A DNA stretch of 64,000 nucleotides from Pirellulales bacterium. Its GTDB lineage: Bacteria; Planctomycetota; Planctomycetia; Pirellulales; Thermoguttaceae. Position numbers and translations under genes: made by a program. The stretch lies in assembly GCA_016935315.1 (NCBI GenBank), contig JAFGRD010000022.1, positions 1 to 64,000 of the forward strand, read 5' to 3'. Shown piece by piece: positions 1 through 64,000 of this stretch. Numbering within the stretch: the stretch's first letter is position 1; every line of letters begins with the position of its first letter. The notes beneath the pieces are model-generated. The model worked only from the letters and a program-made list of their open reading frames with translations, was not told the origin of the DNA and searched no databases.

Positions 1-328
1 AAACCTGCCGCCGAAACAGTACGGCCAATGACTTGCCTCAAGGGGAATTCAGAGAAAATCATAGCGAGACGTGCGGAAAGAGAGGTCAACTGCTTCAGAG
101 ACAGGCCATATTGCCTCAGAGCAATCCGTGCTCGCGCGCAATCCATCCACAGCATTCCACGTCTGTTCGACGGCATTGTCCCAGTCGAACGATTTCCAGG
201 CACAATTGCCCACCAGCGCTCCATCCGATGGCGGTGATTGTAGCGCACAGGTCGCGGGGATGCAACGGCTCGGACAGCCGCACGTGGCAGTCCCGCGGAC
301 CATTGCCGAAGTGGAGGCGTCCACCCTT
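1..328. other. window edge, no confident gene
   Basis: No convincing gene is seen before the xylanase stop codon. On the minus strand one frame from an ATG at 222-224 stays open to base 1, so a gene truncated by the window edge is possible. Its translation carries no motif I recognise, and long open frames are common by chance at this base composition. Confidence 0.3.
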
Positions 329-1576
329 TCAGAACGACACGCTGCCGGTGCCGTCGGCGCTTTTGAGATCGACGATCTTCTCCGTGTCGCCAACGGCGAC
401 GCGGTGCGTGCCGTAGAACGCGGGGACCTCGCACTGGCCGTTGGCATCGGCCTTGCCTTTCCAACTCGTCCACCACGTCTTGTAGACCAGGTCGCGATAG
501 GCGTGGGCCGCCGGGGTCGGGGTCCAGTCGCGGCGGTAGAGCGACGAGACGGGTATCCAGTTGGCGCCTTCCCAGAATCCCCACATCAGGATGCCTTTGA
601 CCGCCGGATGTGCGAAACAGATTCGGTAGTAGTCGACAATCGCCTTGGCCTTGGCCTCCTCCTCTTCCGGCGTGAGCTGACTCCGTCGGTCCCGGTAATG
701 CTGCGATCGCTGCCCGGGGAAGTTGAATTCGGTAACGCGGATCGGCAGCTTGAATCGAGCGAGCGTATCGAGCGCCCGCTTCAGTGCACCGGCGTCGAAC
801 GAGTCGCCGTGCAAATGGCCTTGCACGCCGATCCCGCCCAGCGACACGCCTTGCTCCAGCAGCGTCTCGATATGGGCGACATACTTTTGAAGCTGGTTCC
901 CGGTCAGCACGTCGTAGTCGTTCAGGTAGAGGATCGCGTCCGGATCCCCTTCGTGGACCCAGATCGCCATCTGCTTCGTGATCGCCGGGCCAAGACGTTT
1001 CTCGTAGTAGTTGTCGTGTATCATCTCGTTGTTCAGGTCGTACTCGGCAAACCGGCCTCGGTATCGCTTGCCGATCGTCGTGGCACGCTTCTTGAGCACC
1101 TCTCGCAGCTCGTCATCGTCGAGCTGCTTTTGCCAGTCCTGCACACGACCGGTCACGCCCCAGAAGATATTGTGCCCGCGCAGCGGAATGTCGTGCTGCT
1201 CGGTCCAAGCCAGGATGGCGTCCACAACGCGGTAGTCCACATTGCCGCGTGTCTGCTCCATGGCATGCCACTTCAGGGCGTTTTCCGTCACTGCCGCGTT
1301 GAAGTTCTCGAGAAACACTTTCTTGTACCGGGCGGTGACTTCCGGATTGGCTCGGCCGCCAAACGGTCCGCTCGAGATCGCGGCGCCAAACCAGAATTCA
1401 TGCCGGAGTTGCTCGACGGTCACTTCCGCGCCCGGCTTCGTGTGAACCGTCAACGTACCCATTCGATGCTTGGCAATGGCACGATCGATTTCCGAATCCT
1501 GAGCGTTCGCGGCGGAAGCGGCAAACAGGCAGAGGGTGGTCAGCGACACGACCAAACGCTTTGCGCTACACGGCAT
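329..1576 (-). CDS. secreted GH10 endo-1,4-beta-xylanase
   Basis: Family 10 glycoside hydrolase that cleaves internal beta-1,4 bonds of xylan with retention of configuration. The 415-residue protein begins with a signal peptide (about residues 1-26, ending ANAQ), so it acts outside the cytoplasm. GH10 landmarks are in order: KWHAMEQTRG (102-111), RGHNIFW (133-139), the acid/base Glu184 in DLNNE, HLHG (254-257) and the nucleophile Glu283 in VTEFN. The start ATG at 1576 has AGGAG a few bases upstream; a longer open frame to 1684 lacks a signal peptide at its start and is less likely. A short tail of about 50 residues after the barrel has no clear domain. The gene stands alone on the minus strand, downstream of the selenocysteine tRNA. 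The family call is firm; substrate preference within xylans is inferred. Confidence 0.9.
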   Translation of the reverse strand: MPCSAKRLVVSLTTLCLFAASAANAQDSEIDRAIAKHRMGTLTVHTKPGAEVTVEQLRHEFWFGAAISSGPFGGRANPEVTARYKKVFLENFNAAVTENALKWHAMEQTRGNVDYRVVDAILAWTEQHDIPLRGHNIFWGVTGRVQDWQKQLDDDELREVLKKRATTIGKRYRGRFAEYDLNNEMIHDNYYEKRLGPAITKQMAIWVHEGDPDAILYLNDYDVLTGNQLQKYVAHIETLLEQGVSLGGIGVQGHLHGDSFDAGALKRALDTLARFKLPIRVTEFNFPGQRSQHYRDRRSQLTPEEEEAKAKAIVDYYRICFAHPAVKGILMWGFWEGANWIPVSSLYRRDWTPTPAAHAYRDLVYKTWWTSWKGKADANGQCEVPAFYGTHRVAVGDTEKIVDLKSADGTGSVSF

Positions 1577-1761
1577 GGGAAATCTCCTGGTTGCTATGTG
1601 AGGAAACACGGGTGGGCCGGCGGGACGGCCCGCGGGGAACCGCCTCATTCTCGCTGCGCGAAAGCCGGGAACAGCTCCGGACAACGCCCGATCCTTGACA
1701 ACGCCGCGGTCGCGCTGCCGGAGCAGTTGCCTATCTCACGCGTGTTGGCATGCGGGGTAAA

Positions 1762-1861
1762 TGGCGGAAGTGCATGGGAATCGAACCCACCAGCGACACG
1801 CATCACGCGCCGCCCAACGGTTTTGAAGACCGCGCCCACCACCAGGTGTGGAAGCACTTCC
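1762..1861 (-). tRNA. selC: selenocysteine tRNA (anticodon UCA), CCA encoded
   Basis: Read on the minus strand the gene begins GGAAGTGC and ends GCACTTCC-G-CCA, an 8-bp acceptor stem, longer than in ordinary tRNAs. The anticodon arm is GCGGT-CTTCAAA-ACCGT with UCA at 1824-1826, which reads UGA. A long variable arm follows, a stem of about 8 bp (GCGGCGCG with CGTGTCGC, two wobbles) closed by TGAT. The T arm is GTGGG-TTCGATT-CCCAT. The 8+5 acceptor/T architecture, long variable arm and UCA anticodon are diagnostic of bacterial tRNA-Sec. The organism therefore probably decodes some UGA codons as selenocysteine, but no selA, selB or selD and no obvious selenoprotein lies in this window. Confidence 0.93.
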
Positions 1862-2333
1862 GCAATGCGGCTCGCCAATCGGCCAGCAAGCCTGCGACGT
1901 GTAGTCTAAACCTTCCGGGCCCCGCTGGGAACTCCCCCCAAAAAGGCAGTTCAGGGGCACGGATCTTCTTGACTTCTGCATCGCGCCGTTGAGTTCTCGC
2001 GGGCGAAGACGCTCCGATTTCGGCGAACCCGATCGGTCGGCGAGGTGCCGCCCTTAGGTCGGGTTGCTGTACCCCCTGGATGCCATCGCCCTGCCATTCT
2101 TGCCAATCGGCACGGCAGCGGCCGGTTCGCTGCCGCTGGGCTGCCTGGCCGCCACTTGAATCGTCGGGTCGCGGACGGTCAAATTGCAGGTCGGGGCGTG
2201 ACTACCCGACCATGATTGCCGCCGACGCGACCTACGGCGATTTACCGCTGTCGGCGACCTCCGCAAGAGACGCGGGCTTCTCCATCTGGTATCTTGTATC
2301 GTGCTTGTCCTAACCAGCGAAAGGGATCGAACC
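1862..2333. other. intergenic region, nothing recognised
   Basis: About 470 bases between the divergent tRNA-Sec and DUF6807 genes. Short open frames occur on both strands but none has a ribosome-binding site plus recognisable composition. I see no clear promoter, repeat or structured RNA. Confidence 0.4.
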
Positions 2334-3320
2334 GTGCAGACCACTCGCTATCGAACCGCCTGGTGCGGCCTTTTGTCCGTGGCTCTCTGTTGGGCCGCCG
2401 GAGGCAGCGCCGCCGAATGGAGTTTCCGTCAAGAGCCGGGCAAGAGTCTGACGCTGAAGCGAGCGGAGACCACGGTCTGGCAGTTCCACTATGGCGCCGA
2501 CGTCCCGAAGCCTTTCTTCGATCCGGTTGCCTTGCCGGACGGACGCAATCTGACCTGGAATCGCCCGCCGGATCATCCATGGCACCACGGGCTCTGGTTC
2601 GCCTGGAAGTTCCTCGACAAAGTGAACTACTGGGAGCCGGAGGGCAATGCGGACCAGCCGCCGGGCCGCACGGAATGGTCTGACGTGGACGTCTCGGCGC
2701 ATGAGGACGGCTCGGCAAGGATCGCGATGAAGCTGACGTATCGCCCGGCGGGCGAACGGCCCGTGCTCACCGAGAATCGCGTCGTCGAGATTGCCGCACC
2801 GGATCGGACCGGGCAGTATCACTTCGACTGGACGAGCACCTTCACCGCCGGCGCGAAGGACGTCGAGCTCAGCCGGACGCCGCTGGAGGGCGAGCCGGGC
2901 GGCGTCGGCTGGGGAGGCTATGCGGGTTTGTCGCTGCGTCTGGCCCGGGCGCTGACCGATCGCGCGGCGGACACGACTGAAGGCCCGGTGGAATTTGACC
3001 AGCAGTCGCGATACCGCGGCAAAGCGCCCGCCATGGACTACCACGGCCTGATCGACGGCAAGCCGGTCGGTGTGGCCGTTTGCGATCACCCCGACAATCT
3101 CAATCACCCTAGCCCGTGGTACGCGATCCGTGACGAGCCGATGAGCTACTTCAGCCCGGCCGTGCTCTGTTACGGTCCCTATACGCTGAAGGCCGCAAAG
3201 AGTCTTACGCTGCGGTATCGGATCATCGTACACCCGGGCCGCTGGGACGCGAAGCGGCTGCGGCAACAGTACGACCGTTTCGTCGGCGCGGCCACCGAAG
3301 CGGTCGGCTCGCGACAGTGA
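2334..3320 (+). CDS. secreted DUF6807 (PmoA-like) family protein
   Basis: Member of the family annotated 'methane oxygenase PmoA' or DUF6807, which is abundant in planctomycetes and Bacteroidetes and unrelated in function to methane monooxygenase. A signal peptide lies at about residues 1-27 (hydrophobic GLLSVALCWAAGG, cut near SAA). The core carries family blocks rich in His and Trp such as DHPWHHGLWFAW and, near the end, DHPDNLNHPSPWYAIRD. I chose GTG at 2334 because AAGGGA lies 7 bases upstream; a GTG at 2301 in the same frame would add 11 residues that spoil the signal peptide. The biochemical role is unknown. Genome context in planctomycetes usually links it to sugar utilisation, which fits the glycosidases here; that link is inference. 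Confidence 0.8.
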   Translation: MQTTRYRTAWCGLLSVALCWAAGGSAAEWSFRQEPGKSLTLKRAETTVWQFHYGADVPKPFFDPVALPDGRNLTWNRPPDHPWHHGLWFAWKFLDKVNYWEPEGNADQPPGRTEWSDVDVSAHEDGSARIAMKLTYRPAGERPVLTENRVVEIAAPDRTGQYHFDWTSTFTAGAKDVELSRTPLEGEPGGVGWGGYAGLSLRLARALTDRAADTTEGPVEFDQQSRYRGKAPAMDYHGLIDGKPVGVAVCDHPDNLNHPSPWYAIRDEPMSYFSPAVLCYGPYTLKAAKSLTLRYRIIVHPGRWDAKRLRQQYDRFVGAATEAVGSRQ

Positions 3321-3402
3321 ACAACGGAGGGGGCAACGCGGTCCGATCACGTCACGCTGGCGGCCACTTGTTCGGCGCCGGGCATGGGGGCATAATGACG
3401 GC

Positions 3403-4278
3403 ATGCGATACTACGGCACGGTGGTCCGGCCTCCCAGCGAGGCCGACAGCTATATCCTGCAAGTCACGCTGGGCTGCTCGCACAATCGCTGCACTTTCTG
3501 CGGCACGTACCGGGGCAAGCCCTTTCGGCCCCGCGCCATCCGCGAGGTGCTGGAAGACGTGGCGATGGCCGCGGAGCGGTTTCCCGAGACCCAACGCGTT
3601 TTTCTGGCCGACGGCAACGCCCTGGTGATGAGCACCGAGCGGCTTGCCGAGATTCTCGACGCCCTGCACGCCGCGTTTCCCCGGCTGCGGCGGGTGGGCG
3701 TCTATGCAAACGCCCGCGATCTCCTGCAGAAGCACGAGGCCGATCTGGCGATGCTTAGCCGGAAGAAGCTGCAAATCGTTTATCTGGGTCTGGAGAGCGG
3801 CAGCGACGAGGTGCTCCGCCGCGTCGGCAAGGGGGCCACGGCGGCCGACATGGTGGAGGGAGTGCTCAAGGCAAAACGCGCCGGCCTGCGGGTCTCCGTC
3901 ATTGCGCTGCTGGGCCTCGGAGGAGCCGATCTCTCCAGCCAACACGCCGAGGAGACGGGCCGTGTCGTCAGCGCGATGGACCCGCACTATCTCTCGATGC
4001 TCACGCTAATGCTCGTTCCCGGCACGGAATTGCATCGGCAATGGCAGTCGGGTGCATTCACGATACCCAAGCCCGAGGAACTGCTCGGTGAGTTGCGCCA
4101 GGTGATCGCCCACCTGAACGGTCTCTCGCGATGTGTCTTCCGAACCAATCATGCATCCAATTACCTTCCGCTGGCCGGCACGCTCGCCAGAGACAAGCCC
4201 AGGCTGCTGGCCGCACTGGACCAGGCCCGCACACTGGGCCCCTCGGCACTGCGGCCGGAGGCCTGGCGGGCGCTGTAG
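3403..4278 (+). CDS. radical SAM protein of unknown substrate
   Basis: A 291-residue radical S-adenosylmethionine enzyme. The cluster motif near residue 25 is CSHNRCTFC, a CX4CX2C spacing instead of the common CX3CX2C. I recall this variant in a COG1032-like group of uncharacterised enzymes. Other barrel landmarks are GLESGSDEVL and the glycine-rich LLGLGG. There is no extra C-terminal iron-sulfur domain, TRAM domain or B12 domain, so it is a minimal enzyme. The ATG at 3403 starts immediately with the conserved beta strand (YGTVVRPPSEADSYILQ). The upstream gene ends 82 bases before and the downstream glycosidase follows after 65, so a shared transcript is possible but not shown. Substrate and reaction are unknown. 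Confidence 0.82.
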   Translation: MRYYGTVVRPPSEADSYILQVTLGCSHNRCTFCGTYRGKPFRPRAIREVLEDVAMAAERFPETQRVFLADGNALVMSTERLAEILDALHAAFPRLRRVGVYANARDLLQKHEADLAMLSRKKLQIVYLGLESGSDEVLRRVGKGATAADMVEGVLKAKRAGLRVSVIALLGLGGADLSSQHAEETGRVVSAMDPHYLSMLTLMLVPGTELHRQWQSGAFTIPKPEELLGELRQVIAHLNGLSRCVFRTNHASNYLPLAGTLARDKPRLLAALDQARTLGPSALRPEAWRAL

Positions 4279-4343
4279 CCCGGCCGCTTGACTTCCCGTC
4301 GGCGACAGACTCCCGACAATCCCCCATGAAAGGCGCCAGTCTC

Positions 4344-7300
4344 ATGAAACCTTGCCATTTGCTGACAGGTTGTATTCTCACGGTGACGGCCGCATTGCTT
4401 GCAGCAAGCCCGGTGGGCGCCGCGGCGGCGGAACCACCGTCGGTCTGGCCGGAGGTTTCCAACGCGGCGCGGCCTTGGGCTTATTGGTGGTGGCAGGGAA
4501 GCGCCGTGGATCGGGAGAACCTGAGCCGCGAACTGAGCCGCTATCGCGACGCCGGCATGGGCGGCGTGCACATCGTGCCGATCTACGGCGCCAAGGGCTA
4601 CGAGGAGCACTATCTCCCGTACCTCGGCCCCGAATGGCTGGAAATGCTCGATTTCACGGTCAACGAGGCCAAACGGCTCGGCCTGGGTATCGACATGACG
4701 ATGGGCACCGGGTGGTGCTTCGGCGGACCACACATCGAGGGCCGAGACGCCAACGCCGTGATCGTCTGCGACCGGTCGCAACTGCAACGCGGACAGAAGG
4801 CCCGCACGAATATCCCCCGCGATCGGATCCAGGCCGCCGTGGCCTTCGATCCCCAGGGCCGGCCGGTCGATCTGTTGGACAAGATTCGTGAGGACGGCAC
4901 CATCGATTGGTCGGCGGCGGAAGACGGCTGGACGTTGTACGTCGTCACGCAGAAGCCTTCGGGCAGGAAGGTGAAGCGGGCCGCGCCGGGGGGCGGCGGG
5001 TGGATGCTCAACCCGTGGTCGGGCCGCGCGATGCGCGCCCACGCCGCCTGGTTCGACAAGGCCCTGGCCGATTACCGCGGGGCCCTGCCGCGGGCCTTCT
5101 ATCACGATTCGTACGAGTACCAGTGCAACTGGGCCGACGACCTGTTCGACCAGTTCCAGCGCCGCCGCGGCTACCGGCTGCAGGACGAACTGCCGGCCCT
5201 GTTCGGACACGGCGACGCCGACCGCATTGCGCGGGTGAAGGCCGACTACCGGCGAACGGCCTCGGACATGATGACCGAGGATTTCATCCGGGTTTACGTT
5301 CAGTGGGCACACTCGCGGGGCTGCCTGACGCGGAACCAGGCGCACGGGTCGCCCGGCAACCTCTTGGATCTCTACGGCGAGAACGACGTCCCGGAGACCG
5401 AGTTCTTCCGTTTCGACCGCAACCCGCTGGTGGCCAAATTCGCTTCGTCGGCCGCCCATACGATGGGCCGCGACTACACGTCCTCGGAGACGGCCACCTG
5501 GCTGGCCGAGCATTTTCACGTGACGCTTGGGCACTTGAAGCCGTTCATCGACGGGCTGTTCGCCTCGGGGATCAACCACGTCTTCTATCACGGGACGTGC
5601 TATTCGCCGGACGACGCTCCCTGGCCCGGCTGGCTCTTCTACGCCTCGACGCAGATGAACCCCCGCAACGCGATCTGGCGCGACGTGCCTGCGCTGAACA
5701 CCTATATCGCCCGATGCCAGTCGGTGTTGCAGGCCGGAACCGCCGACAACGATCTGCTGGTCTACTGGCCGGTCGACGACCTGTGGCACGACACGGACGG
5801 ACTGGCCAAGGGGATGACCGTCCATCACACGGCCTGGCTGGTCGGTCAGCCGGTGGGACGAACCGCCCGGTGGCTCTGGGATCGCGGATACGCGTTCGAC
5901 TACGTCTCCGATCGCCAGCTTCAACTGGCCAAGGTCCAGGAGGGCCGGGTCGTGATGCCCGGCGGGCCCTATCAGGCAGTGCTGGTGCCGCCCAGCACGC
6001 ACATGCCGCTGGAGACGTTGGGGAAGCTGCTCGATTTGGCGCACGGCGGCGCGACCGTTCTGTTTCAAGGCGATCTGCCTCGGGACGTTCCGGGCCTGGC
6101 CGATCTGGCCGGGCGGCGTGCCATGCTGCAGCGCCTGCTCCAAGAGCGGCGGCAACCACACTGGACGACGGAAGAGACGGTCGAGCCGCCCAAGCTGACG
6201 ATCCTCTCTGCCCGCTACGGGGCGGGCGAGGTGTGGGAGGACGTCACGGACGTGATCCGAGGGCACGTCGACGGCAGCGCCCTTTCGATCACGGTCGACG
6301 AGCGATACCTCGACGATCCCTTGCGTGGCGTGAAGAAGACCTTGCGCGTCGAGTATCAGCTCGGCGCCCGGAGAATGAAGGTCGCGGCCCAGGACCGCAC
6401 GCCGTTGCAGCTCGGCTGGGACGGGCCGGCCAAGGTCCGCCGGGCCGCAACGGGTAACGGAAAACTCATCGTCGGGCCGCTGGAGATGATCGCCGACGGT
6501 CTGCCCCGCGAGCCGATCGCCGACCTTGGCGCAACGCTGGTCATTCGTCGGCGGATGGACGACGGGCGGTTCTATTTCCTTGCCAACCAGGACGAACAGT
6601 TCACGCACGATCCGCAGACCGAGCCAATCGACGGCTGGGTGGGGCTGGGTACCGCCGCCCAGGGCGCGCTGCTGCTGGATTCGCTGACCGGGGAAGTTGG
6701 CCGGGCGGCCCTCCGGCAGCACGAAGGCCGAGCCGAGGTCTATCTGCAATTGGCCCCCGGCCAGTCGACCATCTTGCGGACCTTTGCCGAGACAGACGCC
6801 GTTGCCGAGAATTGGCCGTACCATCGACCGTCCGGCGATCCGGTGGCGGTGGCCGGCACCTGGTCGGTGGAGTTCGTCGCCGGCGGGCCCAAGCTGCCGG
6901 CGCCCCGGGTGACCAACACGCTTCGCTCATGGACCGAAGGGGGCGACGAGGAGGCGCAGCGTTTTGCGGGCACGGCCCGCTACACGATCCGCTTCGACGC
7001 TCCGGCTGCCGGTCCCAGCGGCTGGCTGCTGGGCTTGGGACGTGTCTGTCAGAGCGCCTGTGTCCGCGTAAACGATCAGGATTTGGGGACGGTGTTCACG
7101 CGACCATTTTACGTGCACGTTCCGGGCACGGCATTGCGGCCGTCGGGCAATGAGCTTGTCATCGAGGTGACGAATCTCTCGGCCAATCGGATTCGCGATT
7201 TGGACCGTCGCGGCGTGGACTGGAAGCGATTCGGCGATATCAACATCGTCAACGTGGACTATCGCCCGCTGGACGCCTCGACCTGGCCGCTGCAAGAGTC

Positions 7301-7370
7301 CGGGCTTTTGGGGCCGGTTTCCTTGCAGCCGGTCGAGAGATTCTGGCCGACGGAAGCGGAAGGGCGGTAG
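4344..7370 (+). CDS. large secreted GH106-like glycoside hydrolase
   Basis: A 1008-residue secreted protein resembling GH106 alpha-L-rhamnosidases. A signal peptide (about 1-28) precedes the family N-terminus RPWAYWWWQGSAVD (43-56), GMGGVHIVPIYG (71-82) and TMGTGWCFGGPHI. The middle has YHDSYEYQCNW and NQAHGSP, and the C-terminal 150 residues form a beta-sandwich carbohydrate-binding-like module (WLLGLGRVCQSACVRVNDQDLG). The likely reaction is release of terminal L-rhamnose from pectic or algal polysaccharide. Start: ATG at 4344 has AAAGG about 10 bases upstream; ATG at 4326, in frame, has no ribosome-binding site and would add six residues. It sits with a GH10 xylanase and a DUF6807 protein, consistent with a polysaccharide-degrading neighbourhood. 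The family is likely; exact specificity is unproven. Confidence 0.8.
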   Translation: MKPCHLLTGCILTVTAALLAASPVGAAAAEPPSVWPEVSNAARPWAYWWWQGSAVDRENLSRELSRYRDAGMGGVHIVPIYGAKGYEEHYLPYLGPEWLEMLDFTVNEAKRLGLGIDMTMGTGWCFGGPHIEGRDANAVIVCDRSQLQRGQKARTNIPRDRIQAAVAFDPQGRPVDLLDKIREDGTIDWSAAEDGWTLYVVTQKPSGRKVKRAAPGGGGWMLNPWSGRAMRAHAAWFDKALADYRGALPRAFYHDSYEYQCNWADDLFDQFQRRRGYRLQDELPALFGHGDADRIARVKADYRRTASDMMTEDFIRVYVQWAHSRGCLTRNQAHGSPGNLLDLYGENDVPETEFFRFDRNPLVAKFASSAAHTMGRDYTSSETATWLAEHFHVTLGHLKPFIDGLFASGINHVFYHGTCYSPDDAPWPGWLFYASTQMNPRNAIWRDVPALNTYIARCQSVLQAGTADNDLLVYWPVDDLWHDTDGLAKGMTVHHTAWLVGQPVGRTARWLWDRGYAFDYVSDRQLQLAKVQEGRVVMPGGPYQAVLVPPSTHMPLETLGKLLDLAHGGATVLFQGDLPRDVPGLADLAGRRAMLQRLLQERRQPHWTTEETVEPPKLTILSARYGAGEVWEDVTDVIRGHVDGSALSITVDERYLDDPLRGVKKTLRVEYQLGARRMKVAAQDRTPLQLGWDGPAKVRRAATGNGKLIVGPLEMIADGLPREPIADLGATLVIRRRMDDGRFYFLANQDEQFTHDPQTEPIDGWVGLGTAAQGALLLDSLTGEVGRAALRQHEGRAEVYLQLAPGQSTILRTFAETDAVAENWPYHRPSGDPVAVAGTWSVEFVAGGPKLPAPRVTNTLRSWTEGGDEEAQRFAGTARYTIRFDAPAAGPSGWLLGLGRVCQSACVRVNDQDLGTVFTRPFYVHVPGTALRPSGNELVIEVTNLSANRIRDLDRRGVDWKRFGDINIVNVDYRPLDASTWPLQESGLLGPVSLQPVERFWPTEAEGR

Positions 7371-7394
7371 CCCGGCCAATGGGGCCACGATCCC

Positions 7395-8504
7395 CTACGG
7401 CTGTTCCACTTCCCATTGGGCCCCATCGCGTCGTACGCGGTGGTAGAGCGTATCGCGTTCGACGGGCTGTCGGCCCGTTTCGCGGATCATGGCTTGGAGC
7501 TCTTCGATGCTCAGCGATTGGGGCGCCTGGGCGCCGGCGCCGTGGTGGATTAGTTCGTGCCCGACCGTGCCGTCGAGATCGTCGGCGCCGTAGCCCAGGG
7601 CGGTTTGGGCCGTGCCCGGGCCCAAGGAGATCCAGTAGGCCTTCACGTGGTCGAAGTTGTCGAGCATCAGGCGACTGACGGCCATGGTGCGCAGGTCCAG
7701 CTCGGCCGAGGGCTTCGACAGCCACGACAGCCGCGTGTTGTGGGGATGGAACGAGAGCGGAATGAAGGTCTGGAAGCCGCCGGTAATGTCTTGGAGCAGC
7801 CGCAGTTGAATCAGGTGATCGATGCGATGGTCGGCGTTTTCCAGGTGGCCGTAGAGCATCGTGGCGTTGGATCGCAGCCCCATTTGGTGGGCCACTCGAT
7901 GCACGCCAAGCCAGTTCCGCGCGTCGGCCTTGCGGGGACAGATCTCGTTGCGGATTTGGGGGTCGAAGATCTCGGCCCCGCCGCCGGGCAGGCTTCCCAG
8001 GCCGGCCCGCACCAAATCTTGGAGAATCACGCGAACCGACCGCTTCGCCGTCTGGGCGAACCAGGCGATCTCCGTGGCCGTCCACGCCTTCAGGTGCAGC
8101 CGGGGAAACGCCTCGTGCAATTGCCGAACGATGTCCAGGTACCAGTCGAACGGTTTCTCCGGATGGATGCCACCGACGACGTGCAACTCCGTGCATCCAC
8201 CCTCGGCCGCTTGCCGGCCCTGGGCGAGGATCTCCTCGTCACCAAGCACGAAGGCTCGGGGATCGTCGGCATCGCGGCTGTAGGCGCACAAGGCGCAGTG
8301 GTATATGCAGATGTTGGTCGGATTCAGGTGGGCGTTGACGTTGTAGTAGACGACATCGCCGTTCTTCCGCCGGCGGACCAGATCGGCCAGCTCGCCGACC
8401 GCGTGCAGATCGACGTCGTCGCGGAAGAGGAATTCCCCATCGGCAGCCGAAATCCGCTCACCGGCCTTGACCTTCTTGCGGATCTCATTGAATTTCGGGT
8501 TCAT
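7395..8504 (-). CDS. mqnE: aminodeoxyfutalosine synthase MqnE
   Basis: Radical SAM enzyme of the futalosine route to menaquinone, joining the carboxyvinyloxybenzoate precursor to the adenosyl group of SAM to give aminodeoxyfutalosine. The [4Fe-4S] motif is CX3CX2C at Cys66, Cys70, Cys73 in NPTNICIYHCALC, the form seen in MqnE rather than MqnC. Further landmarks are ELHVVGGIHPEKPFDWY and the C-terminal PLSFHPHNTRLSW. Its length of 369 residues is normal. The start codon overlaps the stop of the upstream prenyltransferase in ATGA (8501-8504), so the two are translationally coupled. It is the last gene of a minus-strand menaquinone operon with menG, a ubiX-like gene and mqnP. The close paralogue MqnC is the main alternative. 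Confidence 0.88.
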   Translation of the reverse strand: MNPKFNEIRKKVKAGERISAADGEFLFRDDVDLHAVGELADLVRRRKNGDVVYYNVNAHLNPTNICIYHCALCAYSRDADDPRAFVLGDEEILAQGRQAAEGGCTELHVVGGIHPEKPFDWYLDIVRQLHEAFPRLHLKAWTATEIAWFAQTAKRSVRVILQDLVRAGLGSLPGGGAEIFDPQIRNEICPRKADARNWLGVHRVAHQMGLRSNATMLYGHLENADHRIDHLIQLRLLQDITGGFQTFIPLSFHPHNTRLSWLSKPSAELDLRTMAVSRLMLDNFDHVKAYWISLGPGTAQTALGYGADDLDGTVGHELIHHGAGAQAPQSLSIEELQAMIRETGRQPVERDTLYHRVRRDGAQWEVEQP

Positions 8505-9370
8505 AGCAGCAAATCGACCACACCCACGGCCAGCAAGCCAATGCTGACCACGGCGTTGACGTGAAAAAAGGCTCGATTGACGCGCGTGAGGTCGTCGGGC
8601 CGCACCAGCCAGTGTTCGTAGGCCAACAGCGCGGCGATGACGCCGACGCCCGATAGGTAGACTCCACCAAAACGGTTATAAACCAACGGCAGCAAAAGCA
8701 ACAGGCCAATCATGCCCAGGTGGCAGACGGCCGCCGCCCGCAAGGCCCCGGTCACGCCAAATCGGGCGGGAACGCTACCTAGCCGCATGTGGCGGTCGAA
8801 ACCGACGTCCTGGCAGGCGTAGATCATGTCGAAGCCGGCCACCCAGAGCATTACGGCCACGCCCAGCACGACCGGCGGCCAGGCAAAGATCTCCCCCCGA
8901 ACGACCACCCAGGCGGCCAGCGGGGCCAGCATCAACGCCGCCCCCAGCCAGAAATGGGCCAGCCACGTGAATCGCTTGGCGAAGCTGTAGGCGAACAAGA
9001 ACAGCAGCACCGGCACCGAAGCGAACAGGGGAATCGCGTTGCGGGGCAGAAACAGCAGTGTGGCGCCGACGAACCCCAAAGAGCAGGCCACCGTGAACAG
9101 CACCACGCTGCCGATGCCCAGGCTGCCGCTCGGCAGATGGCGGCCCTGCGTGCGCGGATTCAGGGCGTCGAGTCGCCGGTCGGCCAGCCGGTTCAACGCC
9201 ATGGCGGCGCTGCGGGCCAGCGCCATGCAGGCCAGGATGCCCAGCAGATCCAGCCAACGAAACGCGACCGGCGGCTCGGCGGCCCACGCCATCACGGCCG
9301 CCAGCAACGCAAACGGCAGCGCAAACAACGTGTGGCTGAAGCGGATCATCTCCAACAGTCGGCGGAACAT
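8501..9370 (-). CDS. mqnP: UbiA-family polyprenyltransferase (MqnP-like)
   Basis: Membrane prenyltransferase that attaches the polyprenyl chain to the aromatic ring of the menaquinone precursor. The 289-residue protein has about eight to nine hydrophobic helices. The first Asp-rich motif appears as NRLADRRLDALNPRT and the second as DMIYACQDVGFDRHMRLGS, both typical of UbiA enzymes that bind prenyl diphosphate through Mg2+. I start it at ATG 9370, which shares a base with the TGA of the upstream ubiX-like gene (TGATG) and has a G-rich stretch upstream; a GTG at 9382 would add four residues. It lies between ubiX-like and mqnE, so MqnP is more likely than 4-hydroxybenzoate transferase UbiA. Assignment within the UbiA family rests on context. 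Confidence 0.86.
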   Translation of the reverse strand: MFRRLLEMIRFSHTLFALPFALLAAVMAWAAEPPVAFRWLDLLGILACMALARSAAMALNRLADRRLDALNPRTQGRHLPSGSLGIGSVVLFTVACSLGFVGATLLFLPRNAIPLFASVPVLLFLFAYSFAKRFTWLAHFWLGAALMLAPLAAWVVVRGEIFAWPPVVLGVAVMLWVAGFDMIYACQDVGFDRHMRLGSVPARFGVTGALRAAAVCHLGMIGLLLLLPLVYNRFGGVYLSGVGVIAALLAYEHWLVRPDDLTRVNRAFFHVNAVVSIGLLAVGVVDLLL

Positions 9371-10059
9371 CACTGCCCCCACCTCGCCATCAACGCATTG
9401 GGAATTCCCAACTGATCGGAAATCCGCGCCACCACGAAATCGACCAGGTCGCGGATCGACTTCACGCCGTGGTAGAAGCCGGGCGTAGCCGGCAACACGA
9501 CGGCGCCGGCTTCCGCGGCCCGTTTCATGTTGTCCAACTGCACCAGCGACAGCGGCGTCTCGCGAGGTACCAGGATCAGCTTGCGGCGCTCCTTCAGATG
9601 GACCTCGGCCGCCCGATGGATCAGGTTGGCACTGCTGCCGTGAACGATCGCCCCCAGCGAGCCGCCCGAGCAGGGGCAGACCACCATGCCATCGGTCGGA
9701 AACGAACCGCTGGCCACCGGGGCGGTGTCGTCGCGGAAGTGATGATACTTCAGCTCTCCCTGCTCCTCCGATCCGACCGAGAGCACGCTGCTCGATTCGG
9801 TCGAGATGCCGGCCAGGGTGCGGATCTGCTGCAGCTTGAGGTCCTTGGGCCCCGGCCCGTCGTCGAGCATCAACATCGCCGGGCTGAACTGGTCCAGGTC
9901 GACGGTCAGATCAAGCTCCTGTTTCAGCACCAACGCGGCGGCTTCGCTGATCGTCAGATGCACGTGGCACCCAGCGGCCAGGAGGACTTCCAACAGCCGC
10001 ACCGCGTACGCCATCCCGCTGGCTCCGGTCATGCCCACGACGACGGTTCGCTTCATCAT
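9370..10059 (-). CDS. ubiX: UbiX-family flavin prenyltransferase
   Basis: Makes prenylated FMN, the cofactor for UbiD-type decarboxylases, from FMN and dimethylallyl phosphate. Family marks are the N-terminal Rossmann-like GMTGASGMAYA, the SGSFPTDGMVVCPCSGGSLG segment and the C-terminal RETPLSLVQLDNM block with RLLE/LDNM-type phosphate-binding residues. In futalosine-pathway operons a UbiX/UbiD pair is thought to decarboxylate the naphthoate intermediate, so this gene probably serves menaquinone synthesis; a UbiD partner is not in the window. Two ATG codons in tandem (10059, 10056) follow AGGTGA; either may be used. The gene overlaps mqnP by one base and is separated from menG by a 118-base gap holding repeat copy A. 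Confidence 0.88.
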   Translation of the reverse strand: MMKRTVVVGMTGASGMAYAVRLLEVLLAAGCHVHLTISEAAALVLKQELDLTVDLDQFSPAMLMLDDGPGPKDLKLQQIRTLAGISTESSSVLSVGSEEQGELKYHHFRDDTAPVASGSFPTDGMVVCPCSGGSLGAIVHGSSANLIHRAAEVHLKERRKLILVPRETPLSLVQLDNMKRAAEAGAVVLPATPGFYHGVKSIRDLVDFVVARISDQLGIPNALMARWGQ

Positions 10060-10097
10060 TCACCTGCACAAATGGAGGTTATTGACGTCTGCCCAGT

Positions 10098-10179
10098 CAA
10101 TGCGCCAGGGCGACCAACGGGAGCCCGATTCGTCTGGTCTCCTGTTGGTCGGCCTTGATCATTCGCAATGCAAACATCA
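10098..10179 (-). repeat. 82-bp palindromic repeat, copy A (3' end of menG)
   Basis: On the minus strand this copy begins with the TGA stop of menG (10177-10179) and runs TGATGTTTGCATTGCGAATG onward. It contains the inverted pair CGACCAAC-x-GGAG / CTCC-x-GTTGGTCG around a loop of about 15 bases. Two relatives occur at 40199-40280 and 43179-43260, with no indels between copies A and C. It lies between menG and the ubiX-like gene, so it would be transcribed inside the operon. A 26-codon open frame starting at its first ATG also exists. Confidence 0.82.
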
Positions 10180-10896
10180 GCAAGCTCGCTTCTCGCCCAC
10201 GTAGAGCGTGGCGACCCCGAACGTGAACCGGTACGACCGCAGGTTGGCGAGGCCTGCCGCCTGCATCCGCTGCTGGAGGGCCTCTGCCTGCGGAAACTGG
10301 CCGACGCTGGCCGGCAGATAATTGTAAGCCCCTTGTCGATTCCGAGCCAGGGCCTGACCCACGCGCGGCAGCACGTGTCGGAAATACCAGCGGTAGAGCG
10401 CGGAAAGCGGCCATGCGGTGGGCATGGAGAACTCCAGAATAGCCACCCTCCCGCCGGGTCGGCAGACGCGCACCATCTCGCGCAAACCCTGGTCTGTGTC
10501 GCTGACGTTGCGCAGTCCGAAGGCGACGCAGACGATCTGAAACACGTCGGCGGGAAAGGGCAGCCGTCGGGCGTCGGCTTCCAGCAGCGTGATTTGTCCG
10601 GCGGCGCCGGCCCGGCGGCACTTGTCGCGGCCGATCGTCAACATCGGATGACAGAAGTCGGCCCCGACGATCGACACGCGCCCTCGGCCGGCTCGCCAAT
10701 AGGCCAGCGCCAGGTCGCCCGTGCCGGTGCAGACGTCGAGCACGGGGCCCTCGCCGGCCGGGGACACCCGCTTGACGGTCCGCCGCCGCCAGGAGCGGTC
10801 GATGCCCAGCGACAGCAGGTGGTTCAAGAGGTCGTACCGCCGGGCGATCTCGCCGAACATGCGGCGGACCCGATCGGAGGATTTGTCGACGGTCAT
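10177..10896 (-). CDS. menG: demethylmenaquinone methyltransferase
   Basis: SAM-dependent class I methyltransferase of the UbiE/MenG family that performs the last step of menaquinone synthesis, C-methylation of demethylmenaquinone. Family signatures are the N-terminal YDLLNHLLSLGIDRSWRR (21-38), the SAM-binding VLDVCTGTGDLA (52-63), VCVAFGLRNVSD and the C-terminal YNYLPASVGQFP with a GVATLYVGEK end. Length of 239 residues is normal. It heads the tight part of the menaquinone operon and begins only 6 bases after the transporter gene upstream ends. Its stop codon lies within the first three bases of repeat copy A, so the extreme C-terminus abuts the repeat. Since the neighbours are futalosine-pathway genes, the menaquinone role is much more likely than ubiquinone. 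Confidence 0.92.
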   Translation of the reverse strand: MTVDKSSDRVRRMFGEIARRYDLLNHLLSLGIDRSWRRRTVKRVSPAGEGPVLDVCTGTGDLALAYWRAGRGRVSIVGADFCHPMLTIGRDKCRRAGAAGQITLLEADARRLPFPADVFQIVCVAFGLRNVSDTDQGLREMVRVCRPGGRVAILEFSMPTAWPLSALYRWYFRHVLPRVGQALARNRQGAYNYLPASVGQFPQAEALQQRMQAAGLANLRSYRFTFGVATLYVGEKRAC

Positions 10897-10902
10897 GACC
10901 CG

Positions 10903-12405
10903 CTACGGCTTGGCCGGTTCGTCCGGGACGGGATTGACGGGGGCTTCCGGGGCCGGCTTCTCAATCGCTTTTTTGACGGGCGTGATCACGTTCTGATAGA
11001 TCTTGATGCCCGAGCCGACGGTGGCTACCCCCAGTGCCACCACCAACAGTACGTTGAACACGATGCGGCCGAGGCCGCGCCCGACGGCGTCGCCGATGTA
11101 ACTTCGTTTGTTGTTAAGGATCAGGAACATCACGTAGGCGATCGGCAGCATCGTGAAGCAGACGGCCGAGGCGGCGATGGGGAACCAGATGGGCGTCGTG
11201 GTGACCACGCCCAGGATACCGATGGCCGGAACCAGCGTGAACATGCGGTACCGCGTGGTCGTGTATTGCAGGCCGAACATCTCGCAGAGCGTGAACCCGC
11301 AAACGACCATGTGCGTGCTGATGGCCCCGCACGTCATGCCGATGAACCCGAGGTCGAAGATGATCCGTCCCACCTTCTCGCCCATCACGCCGGTCAGGGC
11401 TTCGGCGGCTCCCAGCGGCTTCATGCCCGTGCGGACGATTTCGTTGGCCGGGTCGTAGACACCGGTGGCCGCCATGGCGATGATCACCAACGAAGTGACC
11501 AGCGTGAAGGGCAGAAACATCGACATGACCAGGTCCCAGCGCGAGAGCGTCTTATGGTGTTTACCCCACCCCTTGGCCAGCAGCGAATAGGGATAGAGAA
11601 ACGTCATGTTGATTCCCACCGCGGCCCCAAGCATCCCCAGCGCCAGGGTCACCGAGCCTGGGGTTTCTGGAATCCCGTACCACCCGATGAAGCCCTTGCC
11701 GAGCTCGGCCCACTGAATCTTGTGCAGACTGCAAACCACGACGATGCCGAAGGACAGGATAACGAGGGCGATCACGCCTCGAAGGAACCATTCGTAGATC
11801 TTGATCCCGCGGGAGTGGCCACCGTAGTTCCAGGTGGTTACGATGCTGACGCCGAGGATGAGGATCCCCAGCAGGAAGCTCACCGCGTATCCGCTGGGCG
11901 TGAACTGCATGACTTGCTCGCCGCCGACGGTGACCGTTTCCTGCACGGTCGCTCCGGCCATGGTGGCCAGGTCGCGCGCGGCGCCCGCGGCCAGGCCGTA
12001 CTGGGGGAAATGCCAGATGACCGAGGCCATCACCGTGCCCAGTGCCCAGAGGAACGCAATCGAGACGTGCAACTCGCGGGCGAAGGCTTTGTAAGGACGC
12101 TCGCCGGTGGTGAGCACGACGTTGCCCAAGGCGGCCAACATAAACACACCCAGCAGCATGGCGACCGGCTGGATCCAGAGCAGCTTGTATCCGAAGGAGG
12201 CCCCGGCCATTACCGAGGCGGCGGCGCTGCCGGCCCCCAGCGTCATGGCGCTCTGAAGCAAGCCCGGCCCGGTCCGCTTGATGTAGCCGCCGGCCCTTGC
12301 CGGAAACGGCTTCTGCTTCAGCGCATCCAGCGCGGCGATCTCCTGCTGGAGTTTCTCGGGGTCCCACCTGCCGGCCATCGGCAGGCCTTTTTCTTGCTCC
12401 GCCAT
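10903..12405 (-). CDS. Nramp-like divalent metal transporter with altered metal motifs
   Basis: A 500-residue membrane protein with about 11 hydrophobic helices and an Nramp-family outline: TM1 starts GPGLLQ (46-51) and ends ASFGYKLLW (69-77). The Nramp metal-site motif DPGN in TM1 is replaced by LGAGS (56-60), and in the TM6 region (about 252-276) the MPH motif is replaced by GINMTFLYP. It is therefore probably not a classical Mn/Fe importer; Nramp-related magnesium transporters also depart from these motifs. The C-terminus ends in a Pro-rich tail (EKPAPEAPVNPVPDEP). The ATG at 12405 has AAGGAG upstream. It ends 6 bases before menG, so it is probably co-transcribed with the menaquinone genes. 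Substrate is unknown; the fold is well supported. Confidence 0.75.
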   Translation of the reverse strand: MAEQEKGLPMAGRWDPEKLQQEIAALDALKQKPFPARAGGYIKRTGPGLLQSAMTLGAGSAAASVMAGASFGYKLLWIQPVAMLLGVFMLAALGNVVLTTGERPYKAFARELHVSIAFLWALGTVMASVIWHFPQYGLAAGAARDLATMAGATVQETVTVGGEQVMQFTPSGYAVSFLLGILILGVSIVTTWNYGGHSRGIKIYEWFLRGVIALVILSFGIVVVCSLHKIQWAELGKGFIGWYGIPETPGSVTLALGMLGAAVGINMTFLYPYSLLAKGWGKHHKTLSRWDLVMSMFLPFTLVTSLVIIAMAATGVYDPANEIVRTGMKPLGAAEALTGVMGEKVGRIIFDLGFIGMTCGAISTHMVVCGFTLCEMFGLQYTTTRYRMFTLVPAIGILGVVTTTPIWFPIAASAVCFTMLPIAYVMFLILNNKRSYIGDAVGRGLGRIVFNVLLVVALGVATVGSGIKIYQNVITPVKKAIEKPAPEAPVNPVPDEPAKP

Positions 12406-12648
12406 TGTATGCTCCTTGAAACGTCGGGACAGTTGGACCTTTGGCTGCGGCCAACGGCTGCGTTGCGGCACCAAAATAACACAATCCGTCGCGGAAAGGA
12501 ACCGGGGAGGGGACCCGCCCGCCGGCGTGGACAGGCTGGGGGCATTTCGCCACCATGGCACGCCTGCTTTCCCCGTTCCCCGCAACCGGCATGGTCGACG
12601 CCCGCCTCGCAAACGTCCTACCCCGGGTCGGAAATCGCAAGAAACGGC

Positions 12649-13593
12649 TCAGCCGACCAGCTTGCCCTCGATCTTCTTCATGTACTCGAAGCTCTCGCGG
12701 GCGAGCCGCTCCGGGCCGGGCGTGTAATCGAAGACCTCGACGGAGACCCAGCCGCTGAACTTCACGTCCTGAAGCGCCTTGAAGATGGGAAGGAAATCGA
12801 GATCGCCCATGCCGGGCCCGCGGAGGTTCGGGTCGTTGGCGTGGAAGTGCACCATCCAGGCGGCGTGCTTGCGGATCAGCTCGGGAATGGGCGTCGGCTC
12901 CTGGACCATGGCCTTGCAGTCGAGCATCATCTTGCAGTGGGGCGAATCAACCAGCTTGGCCAGTGCCACGGCGTCGGCCGAGTTGACGATGAAGTTGGTT
13001 TCCTTGGGCCCCAGCGGCTCGAGCCCCAGGACCACGCCGGTCTTCTCCAGCACGGGCATGGCGCCCCGAAGCACCTCGACGGCGTGCTGCGTTCCCTGCT
13101 CGTAGCTGACGCCCGGCAGCAGGTTCCGCTGTTTCGGCGAGCCGAAGATCATCTTCGTCCCGCCCAACTCGGCACAGAATCTGGCCAACTCGCCGAGGTA
13201 TTCGGTCGTCCTCTTGCGGACATCCGCGTCGGGGCTGGTCAGGTGCAGGCCTTCGGTTTTCGAGAGCAGCCAGTGCAGCCCGCAGATCTCGATGCCCGCC
13301 TGTTCGGCCTGCTTGCGGAGCCGCGTGCGTTGTCGGGCGGGGATTTCGGTCACGTCGGTGTTGATCGTGAAGGGGGCGATCTCCACGGCCTGGTAGCCGC
13401 ACTCGGCCAGGAAGCGGAAGATTCTGCCCTGCGGCCAGTCCTCGAAAGTCTCGTTGCACATGGAGTATTTCCACGGCACCGACTTGTCGGCTGCCACTGC
13501 TTTATCGAGGGCGGGCAAGGCCGTGGCGGCCAGCGCCGCTCCCACGCCGGTGGCCGAGTGTTTCAGAAAATCACGACGTGACTGGCGGGGCAT
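12649..13593 (-). CDS. Tat-exported TIM-barrel sugar isomerase/epimerase-like protein
   Basis: A 314-residue protein of the xylose-isomerase-like TIM barrel superfamily (sugar phosphate isomerase/epimerase, hydroxypyruvate-isomerase-like). It opens with a twin-arginine signal, SRRDFLKHS, and a hydrophobic stretch ending near AVAA, so it is exported folded. Barrel landmarks include FLAECGYQAVEIAPF, a metal-ligand type VLGLEPLG with its Glu, MMLDCKAM, WMVHFHANDPN and WVSVEVFDYTPG. These Glu, Asp and His residues are where the family binds a divalent metal. The ATG at 13593 has AAAGGAG upstream. Such Tat-exported members are very numerous in planctomycetes and mostly uncharacterised; a sugar or polyol substrate is inferred. 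It lies 243 bases upstream of the Nramp-like gene on the same strand. Confidence 0.82.
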   Translation of the reverse strand: MPRQSRRDFLKHSATGVGAALAATALPALDKAVAADKSVPWKYSMCNETFEDWPQGRIFRFLAECGYQAVEIAPFTINTDVTEIPARQRTRLRKQAEQAGIEICGLHWLLSKTEGLHLTSPDADVRKRTTEYLGELARFCAELGGTKMIFGSPKQRNLLPGVSYEQGTQHAVEVLRGAMPVLEKTGVVLGLEPLGPKETNFIVNSADAVALAKLVDSPHCKMMLDCKAMVQEPTPIPELIRKHAAWMVHFHANDPNLRGPGMGDLDFLPIFKALQDVKFSGWVSVEVFDYTPGPERLARESFEYMKKIEGKLVG

Positions 13594-13713
13594 GGGTTGC
13601 TCCTTTCGCTATGGTCGCAAGGGATGTGATTTCGGCATTGGATCTGGAGTTCGCGTAACACCTCAGCCGAGCGGCGGCCTCGGCGACTGGTAGCTGACAT
13701 GTTACGGCCTTCG

Positions 13714-14760
13714 TTACAGCCCCTTGGCCGCCAGCCAGCGTTCGGCGTCCAGTGCGGCCATGCAGCCGGATCCGGCAGCGGTGACCGCCTGGCGGTAGTA
13801 GTCGTCGGCCACGTCGCCGGCGGCAAAAACGCCTTCCACGCTGGTGTAGGTGCGGCCGGGCGTGGTCCACTGGATGTACTTCTTCTCGGTCATTTCCAGC
13901 TTGCCGTCGAGGAAAGCCGTGTTCGGCGTGTGGCCGATGGCCAGAAAGACCCCGGTGGCCTCCAACTCCAGATCGGGCTCGCCGGCCGTACTCTTCAGAC
14001 GGACGCCCGTCACGCCGTCGGCGTCGTTGCCCAAGACTTCTCCCAGCGTGCGGTTCCACTGGATGTCGATCTTGGCGTGGTCGATCGCCCGCTGGGCCAT
14101 GATCTTCGACGCCCGCAACTGGTCGCGGCGATGGACCATATACACCGTGCTGGCGAACTTGGTCAGGTAGTCGGCCTCCTCGACGGCTGAGTCGCCGCCG
14201 CCGATCACGACCAGCGGCTTGTTGCGAAACCGAGGCAGGGCCCCGTCGCAAACGGCACAGGCACTGACGCCTCGGTTCTTGTATGTCTCTTCCGACGGCA
14301 GACCCAGGTAGTTTGCCTTGGCGCCGGTCGCTACGATCACGGCCAGGGCCTCGTGGACCTTGCCCTCGAAAGTGGTCAGCTTGAACGGGTGACCGTCGAA
14401 ATCGACCTCGACGACGTCGTCGGTGATCACCCGGGTGCCGAAGTTGACGGCCTGCTGCCGCATCAGCTCCATCAGCTCGGGCCCGCTGACGCCCTGTTTG
14501 GCGTGCGGGGGCATGATCTGGCGTTTGCTCTTTTCCATGGCGTTGTCGAGATAGCTCTCGAGATCACCGGCGGGAAAGCCCGGATAGTTTTCCACTTCGG
14601 TCGTCAGGGCCAACTGTCCCAACGGCAGGGTGCCAGCCAGACGATTCTCTTCGGTGATGGCCCCCTCGAACACGAGTGGTTCGAGTGACGCCCGGGCAGC
14701 GTAGATCGCCGACGTCCAAGCGGCGGGTCCGCTGCCGATGATGATCACTTTCTCAGGCAC
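13714..14760 (-). CDS. trxB: thioredoxin reductase
   Basis: FAD-dependent NADPH:thioredoxin oxidoreductase, 348 residues. The FAD-binding GSGPAAW lies near the N-terminus, the NADPH-binding [10 protein letters not shown] near the middle, and the redox-active pair is CAVC at Cys168 and Cys171. The C-terminal FAD block [11 protein letters not shown] is present. Between PGFPAG and GPELME there is an extra segment of about 27 residues (including [11 protein letters not shown]) not found in the E. coli enzyme. I start at GTG 14760 because AAGGA lies 9 bases upstream and the FAD motif follows at once; the frame is open to a TTG at 14814, which would add 18 residues. It stands alone and is divergent from the cstA gene. 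The family is certain. Confidence 0.92.
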
Positions 14761-15009
14761 GGGAGTGTTTCCTTCCAATCCGGAGGCAGGTTCGACAGTA
14801 GACTCGTGTGCCAATTATAGGGCGTGTGCCGGCGTCGTCCAGCGTGGGCAGTTGTCGGAAACGGGGGGGTAGGGTATGGTGACGAGAGAGACGGATCGAC
14901 CGGCGACAGCCGTTTTGGGGGCCAAGAACCCCCGCATTGCGATGCCCGGCCGGCCGCTTTGGCGCTTGGCTGCCTGTACCCTTCTGACACCCTGGGGAGG
15001 AGACTCGGC

Positions 15010-16983
<1,974 letters not shown>

Positions 16984-17005
16984 AGTCTTCCGGAGTCGGC
17001 GAGTC

Positions 17006-17980
17006 TTACGCCATCGCCTTGGCCACCACGGCCTTGGTCTTTTCCAGCCCGGTGCGGGCGACGGTCCGCGCGTCTTGCTGCCAGTACCGGCGGTTGAACA
17101 GCTCCAGCGACAGCACGCCGCGGAAACCGCCGTCGTACATGTCGCGAAGAATGGCCGGCAGCGGGCAGATGCCGTCGCCGGGGTAGACCCGATGGGAATC
17201 GTTGATCTCTTCCCGGGGCGGATCGGCCGGATAATCGTTGATGTGGAAGACGTGCATGGCGGACCAGTTGATCATCTTCAACCCCGTGAAGCTGGAGCCG
17301 CTCTTGTAGATGTGATAGGCGTCCAGCAGCAGACAGGCGTCTTCGTGGCCGGCCTCGACGGCGACGTAGACCGCCTCGCCCACGCGGCCGAGGGTCTTCG
17401 ACGAGCCCCAGATTTCCAACTGCGGCACCACGCCCATCGTGCGGCCCAACTCCAACACGACCCGGTATCGTTCGGCAACCTTCAACAGGTTCATGTCCGG
17501 GGTGGCGTGGGCGCCGGCCGGCGGCGCGGCGATCCGGCGACCGCCGATCTGCCGCACCAGGTCCATGTCGCGCTTCATGTCCTCCAGGCCCTGGGCCCGT
17601 TGGGCGTCGTCGTCGTCGATCCAGCGGGGAAACCCGATGGCGCTCTCCACGGCCAGCCCCAGATCGGCGATGCGTTTGCTCAAGTCTTTCAGCGAGCCGC
17701 CCTGCTCGGCATGTTTCGCGATGTTGCTGACCCACGGCTCGATGCCGTCGTAGCCGGCTGCGGCAGCCACCTCGACCTCTTCGGCCATCGAGAGATTGTG
17801 CCCGCGGATGGTCGCCGCGTTCAGGCAGTAGCGGAATGACCTCTCCCGGGCGTCGGCCGAAGCCTTGGCCGGCGATTCCTTGGCAGACGCGGGCAAAGAG
17901 GCCATGGTCGTGGCGGCGCCCGCGGTCAGACAGGCACCGCAGCGGGTGATCATTTGGCGTCGGGAAAGTCGGGGTTTCAT
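17006..17980 (-). CDS. second Tat-exported TIM-barrel isomerase/epimerase-like protein
   Basis: A 324-residue xylose-isomerase-like TIM barrel protein. The N-terminus carries a twin-arginine motif, LSRRQMITR, followed by an Ala-rich hydrophobic stretch ending near ASAKE, so it should be exported by the Tat system. Barrel landmarks include AAAGYDGIEPW, LEIWGSSKTLG, LLLDAYHIYKSG, MHVFHINDYPAD and GVLSLELFNRRYW, with acidic and His residues at the expected metal positions. ATG at 17980 has AAAGG 8 bases upstream; an in-frame ATG at 18025 lacks these features. It converges with cstA. It is only distantly similar to the isomerase at 12649-13593. Substrate is unknown; inositol- or sugar-related chemistry is a guess from the superfamily. 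Confidence 0.8.
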   Translation of the reverse strand: MKPRLSRRQMITRCGACLTAGAATTMASLPASAKESPAKASADARERSFRYCLNAATIRGHNLSMAEEVEVAAAAGYDGIEPWVSNIAKHAEQGGSLKDLSKRIADLGLAVESAIGFPRWIDDDDAQRAQGLEDMKRDMDLVRQIGGRRIAAPPAGAHATPDMNLLKVAERYRVVLELGRTMGVVPQLEIWGSSKTLGRVGEAVYVAVEAGHEDACLLLDAYHIYKSGSSFTGLKMINWSAMHVFHINDYPADPPREEINDSHRVYPGDGICPLPAILRDMYDGGFRGVLSLELFNRRYWQQDARTVARTGLEKTKAVVAKAMA

Positions 17981-18165
17981 GTCGGGACCTTTGGCAGCAA
18001 ATGGGCACACGATGGGTTCAGTCATACGGTCTCAGATGGAGACCATTCTGGCCGATCGGAGGATCGCCTGCAACTGCCCCGCTCCAATTGCCGACGCCTT
18101 CGTACGCCCCGCGTCGAAGGGAAGGTTCGCTTGGATGTAAGCCATGATTCCAAGCCGTCGACGGC

Positions 18166-18870
18166 CTAACCTGCCTCTTCCGGGCGGGCTGCCAGGTGGC
18201 GATTGATCCGCTTGATGATCCAGTCCTTCTCTTTGCGAGAGAGAAAAGTGCCGAATTTGGCCTGCTTCGCCGTGGTGCTAACCGCGACGGCAAAGACCGG
18301 GCGGTTGTTGGAGCGATACGACTCGACCAGCCTGGCTCGGCTATCGGGGGCCAGGCCGTATTCGCGGTACTTCTCGCGACCGAAGAGTTCGAACTTCGTG
18401 ACCAGCCGATCGCTTTCGACCAGTACGTACGTTTTGCCGAAGCGGCCGCGGTACCAGAAGTAGAGCATCAGCAGGCCCACGAGCCAGAAGACACCGAAAA
18501 AGGGTACGACGACCAGCATCGACCCCGCGTCCAGATTGCCTGAGACCACCGCGGCCCCGCTAACAACACCGGTCAGCCCCAGCCAGGCCACCGCAAAACA
18601 ACCCATGCTCCGATTCTCCTTGTTGCTGCCGGGCGGAATCAACAGCACCAGTTGAGAGCCGACCGTGCGACATTGAAGCCGATCGCCCGGCGGCCGCTCT
18701 TCCCCCGCCGCTTGGAGTTGGGGAGATGCGACACTCGGCGGCGCCCCGCCCGTTGCGGGCGATACACAGATTCTCTCGTCACACTCCGGACAATCGAACT
18801 CCGGCCCGAATTTGTGCAGAAGGTCGGCCGAAAGGACCGCACCACAACGGGGACAGTATTCTACGGACAT
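18166..18870 (-). CDS. zinc-ribbon membrane protein, hypothetical
   Basis: A 234-residue protein not recognised beyond its architecture. Residues 4-40 form a zinc ribbon with two Cys pairs, CPRCG and CPECDERIC. A low-complexity linker follows, then two adjacent hydrophobic helices in the middle (MGCFAVAWLGLTGVVSG and VVVPFFGVFWLVGLLMLYFW), then a charged cytoplasmic-looking C-terminal domain ending in a basic segment (KEKDWIIKRINRHL). The hydrophobic pair plus a flat C-terminal domain resembles small bacterial PH-like membrane proteins, but I cannot confirm this. ATG 18870 is chosen; a GTG at 18879 would add three residues. It lies upstream of the isomerase gene on the same strand with a 185-base gap. 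Confidence 0.65.
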   Translation of the reverse strand: MSVEYCPRCGAVLSADLLHKFGPEFDCPECDERICVSPATGGAPPSVASPQLQAAGEERPPGDRLQCRTVGSQLVLLIPPGSNKENRSMGCFAVAWLGLTGVVSGAAVVSGNLDAGSMLVVVPFFGVFWLVGLLMLYFWYRGRFGKTYVLVESDRLVTKFELFGREKYREYGLAPDSRARLVESYRSNNRPVFAVAVSTTAKQAKFGTFLSRKEKDWIIKRINRHLAARPEEAG

Positions 18871-19243
18871 CGCAGTCACTCGTTTTCGGATTAGGTTACA
18901 GGTTCGCCCGGAATACAGGATCGGTCGCTTCGGCGGCAGAAGTCATGCACGGTTCGACCATGATAGCAGCACTGCCCCAGAGTCCAACGGGCTGTTTTGC
19001 GGAACAACTCTCCGCGGCCCACCCTGACGCCGAGCCACCCCTGAGGACTCGTCGAAGAATAAGTTGGGTATTCTTATGGTGGGAAAGGCGGCGCAGACGT
19101 CTGCGCACCGGGCCGTGGGGCTCCAGATGGCACGGCAGAGTGGTCCGGGGCACCCGCGCTTGTCACGAACGATCGCTTCGTGTAGAAAGCGTGTTTCCCT
19201 ATTCGGCCCTCTCGTCCACCGGCGCTGTGTCGACAGGTTATCG
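18871..19243. other. intergenic region upstream of polA
   Basis: About 370 bases between the divergent zinc-ribbon gene and polA. It holds a perfect 16-bp palindrome, GCGCAGACGTCTGCGC, at 19091-19106. One such palindrome is expected by chance in 64 kb, so no function is claimed. No clear promoter is visible. Confidence 0.4.
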
Positions 19244-22081
19244 ATGACGGACCGCCCCCGGCAAATCTCGCTGCCCGGTTTCGAACCGGAGGAGGAGCCC
19301 CCCGCACCGCCGGATCACGGCGAGCCGTCGCCCCTGGTGCTGCCGGAATCGGCCACACCGCCGCCGGAGAACCTGGAAGGCCGCACGGTCTGGGTGATCG
19401 ACTCCCATTCGTTAATCCACCAGGTCTTCCATGCGCTGCCGGAGATGACCAGCCCCCGCGGCGAGCCGGTTGGGGCCGTATTCGGGTTCACCCGCGACGT
19501 GCTCTATCTGCTTGGGCAGAAGCGTCCGGACTACCTGTTTTGCGCTTTCGATCTGCCAGGCAAAACGTTCCGCCACGAGATGTACGACCGGTACAAGATT
19601 CAACGGGCGGAAATGCCCGACGATCTGGTCCCGCAGATCAGCTCGATCCGGCGGGTGATTCACACGCTGGGCGTGCCGGCCTTGGGGTGCGAATCGTTCG
19701 AGGCCGACGACGTTCTGGCAACCGTCGCCCGAATCGCCGACGAGCGGGGCGGGCAATGCTTCCTGGTAACGGCCGACAAGGACTGCCGACAACTGATCGG
19801 CGATCGGGTAAGGCTCTACAACATCCGCAAGGATCAAGTGTTCGATCGCGAGGCCCTGCAAAAGGATTGGGGAATTGCGCCGTCGCAAGTCGTCGATTTC
19901 CAGGCCTTGGTGGGCGATTCGGTTGACAACGTGCCGGGCGTGCCGCTGATCGGGCCCAAGCTCGCCCGAGAATTGCTGCAGAAGTACCACACGCTGGACG
20001 CTGTGCTTGATCATGCCCACGAGGTTTCAGGCAAGAAGCGGAAGGAGAACCTGGTCAACTACCGCCGACAGGCCGAGTTGAGCCGCGATCTCGTCCGGCT
20101 CGACGTCCATGTGCCGGTCCCCATCGACTGGAGCGGCGGACGCGTCGGCGGTGTGGATCGGGACGCGGCCCAGGAGTTGTTCTTCGAGTTCGGTTTCCGC
20201 ACCATGGGCCGGCAACTGGAGACCCTCGGCTTCGAGCCCCGAAGGCCGAAGCCGCCGTCGACCGTCAAGGCCGACTATCGACTCGTCGATTCGCCGGCAG
20301 CGTTGCAGACCCTCGTGGCCGAATTGCAGCAGCAGAAGTGCATCTCGCTGGATACCGAAACGACCAGCGTCCGGCCGCGTTTCGCGGAAATCGTCGGTTA
20401 CTCCTTCGCCTGGAGAGACGACCAGGCGTGGTATTTGCCCGTTCGCGCCCCGGTAGGTGAGTCCTGCCTTGAGCCCAAGGCAACACTCGAGGCGCTGCGA
20501 CCGGTTCTGGAGGATCCGACGATCGAGAAGGTCGGACAGAATCTGAAGTACGACATGATGGTGTTGCGCTCGGCGGGCATCGAGTTGGCCGGCGTTGCAT
20601 TCGACACGATGGTGGCCGACTATCTGCTGGAAGCGGGGCGGCGCAGCCACGGCCTCGACGAGTTGTCCCTGCGATACCTCGATCACGAAACGATCAAGAT
20701 CTCCGAGTTGATCGGCACGGGCAAGAAGCAGAAGCGGATGGACGAGGTGCCGGTGTCCCAGGTGACCGATTACGCGGCCGAGGACGCTCTGCTGCCGTTA
20801 CGGTTGCGTCCGATCCTGGCCCGGCAACTGGTCGAGGCCGAAGCTGACAAGCTGTTTGCCGAGTTGGAACTGCCGTTGATCGAGGTGCTGGTGGAATTGG
20901 AGTACAACGGCATTCGCGTCGACGTGGATCGACTGGCGGACCTTAGCCGGCGGTACGGTCGGCGAATCGAGCAGCTTCAAGAAGAGATCTACGAGTTGGC
21001 CGGCCATCCACTGAACATCGCCTCGCCCCGACAGTTGCAGGAGGTGCTGTTTACGGAGCTGGGATTACCGGTAGTCAAGAAGACCGCCAAGACCGGCCCC
21101 AGCACCGACGCCGACGTCCTGGAGGAGCTTGCCCGAGTGCATCCCTTGCCCGCCAAGATCCTCGAATTCCGGCAATACGCGAAGCTCAAGAGCACCTACG
21201 TCGACGCGCTGCCTGAGATGGTCCATCCGGAGACAGGCCGCCTTCATGCCTCGTTTAACCAGGTGGTAACGGCGACCGGTCGTCTCAGCAGCAGCGACCC
21301 GAACCTGCAAAACATTCCGGTCCGGACCGAGACCGGCCGGGAAATCCGCTCAGCGTTTGTGCCCGACCCGGAGGGTTGGACACTGCTGGCTGCCGATTAT
21401 TCGCAAATTGAACTACGTGTATTGGCTCATTTCTCAGGCGACCGGCAGTTGTGCGAGGCGTTCGCCCGGGACGAGGACATCCACGCGCGGGTGGCTGGCC
21501 AGGTCAACGATGTCCCTCTGGAGGAGGTGACGCCCGCGATGCGGCGGGTGGCCAAGGCCGTGAACTTCGGGGTGATCTACGGACAGAGCCCGTTCGGGCT
21601 CTCTCGGACACTGGGCATCGACCAGGACGAGGCCGCCCGATTCATCGACAGCTATTTCGCGGGATACCCTGGAATCGAAGAATTCCTGGCCGGGGTACTG
21701 GCACAATGCCGGCAGACTGGTTATGTTAGTACTATCTTGGGGCGGCGTCGGGCGATCCGCGGCATCCGCGAGCACGCCGGCCGTCAACGGAATCTCGCCG
21801 AACGGACCGCAGTCAATACGGTCATCCAGGGATCGGCGGCGGATCTAATCAAGTTGGCCATGGTTGCGATCCACCGTCGGCTCAAGCGGGAAAGACTACC
21901 GGCAAGGATGCTGCTGCAAATCCACGACGAGTTGATCTTCGAAGTCCCCTCCGATCAGCTCCACAATCTGGCCACACTTGTCATAGAGGAGATGGTCGGC
22001 GTCGCGAAGCTCAGAGTCCCCTTGAAAGTAGACATCAAAGCCGGCCCGAACTGGGCCGATGCCAAACCATTCGGGGATTGA
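19244..22081 (+). CDS. polA: DNA polymerase I
   Basis: A 945-residue family A polymerase for repair and Okazaki-fragment processing. Three domains are present: a 5'-3' exonuclease (about 50-310, starting VIDSHSLIHQVF and with VTADKDCRQL and GDSVDNVPGVPLIGPK), a 3'-5' proofreading exonuclease that keeps the metal-binding DTE at Asp370 and Glu372, and the polymerase. Motif A is DYSQIELRVLAH from Asp718, motif B is RRVAKAVNFGVIYG, and motif C is HDELIFEVP with His894 and Asp895. All three activities therefore look intact. ATG at 19244 is chosen because the upstream 60 codons of the open frame are not conserved-looking; it has only a weak AGG upstream. It is followed by coaE 69 bases later and starts a housekeeping run that reaches ftsY. 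Confidence 0.95.
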   Translation: MTDRPRQISLPGFEPEEEPPAPPDHGEPSPLVLPESATPPPENLEGRTVWVIDSHSLIHQVFHALPEMTSPRGEPVGAVFGFTRDVLYLLGQKRPDYLFCAFDLPGKTFRHEMYDRYKIQRAEMPDDLVPQISSIRRVIHTLGVPALGCESFEADDVLATVARIADERGGQCFLVTADKDCRQLIGDRVRLYNIRKDQVFDREALQKDWGIAPSQVVDFQALVGDSVDNVPGVPLIGPKLARELLQKYHTLDAVLDHAHEVSGKKRKENLVNYRRQAELSRDLVRLDVHVPVPIDWSGGRVGGVDRDAAQELFFEFGFRTMGRQLETLGFEPRRPKPPSTVKADYRLVDSPAALQTLVAELQQQKCISLDTETTSVRPRFAEIVGYSFAWRDDQAWYLPVRAPVGESCLEPKATLEALRPVLEDPTIEKVGQNLKYDMMVLRSAGIELAGVAFDTMVADYLLEAGRRSHGLDELSLRYLDHETIKISELIGTGKKQKRMDEVPVSQVTDYAAEDALLPLRLRPILARQLVEAEADKLFAELELPLIEVLVELEYNGIRVDVDRLADLSRRYGRRIEQLQEEIYELAGHPLNIASPRQLQEVLFTELGLPVVKKTAKTGPSTDADVLEELARVHPLPAKILEFRQYAKLKSTYVDALPEMVHPETGRLHASFNQVVTATGRLSSSDPNLQNIPVRTETGREIRSAFVPDPEGWTLLAADYSQIELRVLAHFSGDRQLCEAFARDEDIHARVAGQVNDVPLEEVTPAMRRVAKAVNFGVIYGQSPFGLSRTLGIDQDEAARFIDSYFAGYPGIEEFLAGVLAQCRQTGYVSTILGRRRAIRGIREHAGRQRNLAERTAVNTVIQGSAADLIKLAMVAIHRRLKRERLPARMLLQIHDELIFEVPSDQLHNLATLVIEEMVGVAKLRVPLKVDIKAGPNWADAKPFGD

Positions 22082-22150
22082 GGATTGGAGACCGCAGACC
22101 GGAAATGAAGGGTCTCTTCCGGTCGTCGAAGTGTCCGTCCTTCGGTCCCA

Positions 22151-22756
22151 ATGGCCATGCACGTGATCGGCATAACAGGCGGAGTGGCAAGCGGTAAGAG
22201 TCTGGTTGCCCAGCAGCTAGTCGGCCTGGGCGCCGGGCTACTGGACGCGGATCGAGCGGGCCACGAGGTCCTGCAACAACCGCACATCGAAGCCACCGCG
22301 CGGCAACGCTGGGGCGACGCGATATTCGGCCCCGACGGCCGAATCGATCGTGCCCGATTGGCGCGTATCGTATTTGCCGATCCGCCCGACGGACCGAAAG
22401 AACGAGAATACTTGGAGCAGCTGACCCATCCGGAAATCGCCCGCCGACTCGGGCAACAAGCCGAGGCGTTGGCCGCCTCGGGGGTTACGGTTGCGGTGCT
22501 CGATGCGCCGTTGCTTCTGGAGGCGGGCTGGGATAAGCTTTGTAGGGAGCTACTGTTTGTTGACGCACCGCGGCAGGTGCGGTTATCGCGGGCGCTGGCG
22601 CGCGGTTGGAGCAAGGAGGTATTTGCGGCTCGTGAGGGTGTCCAGAAATCGCTGGACTTCAAGCGGAAGCGTGCCGATGTGGTAGTAGATAACGCCGGGT
22701 CCTCGGCGGAGACTCTGGCTCAGATCCGGCGTTATTGGCAGTCGCTCGTCGGCTGA
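22151..22756 (+). CDS. coaE: dephospho-CoA kinase
   Basis: Catalyses the last step of coenzyme A synthesis, ATP-dependent phosphorylation of the 3'-hydroxyl of dephospho-CoA. The 201-residue protein starts with the P-loop GGVASGKS (10-17). The DADRAGHEV block and LDAPLLLEAGWDKLC are the substrate-binding signatures of the family, followed by a lid region with RALARGWS. Start is ATG 22151; an in-frame ATG at 22157 is also possible. It follows polA by 69 bases on the same strand and precedes rho, an order I recall from other planctomycetes. CoaD, the preceding enzyme of the pathway, is encoded elsewhere in this window (42666-43181). Confidence 0.93.
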   Translation: MAMHVIGITGGVASGKSLVAQQLVGLGAGLLDADRAGHEVLQQPHIEATARQRWGDAIFGPDGRIDRARLARIVFADPPDGPKEREYLEQLTHPEIARRLGQQAEALAASGVTVAVLDAPLLLEAGWDKLCRELLFVDAPRQVRLSRALARGWSKEVFAAREGVQKSLDFKRKRADVVVDNAGSSAETLAQIRRYWQSLVG

Positions 22757-22973
22757 CCTCCCGCCTTTTGCCCTCGCGGCCAACCCGTCCCTTGAACCCG
22801 TATCCGCCTTTGGTGCCCCCGGCGGTGCTCGCGTGCGCCGGCGAGCGTACGCGGCCGGTCGACTCTTGACCTTTTCCCAAACCCTTTCGCGTCCACGGAA
22901 ACACGATAATCATCCCACCGCCGACGCCTTCCGCGCGCCGGTTCTTTGAACCTATTCCAGGAGCACTCTGACC

Positions 22974-24431
22974 ATGGCACAGGCGAAGAACACCAAACCG
23001 CCGGCCGACGATCCCGATGATCCGGCGGCTGCTGATGCCAGGCGAACGGCCGAGATCGAGGACTACGACCAGAGCGAGCCGCTTTCCCTGGCGGAAGAAA
23101 TCGCCAGCGAGGGCGGCCAGTACAAGGACGAGATCCACGCCCGTTACGAACAGATCAAGCAGTCGGGCGATACGCATATCGCCGAGCTGCAGCGGATGTC
23201 GATGGCGGAGCTGATCGAGGAAGCCCGCAAGGAGAATCTCACCGACTATTCCGGGGCCAAGAAGCACGATCTGGTGTTTCGGATCCTCAAGGAGCGCGTG
23301 AAGCTCAACGGGCTAATGTACGGCGAGGGAACGTTGGAGGTCTTGCCGGACGGGTTCGGCTTCCTCCGCAGTCCCGACTACCACTACCTCTCCTGCCCCG
23401 ACGACATCTACGTCTCGCCCAGCCAGATTCGCCGCTTCGGCCTGAAGACCGGATCGACCGTCTCGGGGCAGATCCGCCCGCCTAAAGAGAACGAGCGATA
23501 CTTCGCACTGTTGCGCGTCGAGGCCATCAACTACGAAGACCCCAATCTGCTTTCGGAGAAGGTCTTCTTCGACGACCTGACGCCTCTGCACCCCGACGAG
23601 CGGATCGTGATGGAGACGGCCGGCAACGAGGTCAGCATGCGCGTAGTCGACCTGATCGTGCCGATCGGCTTCGGGCAGCGCGGTTTGATCGTCAGCCCGC
23701 CGCGGGCCGGCAAGACCATCCTGATGCAGAAAATGGCCAAGGCGGCCTTGAAGAATTACCCCGACCTATACGTCTTCATGCTGCTGATCGACGAGCGGCC
23801 GGAAGAAGTGACCGACATGGAGCGGCAGGTCCGCGGTTCCAACTGCGAAGTGATCAGCTCCACGTTCGACGAGCCGGCCGCCCGGCACATCCAGGTCTCC
23901 GAAATGGTCCTGGAAAAGGCCAAGCGCATGGTCGAGTACGGCAAGGACGTGTTGATCTTCCTCGATTCGATCACCCGGCTGGCCCGGGCCTGGAACGCCG
24001 AGTGTCCCAACTCGGGCAAGATCCTCTCCGGCGGCGTGGATGCCAACGCCTTGCAGCGTCCCAAGCGATTCTTCGGCTCGGCGCGCAAGGTGGAAGAAGG
24101 CGGATCGCTGACGATTATCGCCACGGCCCTGATCGACACCGGCAGCCGAATGGATGAAGTGATCTTCGAGGAGTTCAAGGGTACGGGCAACCAGGAGATC
24201 CTCCTGGATCGCAAGCTGGTCGATCGGCGGATTTGGCCGGCGATCGACATCAACCGCAGCGGCACCCGGCGTGAAGAGATGCTGCTGGACCCCGAGGAAT
24301 ACCGCCGCGTGTGCATCCTCCGCCGAGTGCTCGACGACATGAATCCCCCGGATGCCATGGAGCTGCTGGTCAGCCGTCTGCAGAAGACGCAGAACAACGC
24401 CGAATTCCTAATGAGCATGAATCTGAAGTAG
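22974..24431 (+). CDS. rho: transcription termination factor Rho
   Basis: Hexameric RNA-dependent ATPase that terminates transcription. The 485-residue protein has an acidic N-terminal extension of about 65 residues, rich in Asp and Glu, before the Rho N domain ([15 protein letters not shown]) and the cold-shock-like RNA-binding domain ([21 protein letters not shown]). The ATPase core has the Walker A PPRAGKT (242-248), [13 protein letters not shown] and the Walker B region [16 protein letters not shown]. The Q- and R-loop regions ([20 protein letters not shown]) are complete. ATG at 22974 has GGAG (CCAGGAGCAC) some 10 bases upstream. A leader of about 215 bases separates it from coaE, long enough for autoregulation, though nothing specific is visible. 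It sits with nusB further downstream in the same run. Confidence 0.96.
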
Positions 24432-24437
24432 ACCAAC

Positions 24438-24953
24438 GTGACCAACATTTACCAGGGAAACGTCACGGCCCCCGCAGGCCGCTTTGCCATTGTCGTCTCG
24501 CGATTCAACGAGTCGATTACGTCGCGATTGCTCGACGGCGCCGTGCAGACCCTGATTTCGCACGGGGTCGCCGAGGGCGCGATCGACGTGGTCTGGGTTC
24601 CGGGCGCTTTTGAGATTCCCACGGTGGCCAGCCGCCTGGCCGCCGACGGCCGGTACGTGGCCGTGATTTGCCTGGGGGCCGTGATCCGCGGCGAAACGAC
24701 ACACGATCAACACATCAACCAGGCGGTGAGCCGTGCCTTGGCGGAAATCGGCGTCCGCTACCGGCTGCCCGTGCTTTTCGGCGTGCTCACCTGCAACACG
24801 CTGGAGCAGGCGATTGCCCGATCGGGCGGCCAGGTCGCCACGACCGGGAAGGACGCACCCGATAAGAAAATCGGCAACAAGGGGATCGATTGTGCCGAGG
24901 CCGCGCTGGAGATGGTCGACCTGATGTCCAAGTTGCCGTCCTCCCAGTCCTGA
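24438..24953 (+). CDS. ribH: 6,7-dimethyl-8-ribityllumazine synthase
   Basis: Penultimate enzyme of riboflavin synthesis, condensing the ribityl-aminopyrimidine with dihydroxybutanone phosphate. Family blocks are [49 protein letters not shown] (with the catalytic His) and [20 protein letters not shown]. Length of 171 residues is normal for an icosahedral lumazine synthase subunit. It begins with GTG at 24438, only six bases after the rho stop, so it is probably translated from the rho message. Downstream nusB follows after 78 bases, the common ribH-nusB pairing. Confidence 0.95.
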
Positions 24954-25031
24954 TCGCTCGGCGGTTCCGCCGCTTCGGACGAGATCGCCGAGCGCGGCCC
25001 CACGCCACTGACCTCAACCGTCTCCGAACCC

Positions 25032-25436
25032 ATGTCCCGTCGCAGTCGAGCCCGAGAAGCTGCCTTTCAGGTCCTTTACGAGGACGATCTGAATCCACGC
25101 AGCAATCCGGCGTTGGGCGACGAGTTGTTGCGGCGGCGGCTGAAGTCCGAGGACCTGGTCGAGTTCGCGCGGCAGTTGGTGGCCGGAGTGCGCCGACACC
25201 GGGCGGAGATAGACCAGGCATTTGAGCGGATCGCCGAGCACTGGAGCGTCGACCGGATGGCGGCCACCGACCGCAACGTGCTGCGGCTGGGCGCCTATGA
25301 AATCCTCCACACCGACACGCCTGCCCGGGTGGCAATCAACGAGGCCATCGAGCTGGCCAAACGCTACGGCACCGCCCAATCGGGGCAGTTCGTCAACGGC
25401 ATTCTCGACCGGCTGATGCAGCAATCGGAAACCTAG
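25032..25436 (+). CDS. nusB: transcription antitermination factor NusB
   Basis: Small all-helical RNA-binding protein of the NusB-NusE antitermination complex that promotes rRNA transcription. The 134-residue protein has the N-terminal SRRSRAREAAFQVLYEDDL, which supplies the basic RNA-binding face, and the C-terminal blocks DRMAATDRNVLRLGAYEIL and VAINEAIELAKRYGT, ending with FVNGILDRL. It begins with ATG 25032 and follows ribH closely. Finding nusB in the same run as rho puts two termination factors under probable common control; this is inference from spacing only. Confidence 0.94.
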   Translation: MSRRSRAREAAFQVLYEDDLNPRSNPALGDELLRRRLKSEDLVEFARQLVAGVRRHRAEIDQAFERIAEHWSVDRMAATDRNVLRLGAYEILHTDTPARVAINEAIELAKRYGTAQSGQFVNGILDRLMQQSET

Positions 25437-25462
25437 CGCAAGACTCCAGCGGGATCTTTACC

Positions 25463-26389
25463 ATGGGCCTGTTCGACAAGTTCAAGCAAGGTCTCACGAA
25501 GACCAAGCAACTGCTGAACACCGACATTCGCGATCTGTTCAAGGCCGAAGGCCGGTTGGTCGACGAGGCGTTTCTCGACGAGCTGTTCGAGGCGCTGATC
25601 AAGACCGACATGGGTGTGCAAGCGGCCCAGGAGACGGTCGAAGAAATCCGCACGGCCTTCCGCGCCCGCGTAGTCCAGATGCAGGAAGTGGTCGAACGCA
25701 TCAAGGAGAAGCTCAAGACGCTGATGCAGCAGCCGGCGGCGCCAATCGACTTCGCCGCCAGCGGGCCCACGGTGATCATGGTCGCCGGCGTCAACGGCTG
25801 CGGAAAGACGACCTCGATCGCCAAGCTGGGGCGGATGTTCCTGGCCGACGGCAAACGGGTCGTTCTGGGGGCGGCCGATACGTTCCGGGCAGCCGCCGTG
25901 GAACAATTGACCATCTGGGCCGGCCGGCTCGGCGCGGAAATCGTGACCGGCCCGCGCGGCAGCGATCCGGCCAGTGTTGCCCATCGCACCGTCGCCAAGG
26001 CGCTGGAGATCGGGGCCGATGTCTGCATCGTCGACACGGCTGGACGGCTCCAGACCCAGCAGGGATTGATGCAGCAGTTGACCAAGATCCATCGGGTACT
26101 GGGCAAGCAGATTCCCGAAGCCCCGCATGAGGTCCTGCTGGTGCTCGACGCAACGACCGGGCAAAACGGGATCAGCCAGGCGAAGCACTTCACCGACGCC
26201 GTACGGTGCACGGGAATCGTGTTGGCCAAGCTGGACGGCACGGCCAAAGGGGGCGTGGTGGTGGCCATACGCCAGCAGGTTGGGTTGCCGGTGAAGTACA
26301 TCGGCGTGGGCGAGAAGGCCGAAGACCTGGCCCTGTTCGAGCCCGTGCCCTTCGTCGATGCCCTGTTTGACGACGTGGCCCTTGCCTGA
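25463..26389 (+). CDS. ftsY: signal recognition particle receptor FtsY
   Basis: SRP-type GTPase that docks the SRP-ribosome complex at the membrane. The 308-residue protein has a short N-terminal helix (MGLFDKFKQGLTKTKQLL) and lacks the long acidic A domain of E. coli FtsY, as in many other bacteria. The N domain is followed by the G domain: G1 GVNGCGKTT (109-117), ADTFRAAAVEQL, the DTAGR switch and AKLDGTAKGG (G4). ATG 25463 lies 26 bases after nusB. A hairpin follows the stop codon at 26393-26420. It is the last gene of the polA-to-ftsY run; Ffh is not in the window. Confidence 0.95.
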   Translation: MGLFDKFKQGLTKTKQLLNTDIRDLFKAEGRLVDEAFLDELFEALIKTDMGVQAAQETVEEIRTAFRARVVQMQEVVERIKEKLKTLMQQPAAPIDFAASGPTVIMVAGVNGCGKTTSIAKLGRMFLADGKRVVLGAADTFRAAAVEQLTIWAGRLGAEIVTGPRGSDPASVAHRTVAKALEIGADVCIVDTAGRLQTQQGLMQQLTKIHRVLGKQIPEAPHEVLLVLDATTGQNGISQAKHFTDAVRCTGIVLAKLDGTAKGGVVVAIRQQVGLPVKYIGVGEKAEDLALFEPVPFVDALFDDVALA

Positions 26390-26392
26390 AAA

Positions 26393-26420
26393 CCCGCTTG
26401 CGACCGTCTCGCTTTGCGGG
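26393..26420 (+). terminator. hairpin after ftsY, possible terminator
   Basis: Immediately after the ftsY stop, CCCGC (26393-26397) pairs with GCGGG (26416-26420) and, inside a small TT/TTT internal loop, GCGA pairs with TCGC around the loop CCGTC. There is no run of T afterwards, so it is not a classical intrinsic terminator. It may mark the end of the operon or protect the 3' end. Confidence 0.4.
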
Positions 26421-26713
26421 ATGCACCTTCTGCGATCTTCCGTTGCAGCACCGCGCAGGCGCATGGTTTTCGTAGCCGGCACATCTTCTCGGCGCGGCCG
26501 CCCAAAACTCCCAATTATCCGCGTCCCTTGGTCTTTTCGCGTTATTCGTGTCGTCGAACCGGCCGATACCAAAGACTGCCAAGAACGGCAATCGACCGCA
26601 AGGATGCTCCCATCGGGTGCCTTGCGGTCTGTTGCGCCCACCTAGGTTCCCCTACCCCCACCTTGTGCGGAGGCAAATTGCTCCGTGCGCCCTCTGTAGA
26701 ATGAGAGAGGATC
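26421..26713. other. intergenic region between ftsY and porin
   Basis: Roughly 290 bases that should hold the porin promoter. A TAGAAT lies at 26697-26702, only 12 bases before the start codon, too close for a normal leader, and no well-spaced -35 was found. Nothing else is recognised. Confidence 0.35.
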
Positions 26714-28102
26714 ATGCGTACTGTAAAGTGGATGATGATCGGTAGTCTGTTGGGAGTCGTGTTGACGGGCGTGGCCACTGCTAACGAAGGCTGGGCAAGC
26801 GGCGTGCGCCAACCATCGTCCGTTCAGCAAACGGCGTTCGATTACGACCCTCACCTCTATTTCTCCGCCCAGGACCAGGCCAGCGAGTCGCCGAGCGACG
26901 TGACCGAGGTGGCGCCGGCTGATACGGGCTGCGTGGCCGATAGCGGCGATGTATGTGCTCCTTCGTGTGCCCCTTCGTGCCGTCGATGTCGGAGCGGCTG
27001 CTGCGGATGCGACCTGGGTGACCCGTGGACCTTGCCGCAGCCTTGCTTCCTGCAGAGCCGGGGCATCGAAGTGGGTGGCTGGGTCTCCGCCGGCCTGTTC
27101 ACCAACTCGCTCGGCGCCACCGACAATGGTCCGTTGGGATTCAACAACGTCGGCGACGGGTTCACCATGAACCAACTCTGGGTGTACGTCGAGAAGGCCA
27201 CCGATACCCGCGGCTACGGCGCCGACATCGGGTTCCGCTTCGACTACGTGTTCGGCGTGGACGGCCCCGACACCCAGTCTTTCGGCGACGAAGGGTGGGA
27301 CTTCAACTGGAACCCCAACTCACGCGACTACGGTTCCGCCATTCCTCAACTCTACGTGGAACTCGCCGTCAACGATCTGACCGTCAAGCTAGGGCACTTC
27401 TACACGCTCATTGGCTGGGAAGTGGTGACCGCTCCGGACAACTTCTTCTACACGCATTCGTATACCATGTACTATGCCGAGCCGTTTACCCACACCGGGG
27501 GCCTGGCCTCGTGGGCGGTCAACGACAATGTGACCGTTCACGGTGGTTGGACCATGGGTTGGGACAGCGGCTGGGAGAACCTCAACGACGCCTCGACCTT
27601 CCTGGGCGGTGTCTCCTTCGCGCTGAGCGACCGGACGTCGCTGACCTGGGCTTTGACTTCCGGCGACTTCGGCGCGGGCAAGAATGGGCTTTCCGAAGGC
27701 GACATCTATATGAACAGCATCGTCTTGGAGCACCAGTTGACCCAGAGGTTGAGCTACATCCTCCAGCACGATCTGGGCGTCAATTCGAATCTTCCCGGAG
27801 GCGATAACGAGTGGTACGGAGTCAATCAGTACCTGGTCTACCAACTCAACGACCGCTGGGCCGGCGGGCTGCGGTTTGAATGGTTCCGCGACGATAACGG
27901 CGCCCGTGTGATCCAGGGCAACGCCGGCGACTACTACGAGCTGACCGCGGGCCTCAACTACAAGCCGCACGCCAACGTCATGCTGCGGCCGGAGATTCGC
28001 TTCGATTGGTACGACGGCGGCGTCGGCGGCGGACGGCCCTTCGGCAACGGGACCCGCAACGAACAGTTTTCCGGTGGCTTTGACTGCATCGTGACGTTCT
28101 AG
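26714..28102 (+). CDS. outer-membrane porin (BBP2-like) with Cys-rich N-terminal segment
   Basis: A 462-residue predicted outer-membrane beta-barrel of the porin family common in planctomycetes. A signal peptide (about 1-23) is followed by an Asp/Ser/Pro-rich stretch and an unusual cysteine-rich segment at about 76-101 (PSCAPSCRRCRSGCCGCD). The rest shows alternating amphipathic strands with many Tyr, Trp and Gly, for example FGVDGPD, KLGHFYTLIGWE and YVDK-like turns, and ends in Phe (DCIVTF), the usual outer-membrane sorting residue. GAGAGGATC just before ATG 26714 provides a ribosome-binding site. Its TAG stop overlaps the stop of the opposite FmdE-like gene in the palindrome CTAG at 28099-28102. 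Substrate is unknown; a general diffusion pore is inferred. Confidence 0.78.
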   Translation: MRTVKWMMIGSLLGVVLTGVATANEGWASGVRQPSSVQQTAFDYDPHLYFSAQDQASESPSDVTEVAPADTGCVADSGDVCAPSCAPSCRRCRSGCCGCDLGDPWTLPQPCFLQSRGIEVGGWVSAGLFTNSLGATDNGPLGFNNVGDGFTMNQLWVYVEKATDTRGYGADIGFRFDYVFGVDGPDTQSFGDEGWDFNWNPNSRDYGSAIPQLYVELAVNDLTVKLGHFYTLIGWEVVTAPDNFFYTHSYTMYYAEPFTHTGGLASWAVNDNVTVHGGWTMGWDSGWENLNDASTFLGGVSFALSDRTSLTWALTSGDFGAGKNGLSEGDIYMNSIVLEHQLTQRLSYILQHDLGVNSNLPGGDNEWYGVNQYLVYQLNDRWAGGLRFEWFRDDNGARVIQGNAGDYYELTAGLNYKPHANVMLRPEIRFDWYDGGVGGGRPFGNGTRNEQFSGGFDCIVTF

Positions 28103-28686
28103 TCCTTCGGGAACGTCACGGTCAGAATCCGCTTCTCGGGCATCGTCGCGATCCAACGCGCGATGCCTTCGAGGAAGTGGAGGTCCGCATGATCCTCGTC
28201 ACGGCCGTGAGCACTCGCGGCCGTGGCTGTCTTGGGGCGGGTCTTCACCGAAGCCAACAACTTGATCAGTTCGTCGGTCGGCCGGACCTCGACCACCTGT
28301 CCCGAGCCGGTGTTCCTCACGCGCACAACGACCTTCTCGGCTTGGAGCCAGTTGAGATTGCGTTTGCCCAACGTGGCTCCGGTCGAGACTTGCAGGCCGT
28401 CCAGAAAACACGAATGCGGCGGCTTGACCAGCGGCCCTTCCACGGTGACATCCACGTCGAAGTAGCCGTCGGCCTTCACCGCGCACCGCGCGGCCATGCC
28501 GGCCCGAAGCCCCGCCGCCGCCCAAGGCCCCAAGTGCCCATGGAACTGGGCCGCATAGGCCAGCCACTCCGGGTCCGAGGCGTCGCGATGGTAGTGCGGT
28601 TTCGGCAGGCTGCACATGGTCTCCTCGGCAGAATAGCAGGACGAAGCAACAGATAACAGAATCGTGAAGACGGGTAGTACTCTCAT
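28099..28686 (-). CDS. secreted FmdE-like domain protein
   Basis: A 195-residue protein with a signal peptide (about 1-19, MRVLPVFTILLSVASSCYS) and a domain resembling FmdE, the small subunit-like domain associated with formylmethanofuran dehydrogenase and with molybdopterin or metal handling. The family opening appears as FHGHLGPWAAAGLRAG, and a second block as CFLDGLQVSTGATLGK. In FmdE relatives known to me these read HLCPG and TGCTLGK; here Gly and Ala stand where the Cys residues usually are, while the Cys in CFLDG is kept. Metal binding may therefore differ. ATG 28686 has AAGGAG upstream; the frame is open to 28740. It lies before the DUF1559 gene's end on the same strand, 72 bases apart. 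Function unknown. Confidence 0.7.
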   Translation of the reverse strand: MRVLPVFTILLSVASSCYSAEETMCSLPKPHYHRDASDPEWLAYAAQFHGHLGPWAAAGLRAGMAARCAVKADGYFDVDVTVEGPLVKPPHSCFLDGLQVSTGATLGKRNLNWLQAEKVVVRVRNTGSGQVVEVRPTDELIKLLASVKTRPKTATAASAHGRDEDHADLHFLEGIARWIATMPEKRILTVTFPKD

Positions 28687-28758
28687 TGGTTCTCCTTGAA
28701 ATCGGCTTTCTTGTTGGTTCACGTTGCGCGAGCGCGGCACGAAGGAGCCCCGGCCAGG

Positions 28759-29730
28759 CTAGGGCGGCAGCTCGGCCGACTCGCCGCCGGCGATGGTCCC
28801 CAGGTCGGCGAACAGTTCCTCATCGATCGTCTGTTTGAGAAACCGGACCGACGCGTCGCAGACCAGGAAATTCAAGCCGCCGTGGTGATTGCTCCCCCAC
28901 CCGCGCCGGCAAGGCGAAACGAGGCCTTCGCCCGGCTCCTGGCGACACCGTTGGTAGTCGCCGCAGAGCGTTCGCGCCTGCGGTGTGGTGGAAGAGAGAC
29001 TGTAGAATGCGTAGGAATAGGCCCACAGGGTATGGTGGGGTGGGCTTGTCCGTGTCGTCGACTCACCGACCATCAACGTGTTCGAGACGCCGTCCTTGAC
29101 GTCGGCCGTGCGTTCCTCGAAGAAGCCCGACACACCGACGACGTGCAACGGGCCGCGCCACGCGCGAGGATAGTCTTGGGCCTGAAGCCCCCAATCGAGG
29201 AACCAGTTTCCGTCGCTGCGGCCCGAGACCCCGCGATACGAACCCGGCATGTACCCCACGCCAAACGCCCACGCGGCCCCCGGGCCCAAGGCGGGAACGA
29301 TCGGTTGCCCGGCGGCCGTGTCGGAAGGGCAGACGTAGGTGTCCACAAACGTCTCGCGGACTTGCTCGTTTTCGGGGGCCTCGTTGCACTTCTCAAAATC
29401 GTAAGCGTTGTGCACGGCTTGCTGCTCGAGATACGGGAGGATCAGGATCATCCAGTTCGCCCGATCCTCCGACGGCGCATCGACGCCCGGAATCCGGCTC
29501 CCCGGACAGACACCGGCCGTCTGGGCGTAGTTCCCCATCGGGAACGTCCCGTGCGCCGCATGGTAGGCCTGTAGTGCGATGCCGATCTGCTTGAGGTTAT
29601 TTGCGCAATGTGCCCGGCGTGCCGACTCGCGGGCCGCTTGAACGGCCGGCAACAGCAGCCCCAGCAGAATGCCGATGATCGCGATGACCACCAACATCTC
29701 GACCAGCGTAAAACCATTTCTGCGAACCAT
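28759..29730 (-). CDS. DUF1559 type IV pilin-like protein
   Basis: A 323-residue planctomycete-type DUF1559 protein. The N-terminus is a prepilin signal, RRNGFTLVEMLVVIAIIGIL, in which the peptidase would cut after Gly6 and methylate Phe7. The DUF1559 body follows (LLPAVQAARESARRAHCANNLKQIGIALQAYH) with the characteristic Cys, and ends with a GLNFLVCDASVRFLK block and a His-containing segment before it (GGLNF preceded by NHH). Such proteins occur in dozens of copies per planctomycete genome and are thought to be pseudopilins assembled by type II secretion or type IV pilus machinery; function is unproven. It lies 12 bases after the PEP-CTERM gene and is probably co-transcribed with it, a common planctomycete pairing. 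Confidence 0.9.
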   Translation of the reverse strand: MVRRNGFTLVEMLVVIAIIGILLGLLLPAVQAARESARRAHCANNLKQIGIALQAYHAAHGTFPMGNYAQTAGVCPGSRIPGVDAPSEDRANWMILILPYLEQQAVHNAYDFEKCNEAPENEQVRETFVDTYVCPSDTAAGQPIVPALGPGAAWAFGVGYMPGSYRGVSGRSDGNWFLDWGLQAQDYPRAWRGPLHVVGVSGFFEERTADVKDGVSNTLMVGESTTRTSPPHHTLWAYSYAFYSLSSTTPQARTLCGDYQRCRQEPGEGLVSPCRRGWGSNHHGGLNFLVCDASVRFLKQTIDEELFADLGTIAGGESAELPP

Positions 29731-29742
29731 CAGGGTCTCCCC

Positions 29743-30825
29743 TCAAGCGTTCCGCCGCGCTGGTCGCCGGCGGACCCAAAACGCCAGCATCGCCGCGCCG
29801 GCGACCAGGAGGGTGAGCGTGGTCGGCTCGGGTATCGGCGAAACATGGCCGGCGTGCATGACCAGCAGCCGATAGCCGTCCGTGCCGCCGTCGGATTCCT
29901 GGTTGAGGATGCCCGTCACGTTGAACCAGCCGGCAGGGGCCGGACAGCTCTGGAAACTCTCGTCCCGACCCAAATGAACCTCCAGTGTTCGACCGGTATC
30001 GTCCGTCACGGTCAGGTCAGCGTCGGCGCTCCAACCGCTGTCGTCCGTCAGCCTGACGTTCTGGATCTCCACCAACGTCGCCTGGTACCGTTCCCCGCCG
30101 GTGGCCCGAGTGGGATCGAACAGCGCCACGTCGGCAGCGTCCTTGAGGGCGCTGAGGGCAATCTCTTCGGGCGTGGGCAGCCCGTAGCCCTGCTGCAGTA
30201 TCTCAATCTCGAAATCCCAACCGGAATTCCTGTTGTGCTGCTCGTTCACATTCATCTTGCCCCCGTAGTACAACCCGGCCCAAGCACGGATCTCCACCAA
30301 ATCGCCGGCGCGAACCAACGGCACTACGGCGCTTTCTTCCCGCCAAAGGTGTAGCCGGTCCAGTTCGGCGTACCATTCCGCGTCGGTGTAGCTATAGATC
30401 GCATCCTGGTGAATCACGTGGTTGCCGTAGTTCTGGCCCATCCAGCAGGCGGTGCCGCCGAAGTCGCCGTCGTCCCAGGTGTCGCCGGGCAGATCGACGG
30501 CCTGGACGAAGATCTCCGCCTGCCCTCCCAACTGCCACAGGTGAACCTCCGGGCCCGGGTCGTAGTCGGCCGTGGGGTCCAGCCAGTCCTCGTTGTCGTT
30601 GAGCACGACGCCTCGCAGTCGCAGCGGGAATCCGGCCGTGTAGGCGCTGCGTACGACCGCTTCCTCGACTCTGACGGCCTGGAAGTCGCTGTGCGGGAGG
30701 AAGTCCACCTCGTTCCAGTTCTGGGCATGGGCCGACAGCGCGACCGTGGCACAGAAGACAACCGCCGCGCTGCCCCGAAGAAGCAGACACCAAGACAGCC
30801 TGGCAAACTCTGGTGAAGCACTCAT
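29743..30825 (-). CDS. PEP-CTERM sorted extracellular protein
   Basis: A 360-residue secreted protein with an N-terminal signal (hydrophobic AAVVFCATVALSAHA, cut near AQN) and a C-terminal sorting signal: IPEPTTLTLLVAGAAMLAFW followed by a basic RRRPAR tail. PEP-CTERM tails are recognised by exosortase, which is not encoded in this window. The body is rich in Asp, Trp and Tyr and carries beta-strand-rich stretches typical of secreted surface proteins; no catalytic motif is seen. ATG 30825 has AAAGG upstream; an in-frame ATG at 30888 lacks a signal-like start. It heads a two-gene unit with the DUF1559 gene. A perfect 11-bp inverted repeat lies about 100 bases upstream of its start codon. Confidence 0.82.
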   Translation of the reverse strand: MSASPEFARLSWCLLLRGSAAVVFCATVALSAHAQNWNEVDFLPHSDFQAVRVEEAVVRSAYTAGFPLRLRGVVLNDNEDWLDPTADYDPGPEVHLWQLGGQAEIFVQAVDLPGDTWDDGDFGGTACWMGQNYGNHVIHQDAIYSYTDAEWYAELDRLHLWREESAVVPLVRAGDLVEIRAWAGLYYGGKMNVNEQHNRNSGWDFEIEILQQGYGLPTPEEIALSALKDAADVALFDPTRATGGERYQATLVEIQNVRLTDDSGWSADADLTVTDDTGRTLEVHLGRDESFQSCPAPAGWFNVTGILNQESDGGTDGYRLLVMHAGHVSPIPEPTTLTLLVAGAAMLAFWVRRRPARRNA

Positions 30826-30926
30826 GTCGGAGACCTTTCTGGCCGGTGGAACATGGGGTGAAGGATTCATGTGCGGTCCGTTGCGCAACGATGTTGCGAG
30901 GGCGTGGCAATGGGCGCCCGACGCAA

Positions 30927-30951
30927 TATTACGTATTACGAATACGTAATA
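30927..30951. repeat. perfect 11-bp inverted repeat with 3-base spacer
   Basis: TATTACGTATT-ACG-AATACGTAATA, an AT-rich perfect palindrome in a GC-rich background. It lies 102 bases upstream of the PEP-CTERM start codon, inside the divergent intergenic region. Its shape fits a dimeric repressor or activator operator or a small hairpin; no regulator can be named. Confidence 0.7.
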
Positions 30952-31385
30952 CGGATGATTCTACAGGATGCGTCCGCAATTGCAAGCGTTTCTGGACGGG
31001 AATCTCGGCGTCTGAGCGGTCGCTGTCCGAGAGGGCGTGTCAGGAGAGGGCATGTCAGACCGTGCGGCAAATCGCCTGCCCGGGTGAATGATCAGCTCGC
31101 CTGGAGTATTCGTCGAAGCGACCGACGTGCAGCATGATGGGGGCACTGGAGATGTGTCAATACCCGCCGTTGGAATGGATGTGCTTCTGGCGGAGGGTCG
31201 TTTGTCGAGGATACGCACCGGCCATCGCGGCAAAAATGCCTAGTGGCGCGTCATGGAATGCGTGCGCACTAGGCACGATGAGTCGTTTTCGAGTCATTTG
31301 TCCCGAATTGTTTTCTCCGCTTCAATCGCTAACCCGTTTGTCGACAGCCACCTGCGAGCGCAGCCCGTGCTGAGGCTCCACACGT

Positions 31386-31401
31386 TGGCATGGCAATTGC
31401 T
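31386..31401 (+). promoter_or_regulatory. sigma-54 (-24/-12) promoter of amtB
   Basis: TGGCAT-GGCAA-TTGCT matches the RpoN consensus TGGCAC-N5-TTGCW with one change and exact spacing, GG and GC being 12 apart. It lies 66 bases before the amtB start codon, giving a predicted leader of about 55 bases. This implies nitrogen control through an NtrC-type activator; its binding sites were not identified. Confidence 0.85.
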
Positions 31402-31466
31402 TTCCCATCCCGAGGTCCTGTTGTTTAGAAGTCCCTGCAAAAACCTCTAGGAGAAGGTGTGTACTC

Positions 31467-32954
31467 ATGAGTCTGCCCCTACGCATCGGTTGGTTTTCCT
31501 GCATGCTAGGATGCCTTGGTTTCTATGTGCTGCTGGACACGCCAACAGTCGCACTGGCAAGCGACGCCCCGTCGAAGATTTGGGGGGCAATGTCAGACGC
31601 CGAGAAGATCGAGGTCCTCAGAGAGTCGGCCCTGGAACTCGGCGACGACGGAACGGTCGCCAACGGCGCTCTGTTCAGCGACACAAACACGTTGTGGACT
31701 TGCCTGGCGGCCTTTCTGGTCTTCTTCATGCAAGCCGGGTTTGCCATGGTCGAGACGGGATTCACTCGGGCGAAGAACGCCTGCAATATCATCATGAAGA
31801 ACCTGATGGACTTTTCCATAGGCAGTCTGTCATTCTGGGTGGTCGGTTTCGGTTTGATGTTCGGCGCCACCAGCACCGGCTGGTTTGGAACTACGAATTT
31901 CCTCTTCGACGCCGGAGACGACAATTTCAATTGGGCGTTCCTGATTTTCCAAACGGTCTTCTGCGCCACCGCGGCCACAATCGTAAGCGGTGCCATGGCC
32001 GAACGGACCAAGTTCTCCAGCTACCTCATCTACACGGTCGCCATTACCGTAATCGTGTATCCGATCTTCGGGAGCTGGGCGTGGGGCAGCCTGTTCGACG
32101 GAGAAGGATGGCTCGAAGGCGCCGGGTTTCTCGATTTCGCCGGCTCGACCGTGGTCCACTCGATCGGCGGCTGGGCGGCCTTGGCCGGGGCGATCGTGCT
32201 CGGGGCACGCATCGGCAAGTACAAGGACAAGCGAGTCACCCCGATTCCCGGGCACAACATTCCCTTGGCCGCCTTGGGGGTCTTCATCCTCTGGCTGGGA
32301 TGGTTCGGATTCAATCCCGGCAGCACCACCGCCGTCGGCGGCGGTAGCTTCGCTTTCATTGCGGTAACGACCAATCTGTCGGCGGCGGCCGGGGCCCTCG
32401 GGGCGATGATCGCTTCGTGGGTCTTGTTCAAGAAGCCCGACCCTTCCTTTACGCTCAACGGTGCCTTGGCTGGTCTAGTGGCCATCACGGCCGGGTGCGA
32501 CGTGATTCCGGTCCACTTTGCGGCGCTCACCGGACTGCTGGCCGGTCTGATCGTCGTGGTCGCCTGTGTGCTGTTCGACAGAATCCGCATCGATGATCCC
32601 GTGGGCGCCATCTCCGTCCACGGCGTCTGCGGTGCCTGGGGCACCCTGGCCGTGGGACTGTTCGCCAAGGAGGTGGGCCTGCTCAACGGCGGAGGCGCCA
32701 CTCAATTGGGCATCCAAGCGATGGGAGTTGCCGCTGCCTTCCTGTGGGCCTTCCCGGTCAGTTTCGCGATCTTCTACACGATCCAGGCGACCGTGGGTCT
32801 GCGGGTCAGCGCCGAGGAAGAGATGGACGGACTCGATGTGGTCGAGCACGGGATCTACGCCTATCCGCCCTCCTTCGTCACCGGCGTCGCCTGGTCCCCG
32901 GATGAGGTCGGCGGCGAGATCGCCGCGTTGAAGCCCGCCGCAGAACACGCCTGA
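31467..32954 (+). CDS. amtB: ammonium transporter
   Basis: A 495-residue Amt/MEP/Rh-family ammonium channel. An N-terminal signal-like helix (ending VALAS) is followed by a soluble Asp/Glu-rich stretch (SDAEKIEVLRES) and eleven membrane helices. Landmarks are FMQAGFAMVETGFTRAKNA, the pore region with STVVHSIGGWAALAGA (first pore His), GFNPGST, GALAGLVAITAGC and the second pore His in ISVHGVCGAWGTLAVGLF. ATG 31467 is preceded by GGAGAAGG at good spacing. It is driven by a sigma-54 promoter and followed by a hairpin and a PII gene 217 bases downstream, the usual nitrogen module, so PII gating of the channel is expected. Confidence 0.95.
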   Translation: MSLPLRIGWFSCMLGCLGFYVLLDTPTVALASDAPSKIWGAMSDAEKIEVLRESALELGDDGTVANGALFSDTNTLWTCLAAFLVFFMQAGFAMVETGFTRAKNACNIIMKNLMDFSIGSLSFWVVGFGLMFGATSTGWFGTTNFLFDAGDDNFNWAFLIFQTVFCATAATIVSGAMAERTKFSSYLIYTVAITVIVYPIFGSWAWGSLFDGEGWLEGAGFLDFAGSTVVHSIGGWAALAGAIVLGARIGKYKDKRVTPIPGHNIPLAALGVFILWLGWFGFNPGSTTAVGGGSFAFIAVTTNLSAAAGALGAMIASWVLFKKPDPSFTLNGALAGLVAITAGCDVIPVHFAALTGLLAGLIVVVACVLFDRIRIDDPVGAISVHGVCGAWGTLAVGLFAKEVGLLNGGGATQLGIQAMGVAAAFLWAFPVSFAIFYTIQATVGLRVSAEEEMDGLDVVEHGIYAYPPSFVTGVAWSPDEVGGEIAALKPAAEHA

Positions 32955-33013
32955 CGCGGCCGGTGGTTTTTGAACTGGATGCGGGCAGGGCTTAGGCACG
33001 GAGGCCGAGCAAC

Positions 33014-33050
33014 CGGCCCGGGCAAAGGCACATCACAGCTTTTGCCCGGG
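33014..33050 (+). terminator. strong hairpin between amtB and PII gene
   Basis: CCCGGGCAAA (33017-33026) pairs perfectly with TTTGCCCGGG (33041-33050); three further pairs inside (G27-T40 wobble, GC) leave a loop of about eight bases. No T run follows. It is likely a partial terminator or mRNA processing or stability element that would set amtB versus PII levels. Confidence 0.6.
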
Positions 33051-33171
33051 TCGGCTCCCCCAAGCCAAAGACCGGCACTGCCCTTGAGCCGCGAGGCTTC
33101 GACGGATACATTGACACAAGGATTTCGCTTGAAGCGGGACGCGAGCCACACCGCTTCGGAAAGGCAAGCCA

Positions 33172-33522
33172 ATGATGAAACTGATTGTCGCGATCATCCA
33201 ACCGAACCGCCTGGAGGCCGTCAAGGCCGCCTTGGCCGACGTCGAGGTGTTCCGTCTGACCGTAATGGACGTCCAGGGGTTTGGACGCCAACGGGGGCAC
33301 ACCGAGGTCTACCGCGGGCACGAGCTTACGGTGAACCTGCTGCGTAAGGTCCAGTTAATGATTGCCGTGAATGAAGATTTTCTCGAACCGGCGATCAGTG
33401 CCATCATCGGCGGCGGACGCACGGGAGAAAGCGGCGAAATCGGCGACGGGAAGATCTTCGTGCTCCCGCTGGAAGATTGCATTCGAATCCGTACGGGCGA
33501 ACGTGGCGGCGAGGCGATCTGA
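33172..33522 (+). CDS. glnK: nitrogen regulatory protein PII (GlnB/GlnK)
   Basis: Trimeric PII signal protein of 116 residues that senses 2-oxoglutarate, ATP/ADP and glutamine state. The T loop runs from GFGRQRGHTEVYRG, and its Tyr51-equivalent (in EVYRG) is the usual uridylylation site, though planctomycete PII modification is not known to me. The second signature is complete: TGESGEIGDGKIFVLPLEDCIRIRTGE. Two tandem ATG codons (33172, 33175) can start it. Its place directly after amtB suggests GlnK-type control of the channel. It ends 15 bases before the convergent tatC gene. The gene name glnK is chosen from context; glnB is equally defensible. Confidence 0.92.
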   Translation: MMKLIVAIIQPNRLEAVKAALADVEVFRLTVMDVQGFGRQRGHTEVYRGHELTVNLLRKVQLMIAVNEDFLEPAISAIIGGGRTGESGEIGDGKIFVLPLEDCIRIRTGERGGEAI

Positions 33523-33537
33523 GCGGACGACGCGCCG

Positions 33538-34620
33538 TCAGCTCTCCAACTCATCGAACGGGCTATCGTTGCGGGGCATGTATTTGCACAGCAGGATGCC
33601 GCCGAAGTAGAGCACGGTCAGCGGGGCCGCCATCAGGATCATGCTCGTCGGATCGGCCGGCGTGAGGAACATCGACAGAACGGCGATCACCAGAATCGCG
33701 ATCCGCCATTTCGATACATAGGCCTCGACGTCGAAGATGCCGATCCGCTCCAGGAATAGCATCACCAGCGGCAGTTGGAAGCTGACGCCGAACCCCAACG
33801 GCAGCATCAGCACAAACCCCAGCCACTCGCTAATGCGGATATCCTGATCGATTCCCAGCGCCGCGTTGAAATGGAAGAGGAACTGCAACACCGGCCCGAA
33901 GACAAAGAAAAACGCCAAAGCGGCTCCCAGGAAAAACAGCGCCAGGCTAAACGGGAGGAAGACGTGGATGTATTTCCTCTCGTGCGGATAGAGCCCGGCG
34001 GCCACAAACGACCAGATCTGGTAGAAAATGTAGGGGCTGGCCAGAATCGCCCCGACCAACAGCGACCCCTTGATGTAGATCAAAAACGGCTCGTGGGCGC
34101 TGAGGCTCGTTACTCGCACTTCCTTCTCGATCGGCCGCCAAAGGAAGACCGAAACCAGGTCTCTCTTGCCGAACGACTCCTTTGCCCCCTCGTCAGGCAG
34201 GGCGACGTTCTGGAATTGCCCGGGCACCGCCTGCTTCAGTTGCCGCAGTAACTCGGTCGGATTAATGTAGACCCGCTCGAATTTCAACTGGCTTAGTTTC
34301 GTGCCGTCCTCCAGCTCCGCTTTCGCGAGGAACGCCTCCAACGTGTCCGGATCCTCGGGGAGAGCATATCCCAGGTTGCGAAGCAGTTCCCGGTTCTTCC
34401 GGACCTCTTCTAGCGATCGCTCCTGGTAGTAGACGCTCAGGGCCCCTTTCAGCGGCGTCTGGATGAAATCGACCACGTCGCCGCCGTAGTACAAGCCGAT
34501 GGAAAAACCGATTGCCAGCCCGATAATCGACTTGAACAAGCATGTTCGCAACTCCTCGAGGTGCTCCCCGAAGGTCATCGTCGTGTCTTTGAACAGGTCT
34601 TTGTCGTACTGTCTACGCAT
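33538..34620 (-). CDS. tatC: Sec-independent translocase TatC with large periplasmic insertion
   Basis: Core receptor of the twin-arginine export system. At 360 residues it is about 100 longer than E. coli TatC (258). The cytoplasmic N-terminus carries the conserved FGEHLEELRTCLFKS, and the six-helix core continues with SPYIFYQIWSFVAAGLYPHERKY, the FFFVFGPVLQFLF segment and LPLVMLFLERIGIFDVEAY. Between helix 1 and the SAHEPF segment before helix 2 lies an insertion of about 110 residues (roughly 62-170) rich in charged residues, replacing a loop of about 15 in E. coli. ATG 34620 starts with MRRQYDKDLFKD. The gene is convergent with the PII gene. It is the probable exporter of the two Tat-signal isomerases in this window; tatA/B are not here. 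Confidence 0.93.
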   Translation of the reverse strand: MRRQYDKDLFKDTTMTFGEHLEELRTCLFKSIIGLAIGFSIGLYYGGDVVDFIQTPLKGALSVYYQERSLEEVRKNRELLRNLGYALPEDPDTLEAFLAKAELEDGTKLSQLKFERVYINPTELLRQLKQAVPGQFQNVALPDEGAKESFGKRDLVSVFLWRPIEKEVRVTSLSAHEPFLIYIKGSLLVGAILASPYIFYQIWSFVAAGLYPHERKYIHVFLPFSLALFFLGAALAFFFVFGPVLQFLFHFNAALGIDQDIRISEWLGFVLMLPLGFGVSFQLPLVMLFLERIGIFDVEAYVSKWRIAILVIAVLSMFLTPADPTSMILMAAPLTVLYFGGILLCKYMPRNDSPFDELES

Positions 34621-34662
34621 CAGCCAGTCGGGGGCACGGACTTTCAGCCAGTCGCTCGTCCA

Positions 34663-34719
34663 GGATCTCTTGCAGGACCCCGGATCTCTTGCAGGACCCA
34701 GGATCTCTTGCAGGACTCG
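34663..34719. repeat. three tandem copies of a 19-bp unit
   Basis: GGATCTCTTGCAGGACCCC / GGATCTCTTGCAGGACCCA / GGATCTCTTGCAGGACTCG at 34663, 34682 and 34701. The first 16 bases of each are identical. The array lies between the tatC start and the manA promoter. Confidence 0.85.
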
Positions 34720-34738
34720 GAGGCGAATATCCTATAAT
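34708..34738 (+). promoter_or_regulatory. candidate sigma-70 promoter of manA
   Basis: A perfect TATAAT at 34733-34738 lies about 100 bases before manA. A TTGCAG at 34708-34713, part of the third 19-bp repeat, could serve as -35 with a long 19-base spacer. The -10 is convincing, the -35 weak; repeat copies could also be activator sites. Confidence 0.45.
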
Positions 34739-34838
34739 AGCATCGGCGGAAATGGCCGACAATGAACGCGGACGAGGCCGCCAGAACCCGGCGACGCGCT
34801 ACGCCGTGCCAGCGATCCCGCGCTTCAGGTCCCGAAAG

Positions 34839-35819
34839 ATGAAACGACTGTATCCATTGCGTTTTCGACCGATATTGCGGAGGTACATCTGGGGGGGCAG
34901 ACGGCTGGAGACGCTGCTCCATAAGTCCCTTGGCCCAGGCAATGACTACGCAGAAAGCTGGGAAATCTGCGATCACGGTCAGCACCAGAGCATCGTTGAA
35001 TCGGGCCCACTGGCCGGAACCACTTTGGGCCAACTCGTCTCTGAGCGTGGTGAGGCGCTGTTGGGACAACACCACTCCCGCGATCGTTTCCCGCTCTTGC
35101 TGAAGTTTCTGGACGCCAACCGCACGCTTTCCGTGCAAGTCCATCCCGACGACGCCCGAGCGGCGAGACTTACCCCCCCCGATCTGGGCAAGACGGAGGC
35201 CTGGGTCGTGCTGGCAGCGGAGTCGGGCGGAACAATCTACGCCGGATTGCGCAGCGGTGTTGACCGAGACGTGTTGGCCAGGGCGATCCGCGAGGGAAAT
35301 TGCGAGCAGTGTCTGCACCAATTCCACCCGCTGGCCGGCGACTGCGTGCTGCTGCCCGCCGGAACGGTCCACGCCTTGGGCGAGGGCTTGCTGGTGGCCG
35401 AGATCCAGCAGGCCAGCGACGTCACCTATCGGCTGTTCGACTGGAACCGCCTCGACGACGACGGGAATCCCCGGCCGCTGCACGTCGAGCAAGGGCTGGA
35501 AGCCATCGACTACGACCGGGGGCCGGTTGCAGTACAGCGGCCGCGCGCCACGGATCGTGCGAGTACCAGCCGGCTGGTTGAATGTGACAAGTTTGTCCTT
35601 GACCGGTTGCGGCTCGATGTCCCGGAAGCGGTCGGCGGCGACCTCCGGTGCCATATCATCACCGTCCTGGAGGGCTCGCTTCGGATCGAAGGTGATCCGG
35701 CCAACCGAGCCCTTTCGCTGGGCCAAACGGCGTTGCTTCCCGCCAGTATCGGCTCGGTCCGCTTGACCCCCCAGGGCCAAGCCGTTCTGCTGGATGCGTA
35801 CCTTCCGCACGCCCGGTGA
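34839..35819 (+). CDS. manA: type I mannose-6-phosphate isomerase
   Basis: Zinc enzyme that interconverts fructose-6-phosphate and mannose-6-phosphate, feeding mannose and GDP-sugar synthesis. The 326-residue protein is of the short bacterial type. Family landmarks are the N-terminal RRYIWGGRRLE, the metal-binding QVHPDD block, TEAWVVLAAESG, the PAGTVHALGEGLLVAEIQQASDVTYRLFDWNR segment (split by metal-ligand Glu and His) and the C-terminal cupin-like end. ATG 34839 has AGG about 10 bases upstream and follows the candidate TATAAT promoter. It is divergent from tatC and stands alone. Confidence 0.92.
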   Translation: MKRLYPLRFRPILRRYIWGGRRLETLLHKSLGPGNDYAESWEICDHGQHQSIVESGPLAGTTLGQLVSERGEALLGQHHSRDRFPLLLKFLDANRTLSVQVHPDDARAARLTPPDLGKTEAWVVLAAESGGTIYAGLRSGVDRDVLARAIREGNCEQCLHQFHPLAGDCVLLPAGTVHALGEGLLVAEIQQASDVTYRLFDWNRLDDDGNPRPLHVEQGLEAIDYDRGPVAVQRPRATDRASTSRLVECDKFVLDRLRLDVPEAVGGDLRCHIITVLEGSLRIEGDPANRALSLGQTALLPASIGSVRLTPQGQAVLLDAYLPHAR

Positions 35820-36120
35820 TGCGGTTTCCGGTGTGACACGCCCCGTCGAGAATCCATACGGCCGGACGCAACTCGAAGTCCCGGGGCAACACTCCAGCCA
35901 AGCCACCCAGGCTCCGCGTATTGCGCATACACCCGGCACGGGCCAGCGGTGTCGAATGAGCGGCAAAGGACTCGCCTTCTTGCGGCGCGGGCAAGTCCGT
36001 ATAATCTGCCGCCCTGTCCAGTTGCCGGAGCACAGGGCATTGCGCGGGGCGCACGGAGTATGGCGTGGCGAATGGGGCGTTTCCGGTAGCGCCGGCTGTA
36101 GTGTGGCAAGGAGTCCTCGG
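35820..36120. other. intergenic region upstream of the small lipoprotein gene
   Basis: About 300 bases without a supportable gene. A frame open from 35794 into the lipoprotein gene has no coding features before 36121. No clear promoter is visible apart from a TATAAT-like GTATAATC at 35998-36005. Confidence 0.35.
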
Positions 36121-36399
36121 ATGATCACGGCTTGGAATCGATTACGCCTGGTGTTGCTTGCCGGTGGTTTGGGGGGGCTTGTCGGAGGTCTGGCGGGGTG
36201 CCGAAGCCTGACGCCACCGAGCTTTGGGAACCCTGGACCGGCTGCCTACCAGCAGAGTCGGGCCCAGCGGTTTGACCCGTATCCGGAGAACGAGCCCGGT
36301 CCGCCGGTCGTCGGAGCTCGTCCGATGGAGTACGAGAAACCCGCGGCCGAGGTACTGCGCTCCCGATGGTGGCTCTCGAGCCATTGGCGGCTTCCCTGA
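36121..36399 (+). CDS. small conserved lipoprotein
   Basis: A 92-residue protein with a lipoprotein signal: MITAWNRLRLVLLAGGLGG and then the lipobox LAGC, which would be lipidated on its Cys. The mature part is short, Pro- and Tyr-rich, with the order PGPAAYQQSRAQRFDPYPENE then PPVVGARPMEYEKP. I recall similar small proteins in other planctomycetes, where the block AxYQQxRAxRxDPYP recurs, but no function is known. AAGGAG lies about 8 bases before the ATG. It is 80 bases upstream of rluB on the same strand. Its small size means it could be overlooked in annotation, yet the lipobox, ribosome-binding site and recalled conservation support it. Confidence 0.72.
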   Translation: MITAWNRLRLVLLAGGLGGLVGGLAGCRSLTPPSFGNPGPAAYQQSRAQRFDPYPENEPGPPVVGARPMEYEKPAAEVLRSRWWLSSHWRLP

Positions 36400-36479
36400 G
36401 CCTGTCGAACCGCGGACGTTTTCGGTATCATTCGTGTCTGGGCCCCTTCCGAAGCGTGCCTGCCCATCTCGTAGCGAAA

Positions 36480-37313
36480 ATGCCCCCCAAAAAAGACCGA
36501 AAAAGGCGGCCTCCCGCGCGACCCTCGAAAACCGCCTCACCGTCCAACTCGGGCGAACGGTTACAGAAGGTCCTGGCAGCGGCCGGGATCGGCAGTCGCC
36601 GGGAGTGCGAGGAGTTGATCACCGCGGGCCGGGTGGAGGTTGACCGCCAGATGGTCACGGTGTTGGGCACGCGAGTGGACCCGACCCGACAGGAGATCCG
36701 GCTCGACGGCGTGCCACTGCCGAAATCGAAGCAGTTGTACTACGCGTTGAACAAGCCTACCGGGGTCGTCTCGACCAATCGCGACCCGGCGGGGCGGCCT
36801 CGGGTAATTGATCTGGTGCCCTCCGGCGGCGCGCGGCTGTTTCCGGTTGGGCGGCTCGATCTGACCAGCGAGGGGCTGATCCTGGTCACCAACGACGGCG
36901 ATTTGGCCGATCGGCTCACACATCCCCGCTACGGTGTTACCAAGACGTATCGAGTGCAGGTCGCCGGCAGGCCTGAGCACGCGACACTGGCCCAGCTTCG
37001 CCGCGGCGTTCGCCTGGCGGAAGGCACCGCCCGGGTCGAAGAGATCCATGTGAAGTCTCATCGCAAGGAAAGCACCGTGTTGGAGATGGTGCTCCGAGAG
37101 GGGCAGAACCGGGAAATCCGCCGCGTGTTGGCCAAGGTTGGGCATAAGGTGCAGCGATTGGTGCGGATAGCCGTGGGGCCCGTGCGGCTGGGCAAGCTGC
37201 CCCCGGGCGAATTCCGCCAGTTGACGCGGAAAGAGGTCGAGGCCCTGCGGCATGCGGCTCGTGCTACGGGTCGGCCGGAGGTGTCGCCCCGGAAAAAGCG
37301 GAGGAAGAAATGA
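36480..37313 (+). CDS. rluB: ribosomal pseudouridine synthase, RluB/RluE/RluF family
   Basis: Modifies uridine in ribosomal RNA. The 277-residue protein has a basic N-terminal tail, an S4 RNA-binding domain (about 26-70, LQKVLAAAGIGSRRECEELI) and the RsuA-type catalytic domain. The catalytic Asp127 lies in the family motif GRLDLTSEGLILVTNDG, and the C-terminus has REGQNREIRRVLAKVGHKVQRLVR. A very basic KKRRKK tail ends it. ATG 36480 is chosen by the N-terminal logic; it lacks a ribosome-binding site, and the longer frame to 36366 has no coding look. Its stop overlaps the start of pyrK in ATGA (37310-37313). Which rRNA position it modifies cannot be read from the sequence. Confidence 0.9.
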   Translation: MPPKKDRKRRPPARPSKTASPSNSGERLQKVLAAAGIGSRRECEELITAGRVEVDRQMVTVLGTRVDPTRQEIRLDGVPLPKSKQLYYALNKPTGVVSTNRDPAGRPRVIDLVPSGGARLFPVGRLDLTSEGLILVTNDGDLADRLTHPRYGVTKTYRVQVAGRPEHATLAQLRRGVRLAEGTARVEEIHVKSHRKESTVLEMVLREGQNREIRRVLAKVGHKVQRLVRIAVGPVRLGKLPPGEFRQLTRKEVEALRHAARATGRPEVSPRKKRRKK

Positions 37314-38182
37314 CCGAAGACCCCCGCTGCACCTGCTACGCCGATCATGCCTGGCAGGGAACGGTAGCAATCGAGCAGAACGTGCGGATCGCCCGCGACA
37401 CCTTTCGGCTCCGCTTCGCCTGTCCGGAAATTGCACGGCGAATCGTTCCCGGCCAGTTTCTCATGCTGCGGCTGGCCGGGACGAACGACCCGCTGTTGGG
37501 CCGGCCCCTGGCGCTATACGACGTGATCTGCGACTCGGACGGCCAACCCGCGTTGCTGGATGTCGTGTATCTGGTCGTCGGTAAGATGACCCGGCGGCTG
37601 GCCGCGTTGCCGCCACCGACACCGCTGGACGTCTGGGGGCCGTTGGGCAACGGGTTCCCCCCTACCGAGACGTCGCACTTGGTGATGGTCGCCGGCGGCA
37701 TCGGCCAGACACCGTTTCTGACGTTGGCGCAAGAATACCTCGGCTTGAAGACCTTTGGCGATCCACCGCGTCGTGTGCCCCGGGCAGAGGCGGTGACTCT
37801 GTGCTACGGGGGCCGCAACCGGGGGTATCTTGCAGGCGTGGAGGACTTCCGAACGTGCGGTGTCCAGGTCCGTCTGAGCACGGACGACGGTTCGCAAGGG
37901 CACCACGGGCTGGTCACCGATCTGATCGGTCCGGTCGTCGAGGAGTCTCCGGCCGCGTGCCGGATCGTTTGCTGCGGTCCCGAGGCGATGATGGAAACGA
38001 CGGCCAAGATCGCCCACCGGCTGGGGCTGCCGTGCCAGGTGTCGCTGGAGACGCCGATGGCTTGCGGCATCGGGATCTGCTTCAGTTGCGTGGCGAAGAT
38101 CCGCGACGCATCGGGCCAGTGGGATTACCGGCGGACTTGCGTCGAAGGGCCGGTTTTCGCGGCTGACGACGTGGAGTTCTGA
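37310..38182 (+). CDS. pyrK: dihydroorotate dehydrogenase electron transfer subunit
   Basis: FAD and [2Fe-2S] protein that passes electrons from class 1B dihydroorotate dehydrogenase PyrD to NAD+. The 290-residue protein has an FAD domain with the GRPLALYD block, an NAD domain starting VAGGIGQTPFL, and a C-terminal cluster motif CGIGICFSC plus a fourth Cys in RRTCVEGPVF. These are the four cluster ligands of PyrK. It overlaps rluB by four bases (ATGA), so translation is coupled. PyrD is not nearby, which is unusual since pyrK and pyrD are often adjacent. A related sulfide dehydrogenase-type subunit is the alternative, less likely given the motif. Confidence 0.88.
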   Translation: MTEDPRCTCYADHAWQGTVAIEQNVRIARDTFRLRFACPEIARRIVPGQFLMLRLAGTNDPLLGRPLALYDVICDSDGQPALLDVVYLVVGKMTRRLAALPPPTPLDVWGPLGNGFPPTETSHLVMVAGGIGQTPFLTLAQEYLGLKTFGDPPRRVPRAEAVTLCYGGRNRGYLAGVEDFRTCGVQVRLSTDDGSQGHHGLVTDLIGPVVEESPAACRIVCCGPEAMMETTAKIAHRLGLPCQVSLETPMACGIGICFSCVAKIRDASGQWDYRRTCVEGPVFAADDVEF

Positions 38183-38213
38183 AACGGGCCGTCAGGAAGA
38201 CAAGTTGGGCTGC

Positions 38214-38483
38214 TCAGCCCTGCTTCAGGGCCCGGATCTTTGCCGACAAGCGCGACTTGGTGCGGGCGGTGGCGTTTCGGTGGATGATGTTTCGGACCCC
38301 GGCCCGATCGAGCTTCTTGGTAGCCAGCCGGAACTCGGTTTCCGCCAGTTCGACGTCACCGGCCTTGACGGCCTCGCGGACCTTGCGGCACTGGGTGCGA
38401 ACGGCCCGCTTGACCGAACGGTTTCGCAGCCGATTGGCTACATTCTGTCGGAGTCGCTTCTTGGCACTTCTGGTACTGGGCAT
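38214..38483 (-). CDS. rpsT: 30S ribosomal protein S20
   Basis: Small basic 16S rRNA-binding protein, 89 residues. The sequence starts MPSTRSAKKRLRQN and continues with the family pattern of helices rich in Lys and Arg (RNRSVKRAVRTQCRK), then LDRAGVRNIIHRNATARTKSRLSAKI near the C-terminus. Length is normal. ATG 38483 has no clear ribosome-binding site, common for rpsT, which begins with unusual codons in some bacteria. It converges with pyrK and lies 81 bases after the TPR gene start on the same strand. Confidence 0.95.
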   Translation of the reverse strand: MPSTRSAKKRLRQNVANRLRNRSVKRAVRTQCRKVREAVKAGDVELAETEFRLATKKLDRAGVRNIIHRNATARTKSRLSAKIRALKQG

Positions 38484-38564
38484 AGTATTCGGTGGCTATG
38501 GGCCTATCTTGTCCGCTCTGGAAGTCGGGCCGCACAAGGCGGCCCGGCCTGCCAACATTGCAAG

Positions 38565-39959
38565 CTACGCATTATCGCGCAGTGTGGCGATCTTGTCCAG
38601 TAGCTCTGAGACGTCTCGGTAGCCAAAATCCATCTCGGCCAGCCTAGTCAGGTGCTTCTCGGCCGCATCGAGGTCCTTCAGGGCGATCGCCAGCCTTCCT
38701 GCGCGGTACAAGGCGTCTTTTCTGTTGATCGTGTCCCGGTCCGGAATCTCGGCGATGGACGCGTCGTAGTGGGTGGTGGCCAGCTTGAATTGCTTGATCT
38801 TCTCGAAACACTTCCCCAGGGAGAGCATACACAACCCCTTGCGGCGGGGGTCGTTGCGGGCAACCTGGAATTGCTTGATGGCCTCGTTGTATTGCCCGCT
38901 AAGCTGGTACCGCAACCCCAGATCGTACTTGAAGGCCAGGTTGTTGGGATACCGCTCGCAACAGTTCTGGTAGAACACGAGTTCCTTCTGGATGAGTTCG
39001 GAGCGGAGCTTCTTTCTTGTTTCGTCGTCGGTGGCCAGAGCGATCTGCTGTCTCATCCGGCGTAGTTGGGCGTCCTCCCAACGTTCGCGAATATCGGGGT
39101 CCTCGTCGGACGCCCGATACGCCCGCTCATAGAGCTCTTCAGCCGCCTTGTAGTCCTCGTTTTGGAAGTGGAGTTGGGCCAGCTCGTGATAGGCGTCCAT
39201 GTCCTTCGGGTTCTGGGCAATTCGCTGTTCGAGCTTCTCCTCGGGCGTCAGCTCGCGTCGAACCGGTTGCTGCGGCTGATCCTTGCGGCCGCTCTTGAGC
39301 TTCCTCTGCTCGTCGTCGTCATCGTAGCCGCCGCGAAAGATCGTCTTTTCCACCGCCAGGGAAGCGATGGCGCGTTGAGCCTCGACGTCGCCCGGGCGGG
39401 CCTGCTCCACCCGGTGCCAGCAGGCAATCGCCTGGTCATACTCCCGACGGGCGGCCAGCGCCTTCGCACACTGGCGGTTAACGTCGGGGTCCTTGGAATT
39501 GGCCTCCAACGCACACTTCAAGTAGAACAGCTCGCACTCTTCGTCGCCCGACTCTTCGGCAGCGGTGGCCATGGAGGTCAGTGCGGGAACGTCCCAGGGA
39601 TTGACCGTCAAGACCTTCAACCCGTGCTTGATCACGTCGTCCCACTGGCCCTGGCCCGACGCCTTTTTCAACGCGCCGCGAGCCCCGCGTTCCTTGAACT
39701 GGGCGAGCTTGCTGCCCGTGCGGTTGTTGTTGTACTTCCTTCGGAGGTTGCCGACATAGCTCTGGGCGTAGATTAGATTGGCGGGGTCGCCGATCACGCA
39801 TTGCGAGAACAACTCGGTGGCGTAGTCGTAGTTCTCCTGAGCCATCTGCTTGCTGGCATGCGAGAAGATCTGCTGCAAGCGTTTGCGCTTCGCCGGTGTA
39901 ATGGGCTCCCGGTTGGAGGCCTGAGTTGGCTCGGAGGTTCCGTTGACGTCAGATTCCAT
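38565..39959 (-). CDS. tetratricopeptide repeat protein
   Basis: A 464-residue soluble protein made mainly of TPR units. No signal peptide or membrane segment is visible. Repeat-like helices recur with the TPR pattern (for example QENYDYATELFSQCVIGDP, LYERAYRASDEDPDI, YNEAIKQFQVARNDP and LGKCFEKIKQFKLATTHYDASI). A charged low-complexity linker with YDDDDEQRK and PQQPVRRELTPEEKLEQR splits the chain near residue 215-245. TPR proteins are scaffolds; no partner can be named. A promoter-like pair TTGTGT / TAGAAT lies about 100 bases upstream on the minus strand. It is followed by rpsT after 81 bases. Confidence 0.8.
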   Translation of the reverse strand: MESDVNGTSEPTQASNREPITPAKRKRLQQIFSHASKQMAQENYDYATELFSQCVIGDPANLIYAQSYVGNLRRKYNNNRTGSKLAQFKERGARGALKKASGQGQWDDVIKHGLKVLTVNPWDVPALTSMATAAEESGDEECELFYLKCALEANSKDPDVNRQCAKALAARREYDQAIACWHRVEQARPGDVEAQRAIASLAVEKTIFRGGYDDDDEQRKLKSGRKDQPQQPVRRELTPEEKLEQRIAQNPKDMDAYHELAQLHFQNEDYKAAEELYERAYRASDEDPDIRERWEDAQLRRMRQQIALATDDETRKKLRSELIQKELVFYQNCCERYPNNLAFKYDLGLRYQLSGQYNEAIKQFQVARNDPRRKGLCMLSLGKCFEKIKQFKLATTHYDASIAEIPDRDTINRKDALYRAGRLAIALKDLDAAEKHLTRLAEMDFGYRDVSELLDKIATLRDNA

Positions 39960-40053
39960 GCTTGACCAGATCGAACTCGGCGAGAAATTCGGTAATCGGC
40001 TTCCCGGGGATGGCCCGATCTACCCCCTCTGTTGCCCACACAACCACTATATT

Positions 40054-40081
40054 ATTCTAGCAGGTTGACTTTCCGACACAA
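40054..40081 (-). promoter_or_regulatory. candidate promoter of the TPR gene
   Basis: On the minus strand TTGTGT (40081-40076) and TAGAAT (40059-40054) are 16 bases apart, about 95 bases before the TPR start codon, in an AT-rich patch. A sequence guess only. Confidence 0.4.
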
Positions 40082-40198
40082 CGCCTGCTAAGAATGCCGT
40101 GTGGAGATCGCGCCGGGCGATCCCCGGGATCACGCAGCCGCATTCAGGGAACGCTCACGGAGCGAGGCGCCGAACCTGTCTATTGACGCTTGCACACT

Positions 40199-40280
40199 CA
40201 ATGCGCGAGGGCGACCAACGAAAGCCCGACTTGTGCGGCCTCCCGTTGGTCGGCCTGGATCATTCACAATACAAACAACA
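40199..40280 (-). repeat. 82-bp palindromic repeat, copy B (intergenic)
   Basis: Second copy of the repeat, same orientation as copy A, lying between two diverging genes instead of at a gene end. Its inverted pair CGACCAACG/CGTTGGTCG is perfect and extends to 13 pairs with two G-T wobbles, so pairing is kept although the sequence has drifted. In this copy the upstream ATG of the mini open frame is lost; a shorter frame from the second ATG remains. Confidence 0.8.
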
Positions 40281-40290
40281 ATAGTATAGC
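40263..40290 (+). promoter_or_regulatory. candidate promoter of cobA-hemD overlapping repeat copy B
   Basis: TTCACA (40263-40268) and TATAGC (40285-40290) are spaced by 16 bases and would place the transcript start about 30 bases before the ATG at 40327. The -35 lies in the repeat. Weak evidence. Confidence 0.3.
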
Positions 40291-40326
40291 AGCAACCGAC
40301 CCACCACACCAACGATCGTGACATCG

Positions 40327-41850
40327 ATGAGTCATCGTCCAAGCGGCCGAATTGGAAAGGTCTACCTGGTCGGGGCCGGGCCCGGAGACCCCGAACTGAT
40401 GACGCTACGGGCAGCGGAATGCCTTGGGCGGGCCGATCTGGTAGTCTACGACGGCCTAGTGAATCCGGCCATTGTGGAAAGCCGGCCCCCGTCTGCCCGG
40501 GCAACCTGCCTGGCCCACCGCAACAGTGACGGGACTCTTGAGCGGGCGCCGACGGAGCAAGGCAGCGCCTTGGTGATCGAAGCGGCCCGAAATGGGCAGA
40601 CCGTTGTGTACCTCAAGGGGGGAGACCCGGAGGTCTTCGGCCATACGGCTGAAGAAACGGAAGCCCTGGCGGCGGCCGGTATCCCGTTCGAGATTGTGCC
40701 GGGAGTCACCGCCGCGACGGCCGCCTCCGCGTATGCGGAAATCCCCATCACCCACGGCCAACACGCGTCGTCCGTTGCCCTGGTGACCGGCCGCGAGCAA
40801 CGCGACAAGTTGGGGGCGCCGCTCGACTACCGGGCCCTGGCGGGGTTTCCCGGCACACTGGTCTTCTACATGGGCGAATCCTCGGCCGAGGTATGGAGCC
40901 AGGCGTTGATCGAAGGGGGAAAGCCGCCGCAGACACCCGTGGCCATCGTCCGGCGGTGTACGTGGCCCGACCAGGAGACAATCCGCTGTACGCTGGCGAC
41001 CGTGGCCGATGTTGTGGCCCAACGGGGGGCGCGTCCTCCCATGGTGATTGTGGTGGGCGAGGTTGTCGGGCTGGCGCGCGACGTATCGTGGTTCACCGGC
41101 CGGCCGCTTTCTGGGAAAACGATTCTGCTGACGCGACCCCGGGAACAAGTGGCCGGAATGCAGCGGCGGCTGGAGGAATTGGGCGCCGAAGTGTTGGTGC
41201 AGCCGGCAATCCGAATTGGCGAGCCGGCCGATTGGGCGCCGGTCGACGCCGCACTGGGACGCCTCAACCACTACGATTGGCTGGTCTTCTCCAGCGTCAA
41301 CGGCGTCCGCTATCTGCTGAATCGCCTGCTCTGCCTCGGCGGCGACCTGCGGCAGTTGGCCGCATCGAAACTCGCGGTGATTGGCCCGGCCACCGCCGAC
41401 GAGCTTCGTCGGTATCACCTCCGAGCGGATCTTGTCCCCCGGCAATACTGCGCCGAGGCCCTGGCCGAAGCGCTGGCCGGTGATGCGCGCACCAGGAGAT
41501 TCCTGTTGGTGCGGGCCAGCCGAGGCCGCGAATTGCTTGCGGAGCAGTTGGCGGCAGCCGGCGGCGAGGTGGACCAGATCGTCGCCTATCGAAGTGTGGA
41601 TGAGCAGAAGCCCCGGCCGGAAGTGTCTGCTGCCATGGCGGCGGGGCAATTGGACTGGACGACCGTGACCAGTTCGGCGATCGCCCGATCGCTGGTCGCC
41701 CTGTTCGGCGAGGGCTTGCAGAAAACGAGGTTGGCCAGCATCAGCCCGATCACGTCCGCTGCGCTGAAGGAGTTGGGCCTTGAGCCGGCGATCGAAGCGA
41801 CGGAGTACACAACCGACGGGCTTGTCGACGCGATGATGGCGCGGGGCTGA
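40327..41850 (+). CDS. cobA-hemD: CobA-HemD fusion: uroporphyrinogen-III methyltransferase / synthase
   Basis: A 507-residue two-domain enzyme of tetrapyrrole synthesis. The N-terminal half (about 8-250) is the SAM-dependent uroporphyrinogen III C-methyltransferase, with LVGAGPGDPELMTLRA, VVYLKGGDPEVFG and VVGEVVGL signatures, which starts sirohaem and cobalamin synthesis. The C-terminal half (about 257-507) is uroporphyrinogen III synthase, starting GKTILLTRPREQVAGM and with VTSSAIARSLV. Both steps use the same intermediate. ATG 40327 is taken; GTG at 40318 is equally in frame. Neither has a ribosome-binding site. The fusion is known in Firmicutes and several other phyla. No other haem genes adjoin it. 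Confidence 0.93.
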   Translation: MSHRPSGRIGKVYLVGAGPGDPELMTLRAAECLGRADLVVYDGLVNPAIVESRPPSARATCLAHRNSDGTLERAPTEQGSALVIEAARNGQTVVYLKGGDPEVFGHTAEETEALAAAGIPFEIVPGVTAATAASAYAEIPITHGQHASSVALVTGREQRDKLGAPLDYRALAGFPGTLVFYMGESSAEVWSQALIEGGKPPQTPVAIVRRCTWPDQETIRCTLATVADVVAQRGARPPMVIVVGEVVGLARDVSWFTGRPLSGKTILLTRPREQVAGMQRRLEELGAEVLVQPAIRIGEPADWAPVDAALGRLNHYDWLVFSSVNGVRYLLNRLLCLGGDLRQLAASKLAVIGPATADELRRYHLRADLVPRQYCAEALAEALAGDARTRRFLLVRASRGRELLAEQLAAAGGEVDQIVAYRSVDEQKPRPEVSAAMAAGQLDWTTVTSSAIARSLVALFGEGLQKTRLASISPITSAALKELGLEPAIEATEYTTDGLVDAMMARG

Positions 41851-41928
41851 CAGCGGCTTGCACTGCAACTCACGTCACAGCGCCGAAATCGCCCAGCCGA
41901 AGAGCGAACCCCGTGGCGATCGAGCAAA

Positions 41929-42111
41929 TCAGGCCTGTTCCCGATACGTCGCCCAACTGAGGTATCCAAGAATAGCCGAGCAGACTACCATCCCAATGTC
42001 CATCGTGGCATTGGCGCCGTTGAACGGAAAACCCATTGCCAGATCAAGCCCATAGACGAGCAACAGCAGGACTGCGATGACAGCGCCAATAATACAGAGG
42101 GCTTTGGGCAT
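41929..42111 (-). CDS. small two-helix membrane protein
   Basis: A 60-residue protein with two hydrophobic helices: CIIGAVIAVLLLLVYGLDL and IGMVVCSAILGYLSW, joined by a short loop MGFPFNGANATMD. The start ATG has AGGA 8 bases upstream. On the minus strand TATAAT at 42171-42166 lies 55 bases upstream with a fair -35. I recall similar short proteins in planctomycete genomes. Function is unknown; such proteins often modulate larger membrane complexes, but nothing here identifies a partner. Confidence 0.68.
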   Translation of the reverse strand: MPKALCIIGAVIAVLLLLVYGLDLAMGFPFNGANATMDIGMVVCSAILGYLSWATYREQA

Positions 42112-42165
42112 CGAGGCATCCTAGTGCGGCAGTCCGAGAGTCAACTGTCTTTTCCCAATCTTCCT

Positions 42166-42194
42166 ATTATAGTTCACCTGGAACCCATTCACCA
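42166..42194 (-). promoter_or_regulatory. promoter candidate for the 60-residue membrane protein
   Basis: Minus-strand TGGTGA (42194-42189), 17-base spacer, perfect TATAAT (42171-42166), about 55 bases before the start codon at 42111. A TTGACT nearer the gene is an alternative -35 element. Confidence 0.5.
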
Positions 42195-42293
42195 CCGTCG
42201 CCCGAGCGATCGGGTTCTTGGCCGCATGGCAGGGCGAAAACCGTTGGACGGCAGCCACGGACCGAATCAGCACAGGGTCCGGAGCCTTCGGCC

Positions 42294-42488
42294 GTGGATT
42301 GGGAGCGATTCCGCCGAGAAATGCCGGTCGCTCGGCGCTGGGCCTATTTCGACCATGCGACAGTCGCCCCCATCACCGGGCCTGCCAGGAATGCCCCGGT
42401 GCATCGGGCCGAAGATGCCGCTTGCCATGGAGATACTCATTATACGGCCTGGAATGATCGCGTCGAGCGGCTCCGAGAGTTGGCCTCC
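42294..42488 (+). pseudogene. 5' remnant of a class V aminotransferase gene
   Basis: From a GTG at 42294 the frame translates as MDWERFRREMPVARRWAYFD and continues HATVAPITGPAR, then AEDAACHGDTHYTAW and VERLRELAS. This is the typical N-terminus of pyridoxal-phosphate class V aminotransferases of the cysteine-desulfurase type, in which YFDHAAVAP opens the substrate pocket. After about 65 residues the similarity stops and the sequence turns into unrelated, repeat-like DNA before coaD begins. The rest of the enzyme, including its PLP lysine, is absent. It is therefore a gene remnant. A deletion or a repeat insertion is the likely cause. The frame stays open into coaD, so it could be read as an over-long CoaD by automatic callers. 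Confidence 0.7.
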
Positions 42489-42558
42489 GCAGGGCGGCCG
42501 GTTGCTGGCGAGGCGAGAAGCGAGTACAGTGGGATCGTATTTGGAGCCCATCCGACAA

Positions 42559-42606
42559 GCCCTCACTCCCGGCCCTTCTTCCCACAAGCGGGGCCAAGGG
42601 GAAATG
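42559..42606. repeat. degenerate CCCTCAC-type palindromic repeat
   Basis: GCCCTCACTCCCGGCCCTTC followed by TTCCCACAAGCGGGGCCAAGG resembles the widespread CCCTCACCCCGGCCCTCTCCC...GGGAGAGGG intergenic repeat in decayed form. It lies in the gap left by the broken aminotransferase gene, upstream of coaD. Confidence 0.45.
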
Positions 42607-42665
42607 TCTCGGGAAGGGTGCTTGTCTGGCCGCCGTGTCGAACCTCGCAAGAGAGATCCTCGCCG

Positions 42666-43181
42666 ATGGATACGACCTCTCCACGAATCGCCGTTTACCC
42701 GGGCTCGTTTGACCCGATCACGCTCGGACATCTCAACGTCATGGAGCGGGTCAGCCGGTTGTTCGATCACTTGATTGTGGGCATTGGGATCAACATCGAG
42801 AAGCAAACGATGTTCGAGCCGGAAGAGCGGGCCGAATTCGTTCGCACGGCAACGGCCCATTTGGAGAACATCGAAATCCGCACGTTCCACGGTTTGGCGG
42901 TCCAGTTCGTCAAGGAATGCGGTGCACGGATCATGGTTCGCGGTGTGCGACCGATCACCGACATCCCGGCGGAGCTGACCATGATGATGGCCAACCGCCG
43001 TTTGGCCCCAGAGGTCGAGACCCTGTTCATGATCGCCGACGGCGAACTGGCTCACGTCTCCAGTTCCCTCATCAAGCAAATCGCCCCGGTGGCCGGCGAA
43101 GAGGAGCTCTGCCGCTTTCTGCCGCGAAACGTCGCCGACGCGGTCCGGGCAAAGATGACGATTCGGGAGCAGGCCTATTGA
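42666..43181 (+). CDS. coaD: phosphopantetheine adenylyltransferase
   Basis: Transfers AMP from ATP to 4'-phosphopantetheine in coenzyme A synthesis. The 171-residue protein has AVYPGSFDPITLGHLNVMER, with the nucleotidyltransferase TxGH signature, then VRGVRPITDIPAELTMMMANR and the SSSLIK motif near the C-terminus. Length is normal for the enzyme. ATG 42666 starts right at the conserved N-terminus; the open frame to 42294 upstream contains the aminotransferase remnant. Its TGA stop is the first codon of repeat copy C, so its extreme C-terminus (TIREQAY) ends exactly at the repeat. CoaE, the next enzyme, is at 22151-22756. Confidence 0.95.
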   Translation: MDTTSPRIAVYPGSFDPITLGHLNVMERVSRLFDHLIVGIGINIEKQTMFEPEERAEFVRTATAHLENIEIRTFHGLAVQFVKECGARIMVRGVRPITDIPAELTMMMANRRLAPEVETLFMIADGELAHVSSSLIKQIAPVAGEEELCRFLPRNVADAVRAKMTIREQAY

Positions 43182-43260
43182 TGTCTGCATTGCGGATGAT
43201 CAAGGCCGAGCGACGGAAGGCCGGGAGAATCGGGCTCCCGTTGGCCGTCCTCGCGCATGG
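43179..43260 (+). repeat. 82-bp palindromic repeat, copy C (3' end of coaD)
   Basis: Third copy, on the plus strand, starting with the TGA stop of coaD. It matches copy A at about 80-85% by eye with no indels. The stem is partly kept: CGACGG-x-AG pairs with CT-x-CCGTTG with a wobble; the outer part has decayed. A short frame MSALRMIKAE... runs through it. Confidence 0.82.
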
Positions 43261-43281
43261 ACGGTGCGAACGTCCATAGGA

Positions 43282-44616
<1,335 letters not shown>

Positions 44617-44711
44617 CGCCTGACACTGCCGCCAATGGTTGGGCAGCCTCCTACACTCCAACCGTCCCCTGCATCGGCGCCGCAGGCAACCGTCTACGCG
44701 GATCGCTGCGA

Positions 44712-45401
44712 TCAGGGCGCCGCGCCGGTCGCCTCCCAGATCCAACCCATGCCGGCGATCCACCGAAGCAGCACCGTCGCCAACAGGTAGAACCCGTAGT
44801 GGAAGAAGCCGCTGCCGAAATCGAGGTCCAAACAGGCCAGCGCAATTAGAGCGCCCGCAACCAGAAACGGGGGTACGACGAACAGCCATTCCCAAAGCTC
44901 GCCCGTAATCACCGTGCCGGCCAGATAGCCGTAGACGGCCCACAACGCTACATAGGCCGCCGAGCAAATGGCTGCTCGCACGCACAAGGATCTGCCGCGG
45001 TACGGCTCCAAGTCCTCGTCGCGGAGAAACGTGTAGGCGGCCAGCACCAGGGGCAGCGAGACCAGCAGCAGCCCCACGGCGCGGACGGCGAGGTTGCTCT
45101 GCAGCACTCCGCCGGCCGCCCAAGCGACCAGCAGCACGGTCAACACCCCGCCGGCTACGGCCACGGTCGCGACCGGATGGAGCCTGATCTGCCGCCGTGC
45201 GATCGGCTTGGTGAGCAGTTCTCCGGACCTACCACGCCCCCCCTCGGCAAACGCCGTCGGGGCATGGACCTTCACCTCCTCCTCCTTGGTCGGCACCCTG
45301 ATCGTGCCTTTACAACTCGGACAGGTCCCCGACTTGCCGGCAAACTTCTCGCTCACCTTGAAACGCTTGTGGCAACCGGGACAAACGACCAGAATCGACA
45401 T
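44712..45401 (-). CDS. zinc-ribbon membrane protein, hypothetical
   Basis: A 229-residue protein with an N-terminal zinc ribbon: CPGCHKRF and CPSCKG at about residues 8-33, the CXXC pairs seen in planctomycete membrane proteins. A Glu/Lys linker leads to about five or six hydrophobic helices filling the rest (for example VAVAGGVLTVLLVAWAAG and VGLLLVSLPLVLAAYTFL). The same N-terminal pattern occurs in the protein at 63163-63990, and a related one at 18166-18870. I do not recognise a function; a zinc- or redox-sensing role is a guess. ATG 45401. It lies 95 bases upstream of the HD gene on the same strand. Confidence 0.65.
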   Translation of the reverse strand: MSILVVCPGCHKRFKVSEKFAGKSGTCPSCKGTIRVPTKEEEVKVHAPTAFAEGGRGRSGELLTKPIARRQIRLHPVATVAVAGGVLTVLLVAWAAGGVLQSNLAVRAVGLLLVSLPLVLAAYTFLRDEDLEPYRGRSLCVRAAICSAAYVALWAVYGYLAGTVITGELWEWLFVVPPFLVAGALIALACLDLDFGSGFFHYGFYLLATVLLRWIAGMGWIWEATGAAP

Positions 45402-45798
45402 GCGGTAGCTCGCACCAGACGAGAGGCAAGATCCCTTTCCCCATTCCGTTGTTAGTTTCGCACACGGAGCCTTGATGTCAAGGATTCCGTGTCCGCGATT
45501 CTCCTCCTACTGAAGGGCTCCCCGGGGATTGGATCTCCGTGTCCGCCGAGGATGTTGGATTCGTTTCCAGGCAAGCCACGTGTTCGGGCACGCCGCGTGT
45601 TCGGGCAAGCCGCGCGTCCAGACAGTCCCGTCCGGCAGGGGGGCGCTAGCTCAGGCGATAGTGGGCCTGTTGTTTCACGTTGCGGACAGCTTAAGCGGCG
45701 GCCTTTACAGGGCCGGCCATTCCGAACCGAGCGGGAGCGACTCGGGGACTTCGCATCCAGAAGCAACCGATCTGGGACGGAAATGCCCGCCGGCGACA
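45402..45798. other. intergenic region with 17-bp tandem repeats
   Basis: About 395 bases with no supportable gene. It contains three tandem 17-bp units at 45570-45620 (listed separately). No promoter is clear. Confidence 0.4.
45570..45620. repeat. three tandem 17-bp units
   Basis: GGCAAGCCACGTGTTCG, GGCACGCCGCGTGTTCG and GGCAAGCCGCGCGTCCA at 45570, 45587 and 45604. Units differ at two to four positions. The region lies between two genes transcribed on the minus strand. Confidence 0.65.
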
Positions 45799-46290
45799 CT
45801 ACTCCTCCTGTTGGAGGTCCCCCTCGCTAACCATGCTGAAGCCCTTGTCCGCCAGCGTTTCCAGTCCCATTTCGATGTTGTCGACCATCAGAGCCACGGC
45901 CGCGCGCCCGCGGGGACGAACCAGCAACGGATAGGCCTGCACGATATTCACCTCGGCTTGCAGCAGGGCCGTACAGATTTCCAGCAAGGGCTGAGGCCCG
46001 TCGGGCAATTCCACCCCAATCAGGTCAGTCTCGATGATCGCCAGGCCGGCTCGCTCCAGAATCTCCCGGCCTTCTTCCGGATGGCTCAGCAGGAATCGCA
46101 CGAACGCGCACTCCGCCGAATCCACGATAGATAGGGCCACAATGTGTATCTTGCTGCCCTCGAACCGCCGGACTACCTCCAGCAACTGGCCGACCCGGTT
46201 CTCCAGGAAGACGGTAAACTGTCGGATCGCCGGGTAGTTCCGCCCCCGCATCGTGGCAAACCCGGCGCCTGCACCTTCGTCGATACTCAT
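45799..46290 (-). CDS. tandem ACT-domain regulatory protein
   Basis: A 163-residue protein with two ACT-type small-molecule-binding domains and no catalytic domain. The first starts RQFTVFLENRVGQLLEVVR and the second ALLQAEVNIVQAYPLLV; both show the beta-alpha-beta pattern and Gly turn where amino acids bind. Such stand-alone ACT proteins are thought to sense amino acids. Start codon ATG 46290 has GGGTGA upstream; an in-frame ATG at 46251 would drop 13 residues. Neighbours give no clear target enzyme. Confidence 0.75.
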   Translation of the reverse strand: MSIDEGAGAGFATMRGRNYPAIRQFTVFLENRVGQLLEVVRRFEGSKIHIVALSIVDSAECAFVRFLLSHPEEGREILERAGLAIIETDLIGVELPDGPQPLLEICTALLQAEVNIVQAYPLLVRPRGRAAVALMVDNIEMGLETLADKGFSMVSEGDLQQEE

Positions 46291-46586
46291 TCACCCGGCT
46301 CGTGTCTGGGGAATTGGCGGTCACAACTCTGAACAGACTCGCACAATTCAGGGCACTGGGCAATTCCCGGAATCACGCGACCCCGATTACAAGAACACCG
46401 AAGACTGTAAGCCATTCGGCGGATTTGGTCAACCGGGGGCCCACCCCGCCCAGCGGCGCTTCCGGGGTGCGGGCGTTACCGCTGTTGGGCGGTTCTCCCG
46501 GTCTGCCGAAGCCGCTGGCTCCCGGTCTCGTTGAACGCGTTCCACCAGGCTATACTGGGCTCTTTGATCCCCGGCACTGCCATGCC

Positions 46587-47567
46587 ATGGCGCCAAGCAT
46601 GTCTGCACCCGACCATTGGCGATCCTTGTATCCCTTCCAGTCGCATGAAATCGCCGTCGGCGGCCTGCGCTACCACTACCTCGATGAAGGTGAAGGAGAG
46701 GTGTTGTTGCTGGTCCACGGCAACCCGACCTGGTCGTTCTACTGGCGCGAATTGGTGCTGGCACTGCGGGGCCGATTCCGTTTGGTGGTGCCCGATCACA
46801 TCGGCTGCGGGCTCTCGGAAAAGCCAACCGCGGGCCGATATGTGTACCGCCTGGAGCAACGAATTGCCGATCTGGGGCAACTGATCCGGCAACTCGACCT
46901 GAGGCAGATCACGTTGCTGGCCCACGATTGGGGTGGTGCGATTGGCATGGGGGCGGCAGCCAGCGCACCCGATCGGTTTGCCCGATTTCTGTTGCTCAAC
47001 ACGGCCGCATTCCGATCGCAACACTGCCCGTGGCGGATTCGTGTTTGTCGCACGCCGTTATTGGGGCGTCTGGCCGTACAAGGGTTGAACCTGTTCGCCC
47101 GAGGCGCGCTGCGCATGGCGGTCTGCCGGCACGAGCGGATGACGCCGGCGGTTCGCGCCGGGCTGTTGGCTCCGTACGATTGTTGGCGTCACCGAATGGC
47201 CGTTCACCAGTTCGTCCTTGACATCCCGCTCTCGGCGAGCCACCCCAGTTTTCAAACGCTCGACGACGTCGAAGCGGGGCTGAGCCGCTTCCGCCTGCAT
47301 CCGATTTGCCTCATTTGGGGAATGAAGGACTGGTGCTTCACGCCGGCGTTTCTCGATCGCTTTCTGCAGTTCTTTCCTCAAGCCGAGGTTCACCGCCTGG
47401 CGCAGGCCGGCCACTACGTGGTCGAAGACGCCCATGAGCAGATTGTGCCGCTGGTCGAGCGGTTCTTGAAGAAACACCCGCTGCCCCCCGCTGGTGATCC
47501 AGACGCCGGGCCCCCGGCCTCAGACTGCCCGGCCGCCCATCCCAAGTCCCAAACCCCGGATCCCTGA
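46587..47567 (+). CDS. alpha/beta hydrolase, OleB/haloalkane-dehalogenase-like
   Basis: A 326-residue alpha/beta-fold hydrolase of the haloalkane-dehalogenase subfamily. The oxyanion and binding loop is HGNPTWSFYWRELV, the nucleophile is Asp114 in AHDWGG, and the catalytic His is in AGHYVVEDA. HGNPTWSFYW is typical of OleB, the beta-lactone decarboxylase of olefin biosynthesis, so a long-chain hydrocarbon role is possible. OleA, OleC and OleD are not adjacent, and a dehalogenase, lactonase or epoxide hydrolase is equally allowed. The start is uncertain: ATG 46587 or 46599, neither with a strong ribosome-binding site; upstream codons lack coding character. The C-terminus ends in a Pro-rich tail. 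It is followed two bases later by the QueD-like gene. Confidence 0.78.
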   Translation: MAPSMSAPDHWRSLYPFQSHEIAVGGLRYHYLDEGEGEVLLLVHGNPTWSFYWRELVLALRGRFRLVVPDHIGCGLSEKPTAGRYVYRLEQRIADLGQLIRQLDLRQITLLAHDWGGAIGMGAAASAPDRFARFLLLNTAAFRSQHCPWRIRVCRTPLLGRLAVQGLNLFARGALRMAVCRHERMTPAVRAGLLAPYDCWRHRMAVHQFVLDIPLSASHPSFQTLDDVEAGLSRFRLHPICLIWGMKDWCFTPAFLDRFLQFFPQAEVHRLAQAGHYVVEDAHEQIVPLVERFLKKHPLPPAGDPDAGPPASDCPAAHPKSQTPDP

Positions 47568-47568
47568 C

Positions 47569-48057
47569 GTGCAACGCTTTCACGTTCGAATTGCCAAGGA
47601 TGATCTGGCGTTCAGCGCCGCCCACTTTATCACGTTTCAGGGCGGTGTGTGTGAGCGATTACACGGACACAACTACCGCGTGGCGGCGGAGGTGTACGGC
47701 CCGTTGAACGAGAGCCGGTACGTGGTCGATTTTGTCGCACTTCACGACGCGCTCCGCGCGATCGTCGAGGAATGGGACCACCGGGTGCTCTTGCCCGCCG
47801 AACATCCCACCATGCGACTGCGCGACGACGGCCAAGAAATCGAGGTCGTCTTCGGCGGGCGCCGCTGGGTGTTTCCTCGCGAGGACTGTCTCCTATTGCC
47901 GATTGCCAATACGACGGCCGAACTCCTGGCGCGGCTGACCGGCCAACGATTGCTCGACGTGCTTTCGTCTCGCTGTGGCACACGATCGGCGGAGGTCCAG
48001 ATCGAGATCGAGGAAAGCCGGGGGGTTTCCGCAGTGTGCCGATTGCACGCCGAGTAG
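47569..48057 (+). CDS. queD: QueD-like 6-pyruvoyl-tetrahydropterin synthase family protein
   Basis: A 162-residue zinc enzyme of the PTPS/QueD family, which makes carboxytetrahydropterin for queuosine or pteridine-type precursors. The zinc ligands are His19 (in FSAAHF), His32 and His34 in the CERLHGHNY motif, with Cys28 placed as in the QueD catalytic CX3HGH. A C-terminal stretch ESRGVSAVCRL includes the usual Glu. GTG 47569 starts just after the hydrolase stop and avoids a Pro-rich, unconserved N-terminus (frame open to 47494). The two genes are likely translationally coupled. It is the only queuosine-type gene in the window. Confidence 0.85.
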   Translation: MQRFHVRIAKDDLAFSAAHFITFQGGVCERLHGHNYRVAAEVYGPLNESRYVVDFVALHDALRAIVEEWDHRVLLPAEHPTMRLRDDGQEIEVVFGGRRWVFPREDCLLLPIANTTAELLARLTGQRLLDVLSSRCGTRSAEVQIEIEESRGVSAVCRLHAE

Positions 48058-48174
48058 GCGACCGCGCGCAGATCGGAACGTTCCCAACCGTGCCCCGGTC
48101 GGGCTTGGGCATCCGCGATGAGGACGGGATGAAGAGACTCCCCGAAATGTCCGGGACGATGATGCCAAAACCCC

Positions 48175-49614
48175 TCAAGGCTGCAGCCGTCCCGGCTCGC
48201 GGACGTTCTTGCCCGGGCGTTTGGTGGCCGAATCGCCCAGGTCGGCGCGGGCCTTTTCGGCCAAGGCGACCAGTCGCTTAACAACGTCGGGATGTTGCCC
48301 GGCCACGTTCGTCTTCTCGCCGACGTCGCTGGCCAAGTCGAAGAGTTCCATGCCGATCGTCTTCTGCACGTAGGGACCGGGGCGTCCGCCGGTGCCGGGC
48401 TGGTCGACCAGGCTGCGATAGGCGTGCGGAAAGTGCAGCTTCCACCGGCCGCTGCGGACCGCCTGCAGGGCCTCGCCCCAGTAGAAGTATTGGGCCGCGC
48501 GCGGGCTCTTGGCACCCGGCCTGGCTTCCATCAGCGGCAGGATGCTGCGGCCGTCGATCACCCGGTCCTCCGGCAACTCGACGTCGAGAATCTCGGCGAT
48601 CGTTGGCAGCACGTCGATCGTCCCGGCCACTTCGCGGCAGACGCTGCCGGCGGGAATCCGCGCGGGCCAGCGCATGATGCACGCCTCGCGACAGCCACCG
48701 TCGAACATCGTCGCCTTACCCTCGCGCAGCGGCAGCGCACAGCCGGCGTGGTCGCCGTAGGAAAGCCATGGCCCGTTGTCCGAGGTGAAGATCACCAGCG
48801 TGTTCTCATCCAGTCCGAGCCGCCGAAGCGTGCCGAGAATCTGCCCCATCGACCAGTCGATCTCCATGATCACGTCGCCGTAGATGCCCCGTTTCGACTT
48901 GCCTTGAAATTCCTCGGAGACAAACAGCGGCACGTGAGGCATGTTGTGGGGCACGTAGAGCAGAAACGGCCGCCGTTGGTTCTGTTCGATGAACCGCACC
49001 GCCCGCTCCGTGTACCAGGTGGTCAGGTGCGTCTGATCTTCGGCGGTAACGTTCGCGTTGATGATCTTCTCGCCCTCGATCAACGGCAGCGGCGGGAAGC
49101 TGCGAGATGTGGGGTGAAACGGCCACATGTCGTTGGAGTAGGGCAGCCCGAAATAGTCGTCGAACCCGTGGCGGGTGGGCAGAAACTGCGGGTGGTGGCC
49201 CAGATGCCACTTGCCGTAGATGGCAGTGGCGTAGCCGCGCTGCTTCGCCAGTTCGCCAATCGTCAGCTCATTCTGGTGGATGCCGTGTCTGGCGGCGGGA
49301 CCCAAGGCGCCGAGGATGCCCACGCGATTTGAGTAGCACCCGGTGATCAGCGCCGCCCGCGATGCCGAACACACCGCCTGGGCCGCATAGAAGTCGCTGA
49401 ATCGCATCCCCTCGTCGGCCATGCGGTCGAGGTTGGGTGTTTCGATATCCGGCGAGCCGAAGCAACCCACGTCCTGGTAGCCCTGGTCGTCGGTGAACAT
49501 GATGACGAAGTTGGGCAGCTTCTCGTTCTCGGCCGCCATGGCTCGGCTACCGGTTGCCATGGGCAACAGGGGCGCGATGAGCAACACGGCAGACTGCAAT
49601 GTGAGTCGATCCAT
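48175..49614 (-). CDS. secreted arylsulfatase-family sulfatase
   Basis: A 479-residue type I sulfatase exported through a signal peptide (about 1-26). The formylglycine motif is CSASR at Cys82, followed by AALITG; the Cys is converted to formylglycine by a sulfatase-modifying enzyme not in this window. Metal-binding Asp42 and Asp43 lie in DDQG, and GKWHLG and FTSDNGPW supply the remaining active-site signatures. Substrate is a sulfate ester, probably of a polysaccharide in planctomycetes, which fits the glycosidases here. ATG 49614 has GGGAGAG upstream; the longer frame to 49764 is not supported. Confidence 0.92.
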
Positions 49615-49932
49615 GGGTTTTCTCTCCCTGCTTGGACAACCGCCTGCAAGTTCGTCACGCGGATCACGGCCTTGCCGCCGGCAAGGTGCACGTTCCGCAC
49701 AGTAACCCGCCATGATACCGAAATCCCCAGCACACCGCAAACCGCGGCGCCGGAATCGCCTCACGGACCGCCGCCCTCGCGGGAAGTGGTTCCCGGCTTC
49801 TCCTGCCGGTGTCGCATCTGGTATACTGGGAGTCGGTGCACTGGGAACCGGTGCGGGGTTACAGCGGCAGCTTCGCGGCCGGGAGGTGTTCCACGATTCG
49901 TGCCATCAGATGCGTTTCGCGGGAGAACTTGA
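49615..49932. other. intergenic region between sulfatase and HZS-like genes
   Basis: About 320 bases between divergent genes. A TATACT at 49822-49827 is a possible -10 for the HZS-like gene, without a convincing -35. Nothing else is recognised. Confidence 0.35.
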
Positions 49933-52833
49933 ATGCGGATTCGTCCTATCATGCTGCGCTGGGCATCTCTGGCCGTGTATTGCCTTTCCATGCAAGCGGT
50001 CGGCGCCGAGCCGGGGCGTTCCTTCGTCCCTCTCACGCCCGCCCAGATCGAGGCCGACTGGCTGCACCAGGACGAACTCCGCAACGCGAAGCGGCCGGCG
50101 GGGCCGCAAGGCCAAGCGGCAGCCACGCCGGAAGAGGACGCGGCCGGCGGCGTCGACGGCGTGAAGAACGGCGCTTGGGGGTTCCATACGGAGAACGAGA
50201 ACGATCCCTGGTGGCAGGTCGATCTGGGCGAGCCGGCCGCGCTCGAGCGCGTGCTGCTGTTCAACCGCTGCGATGGCGGCATGGCCGAGCGGGCCGCCAG
50301 AGTGCAGGTGCTGCTTTCCGACGACGGCACGAGTTTCCGGCTGGCCTATCAGCACGACGGGACGACCTTCTACGGCCAAACCGACAAGATGCCGCTGTGC
50401 GTGGATCTCGGCGGCGCTAAGGCGCGGTTCGTGCGACTGCTTCAGCCGGGCAAAAACTGGTTTCACCTCGACGAGGTCGAGATCTATGCCGCCGGAAGCC
50501 AGCAGAATATCGCCTTGCGCAAGCCGGCCGCCCAAAGCAGCTCGAGCCAGTGGTCGGTGCGGCACGAGCAGGACACTGCCGCAGGGCCGCAGCGACCAAG
50601 CGAAAAAGAGTACGCCACAGGCCAGGTGCTCGGGCGGGGAATGAAGCTGGGCGAATCGCTACGGCGGCTGGGGACAGTCGTGGACGAAGAGATGGAAATC
50701 CTGCGGCAGATTGCAGCGGCGAATCCCACAGCCGCTTCCGCCGGGCAGTCGTACTTCCAGGCACGTTGGGCCGTGCGGCGAATGGCGCTGAAGAACCCGC
50801 TGCTGGATTTCGAGACGATCCTGTTCGTGAAACGGGCGCCGCCCATGTTCCCGCACATGTCCGACCAGTTCTACGGCTGGTGGTCGCGGCCCGGCGGGAG
50901 CATCTGCCTGCTGGAGGGTTTTCGGGGCGACTCGCCGAAGGTCCGCAGCCTTACCGAAGGCTGGCCCGACGGCACGTTCCTGCGTCCCGACCTTTCCTAC
51001 GACGGAAAAAAAGTGCTGTTCGCCTACTGCAGATTCCATCCCCACGTGGCCCACGTGGCGAACAAGGTGAAGAAAGAAGATCTTCCCGAGGACGCGTTCT
51101 ACCACCTCTTCGAGATGAACCTCGACGGCACGGACGTGCGGCAGTTGACCCGCGGCTACTACGACGACTTCGACGGCCGATATCTGCCCAGCGGCCAGAT
51201 CGTGTTTCTTTCCACGCGCAAGGGCACCGCGCTGCAAGCGGGCAAGGCCAGCGCGGCGGCGACCTGTCGGACGACGCAGCCGGACAGCTACGTCCGTTGC
51301 GGCGGCGACAATTCGCGGCCGGTGGCCGTCTTCACGCTGCACCGAATGGACGGCGACGGCGGCAACCTGCACGCGATCTCGGCGTTCGAGAACTTTGAAT
51401 GGACGCCGTCGGTCGCGGCCGACGGCCGCATCCTCTATGCCCGCTGGGACTACATCGACCGCTTCAATGGCCCGTTCATCAGCCTTTGGTCGACCAATCC
51501 CGACGGCACCAACCCGCAGTTGGTCTACGGCAATTACACCAAGGCTCCGCAGTGTGTTTTCGAGGCCCGGTCGATCCCCAATTCGCAGAAGCTGGTCTTC
51601 ACGGCCAGTGCCCACCACTCGAATACGGGCGGATCGCTGGCGCTGTTGGACCGCACTCGCGGCACGGAGTTCGAGCGGCCGCTGACGCGGCTGACGCCCG
51701 AGGTGCCCTTCCCGGAAACCGAGGCCTGGGCCGATATCTACTACGCCAATCCCTGGCCGCTTTCCGAGGAGTACTTTCTGGTGGCGTTCAGCGACCGGCG
51801 GCTGCCGGGCCACAGCCGGTTCGCAATCGACGATCCGCGGAACCCGCCCAACTCGATGGGCATCTACCTGTACGACGCCTTCGGCAACCTCGAGCCGCTC
51901 TATCGCGACGCGAACATTTCGGCGATGAATCCGATTCCCGTGCGCCCCCGGCGCCGGCCGCCCGTGTTGCCCGAGGTGGCCGAGTGGGACGGTCCGCAGG
52001 AGGGTCGCTTCCTGCTGCAAGACGTCTACGAGGGCCTGGGCGACGTGGCGCGGGGAGCGATTGCCCGGCTGCGGATCATCGGCGTGCCGCCGAAGGTGCA
52101 GCCGCAGATGAATTCGCCGGTGCTGGGTGTTTCCGCCGAAGACCCGGGCAAATTCGTTTTGGGCACGGTGCCGGTCGAGCAGGACGGGTCGGCCTATTTC
52201 CGCGCGCCCAGCGGCGTGTCGGTCTTCTTCCAGGCGATCGACCGCGACGGCCTGGCCGTGCAGACGATGCGTTCGCTGACGTACGTGCAGCCGAATCAGA
52301 CGCTCGGCTGTGTCGGCTGCCACGAGCACCGCGACGGGGCGCCGCTGCCGAGCCGCCTGCCGCAGGCGGCCGCTCGCGAGCCTTCGCGGCTGACCCCAGG
52401 CCCGACGGGTTCGTGGCCGTTGCGGTTCGACGAGTTGGTGCAGCCCGTGCTGGATCACCACTGCACGCGGTGCCACAGCCCGACCAGCCGCGACGAGCGC
52501 GCCCATCCGCTGGACCTTACGGCGGCCAGGTCGTACGAGAGTCTTCTGTCGTTCGGCAACAACGACCTGCACGACTTGGCCTTCGAACGCGACCGCTCGA
52601 TCGTCGGCCGGATGCCGGCCCGGCAGAGCAAGCTACTGGGGCTGCTGACCGAAGGGCAAGGTCATGAAGGCGTTCGGCTGAGCACCGACGATTTCGACCG
52701 ACTGGCGACCTGGATGGACACCTACGCCCATCGGCTGGGCCATTTCAGCGACGAACAGGAACGGCAGTTGGGAGCGTTCCGTCAGACGGTGACCGCGGTG
52801 CAAGACTCTCAGCCGCCTCGGACAGGACGTTGA
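49933..52833 (+). CDS. hydrazine-synthase-alpha-like secreted dihaem protein with F5/8-type domain
   Basis: A 966-residue exported protein with the HZS_alpha-type architecture frequent in planctomycetes outside anammox bacteria. After a signal peptide (about 1-25) there is an F5/8 type C (discoidin-like) domain (about 85-190, DPWWQVDLGEPAALERVLLF), then a linker, a beta-propeller-like region with YTL-type repeats (DLSYDGKKVLFAYCRF; VAADGRILYARWDYIDRF; NSQKLVFTASAHH), and a C-terminal cytochrome-like domain with two haem c motifs: CVGCH (793-797) and CTRCH (844-848). GGGAGAA precedes ATG 49933. In anammox bacteria the related subunit makes hydrazine; here the other HZS subunits are absent, so another redox role is likely. 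Electron donor or acceptor is unknown. Confidence 0.82.
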   Translation: MRIRPIMLRWASLAVYCLSMQAVGAEPGRSFVPLTPAQIEADWLHQDELRNAKRPAGPQGQAAATPEEDAAGGVDGVKNGAWGFHTENENDPWWQVDLGEPAALERVLLFNRCDGGMAERAARVQVLLSDDGTSFRLAYQHDGTTFYGQTDKMPLCVDLGGAKARFVRLLQPGKNWFHLDEVEIYAAGSQQNIALRKPAAQSSSSQWSVRHEQDTAAGPQRPSEKEYATGQVLGRGMKLGESLRRLGTVVDEEMEILRQIAAANPTAASAGQSYFQARWAVRRMALKNPLLDFETILFVKRAPPMFPHMSDQFYGWWSRPGGSICLLEGFRGDSPKVRSLTEGWPDGTFLRPDLSYDGKKVLFAYCRFHPHVAHVANKVKKEDLPEDAFYHLFEMNLDGTDVRQLTRGYYDDFDGRYLPSGQIVFLSTRKGTALQAGKASAAATCRTTQPDSYVRCGGDNSRPVAVFTLHRMDGDGGNLHAISAFENFEWTPSVAADGRILYARWDYIDRFNGPFISLWSTNPDGTNPQLVYGNYTKAPQCVFEARSIPNSQKLVFTASAHHSNTGGSLALLDRTRGTEFERPLTRLTPEVPFPETEAWADIYYANPWPLSEEYFLVAFSDRRLPGHSRFAIDDPRNPPNSMGIYLYDAFGNLEPLYRDANISAMNPIPVRPRRRPPVLPEVAEWDGPQEGRFLLQDVYEGLGDVARGAIARLRIIGVPPKVQPQMNSPVLGVSAEDPGKFVLGTVPVEQDGSAYFRAPSGVSVFFQAIDRDGLAVQTMRSLTYVQPNQTLGCVGCHEHRDGAPLPSRLPQAAAREPSRLTPGPTGSWPLRFDELVQPVLDHHCTRCHSPTSRDERAHPLDLTAARSYESLLSFGNNDLHDLAFERDRSIVGRMPARQSKLLGLLTEGQGHEGVRLSTDDFDRLATWMDTYAHRLGHFSDEQERQLGAFRQTVTAVQDSQPPRTGR

Positions 52834-53122
52834 CGGGTGGCCGCGGAAGCGTCAGGCACGCGGCGAAGCTGGAACAGCCACGGAGCGTAGCTTCTGCGAA
52901 GTCCGTGGCTCGCCCAGGCAAGCCATCTGCACGATCTTTTCTCGGCGGTGGTTTCAAACGAATCTCCCCCAGTTTTCCGGGGGCGCGGGGGCAGCTCTGC
53001 AATGGTGGGCCGGATTCGATCTTTTCTGGCTTTTCAGGCAATCGGGTGCCGATATGTGGTTGACAAGGCCCGATCCTGTTCGACGCATGCAACAACGGAA
53101 GCGACGAATCCTGAACTGCAAA

Positions 53123-54037
53123 ATGCGATTCTCTCTGCCCACACTTCTTGTCTGTTGCTCGGTGCTTGCCGGCTGCGGAACCACGAAATGGACAGACACC
53201 CGGCGGACCGCGACCGAGCAATTGCTGATCTCCGATGCGATGGATCGCGCGGTCAGCCGGCTCGACTTCCGAGCGGTCGCAGGGAAGACCGTCTACCTCG
53301 ATTCCTCACCGTTATCGGGAGTCACCGATTCAACGTACTTGATCAGCGTGCTCAGACAGCACATGCTGGCCTCCGGTTGCATCCTGAAAGACGCGCGCAC
53401 CGAGGCGGATTACGTGGTCGAGGTCCGTGCCGGGGCAGTCGGCACCGACCGCCGTGACGTGCTATTCGGAATGCCGCAGACCCAGATCACCGGGATGCTG
53501 CCCATCAGCGGCGTGCCCGCCAGCATTCCGGAGATGCCCCTGGCCACCAAGACGGAACAGCGGGCCGTGGCCAAGATTGCCCTGTTTGCCTATAACCGCA
53601 AGACGGGTCGTCCGGTGTGGCAATCGGGAGGTGCGTCGGTGGAAAGCAGGGCGAAGAACGTATTTGTTCTCGGGGCAGGGCCGTTCGAGAGCGGCACGAT
53701 CTACGACGGCATGAAATTCGTCGGTAAGAAGATCGAGATTCCCCTGATTTCGCCTGGCGAAAAGCGTAACAGACTCGGGCTGGTATCGGTTGCCGACGAA
53801 GCGTATTTCACGGAACCGGAAAAGCAGCTTCTCGAACAGGGACTGATTGCCAAGAAGAAAGAGGCACCCTCTGCGGAAGGTCGAAGTTCGGCCTCGGCGT
53901 CCGAATCGGCGTCATCAAGCGGTGTGATACCGGCCAGCCACACAGCCCCTGCTGGCCCCGCTACGCCTTCAAACCTCCCACAGAACAGTCCGGAATCACC
54001 GAAAGCAGCGCCGGCGCCGGCATCCGCCGAGCCATAA
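53123..54037 (+). CDS. DUF6655-like lipoprotein
   Basis: A 304-residue lipoprotein: the signal peptide ends in LAGC (Cys18), so it should be membrane-anchored in the periplasm or outer envelope. The next block, GTTKWTDTRRTATEQLLISDA, matches a planctomycete family (DUF6655) as I recall it. The body shows alternating beta strands, and the last 70 residues are Ala-, Ser- and Pro-rich low complexity. Start is ATG 53123; the frame upstream to 53054 is probably spurious. About 290 bases separate it from the dihaem gene, same strand. Function is unknown. Confidence 0.72.
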   Translation: MRFSLPTLLVCCSVLAGCGTTKWTDTRRTATEQLLISDAMDRAVSRLDFRAVAGKTVYLDSSPLSGVTDSTYLISVLRQHMLASGCILKDARTEADYVVEVRAGAVGTDRRDVLFGMPQTQITGMLPISGVPASIPEMPLATKTEQRAVAKIALFAYNRKTGRPVWQSGGASVESRAKNVFVLGAGPFESGTIYDGMKFVGKKIEIPLISPGEKRNRLGLVSVADEAYFTEPEKQLLEQGLIAKKKEAPSAEGRSSASASESASSSGVIPASHTAPAGPATPSNLPQNSPESPKAAPAPASAEP

Positions 54038-54236
54038 CGGCTGCTCTGTCGAAGAGCCATCGGTCGCGGACGGCTGTTGCAGGGAATAGCGGACTCTCGT
54101 TACGCACGAATATTGTCCTGCGGGATACTCCGCACATCGCCACCTGTATGCTATATTTGTCTAATGCCGCCCAACTTCCCGCCCGCGAGGGGGGGTGCGG
54201 GGCGCCGTGTACCGTGCATCGGGAGAGAACTCAATC

Positions 54237-54494
54237 ATGGTCCCCCACCAACAGATTCGTGACTTCCTGGCAGAGAACTTCTTGCTCAGCGACGACGGCT
54301 TCCACCTGGACGACAACGCCTCGCTGCTGGAAGAGGGCGTCGTCGATTCGACCGGCGTGCTGGAGTTGATCCAGTTCGTTGAGGAAACGTTCGGACTCGA
54401 GGTGGCCGACGAGGAAATCGTGCCGGACAACTTCGATTCGGTCAATCGGATCGCGTCTTTTGTGGGAAGCAAGACGGGATGCCCGGCAACCTGA
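54237..54494 (+). CDS. acyl carrier protein
   Basis: An 85-residue carrier protein. The phosphopantetheine-attachment serine is Ser38 in GVVDSTGVLELIQF, matching the DSxxxxxL carrier pattern. The following helix (VEETFGLEVADEEI) is typical. It differs from housekeeping AcpP (DSLDTVEL) and so is probably a specialised carrier. GGGAGAG 9 bases before ATG 54237 is a strong ribosome-binding site. It heads a four-gene plus-strand group with an AMP ligase 35 bases downstream, an asparagine synthase and an NAD-synthase-like protein. Confidence 0.9.
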   Translation: MVPHQQIRDFLAENFLLSDDGFHLDDNASLLEEGVVDSTGVLELIQFVEETFGLEVADEEIVPDNFDSVNRIASFVGSKTGCPAT

Positions 54495-54529
54495 AGTGAC
54501 CGCCATCTCACGGCGCCGGAGTCTCCACG

Positions 54530-56065
54530 ATGCGACTGGTTCACGATTCCTTACAGCAAAGCGCCCAGCGCACGCCGGACAAGATCGCGCTGGTCTGCGA
54601 TGGTCGACGCCTGACCTACGCCCAGATCGACACGATGGCCAACCAGTTGGCCAATGCGCTGCGAGACCACGGCGTAGCGCGAGGCGATCGGGTGGCGTTG
54701 TATTTGCCCAACACCATCGAGTTGGTGGTGGCCATCTTTGCCACGCTCAAGGCGGACGGCGTGTTTGTCGTCGTCAACAGCACGACGAAGGCGGATAAGC
54801 TGGCCCACGTGATCGGCAACTGCCGGGCCACGGCGATGGTAACCGGCGCTCGACAGGCAGATCTCGCCCTGGAGATGATCCGAGACCTCCCTTCGCTGGA
54901 GTTCGCCGTGCTCAGCGGCCGCACGTCGACCGAGGCGGCAGGAGACCATGCCGAGTTGGTTGCCTTCGACGCAATCCTGGAGGAATACTCGACATCTCGA
55001 CCGGACCGGCGATGCATCGACCAGGACCTGGCCTGCCTGATCTACACGTCGGGTAGCAGCGGCGACCCCAAAGGCGTGATGTCGGCACACTGCAACGTCG
55101 TGTTCGCGGCGTCATCGATCATCAGCTATCTCAAGAACCAACCGGACGACATCGTCATTTGTGCGTTGCCGCTTTCGTTCGACTACGGTTTGTATCAACT
55201 GCTGATGACGTTCCAGTTCGGCGGCACGTTGGTGCTGGAGCGGTCGTTCGCCTATCCGGCCCAGTTCCTCCAGCAGATGGAAACGGAGCGGGTGACCGGC
55301 TTTCCGGGTGTGCCCACGATCTTTGCCATCCTGCTGCAAATGGATCTCAGCAGCTACGACCTGAGTCGATTGCGGTATATTACCAACACGGCGGCCGCGT
55401 TGCCGCCCAGCCATATTCAGCAACTCCGAGGTCTGTTTCCCTCGGCCACCGTCTACTCGATGTACGGCCTGACGGAAACGAAACGGACGCTTTACCTGCC
55501 GCCCGATCAGTTGGATGCGCGCCCGGGCTCCGTGGGCATCGCCATTCCCGGCACCGAGGTCTGGCTGGTCGACGAAAACGACAATCGTCTGGGACCGAAC
55601 GAGGTGGGCGAGCTGGTCATCCGTGGCGGACACGTCATGCGCGGCTATTGGGAAAACCCCGAGGCAACCGCCGAGCGCTATCGGCCCGGGCCAATCCCCG
55701 GTGAGCGGGTGTGCTACAGCGGCGATCTTCTCCGCATGGACGAAGCAGGCTACTTCTACTTCGTCGGACGCAAAGACGACATCATCAAGAGCCGTGGCGA
55801 AAAGGTCGCGCCGAAGGAAGTGGAAAACGTGCTTTACGCCTTGCCGGGCGTCGTTGAAGCCGCCGTGATCGGGGTGCCCGACGCGATCCTCGGCCAGGCC
55901 ATCAAGGCTCTGATCGTCACCGGTAACGGCGAGCTGACGGAGAAACACGTGTGGCGCCACTGCCGCGAGAATCTGGAAGATTTCATGGTCCCGAAATACG
56001 TCGAGTTCGTCGTGTCGCTCCCGAAGACCACCAGCGGAAAGATCCGCAAGACGGCGCTCGCGTAA
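54530..56065 (+). CDS. AMP-forming acyl ligase of the ACP cassette
   Basis: A 511-residue adenylate-forming enzyme that activates a carboxylic acid and transfers it to CoA or, here probably, to the carrier protein encoded just upstream. Signatures: P-loop YTSGSSGDPKGV (about 171-182), MYGLTETKRTL (A5), GYFYFVGRKDDIIKSRGEKVAPKEVE (hinge and A8) and the catalytic Lys in TTSGKIRKTAL at the C-terminus. The enzyme begins MRLVHDSLQQSAQRTPDK, like PEP-CTERM/exosortase-associated acyl-CoA ligases, as I recall. The carboxylate substrate cannot be read from the sequence. Confidence 0.88.
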   Translation: MRLVHDSLQQSAQRTPDKIALVCDGRRLTYAQIDTMANQLANALRDHGVARGDRVALYLPNTIELVVAIFATLKADGVFVVVNSTTKADKLAHVIGNCRATAMVTGARQADLALEMIRDLPSLEFAVLSGRTSTEAAGDHAELVAFDAILEEYSTSRPDRRCIDQDLACLIYTSGSSGDPKGVMSAHCNVVFAASSIISYLKNQPDDIVICALPLSFDYGLYQLLMTFQFGGTLVLERSFAYPAQFLQQMETERVTGFPGVPTIFAILLQMDLSSYDLSRLRYITNTAAALPPSHIQQLRGLFPSATVYSMYGLTETKRTLYLPPDQLDARPGSVGIAIPGTEVWLVDENDNRLGPNEVGELVIRGGHVMRGYWENPEATAERYRPGPIPGERVCYSGDLLRMDEAGYFYFVGRKDDIIKSRGEKVAPKEVENVLYALPGVVEAAVIGVPDAILGQAIKALIVTGNGELTEKHVWRHCRENLEDFMVPKYVEFVVSLPKTTSGKIRKTALA

Positions 56066-56161
56066 CGGGCGTTCGGCCGCTTCTGCAGCCCCTCGGTGGG
56101 TCTGACTTGACTTCTGGGAGAGGGCTGCCAGGCCGGATCAGACCGGAAGGACGGCAAGAGG

Positions 56162-58243
56162 ATGTGTGGTATCGTTGGAGCGTTGAATCGCCGGGAGGAC
56201 GCGTCGATCGACGAGACGCTCGTCCGGCGGATGCTGGCCGCCGTCCGGCATCGGGGTCCGGACGAGTTCGGCGTCTATACGTACCGCGGCGACGGCTGCA
56301 CGCTTGGCCTGGGCAACGCGCGGCTGAGCATCATCGACCTTGGCGGCGGGCAACAGCCGATCGGCAACGAGGACGGGACCCGCTGGATCGTCTTCAACGG
56401 AGAAATCTACAACTATCTGGAACTCCGCGAGGAGTTGCAGGCCCAGGGGCATCGCTTCGCGACCAACTCGGATACGGAAGTTCTGTTGCACCTCTACGAG
56501 CAATACGGCCCCGATTGCCTGAACCGGCTGAACGGCCAGTTTGCCTTCGCCGTCTGGGACCAGCGGACCGAAGATCTGTTCCTTGCCCGCGATCGCGTGG
56601 GAATCCGCCCGCTGTATTACACACAGCGAGCCGGCACCCTTGTCTTCGCTTCGGAGATCAAAGCGATTCTCGCCCATCCGCAGGTTTCGGTCGAGTTCGA
56701 CCCGGTCGCCCTGGACCAGATCTTCACGCATTGGAGCCCCCTCTCGCCGCGCACGGCGTTTCGCGGAGTCCAGACACTGCCGCCGGGACATTGGCTGCTG
56801 GCCAAGCCGTCTGGCGACGTCCACGTGAAGCGCTACTGGCAGCTCACGTTTCCCGATGCCGGCAGCGAACCCGTTCGCAACGTCGAGGAGGCCGCCGGCC
56901 AATTCCGCGAGTTGCTGGTCGACGCGACGCGATTCCGACTGCGAGCCGACGTTCCCGTCGGTGCCTATCTCAGCGGCGGCTTAGACTCCTCGACGATCAC
57001 GGCGTTGATCCACCACTACACGGGCAATCGCCTGGAGACCTTCTCGATCGCCTTCACCGACGCGGCCTTCGACGAGAGCGACTTCCAGCGGCAGATGGCC
57101 CGACACCTGGGAACTCGGCACCATCTGATCACTTGCTCCCATGCCGACATCGGTCGTGTCTTCCCCGAGATGATCTGGCACACGGAGACGCCGATCATGC
57201 GGGCATCGCCGGCGCCACTCTATTTGCTCTCGGAGCTCGTGCGGAAGCACCGCTTCAAGGTGGTGCTGACCGGCGAGGGGGCCGATGAGTTTCTGGCCGG
57301 ATATAACATCTTCAAGGAAGGCAAGGTCCGGCGATTCTGGGCCCGCCAGCCCCAGTCGACCGGCCGACCGGCACTCTTGCAGAAGCTCTATCCCTACGTG
57401 GGCGATCTGCCCGGCGGCAACAGCGCCTATTGGCAGAAGTTCTTCGGCCAGCGCCTCAGCGACACGTCCAGCCCGACCTACTCGCACGACGTTCGTTGGC
57501 GCAACGCCCGCCGAACCCAGCGTCTGTTTTCGGAATCGCTGCGCCGGGCCGTGGAAACCGCCCGGCGCGAAGCTGCCTGTTGCGACGGGCCGGCGACCGA
57601 AGAACAGATCGAACTGGCACTGCCCGAGGGTTTCAGTCGCTGGAGCCCCTTGGCCCGAGCCCAGTACCTGGAAGCCACGATCTTCCTTTCGGAGTACCTG
57701 CTCTCGTCGCAGGGAGATCGCGTGGGGATGGCGCATTCGGTGGAAGGGCGATTTCCGTTTCTGGACCACCGGGTGATCGAGTTTTGCAGCTTGATGGCGC
57801 CGCGGCTGAAGCTCTGTGGGTTGAATGAGAAGCACCTCCTGAAAAAGGCCGTGCAGGACCTGTTGCCCGAGGTCGTCTGGCGCCGCCCGAAGCGACCGTA
57901 CCGTGCCCCGATCCACGCCAGTTTCTTCTGCGACGGCCGACCGCTTCCGTGGGTCGCCGAAGTCCTGCGGCCGGACGCCCTGGAAGCCGCCGGGTGCTTC
58001 AACCCCCGGGCAGTGGCGATGTTGACCAAGAAGATCCAGCGTTTCGGAACGCTCAGCGAGACGGACGACATGGCCCTGGCAGGCGTTCTGTCCACGCAAA
58101 TCGTCCACCAGCGTTTTGTGGCCGACTATCGTGCCGCCGCGCCTTTGAACGACTGCGACAACGTGAAAACCGTGGCCAGGAATCAGAGTGGGCCCGGAGC
58201 GTCCGTTGGCGCGCAGTCCCTGGAGTCGGGCAGTCGCACGTGA
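56162..58243 (+). CDS. asnB: asparagine synthase-like glutamine amidotransferase
   Basis: A 693-residue AsnB-family amidotransferase. The N-terminal glutaminase starts MCGIVGALN with nucleophile Cys2 (after Met removal). The ATP-pyrophosphatase half carries SGGLDSS (271-277) and the acidic ATP-binding segments LTGEGADEFLAGYN. AsnB homologues amidate aspartate, but many such enzymes in gene clusters make other amides, for example in exopolysaccharide or antibiotic pathways; the exosortase-associated amidotransferase-1 group has this length. It lies between the ligase and the NadE-like gene, spaced 96 and 41 bases, so it is probably in one transcript with them. The last 40 residues are variable. 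Confidence 0.88.
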   Translation: MCGIVGALNRREDASIDETLVRRMLAAVRHRGPDEFGVYTYRGDGCTLGLGNARLSIIDLGGGQQPIGNEDGTRWIVFNGEIYNYLELREELQAQGHRFATNSDTEVLLHLYEQYGPDCLNRLNGQFAFAVWDQRTEDLFLARDRVGIRPLYYTQRAGTLVFASEIKAILAHPQVSVEFDPVALDQIFTHWSPLSPRTAFRGVQTLPPGHWLLAKPSGDVHVKRYWQLTFPDAGSEPVRNVEEAAGQFRELLVDATRFRLRADVPVGAYLSGGLDSSTITALIHHYTGNRLETFSIAFTDAAFDESDFQRQMARHLGTRHHLITCSHADIGRVFPEMIWHTETPIMRASPAPLYLLSELVRKHRFKVVLTGEGADEFLAGYNIFKEGKVRRFWARQPQSTGRPALLQKLYPYVGDLPGGNSAYWQKFFGQRLSDTSSPTYSHDVRWRNARRTQRLFSESLRRAVETARREAACCDGPATEEQIELALPEGFSRWSPLARAQYLEATIFLSEYLLSSQGDRVGMAHSVEGRFPFLDHRVIEFCSLMAPRLKLCGLNEKHLLKKAVQDLLPEVVWRRPKRPYRAPIHASFFCDGRPLPWVAEVLRPDALEAAGCFNPRAVAMLTKKIQRFGTLSETDDMALAGVLSTQIVHQRFVADYRAAAPLNDCDNVKTVARNQSGPGASVGAQSLESGSRT

Positions 58244-58284
58244 TTGTCCGTCGTTGCTTTCCATCCACGCGTGAGGAACCACAA

Positions 58285-59283
58285 ATGACCCCATTTCACC
58301 GCACCGTCCTGAAACTCGATCTGGAGGCCGAAACCAGTCGCATCGTCGAGCAGCTTCATCACGACGTCCTCAAAGTGCTCAAACGAGACGGCGGCGTGCT
58401 GGGCGTCAGCGGGGGCATCGATTCGGCCGTCGTGCTGGCCTTGGCCGTGCGGGCCCTGGGGCCGGATCGCCTCACGGTGCTGTTGTTGCCCGAGATGGAG
58501 TCCAGTCCGGAAAGCGCCCTGCTGGGGCGACAGGTTTGCCGGCAGTTCGGCGTGACGCCGAGTGTCGAAGACGTGACCGGGCCGCTGCTCGGTTTCGGCT
58601 GCTACCGGCGTCGCGACGAAGCCGTGCGGTCGGTCTTTCCAGAGTACGACAGCACCTACAAGCTCAAAATCACCCTGCCGCCGGACTTGCTGGAAAGCGG
58701 AACGCTGAACTTTTTCAGCGTGACGATCGTCAGTCCCGAAGGCGAGGAGAAGAAGAAGCGGCTTCGCCCGGCCCAGTTTCGCCAAATCGTGGCTGCGTCG
58801 AACTTCAAGCAGCGATGCCGGGCGGCCATGCTCTACTACCATGCCGAAGTGCACAACTACGCGGTGATCGGAACGCCACCCAAGAACGAGCAGGATCTGG
58901 GGTTCTTTGTCAAGTACGGCGACAGCGCGATGGACGTCAAGCCGATTGCCCATCTCTACAAGACCCAGGTCTACCAGTTGGCCGAGCACCTCGAGATTCC
59001 CGAGGCGATCCGCACGCGGCCGCCGACCTCCGACACCTACAGCGCCGGCAGCACGCAGGAGGAGTTCTTCTTCCGACTGCCGTTCGAAGTCCTGGACCTG
59101 CTTTGGTACGCCTGGGAGCACAAGGTGGATCCCGCCCAGGCCGCCCGCGTGTTGGAACTGGACGAGGACCAGGTGCAGCGGGCCTTCGACGACTTCGCCC
59201 GAAAGAGACAGACTACCGAGTTTCTACGCACTCCGCCGTTGGGGCAAAGGGACTTGCAGACCGTCGGCGAGCACTTGCCGTGA
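58285..59283 (+). CDS. nadE: NAD synthase-like ATP-pyrophosphatase of the ACP cassette
   Basis: A 332-residue member of the ammonia-dependent NAD synthase family. The P-loop is SGGIDSA (42-48). The second ATP/NaAD-binding block IGTPPKNEQDLGFFVKYGDSAMDVKPIAHLYKTQVYQLAEHL is recognisable, as is the RPPTSDTYSAG segment. It has an insertion of about 50 residues (roughly 110-165), longer than housekeeping NadE (about 250-275 in total). Its place directly after an ACP, ligase and asparagine synthase suggests a role in making an amide or activated carboxylate other than NAD, but a genuine NAD synthase is equally possible. ATG 58285 has GAGGAA upstream. Confidence 0.82.
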   Translation: MTPFHRTVLKLDLEAETSRIVEQLHHDVLKVLKRDGGVLGVSGGIDSAVVLALAVRALGPDRLTVLLLPEMESSPESALLGRQVCRQFGVTPSVEDVTGPLLGFGCYRRRDEAVRSVFPEYDSTYKLKITLPPDLLESGTLNFFSVTIVSPEGEEKKKRLRPAQFRQIVAASNFKQRCRAAMLYYHAEVHNYAVIGTPPKNEQDLGFFVKYGDSAMDVKPIAHLYKTQVYQLAEHLEIPEAIRTRPPTSDTYSAGSTQEEFFFRLPFEVLDLLWYAWEHKVDPAQAARVLELDEDQVQRAFDDFARKRQTTEFLRTPPLGQRDLQTVGEHLP

Positions 59284-59318
59284 CCTGAGGTGCCGGCGTG
59301 CATGCGTCGCGTGGAGAC

Positions 59319-59762
59319 TCACTGCGGCTCCAGCAGGGCGAATCCGCTGGCAGGGTCGGGAAGCCGCCTGGCCTGGGCTCCGACAATCTCGTAGAGGATC
59401 ACCTCGCCGACCAACCAGGTGCGCACCCCCGGCCGCAGGCAACCGGTTAAGGTGTTGCCGGAGCGTCCCAAGGCGGCGTGCATGTGCAGGACCGGCTGGC
59501 CGGAGGCGTCGGGAGCCAACACGCCCACGCCGACAACTTCGTGCGCTCCGTCGACGGGCAGCAGCATCGGCTCGGGCGGCATCTGGTCCGAGCGTCGCGG
59601 TCCCACTACGACCTGGCCGTCGCCAATGCCGCCGACCATGATCGCGTGGGCCACGGCGATTTCCCGTTCCGCGGCGAATCGTTCGACACACTCCGGCATC
59701 ACGTCTCCATCTTCGAGCCGGATGACGAAGACGCGGCCTATCCGTCCTTCGGACGCTCTCAT
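59319..59762 (-). CDS. DUF296 / PPC-domain protein
   Basis: A 147-residue protein with a PPC/DUF296 domain, the small beta-barrel fold found in plant AT-hook proteins and in bacterial single-domain proteins. The match covers GRIGRVFVIRLEDGDVMPE through the AHAIMVGGIGDGQVVVGP block and HMHAALGRSGNTLTG, where the family has conserved Gly and His residues. No AT-hook is present. Bacterial members are trimeric and of unknown function; nucleic-acid or metal binding is speculative. GGAG precedes ATG 59762. It begins 13 bases after the kinase gene on the same strand, so it is likely co-transcribed with it. Confidence 0.83.
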   Translation of the reverse strand: MRASEGRIGRVFVIRLEDGDVMPECVERFAAEREIAVAHAIMVGGIGDGQVVVGPRRSDQMPPEPMLLPVDGAHEVVGVGVLAPDASGQPVLHMHAALGRSGNTLTGCLRPGVRTWLVGEVILYEIVGAQARRLPDPASGFALLEPQ

Positions 59763-59775
59763 GGCCAGCTCCGCA

Positions 59776-62700
59776 TTACTGATCCAACCCTGCGAGAATC
59801 TCTTGCGTGATTTCTTCGAGCGGCAATGCTGCGTAGTGGACGATTCGCCGCCGCTCGATCTTCAACTTGGCGATGTCGGCGTCGCTCAAAGCCTGGCCGA
59901 TCTTCTGATCGAAATCGTTGACCACGGCTCGTGTTTGGGCCTGCCCTTGTTGATACCACGTTTCCGCTTCGGGGCCGTGCGCTGCCACGGCGTCATCCAA
60001 TTTGGTCAACGATTCCACCGGGGGACGCCATGACTCGGGCACGGCGCTGACCACGAACTCGCGCAACTGGCCGATCCAATAGAAGAGCTGTTGGTGGTGT
60101 TTCGGGTAACCAGCGGTTGCCGTTTCGGGCTTGGGAACCTTGGAGACAAGCTCCAGCAGCTCGTTGACCGCGGCGGCGTAGGTCCGTTTCTCGAATCGTG
60201 CCCATGCCAGGCCCTGAATCGGTATCAACAACTCGGGGCGCTCGGCTTTGACGGCCTCGAACTGGGAAATGGCCTGTTCACGTTCCCGGGCCTTCAGCAT
60301 CAGCAGCCCGTAGAGCAGCTTGGGCTCCAGCTCTTTCCCGGCGAGCCTCTCGGCGGTGTTGGTTTCTTCGACAACGGCCTCCACATCGATACGATCTCGC
60401 CGCAGGTGGGAAGCCAGTTTGCGAATGGCCTTCCTGGCATCCTCGCTGAGGCGCGGAGGGCGGTCGTCGGGCAGGAACAGCTCGGGGGCCTGGCTGCCGT
60501 TGAGCTTGCCGGCTGTCGCCGCGATTGTCTCGTTGAGATACGCGAACAATTCGGTTGGTTCGAGGCGGTTGTCGCGATTCTTGTCGGCCCCGCCCGAGTA
60601 GCTCTCGGCCAACGACCAGGCAAACAGACCGTGCCCCTTCTCGTCGAAGCCGAGTCCCCGTTGGCCTTCCCGGCAGCTTGCCAGGGCGGTGATCGTTCGC
60701 AGCGGGGCCCGACCCGGCGGGACCTTCAGCGTGCGGATCATCTCAGCCGTCGAGGGCTGCCGGGCCAGGTCGGCGCCGTCTTCGGCGTGGCTGCAGTCCA
60801 GCAACAGGAGCTTCTCCCCGGCAACACATCCCTCGAACTGGTCGACCAACCACTGCAACGGCAGACCGGAGCTGTCGATCCGCTTCAAGTCGAAATTCGT
60901 CGGCGCCAGGTACACGGCCCCGTCGTCGCCGCGGTACGCGTGGCCGGCGAAGTAGAGGATGACCTTGGCCTCGGGGCCAATCCGCCCGAGCCGATCGGGA
61001 ATGCCTTGCTCCAATCGCACGAGGCTCTCGTTGGTCAGCAACAGCGCCTGGTTCGCCGGCACGCCATACCGCTTGATCAGCACGTCGCGGAGCAGCCGGG
61101 CGTCGGCTACCGGATACGAAAGCTTGCTGAGCGAGCGGTCTTCGTAGTCTTGAATGCCGATGAGGATCGCCCAGCGAGCGGGATCGGGCGGACGCCGGGC
61201 CGCGACCGTGATGGCTGCCGGAGTGCGAGCGCCGGGCGAGTCGTGAGTCACGTCGACCTTGTCGCCGTCGCGCAGCTCGTCCAACGTGACCGGCTCGCCG
61301 CCAAGCGTGATCTCGCACTCGGGCGGGACCAGGTAGGTGATGGTCTTGCCGCCGTCGTCCAGGATGACCTCGATCGCATCGGCGGCGTACTGCACCCTGC
61401 GAATCACCCCGGCCTCGCCAAGGACCCGATAGGCGTTCACGCGAACGACGTGCGTGTCGTGACCCAACGTTACCTGATCGCCCGGCCGCAAATCGCTCGG
61501 CTTGAGAATCCGCTCGTCGAGGAAACGCCGGTCGTTGATCGTCACTTCGCACTCGGGTCCCACCGGAAACACGCGTGTTTGCGATTCGTCGCCGTCGACG
61601 GCCACGGTCAACCGCCGGGCGGACGCGTCGAGATCGCGCAGGATGCCCTCGGTGTCTACCACGCGTCGGGCGCTGAGCTTCGTGGCCTTGCGTCCCATCT
61701 CCGTTGCCACGTGAGCCACGTCCACGTGGTCGTCCATCTGCAAGTCGGCGAGCCGGACGGGGTGCCCGTCGATTTCCTCGCTTCCGTTGAAGGCGATCTT
61801 CAAATCGCCGGGCACCGAAACGAGCAAGTCCTTGCCCTTCTGGTCGCCTTCCTCGATCGTCAGCACGAACTGCCCTTCGTCAGCCTCGACCATCTTGACC
61901 CGCCCGGCGTCGAGATCGGGGCGGGTCGCGTAGATATGGGTGACGCGCTGGCCGGCTTCGTCCAGGACGATCTTCACTTCGTCGCCGGGTTCGAGATGTC
62001 TGGCGGATTGCTCGACGTCGTTGACGAACACCTCGGCTCCCGTCAACGAGACCTCTTTCACGTGATCGTCCTCGCCGGTTCGGAACTCCAGGGTCCGCCG
62101 GCCGGTGTCGACATGGGTAATCACGCCGCGGATCGGTTCGCGGGGTCCCGCCGGCCCTCGTTCACCCCCGGAAGGCAACAGGATGGCAATGCACAGCATC
62201 AGGGAAAACGCCATGGTGAGAATGGCCACGAACCGCAGCCGTTGTTTGCGTTTGGCGGCGGCCTCTCTGGCTGCCAGCAGCTCGGGGTCTTCCTCCGGCG
62301 GCTGATCGATCGCCAGGGAGTCGGTCTTCAGGTCCCGCAGCACCTCCGGGGCCGACTGGTACCGGCGGGCCTGGTCCTTGACGATCAACTTCTGAACCAC
62401 GCGGGCCAGCTCTTCCGGGACGCCTTCGAGGACACGTTCGATTTCGGGCAGCTTGCGGTCGGGCGCCGCGTGCCACATCATCCAAGCGATTTGCCGGTCG
62501 CGCCCGAACGTGCTGAGGCCGGGAAACAGCGACTCGAACTGTGCCCCGCACATCAACTCGTAGGCCGAGAAGCCCAGCGAATAGAGGTCGCTGGCCGGGC
62601 CGACCGCGCCGAACTGGTTGGAAACCAGCTCGGGGGCCATGTACTTCGTCGTGCCCTTCAGCAAGCTCCCTTCCTCGCTGCTGGCACGGCGGGCCAGCCC

Positions 62701-63138
62701 GAAATCTCCCAACACCACCCGATTGCGTGCGTCGACCAGAATATTGGCCGGCTTCACGTCGCCGTGAATCACGCCGTTGACGTGCAGGAACTGCAGCCCG
62801 TTGAGGCATCCGGCCAACACCCTGCGCAGCAAATCGAGATCGATCGGCTCGCCCCGAGTCATGTCCTGCAGATTGCCCCGCATCAGTTCCAGAACCAGCC
62901 AGCCGCGGGAGCGGACGATATCGTAGATCGTGACGATGTTGGGGTGTTGCAGCGATGCCAGCAGTTGGGCTTCTTGCCAATAGCGTGCCAATCGCTGTTC
63001 GTCGCTGAGAAACTGTTGGTGGATCTGCTTAATGGCCACTTCCCGTCCCAGTTCGCGGTCGCGGGCGCGATAGACGGTGGCGAAGTCGCCGGTGGCTATG
63101 GTATTCACGATTTCGTAACGCGACGCGCTGGCCATCAT
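59776..63138 (-). CDS. Ser/Thr kinase - transmembrane - caspase-like - TPR fusion protein
   Basis: An 1120-residue protein. A kinase domain (about 8-270) has VAIK with Lys37, HGDVKPAN with Asp127 (HGD in place of HRD) and DFG at 145-147. One transmembrane helix (about 301-321) follows. Residues 335-645 are repeated beta-rich modules with EPGDEVKI, RPGDQVTL and RDGDKVDV turns, resembling DUF5666-like folds. Then a caspase-like peptidase (C14) domain, about 655-850, has His733 in AGHAYRGDDG and Cys782 in LLLLDCSHAEDG, an apparently intact dyad. An EF-hand-like loop DKNRDNRLEPTE (852-863) comes next, and TPR-like helices end the chain. The kinase should face the cytoplasm and the rest the periplasm. 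ATG 63138 follows AAGGAGCC. Substrates are unknown. Confidence 0.88.
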   Translation of the reverse strand: MMASASRYEIVNTIATGDFATVYRARDRELGREVAIKQIHQQFLSDEQRLARYWQEAQLLASLQHPNIVTIYDIVRSRGWLVLELMRGNLQDMTRGEPIDLDLLRRVLAGCLNGLQFLHVNGVIHGDVKPANILVDARNRVVLGDFGLARRASSEEGSLLKGTTKYMAPELVSNQFGAVGPASDLYSLGFSAYELMCGAQFESLFPGLSTFGRDRQIAWMMWHAAPDRKLPEIERVLEGVPEELARVVQKLIVKDQARRYQSAPEVLRDLKTDSLAIDQPPEEDPELLAAREAAAKRKQRLRFVAILTMAFSLMLCIAILLPSGGERGPAGPREPIRGVITHVDTGRRTLEFRTGEDDHVKEVSLTGAEVFVNDVEQSARHLEPGDEVKIVLDEAGQRVTHIYATRPDLDAGRVKMVEADEGQFVLTIEEGDQKGKDLLVSVPGDLKIAFNGSEEIDGHPVRLADLQMDDHVDVAHVATEMGRKATKLSARRVVDTEGILRDLDASARRLTVAVDGDESQTRVFPVGPECEVTINDRRFLDERILKPSDLRPGDQVTLGHDTHVVRVNAYRVLGEAGVIRRVQYAADAIEVILDDGGKTITYLVPPECEITLGGEPVTLDELRDGDKVDVTHDSPGARTPAAITVAARRPPDPARWAILIGIQDYEDRSLSKLSYPVADARLLRDVLIKRYGVPANQALLLTNESLVRLEQGIPDRLGRIGPEAKVILYFAGHAYRGDDGAVYLAPTNFDLKRIDSSGLPLQWLVDQFEGCVAGEKLLLLDCSHAEDGADLARQPSTAEMIRTLKVPPGRAPLRTITALASCREGQRGLGFDEKGHGLFAWSLAESYSGGADKNRDNRLEPTELFAYLNETIAATAGKLNGSQAPELFLPDDRPPRLSEDARKAIRKLASHLRRDRIDVEAVVEETNTAERLAGKELEPKLLYGLLMLKAREREQAISQFEAVKAERPELLIPIQGLAWARFEKRTYAAAVNELLELVSKVPKPETATAGYPKHHQQLFYWIGQLREFVVSAVPESWRPPVESLTKLDDAVAAHGPEAETWYQQGQAQTRAVVNDFDQKIGQALSDADIAKLKIERRRIVHYAALPLEEITQEILAGLDQ

Positions 63139-63162
63139 GGCTCCTTGTGGGGCGGTGATTGG

Positions 63163-63990
63163 CTATCGACTGCCCAGTAGAATGGAGATCTGCTCCTCGA
63201 GAACCTTATCTCGCGAGCGACTACCGGTCAGCCCCCTGCCGGAGCTCGGCCGTTCCGCCCGCAACAGATCGAGCACCTTCCGGTACAATTCCTGTTCACT
63301 CGTATGATCACCGCGCAGGTACGCCCGCTGGGCCTCGCGAAGGTACCGTTGATACGGCTGCAGCGGCTCGTCCGAATCGAGGTTGGCGAAATACTCTCTC
63401 GCAATCGATGCACGGACCTCCTCCTGCGCGGTCGTGCTGAGCCTACCCTTGGGTTCGACGTCGTACAAGACCAGCAACACCGAAAGGACGATACTGACGG
63501 AAATCGCACCGAAGAGCACCAGGGGGTTGACCGTCGTGCTCTCGGCCTGTGGTTTCTTCTTCTGCTCACCCTCCTGCAACTGCAACCCGGGAAGCTGCCC
63601 GCCCTCGGCAATCGTGAGCGGCGACTGGGCAACGTCGGTGGAAATGAAGCGAGCCACCTTGCGGCCCGAACCGGAGGCCGGCGGCGCCGGGCCCAGCGAT
63701 GTTGGCGGTGACGGCGCTGGTGGCGGCGCCGGGCGCGACGAGGTTGTTGGTGACGGCGCTGTTGGTGACGGCGCTGTTGATGACGGCGCTGGCGGCGGTG
63801 AGGCGGAGGAGGACGAGGAGGTGGCTCCCGATGTAGGCGCCGCCGGGATATCTCCTGACGAATCGCCCGACGCACTCTCGGGTACCCGAAACCGGCCTTG
63901 GCACTGCGGACAATTCACGTAGCTGCCGGACTTCTTGCTGGGCACCGACAGCGGCTGTTTACATCGGGGGCAGTCGAGCTTGAAGGCCAT
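63163..63990 (-). CDS. zinc-ribbon, Pro/Ser-rich linker, membrane protein beside kinase
   Basis: A 275-residue protein with an N-terminal zinc ribbon (CPRCKQPL and CPQCQGRF, residues 8-36), a long low-complexity linker of Ser, Ala, Pro and Thr (about 40-110), one transmembrane helix (about 155-175, VLFGAISVSIVLSVLLVLYDV) and a charged C-terminal helical part. The linker contains imperfect APSPT repeats encoded by a 15-bp tandem array. It lies 24 bases upstream of the kinase gene on the same strand and is probably co-transcribed. A role as an accessory or scaffold of the kinase is inferred. Start ATG 63990 lies 10 bases from the window edge, so an upstream start cannot be excluded. Confidence 0.7.
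   Translation of the reverse strand: MAFKLDCPRCKQPLSVPSKKSGSYVNCPQCQGRFRVPESASGDSSGDIPAAPTSGATSSSSSASPPPAPSSTAPSPTAPSPTTSSRPAPPPAPSPPTSLGPAPPASGSGRKVARFISTDVAQSPLTIAEGGQLPGLQLQEGEQKKKPQAESTTVNPLVLFGAISVSIVLSVLLVLYDVEPKGRLSTTAQEEVRASIAREYFANLDSDEPLQPYQRYLREAQRAYLRGDHTSEQELYRKVLDLLRAERPSSGRGLTGSRSRDKVLEEQISILLGSR
63746..63790. repeat. 15-bp tandem repeat, three units, in-frame in the linker
   Basis: GTTGGTGACGGCGCT at 63746 and 63761, and GTTGATGACGGCGCT at 63776, within the Pro/Ser-rich linker coding region. Translated on the minus strand it gives APSPT-type pentapeptide units. Confidence 0.8.
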
Positions 63991-64000
63991 GATACGTGTA

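Follow-up and report, generated by a model that had tools for sequence, protein, structure and literature searches.

What is an enzyme of the NAD synthase family doing at the end of a row of genes for a carrier protein, a ligase and an amidotransferase? The question is raised by four plus-strand genes, separated by gaps of 35, 96 and 41 bases, in the window (the whole stretch of 64,000 nucleotides analysed here): a stand-alone carrier protein (ACP) of 85 aa at 54237..54494, a VinN-like adenylating ligase of 511 aa at 54530..56065, an AsnB-like glutamine-dependent amidotransferase of 693 aa at 56162..58243, and a NadE-like ATP-pyrophosphatase of the PRK00876 subfamily, of 332 aa, at 58285..59283. 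Gene coordinates bear out this layout as given in the initial annotation, and Pfam matches agree with its description of a carrier, an acyl-activating ligase, an amidotransferase and a second ATP-pyrophosphatase: PF00550 (21.8 bits against a cut-off of 20.8), PF00501 (AMP-binding; 319.9 bits), Asn_synthase with GATase_7 (304.4 and 169.1 bits), and NAD_synthase (153.4 bits, in two pieces), respectively. Upstream lies a DUF6655 protein (53054..54037, plus strand; PF20360, 190.4 bits), a native flank, and the next gene after the cassette encodes a PCC-domain protein (59319..59762, minus strand; PF03479, 69.1 bits); both are placed outside the pathway. Promoter and terminator scans of the cassette gave no excess over shuffled sequence.

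A conserved four-gene set

All four genes are found in 50 of 72 distinct NadE-like loci, counted within the stretch available for each locus (at most ~21 kb); a further 10 loci are cut by a contig end and 12 hold fewer genes, so that 50 of 62 are complete once the cut loci are excluded. Because loci L018-L068 served to build the detection profiles, only the 23 loci retrieved with the NadE family model by itself give a count free of that dependence; 15 of those 23 are complete, with six of the 15 coming from one genus. Left out were two ordinary NadE-like loci, 33-36% identical (L058, L059), a contig fragment (L017), repeats of L037 and L043 (L120, L121), and two genomes of the same genus as the six included loci (G401, G485). 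The cassette spans Chloroflexi, rhizobia and cyanobacteria, and its gene order varies (ACP-LIG-ASN-NADE, ASN-ACP-LIG-NADE, NADE-ACP-LIG-ASN or NADE-ASN-LIG-ACP) with the set itself constant; 167 of 182 neighbouring same-strand pairs of cassette genes overlap or lie no more than 100 bases apart. The NadE-like gene stands alone in L131, L133 and L140, and in L127, L134 and L060 genes are missing although no contig end could account for it. Chance linkage can be rejected on the strength of the 50 complete loci; our literature search found no description of the four-gene combination, and what had been put forward as a possible small undescribed biosynthetic set emerges as a conserved and apparently undescribed group.

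All seven annotated alphaproteobacterial plasmid loci inspected contain the four genes, that of Sinorhizobium meliloti pSymB included. Here an ACP with a DST motif adjoins a ligase 55% identical to that of the window (P0002), with asnB and nadE flanking the pair, an arrangement by which SMb20650-SMb20651 is very probably the same cassette. SMb20651 was reportedly described in 2009. SMb20650 and SMb20651 are cotranscribed, expression of SMb20650 in E. coli leads to acylated SMb20651, and the ligase does not take the place of FadD (PMC7232532); since these are probable orthologues, carrier and ligase of the cassette appear to belong together. The available text of this work and of PMC12391972, which in 2025 still termed SMb20651 an ACP/PCP ‘of unknown function’, treats the ACP and ligase without the other two genes, and neither ‘asparagine’ nor ‘NAD syn’ occurs in what is available of PMC7232532. 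Elsewhere, smb20650 is down-regulated under predation and grouped with fatty acid activation genes (PMC10315480), and SMb20651 appears in the reference list only of PMC9386255.

Probable loading of an acid onto the carrier

The carrier has its phosphopantetheine site at DSTG (S38), with D37 and S38 present in 60 of 60 rows of the family alignment and T39 in 38; its closest PDB sequence match is a peptidyl carrier protein (2my5), and it reaches just 51.4 bits against the OlsHI ornithine lipid ACP model NF052616 (cut-off 130). For the ligase, a whole-length PDB search places linear gramicidin synthase first and VinN second, and a search with the pocket region places VinN (3wv4/3wvn) on top at 77 bits, with the next protein at 42. 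VinN puts 3-methylaspartate on its carrier as a beta-amino acid (PMC11253843), and its pocket residues D230, F231, S299, K330 and R331 (PMC11253843, section 2.3) align with D218, Y219, T287, K318 and R319 of the ligase. We took as VinN-type any ligase with Asp at GrsA position 235, a bulky residue at 236 and K-R in a shortened beta13-beta14 loop; the window ligase has D218, Y219 and K318-R319, in a loop without an extra residue.

The cassette ligase shares with VinN-VinL, the (2S,3S)-3-methylaspartate ligase and carrier of the vicenistatin system, the Asp, its aromatic neighbour and the K-R pair in a short loop. VinL is a stand-alone carrier, as in the cassette, and in vicenistatin synthesis the residue is then decarboxylated by VinO. 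That pathway feeds a polyketide synthase, whereas the cassette pairs its ligase and carrier with two amidotransferases. From family and pocket, the substrate of window-type ligases is probably L-aspartate, activated through its beta-carboxyl. D218, K318 and R319 occur together in 41 of 60 aligned ligases (R319 in all 60); the VinN signature is incomplete in 19 of the 60, and in 18 of these the amino-binding Asp is missing, so aspartate cannot be the substrate in every locus.

Two probable aminating enzymes and a proposed pathway

The AsnB-like enzyme scores 526.5 bits against TIGR01536 (cut-off 267.1) and has both the Cys2 glutaminase and the SGGLDSS synthetase motif, with C2 and S271-S276 conserved across 54 aligned rows; its closest PDB sequence match is the hydroxyamidotransferase 7ylz. 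Judging by the model name, an AsnB-like enzyme likewise amidates another carboxylate in N-acetylglutaminylglutamine amide synthesis (TIGR03104), against which the cassette enzyme falls below the cut-off (373.8 versus 570.1 bits); that system is not known to have an ACP or NadE-like partner. In 11 loci the AsnB-like gene is absent without a contig end as the cause, and six of these hold a different ATP-pyrophosphatase amidotransferase: a second NadE-like gene in L047-L050, these four being closely related to each other, and a WbuX-like amidotransferase in L125 and L139. This substitution, a pattern of six loci, suggests that the cassette uses two aminating enzymes.

Synthesising these findings, we tentatively propose, at somewhat less than even confidence, that the four genes form a mobile cassette for making an acyl group that is rich in nitrogen and bound to the carrier. 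The ligase would adenylate a small acid, probably L-aspartate via its beta-carboxyl like VinN, and load it onto the stand-alone carrier; the carboxylate left free on the bound residue might then be aminated by both ATP-pyrophosphatase enzymes, the AsnB-like enzyme taking ammonia from glutamine for the first amination and the NadE-like enzyme performing a second, ATP-driven one, to give two amides, or an amide and then an amidine. At some loci a PrmC-like methyltransferase may methylate the new nitrogen, and an acyltransferase, its family varying by lineage, would finally pass the group to an amine or hydroxyl acceptor, which in part of the lineages, perhaps often, may be a surface glycan, as the gene neighbourhood hints. 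The earlier suggestion of an acid loaded onto the ACP, followed by formation of amide-type bonds, is thus probably right, if one allows that the chemistry is read from enzyme families.

Neighbouring genes, taken from a simple longest-ORF picker and hence rough, fit into this scheme to varying degrees. In 29 of 72 loci an acyltransferase-like gene of one of three clusters is found no more than two genes from the cassette, and GNAT or GNAT-like genes accompany the cassettes of Azospirillum, Shinella, Nitratireductor and M. ciceri. Families of the planctomycete and rhizobial types either score below the Pfam cut-offs or match no Pfam model, and can be called GNAT only weakly. No acyltransferase adjoins the window's copy, and a search of its own genome for genes homologous to the GNAT-like and Acyl_transf_3 neighbours, run without a positive control, found none. 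PrmC-like NPPY methyltransferases are encoded in the cassette or directly beside it at six loci, all from Chloroflexota or Calditrichota, and not far from it at two Mesorhizobium loci; two of the Chloroflexota proteins score higher than the PrmC threshold and may simply be prmC products of the ordinary kind. In S. meliloti, a GNAT-like gene and a methyltransferase gene form a pair about 10 kb from the operon. Another neighbour family (c25; L038, L051, L122-L124) yielded a low-confidence model (pLDDT 59.7, from two sequences), whose best structural matches are SGNH esterases/acyltransferases.

The linked glycosyltransferases that the initial annotation had proposed to look for do occur in some relatives, whose cassettes lie among polysaccharide genes: a member of the two largest glycosyltransferase clusters is present in at least 16 of 72 loci (Pfam on one representative of each). 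Wzy, Wzt and PMT genes are found at such loci too, two loci have a sugar-amidotransferase-like gene, and AsnB relatives, going by model names, act on varied acids. Together these observations lend a real though smaller likelihood to a division of labour: one acyl group would be loaded by the ligase and ACP, and the amidation carried out by the AsnB-like and NadE-like enzymes would be of free acids or of sugar uronates belonging to the same surface glycan. However, no glycan genes are annotated close by in the window, S. meliloti, M. ciceri or Shinella copies, and the operons are tight, their ends often overlapping.

Within the preferred carrier-bound scheme, a more specific and rather unlikely possibility is that the NadE-like enzyme is an amidine (or nitrile) synthase, adding a second ammonia to the ATP-activated carboxamide of carrier-bound aspartate. 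An amide-to-amidine step has been proposed for WbpG/WbuX-type sugar amidotransferases, relatives of which accompany the two AsnB-less loci L125 and L139.

The NadE-like enzyme and NAD synthesis

Taken on its own, TIGR00552 (146.9 bits in two pieces; cut-off 63.65) would call the fourth gene an NAD(+) synthase, and the NAD(+) synthase subfamily model for PRK00876, NF002048, gives 438.0 bits (cut-off 313). An AlphaFold2 model (pLDDT 87.6) has the NAD synthetase fold (Z 27.7 to 2e18), structure comparison yielding only the NadE fold, and the PP-loop motif is likewise shared with NadE (NH3-dependent NAD synthetase); 3fiu, titled NMN synthetase, is a NadE relative named for a different substrate. 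Unlike NadE, the cassette enzyme keeps habitual ACP, ligase and AsnB-like partners, reads STQEEFFF where the genome's housekeeping NadE reads GQTDEDELG, and carries extra residues. It has no glutaminase domain, and PF02540 positions 5-83 and 93-231 match its residues 20-99 and 161-303, a split that places ~52 additional residues within 100-160 and confirms the ~50-residue insertion noted initially; in the insert, Y107, R110, P119, K128, I129, P132, G153 and R159 are conserved in at least 90% of 77 aligned members.

The separate housekeeping nadE asked after in the initial annotation is present and intact in the window's own genome (G000:C165:51708-52424; 268.8 bits), with SGGIDSS, GTSNKSE and GQTDE, and another NadE occurs in 32 of 36 other genomes carrying the NadE-like gene, so that the idea of the latter as sole nadE is rejected. 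No other NadE was found at E 1e-10 in the remaining four (G005, G416, G014 and G104; completeness 78%, 80% and 98%, with G104 not rated). Judged by this gene content, the cell probably relies for NAD chiefly on an enzyme other than the NadE-like one. The grouping had been deemed accidental should the gene prove the only nadE and the set unconserved; neither is the case. A second ordinary NAD synthase linked by happenstance, to which the TIGR00552 score, the fold and those four genomes would point, is thus very improbable, given the separate NadE enzymes, the altered motif, the conserved insert and a linkage that persists while gene order changes. Two phage records, both of one phage, hold a distant NadE fragment, and a literature search under PRK00876 or NadE-like names yielded work on ordinary NadE.

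Exosortase genes

The cassette enzymes belong to the same superfamilies as the ligase and amidotransferase of XrtA/PEP-CTERM sets, and the NCBIfam model that scores highest with the ligase is TIGR03098, TIGR03108 coming second among those for the amidotransferase; yet both scores lie well below cut-off (489.7 versus 592.35 and 450.9 versus 816.9 bits), and the cassette has a NadE-like partner and no linked exosortase. XrtA sets are not known to include a NadE-like gene. Of the 37 genomes available with a NadE-like gene, 28 were searched for exosortase (PF09721); 13 have it, never beside the cassette, the nearest copy being ~27 kb away (G363), and the copies of the window's genome are on contigs C78, C84 and C86, the cassette being on C58. 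The initially suggested exosortase A link is accordingly rejected for the genomes searched; the PEP-CTERM protein mentioned in its support is real (29743-30960, minus strand), but lies 23 kb off, leaving that connection unsupported. Despite the model ranking and the PEP-CTERM protein, the least credible explanation is that the set is a variant form of the ligase, amidotransferase and ACP genes found with exosortase A (XrtA) in exopolysaccharide regions.

Origin and implications

The window's copy was probably acquired by transfer from Chloroflexota. The DUF6655 flank gene is matched in 41 of 60 genomes, its own included (40 of 59 relatives); no empty site without the cassette was found at the DUF6655 loci of nine relatives, and base composition does not set the cassette apart or give a sign of transfer.

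Curated models name the whole subfamily NAD(+) synthase; the evidence presented here points to enzymes that are usually found together with a carrier protein and have another role. Conservation of the cassette is observed directly, its chemistry being our interpretation, and the S. meliloti megaplasmid copy offers a tractable model in which direct testing is possible. Were the amidine reading true, bacteria from rhizobia to Chloroflexota would attach an amidino amino acid unit to glycans or build it into small molecules, with N-methylation by the PrmC-like enzyme in some cases; the reaction would be a carrier-bound counterpart of the WbpG/WbuX-type step from amide to amidine.

The cassette and its genomic setting

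The cassette comprises four plus-strand genes, encoding a carrier protein (ACP, 54237-54494), an AMP-binding ligase (54530-56065), an AsnB-like amidotransferase that includes a glutaminase domain (56162-58243) and a NadE-like protein of the NF002048/PRK00876 subfamily (58285-59283; 438.0 bits, cut-off 313), all four assigned by Pfam and NCBIfam. Gene set, families and the gaps of 35, 96 and 41 bases are as initially annotated; the insertion in the NadE-like protein, put there at about 50 residues, appears as about 52 extra residues separating two pieces of the NAD_synthase profile. With a DUF6655 gene as its 5' neighbour and an opposite-strand gene for a PCC-domain protein as its 3' neighbour, the cassette stands alone. 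Judged by its gene content, the genome may be that of a planctomycete.

Whether a housekeeping nadE exists elsewhere had been raised as a point to check: the same genome encodes an intact NadE on another contig (C165, 268.8 bits), such that the NadE-like gene is not the sole nadE. In 32 of 36 other genomes with a NadE-like gene, NAD_synthase is also matched away from that locus (E 1e-10); no second match at this threshold was found in G005, G014, G104 and G416. The suggested exosortase link is not supported; a PEP-CTERM protein with a typical tail is indeed encoded in the window (29743-30960, minus strand), but the exosortases of this genome sit on three other contigs.

Elsewhere in the window, a tRNA-Sec gene with a TCA anticodon (1762-1861, minus strand) indicates that the host organism may use selenocysteine, and a 1120-residue protein (59776-63138, minus strand) looks, by eye, like a putative Ser/Thr kinase joined to a caspase-like domain.

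Conservation of the four-gene set

When genome contigs were scanned with the NadE-like protein, 42 loci were retrieved, their best segments reaching 74% identity. Most belong to Anaerolineae and other Chloroflexota; others fall in Geothrix, Leptolyngbyaceae, Zixibacteria, Krumholzibacteriota and Calditrichota. The NF002048 subfamily is rare and scattered, as only 19 of 392 genomes of the window's own phylum (its own genome counted) and 9 of 301 in the phylum of locus L019 (the genome of L019 likewise counted) contain a member above cut-off. The control genome, that of the archaeon Methanosarcina acetivorans, has one such member.

The four-gene set is conserved across loci. Using profiles built from the first locus set (thresholds: NadE 150 bits, AsnB 300, ligase 250, ACP 50), we surveyed 72 distinct loci and found all four genes in 50, within stretches of at most about 21 kb; a further 10 run into a contig end and 12 have fewer than four genes. 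Of the 23 loci brought in by the family model alone, 15 hold full sets (six from one genus) and one is cut. Reduced sets consist of ACP, ligase and two NadE-like genes (L047-L050; three Zixibacteria, one Krumholzibacteriota), ACP, ligase and NadE-like gene (L125, L139, L060), ligase and NadE-like gene (L127), ACP, AsnB-like and NadE-like genes (L134), or the NadE-like gene by itself (L131, L133, L140). Membership is constant and gene order variable, with 167 of 182 same-strand neighbouring pairs overlapping or at most 100 bases apart.

Matches also occur in 116 plasmid records, chiefly of Sinorhizobium, Azospirillum, Ensifer, Shinella and Mesorhizobium, and all seven annotated plasmid loci inspected hold the full set: S. 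meliloti pSymB (L145), Azospirillum thermophilum (L146), Mesorhizobium sp. AR07 (L148), M. ciceri (L149), Shinella sp. HZN7 (L150), A. ramasamyi (L151) and Nitratireductor rhodophyticola (L152). The S. meliloti proteins are 45% (ACP), 55% (ligase), 51% (AsnB-like) and 48% (NadE-like) identical to those of the window, and strain 1021 has the same pSymB stretch (99.7%). Matched by DST motif, replicon and adjoining ligase gene rather than by locus tag, this ACP and ligase are very probably SMb20651 and SMb20650. Passages of PMC7232532 describe SMb20650 as cotranscribed with SMb20651, as yielding acylated SMb20651 when expressed in E. coli, and as unable to replace FadD; PMC12391972 lists SMb20651, noting its DST motif, among ACP/PCP proteins whose function is unknown.

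Origin of the window copy

In the NadE-like tree the window falls within a 15-row group whose other 14 rows are Chloroflexota (100/100), and nine loci from the window's taxonomic family belong to another group, of 24 rows (100/99); the AsnB-like (14 rows, 99) and ligase (13 rows, 96 SH-aLRT) trees are concordant. The adjoining DUF6655 gene is native to the genome, being present in 40 of 59 relatives (41 of 60 genomes with its own; best long match 66% identity across 252 residues). Because three trees agree on the Chloroflexota grouping and the neighbour is native, the cassette was probably acquired as one unit. An empty site without the cassette was looked for and not found.

Ligase pocket

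At full length, the ligase has linear gramicidin synthase as its best match among solved chains (297 bits), followed by VinN (252.7), the vicenistatin ligase that loads 3-methylaspartate on its carrier as a beta-amino acid; with the pocket region only (residues about 209-352), VinN ranks first (77 bits) and HitB second (42). Section 2.3 of PMC11253843 gives D230, F231, S299, K330 and R331, together with a shortened beta13-beta14 loop, as key to VinN; the residues aligned with these five in the window ligase are D218, Y219, T287, K318 and R319. The combination of D218, K318 and the adjoining R319 occurs in 41 of 60 ligases, R319 being invariant, and 12 of the 60 have one extra loop residue and lack Asp at 218. 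The S. meliloti ligase is of the D218/K318/R319 type and that of A. thermophilum is not. At L119 (3891-7235) the ACP of the cassette has a ligase on either side, the two differing in pocket type, and the window's own genome encodes a second TIGR03098-group ligase (G000:C80:19026-20537, 381 bits).

Two putative aminating enzymes

The AsnB-like protein retains the glutaminase Cys2 and an SGGLDSS motif, and the NadE-like protein retains SGGxDS and K-x-GD-x(3)-D; a Pfam search found no glutaminase domain in the latter. Its AlphaFold2 model (pLDDT 87.6) folds as an NAD synthetase, the match to 2e18 reaching Z 27.7, with GMP synthase and LarE next (Z about 16), and most members carry QEEF(F/Y) where the genome's own NadE has GQTDEDELG. 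The AsnB-like gene is missing, with no contig end responsible, from 11 loci: four carry a second NadE-like gene, another two encode a WbuX-like amidotransferase (at 140.2 and 114.0 bits, below the 203.2 cut-off), and in five no substitute was seen. The presence of a substitute enzyme in six of the 11 hints at a frequent need for two ATP-pyrophosphatase aminations, a lead resting on those six loci.

Accessory genes

In 29 of the 72 loci, acyltransferase-like genes of three clusters lie at most two genes from the cassette (Acyl_transf_3 in 17, a GNAT-like family in 6 and hexapeptide in 6, by Pfam on representatives). Both Azospirillum loci have GNAT genes 3' of the cassette, with 27% identity to one of the six GNAT-like cluster genes. 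Shinella, Nitratireductor and M. ciceri have, directly beside the cassette, a gene of another family (about 370 residues); S. meliloti encodes a member some 10 kb downstream of its cassette, with 62% identity to the M. ciceri protein. Pfam GNAT matches in these last two families (GNAT-like and about 370 residues) are below cut-off or absent.

A PrmC/HemK-like methyltransferase gene adjoins the cassette in L022, L027, L028, L029, L051 and Mesorhizobium sp. AR07, lies within it in L045 and is one gene off in M. ciceri. The two Mesorhizobium proteins have NPPY and are missing the PrmC model's first 46-56 positions; those of L027 and L045 exceed the PrmC cut-off and could be ordinary prmC products. 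Upstream of two Zixibacteria cassettes (L047, 7688-9932; L048, 4976-7221) are genes for a carbamoyltransferase and an SxtJ-like protein (Pfam, one member per cluster).

A proposed model

Tailoring of carrier-tethered amino acids is already known as a kind, vicenistatin being an example; no description of an ACP/ligase pair combined with two ATP-pyrophosphatase amidotransferases turned up in the literature searched, a scope that takes in few subscription journals. Beyond what is directly supported (co-conservation, families, pocket residues, intact motifs and a separate NadE), we infer a substrate, an order of steps and a transfer. The ligase would load Asp on the carrier via the beta-carboxyl of the amino acid, and the AsnB-like enzyme would aminate the free carboxylate of the carrier-bound Asp; the NadE-like enzyme would then perform a second, ATP-driven amination, with N-methylation as an optional step, before an acyltransferase moves the group off the carrier. 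From the pattern of pocket residues across the 60 ligases, an aspartate-like beta-amino acid is the expected load in most cassettes, and a different acid in the others.
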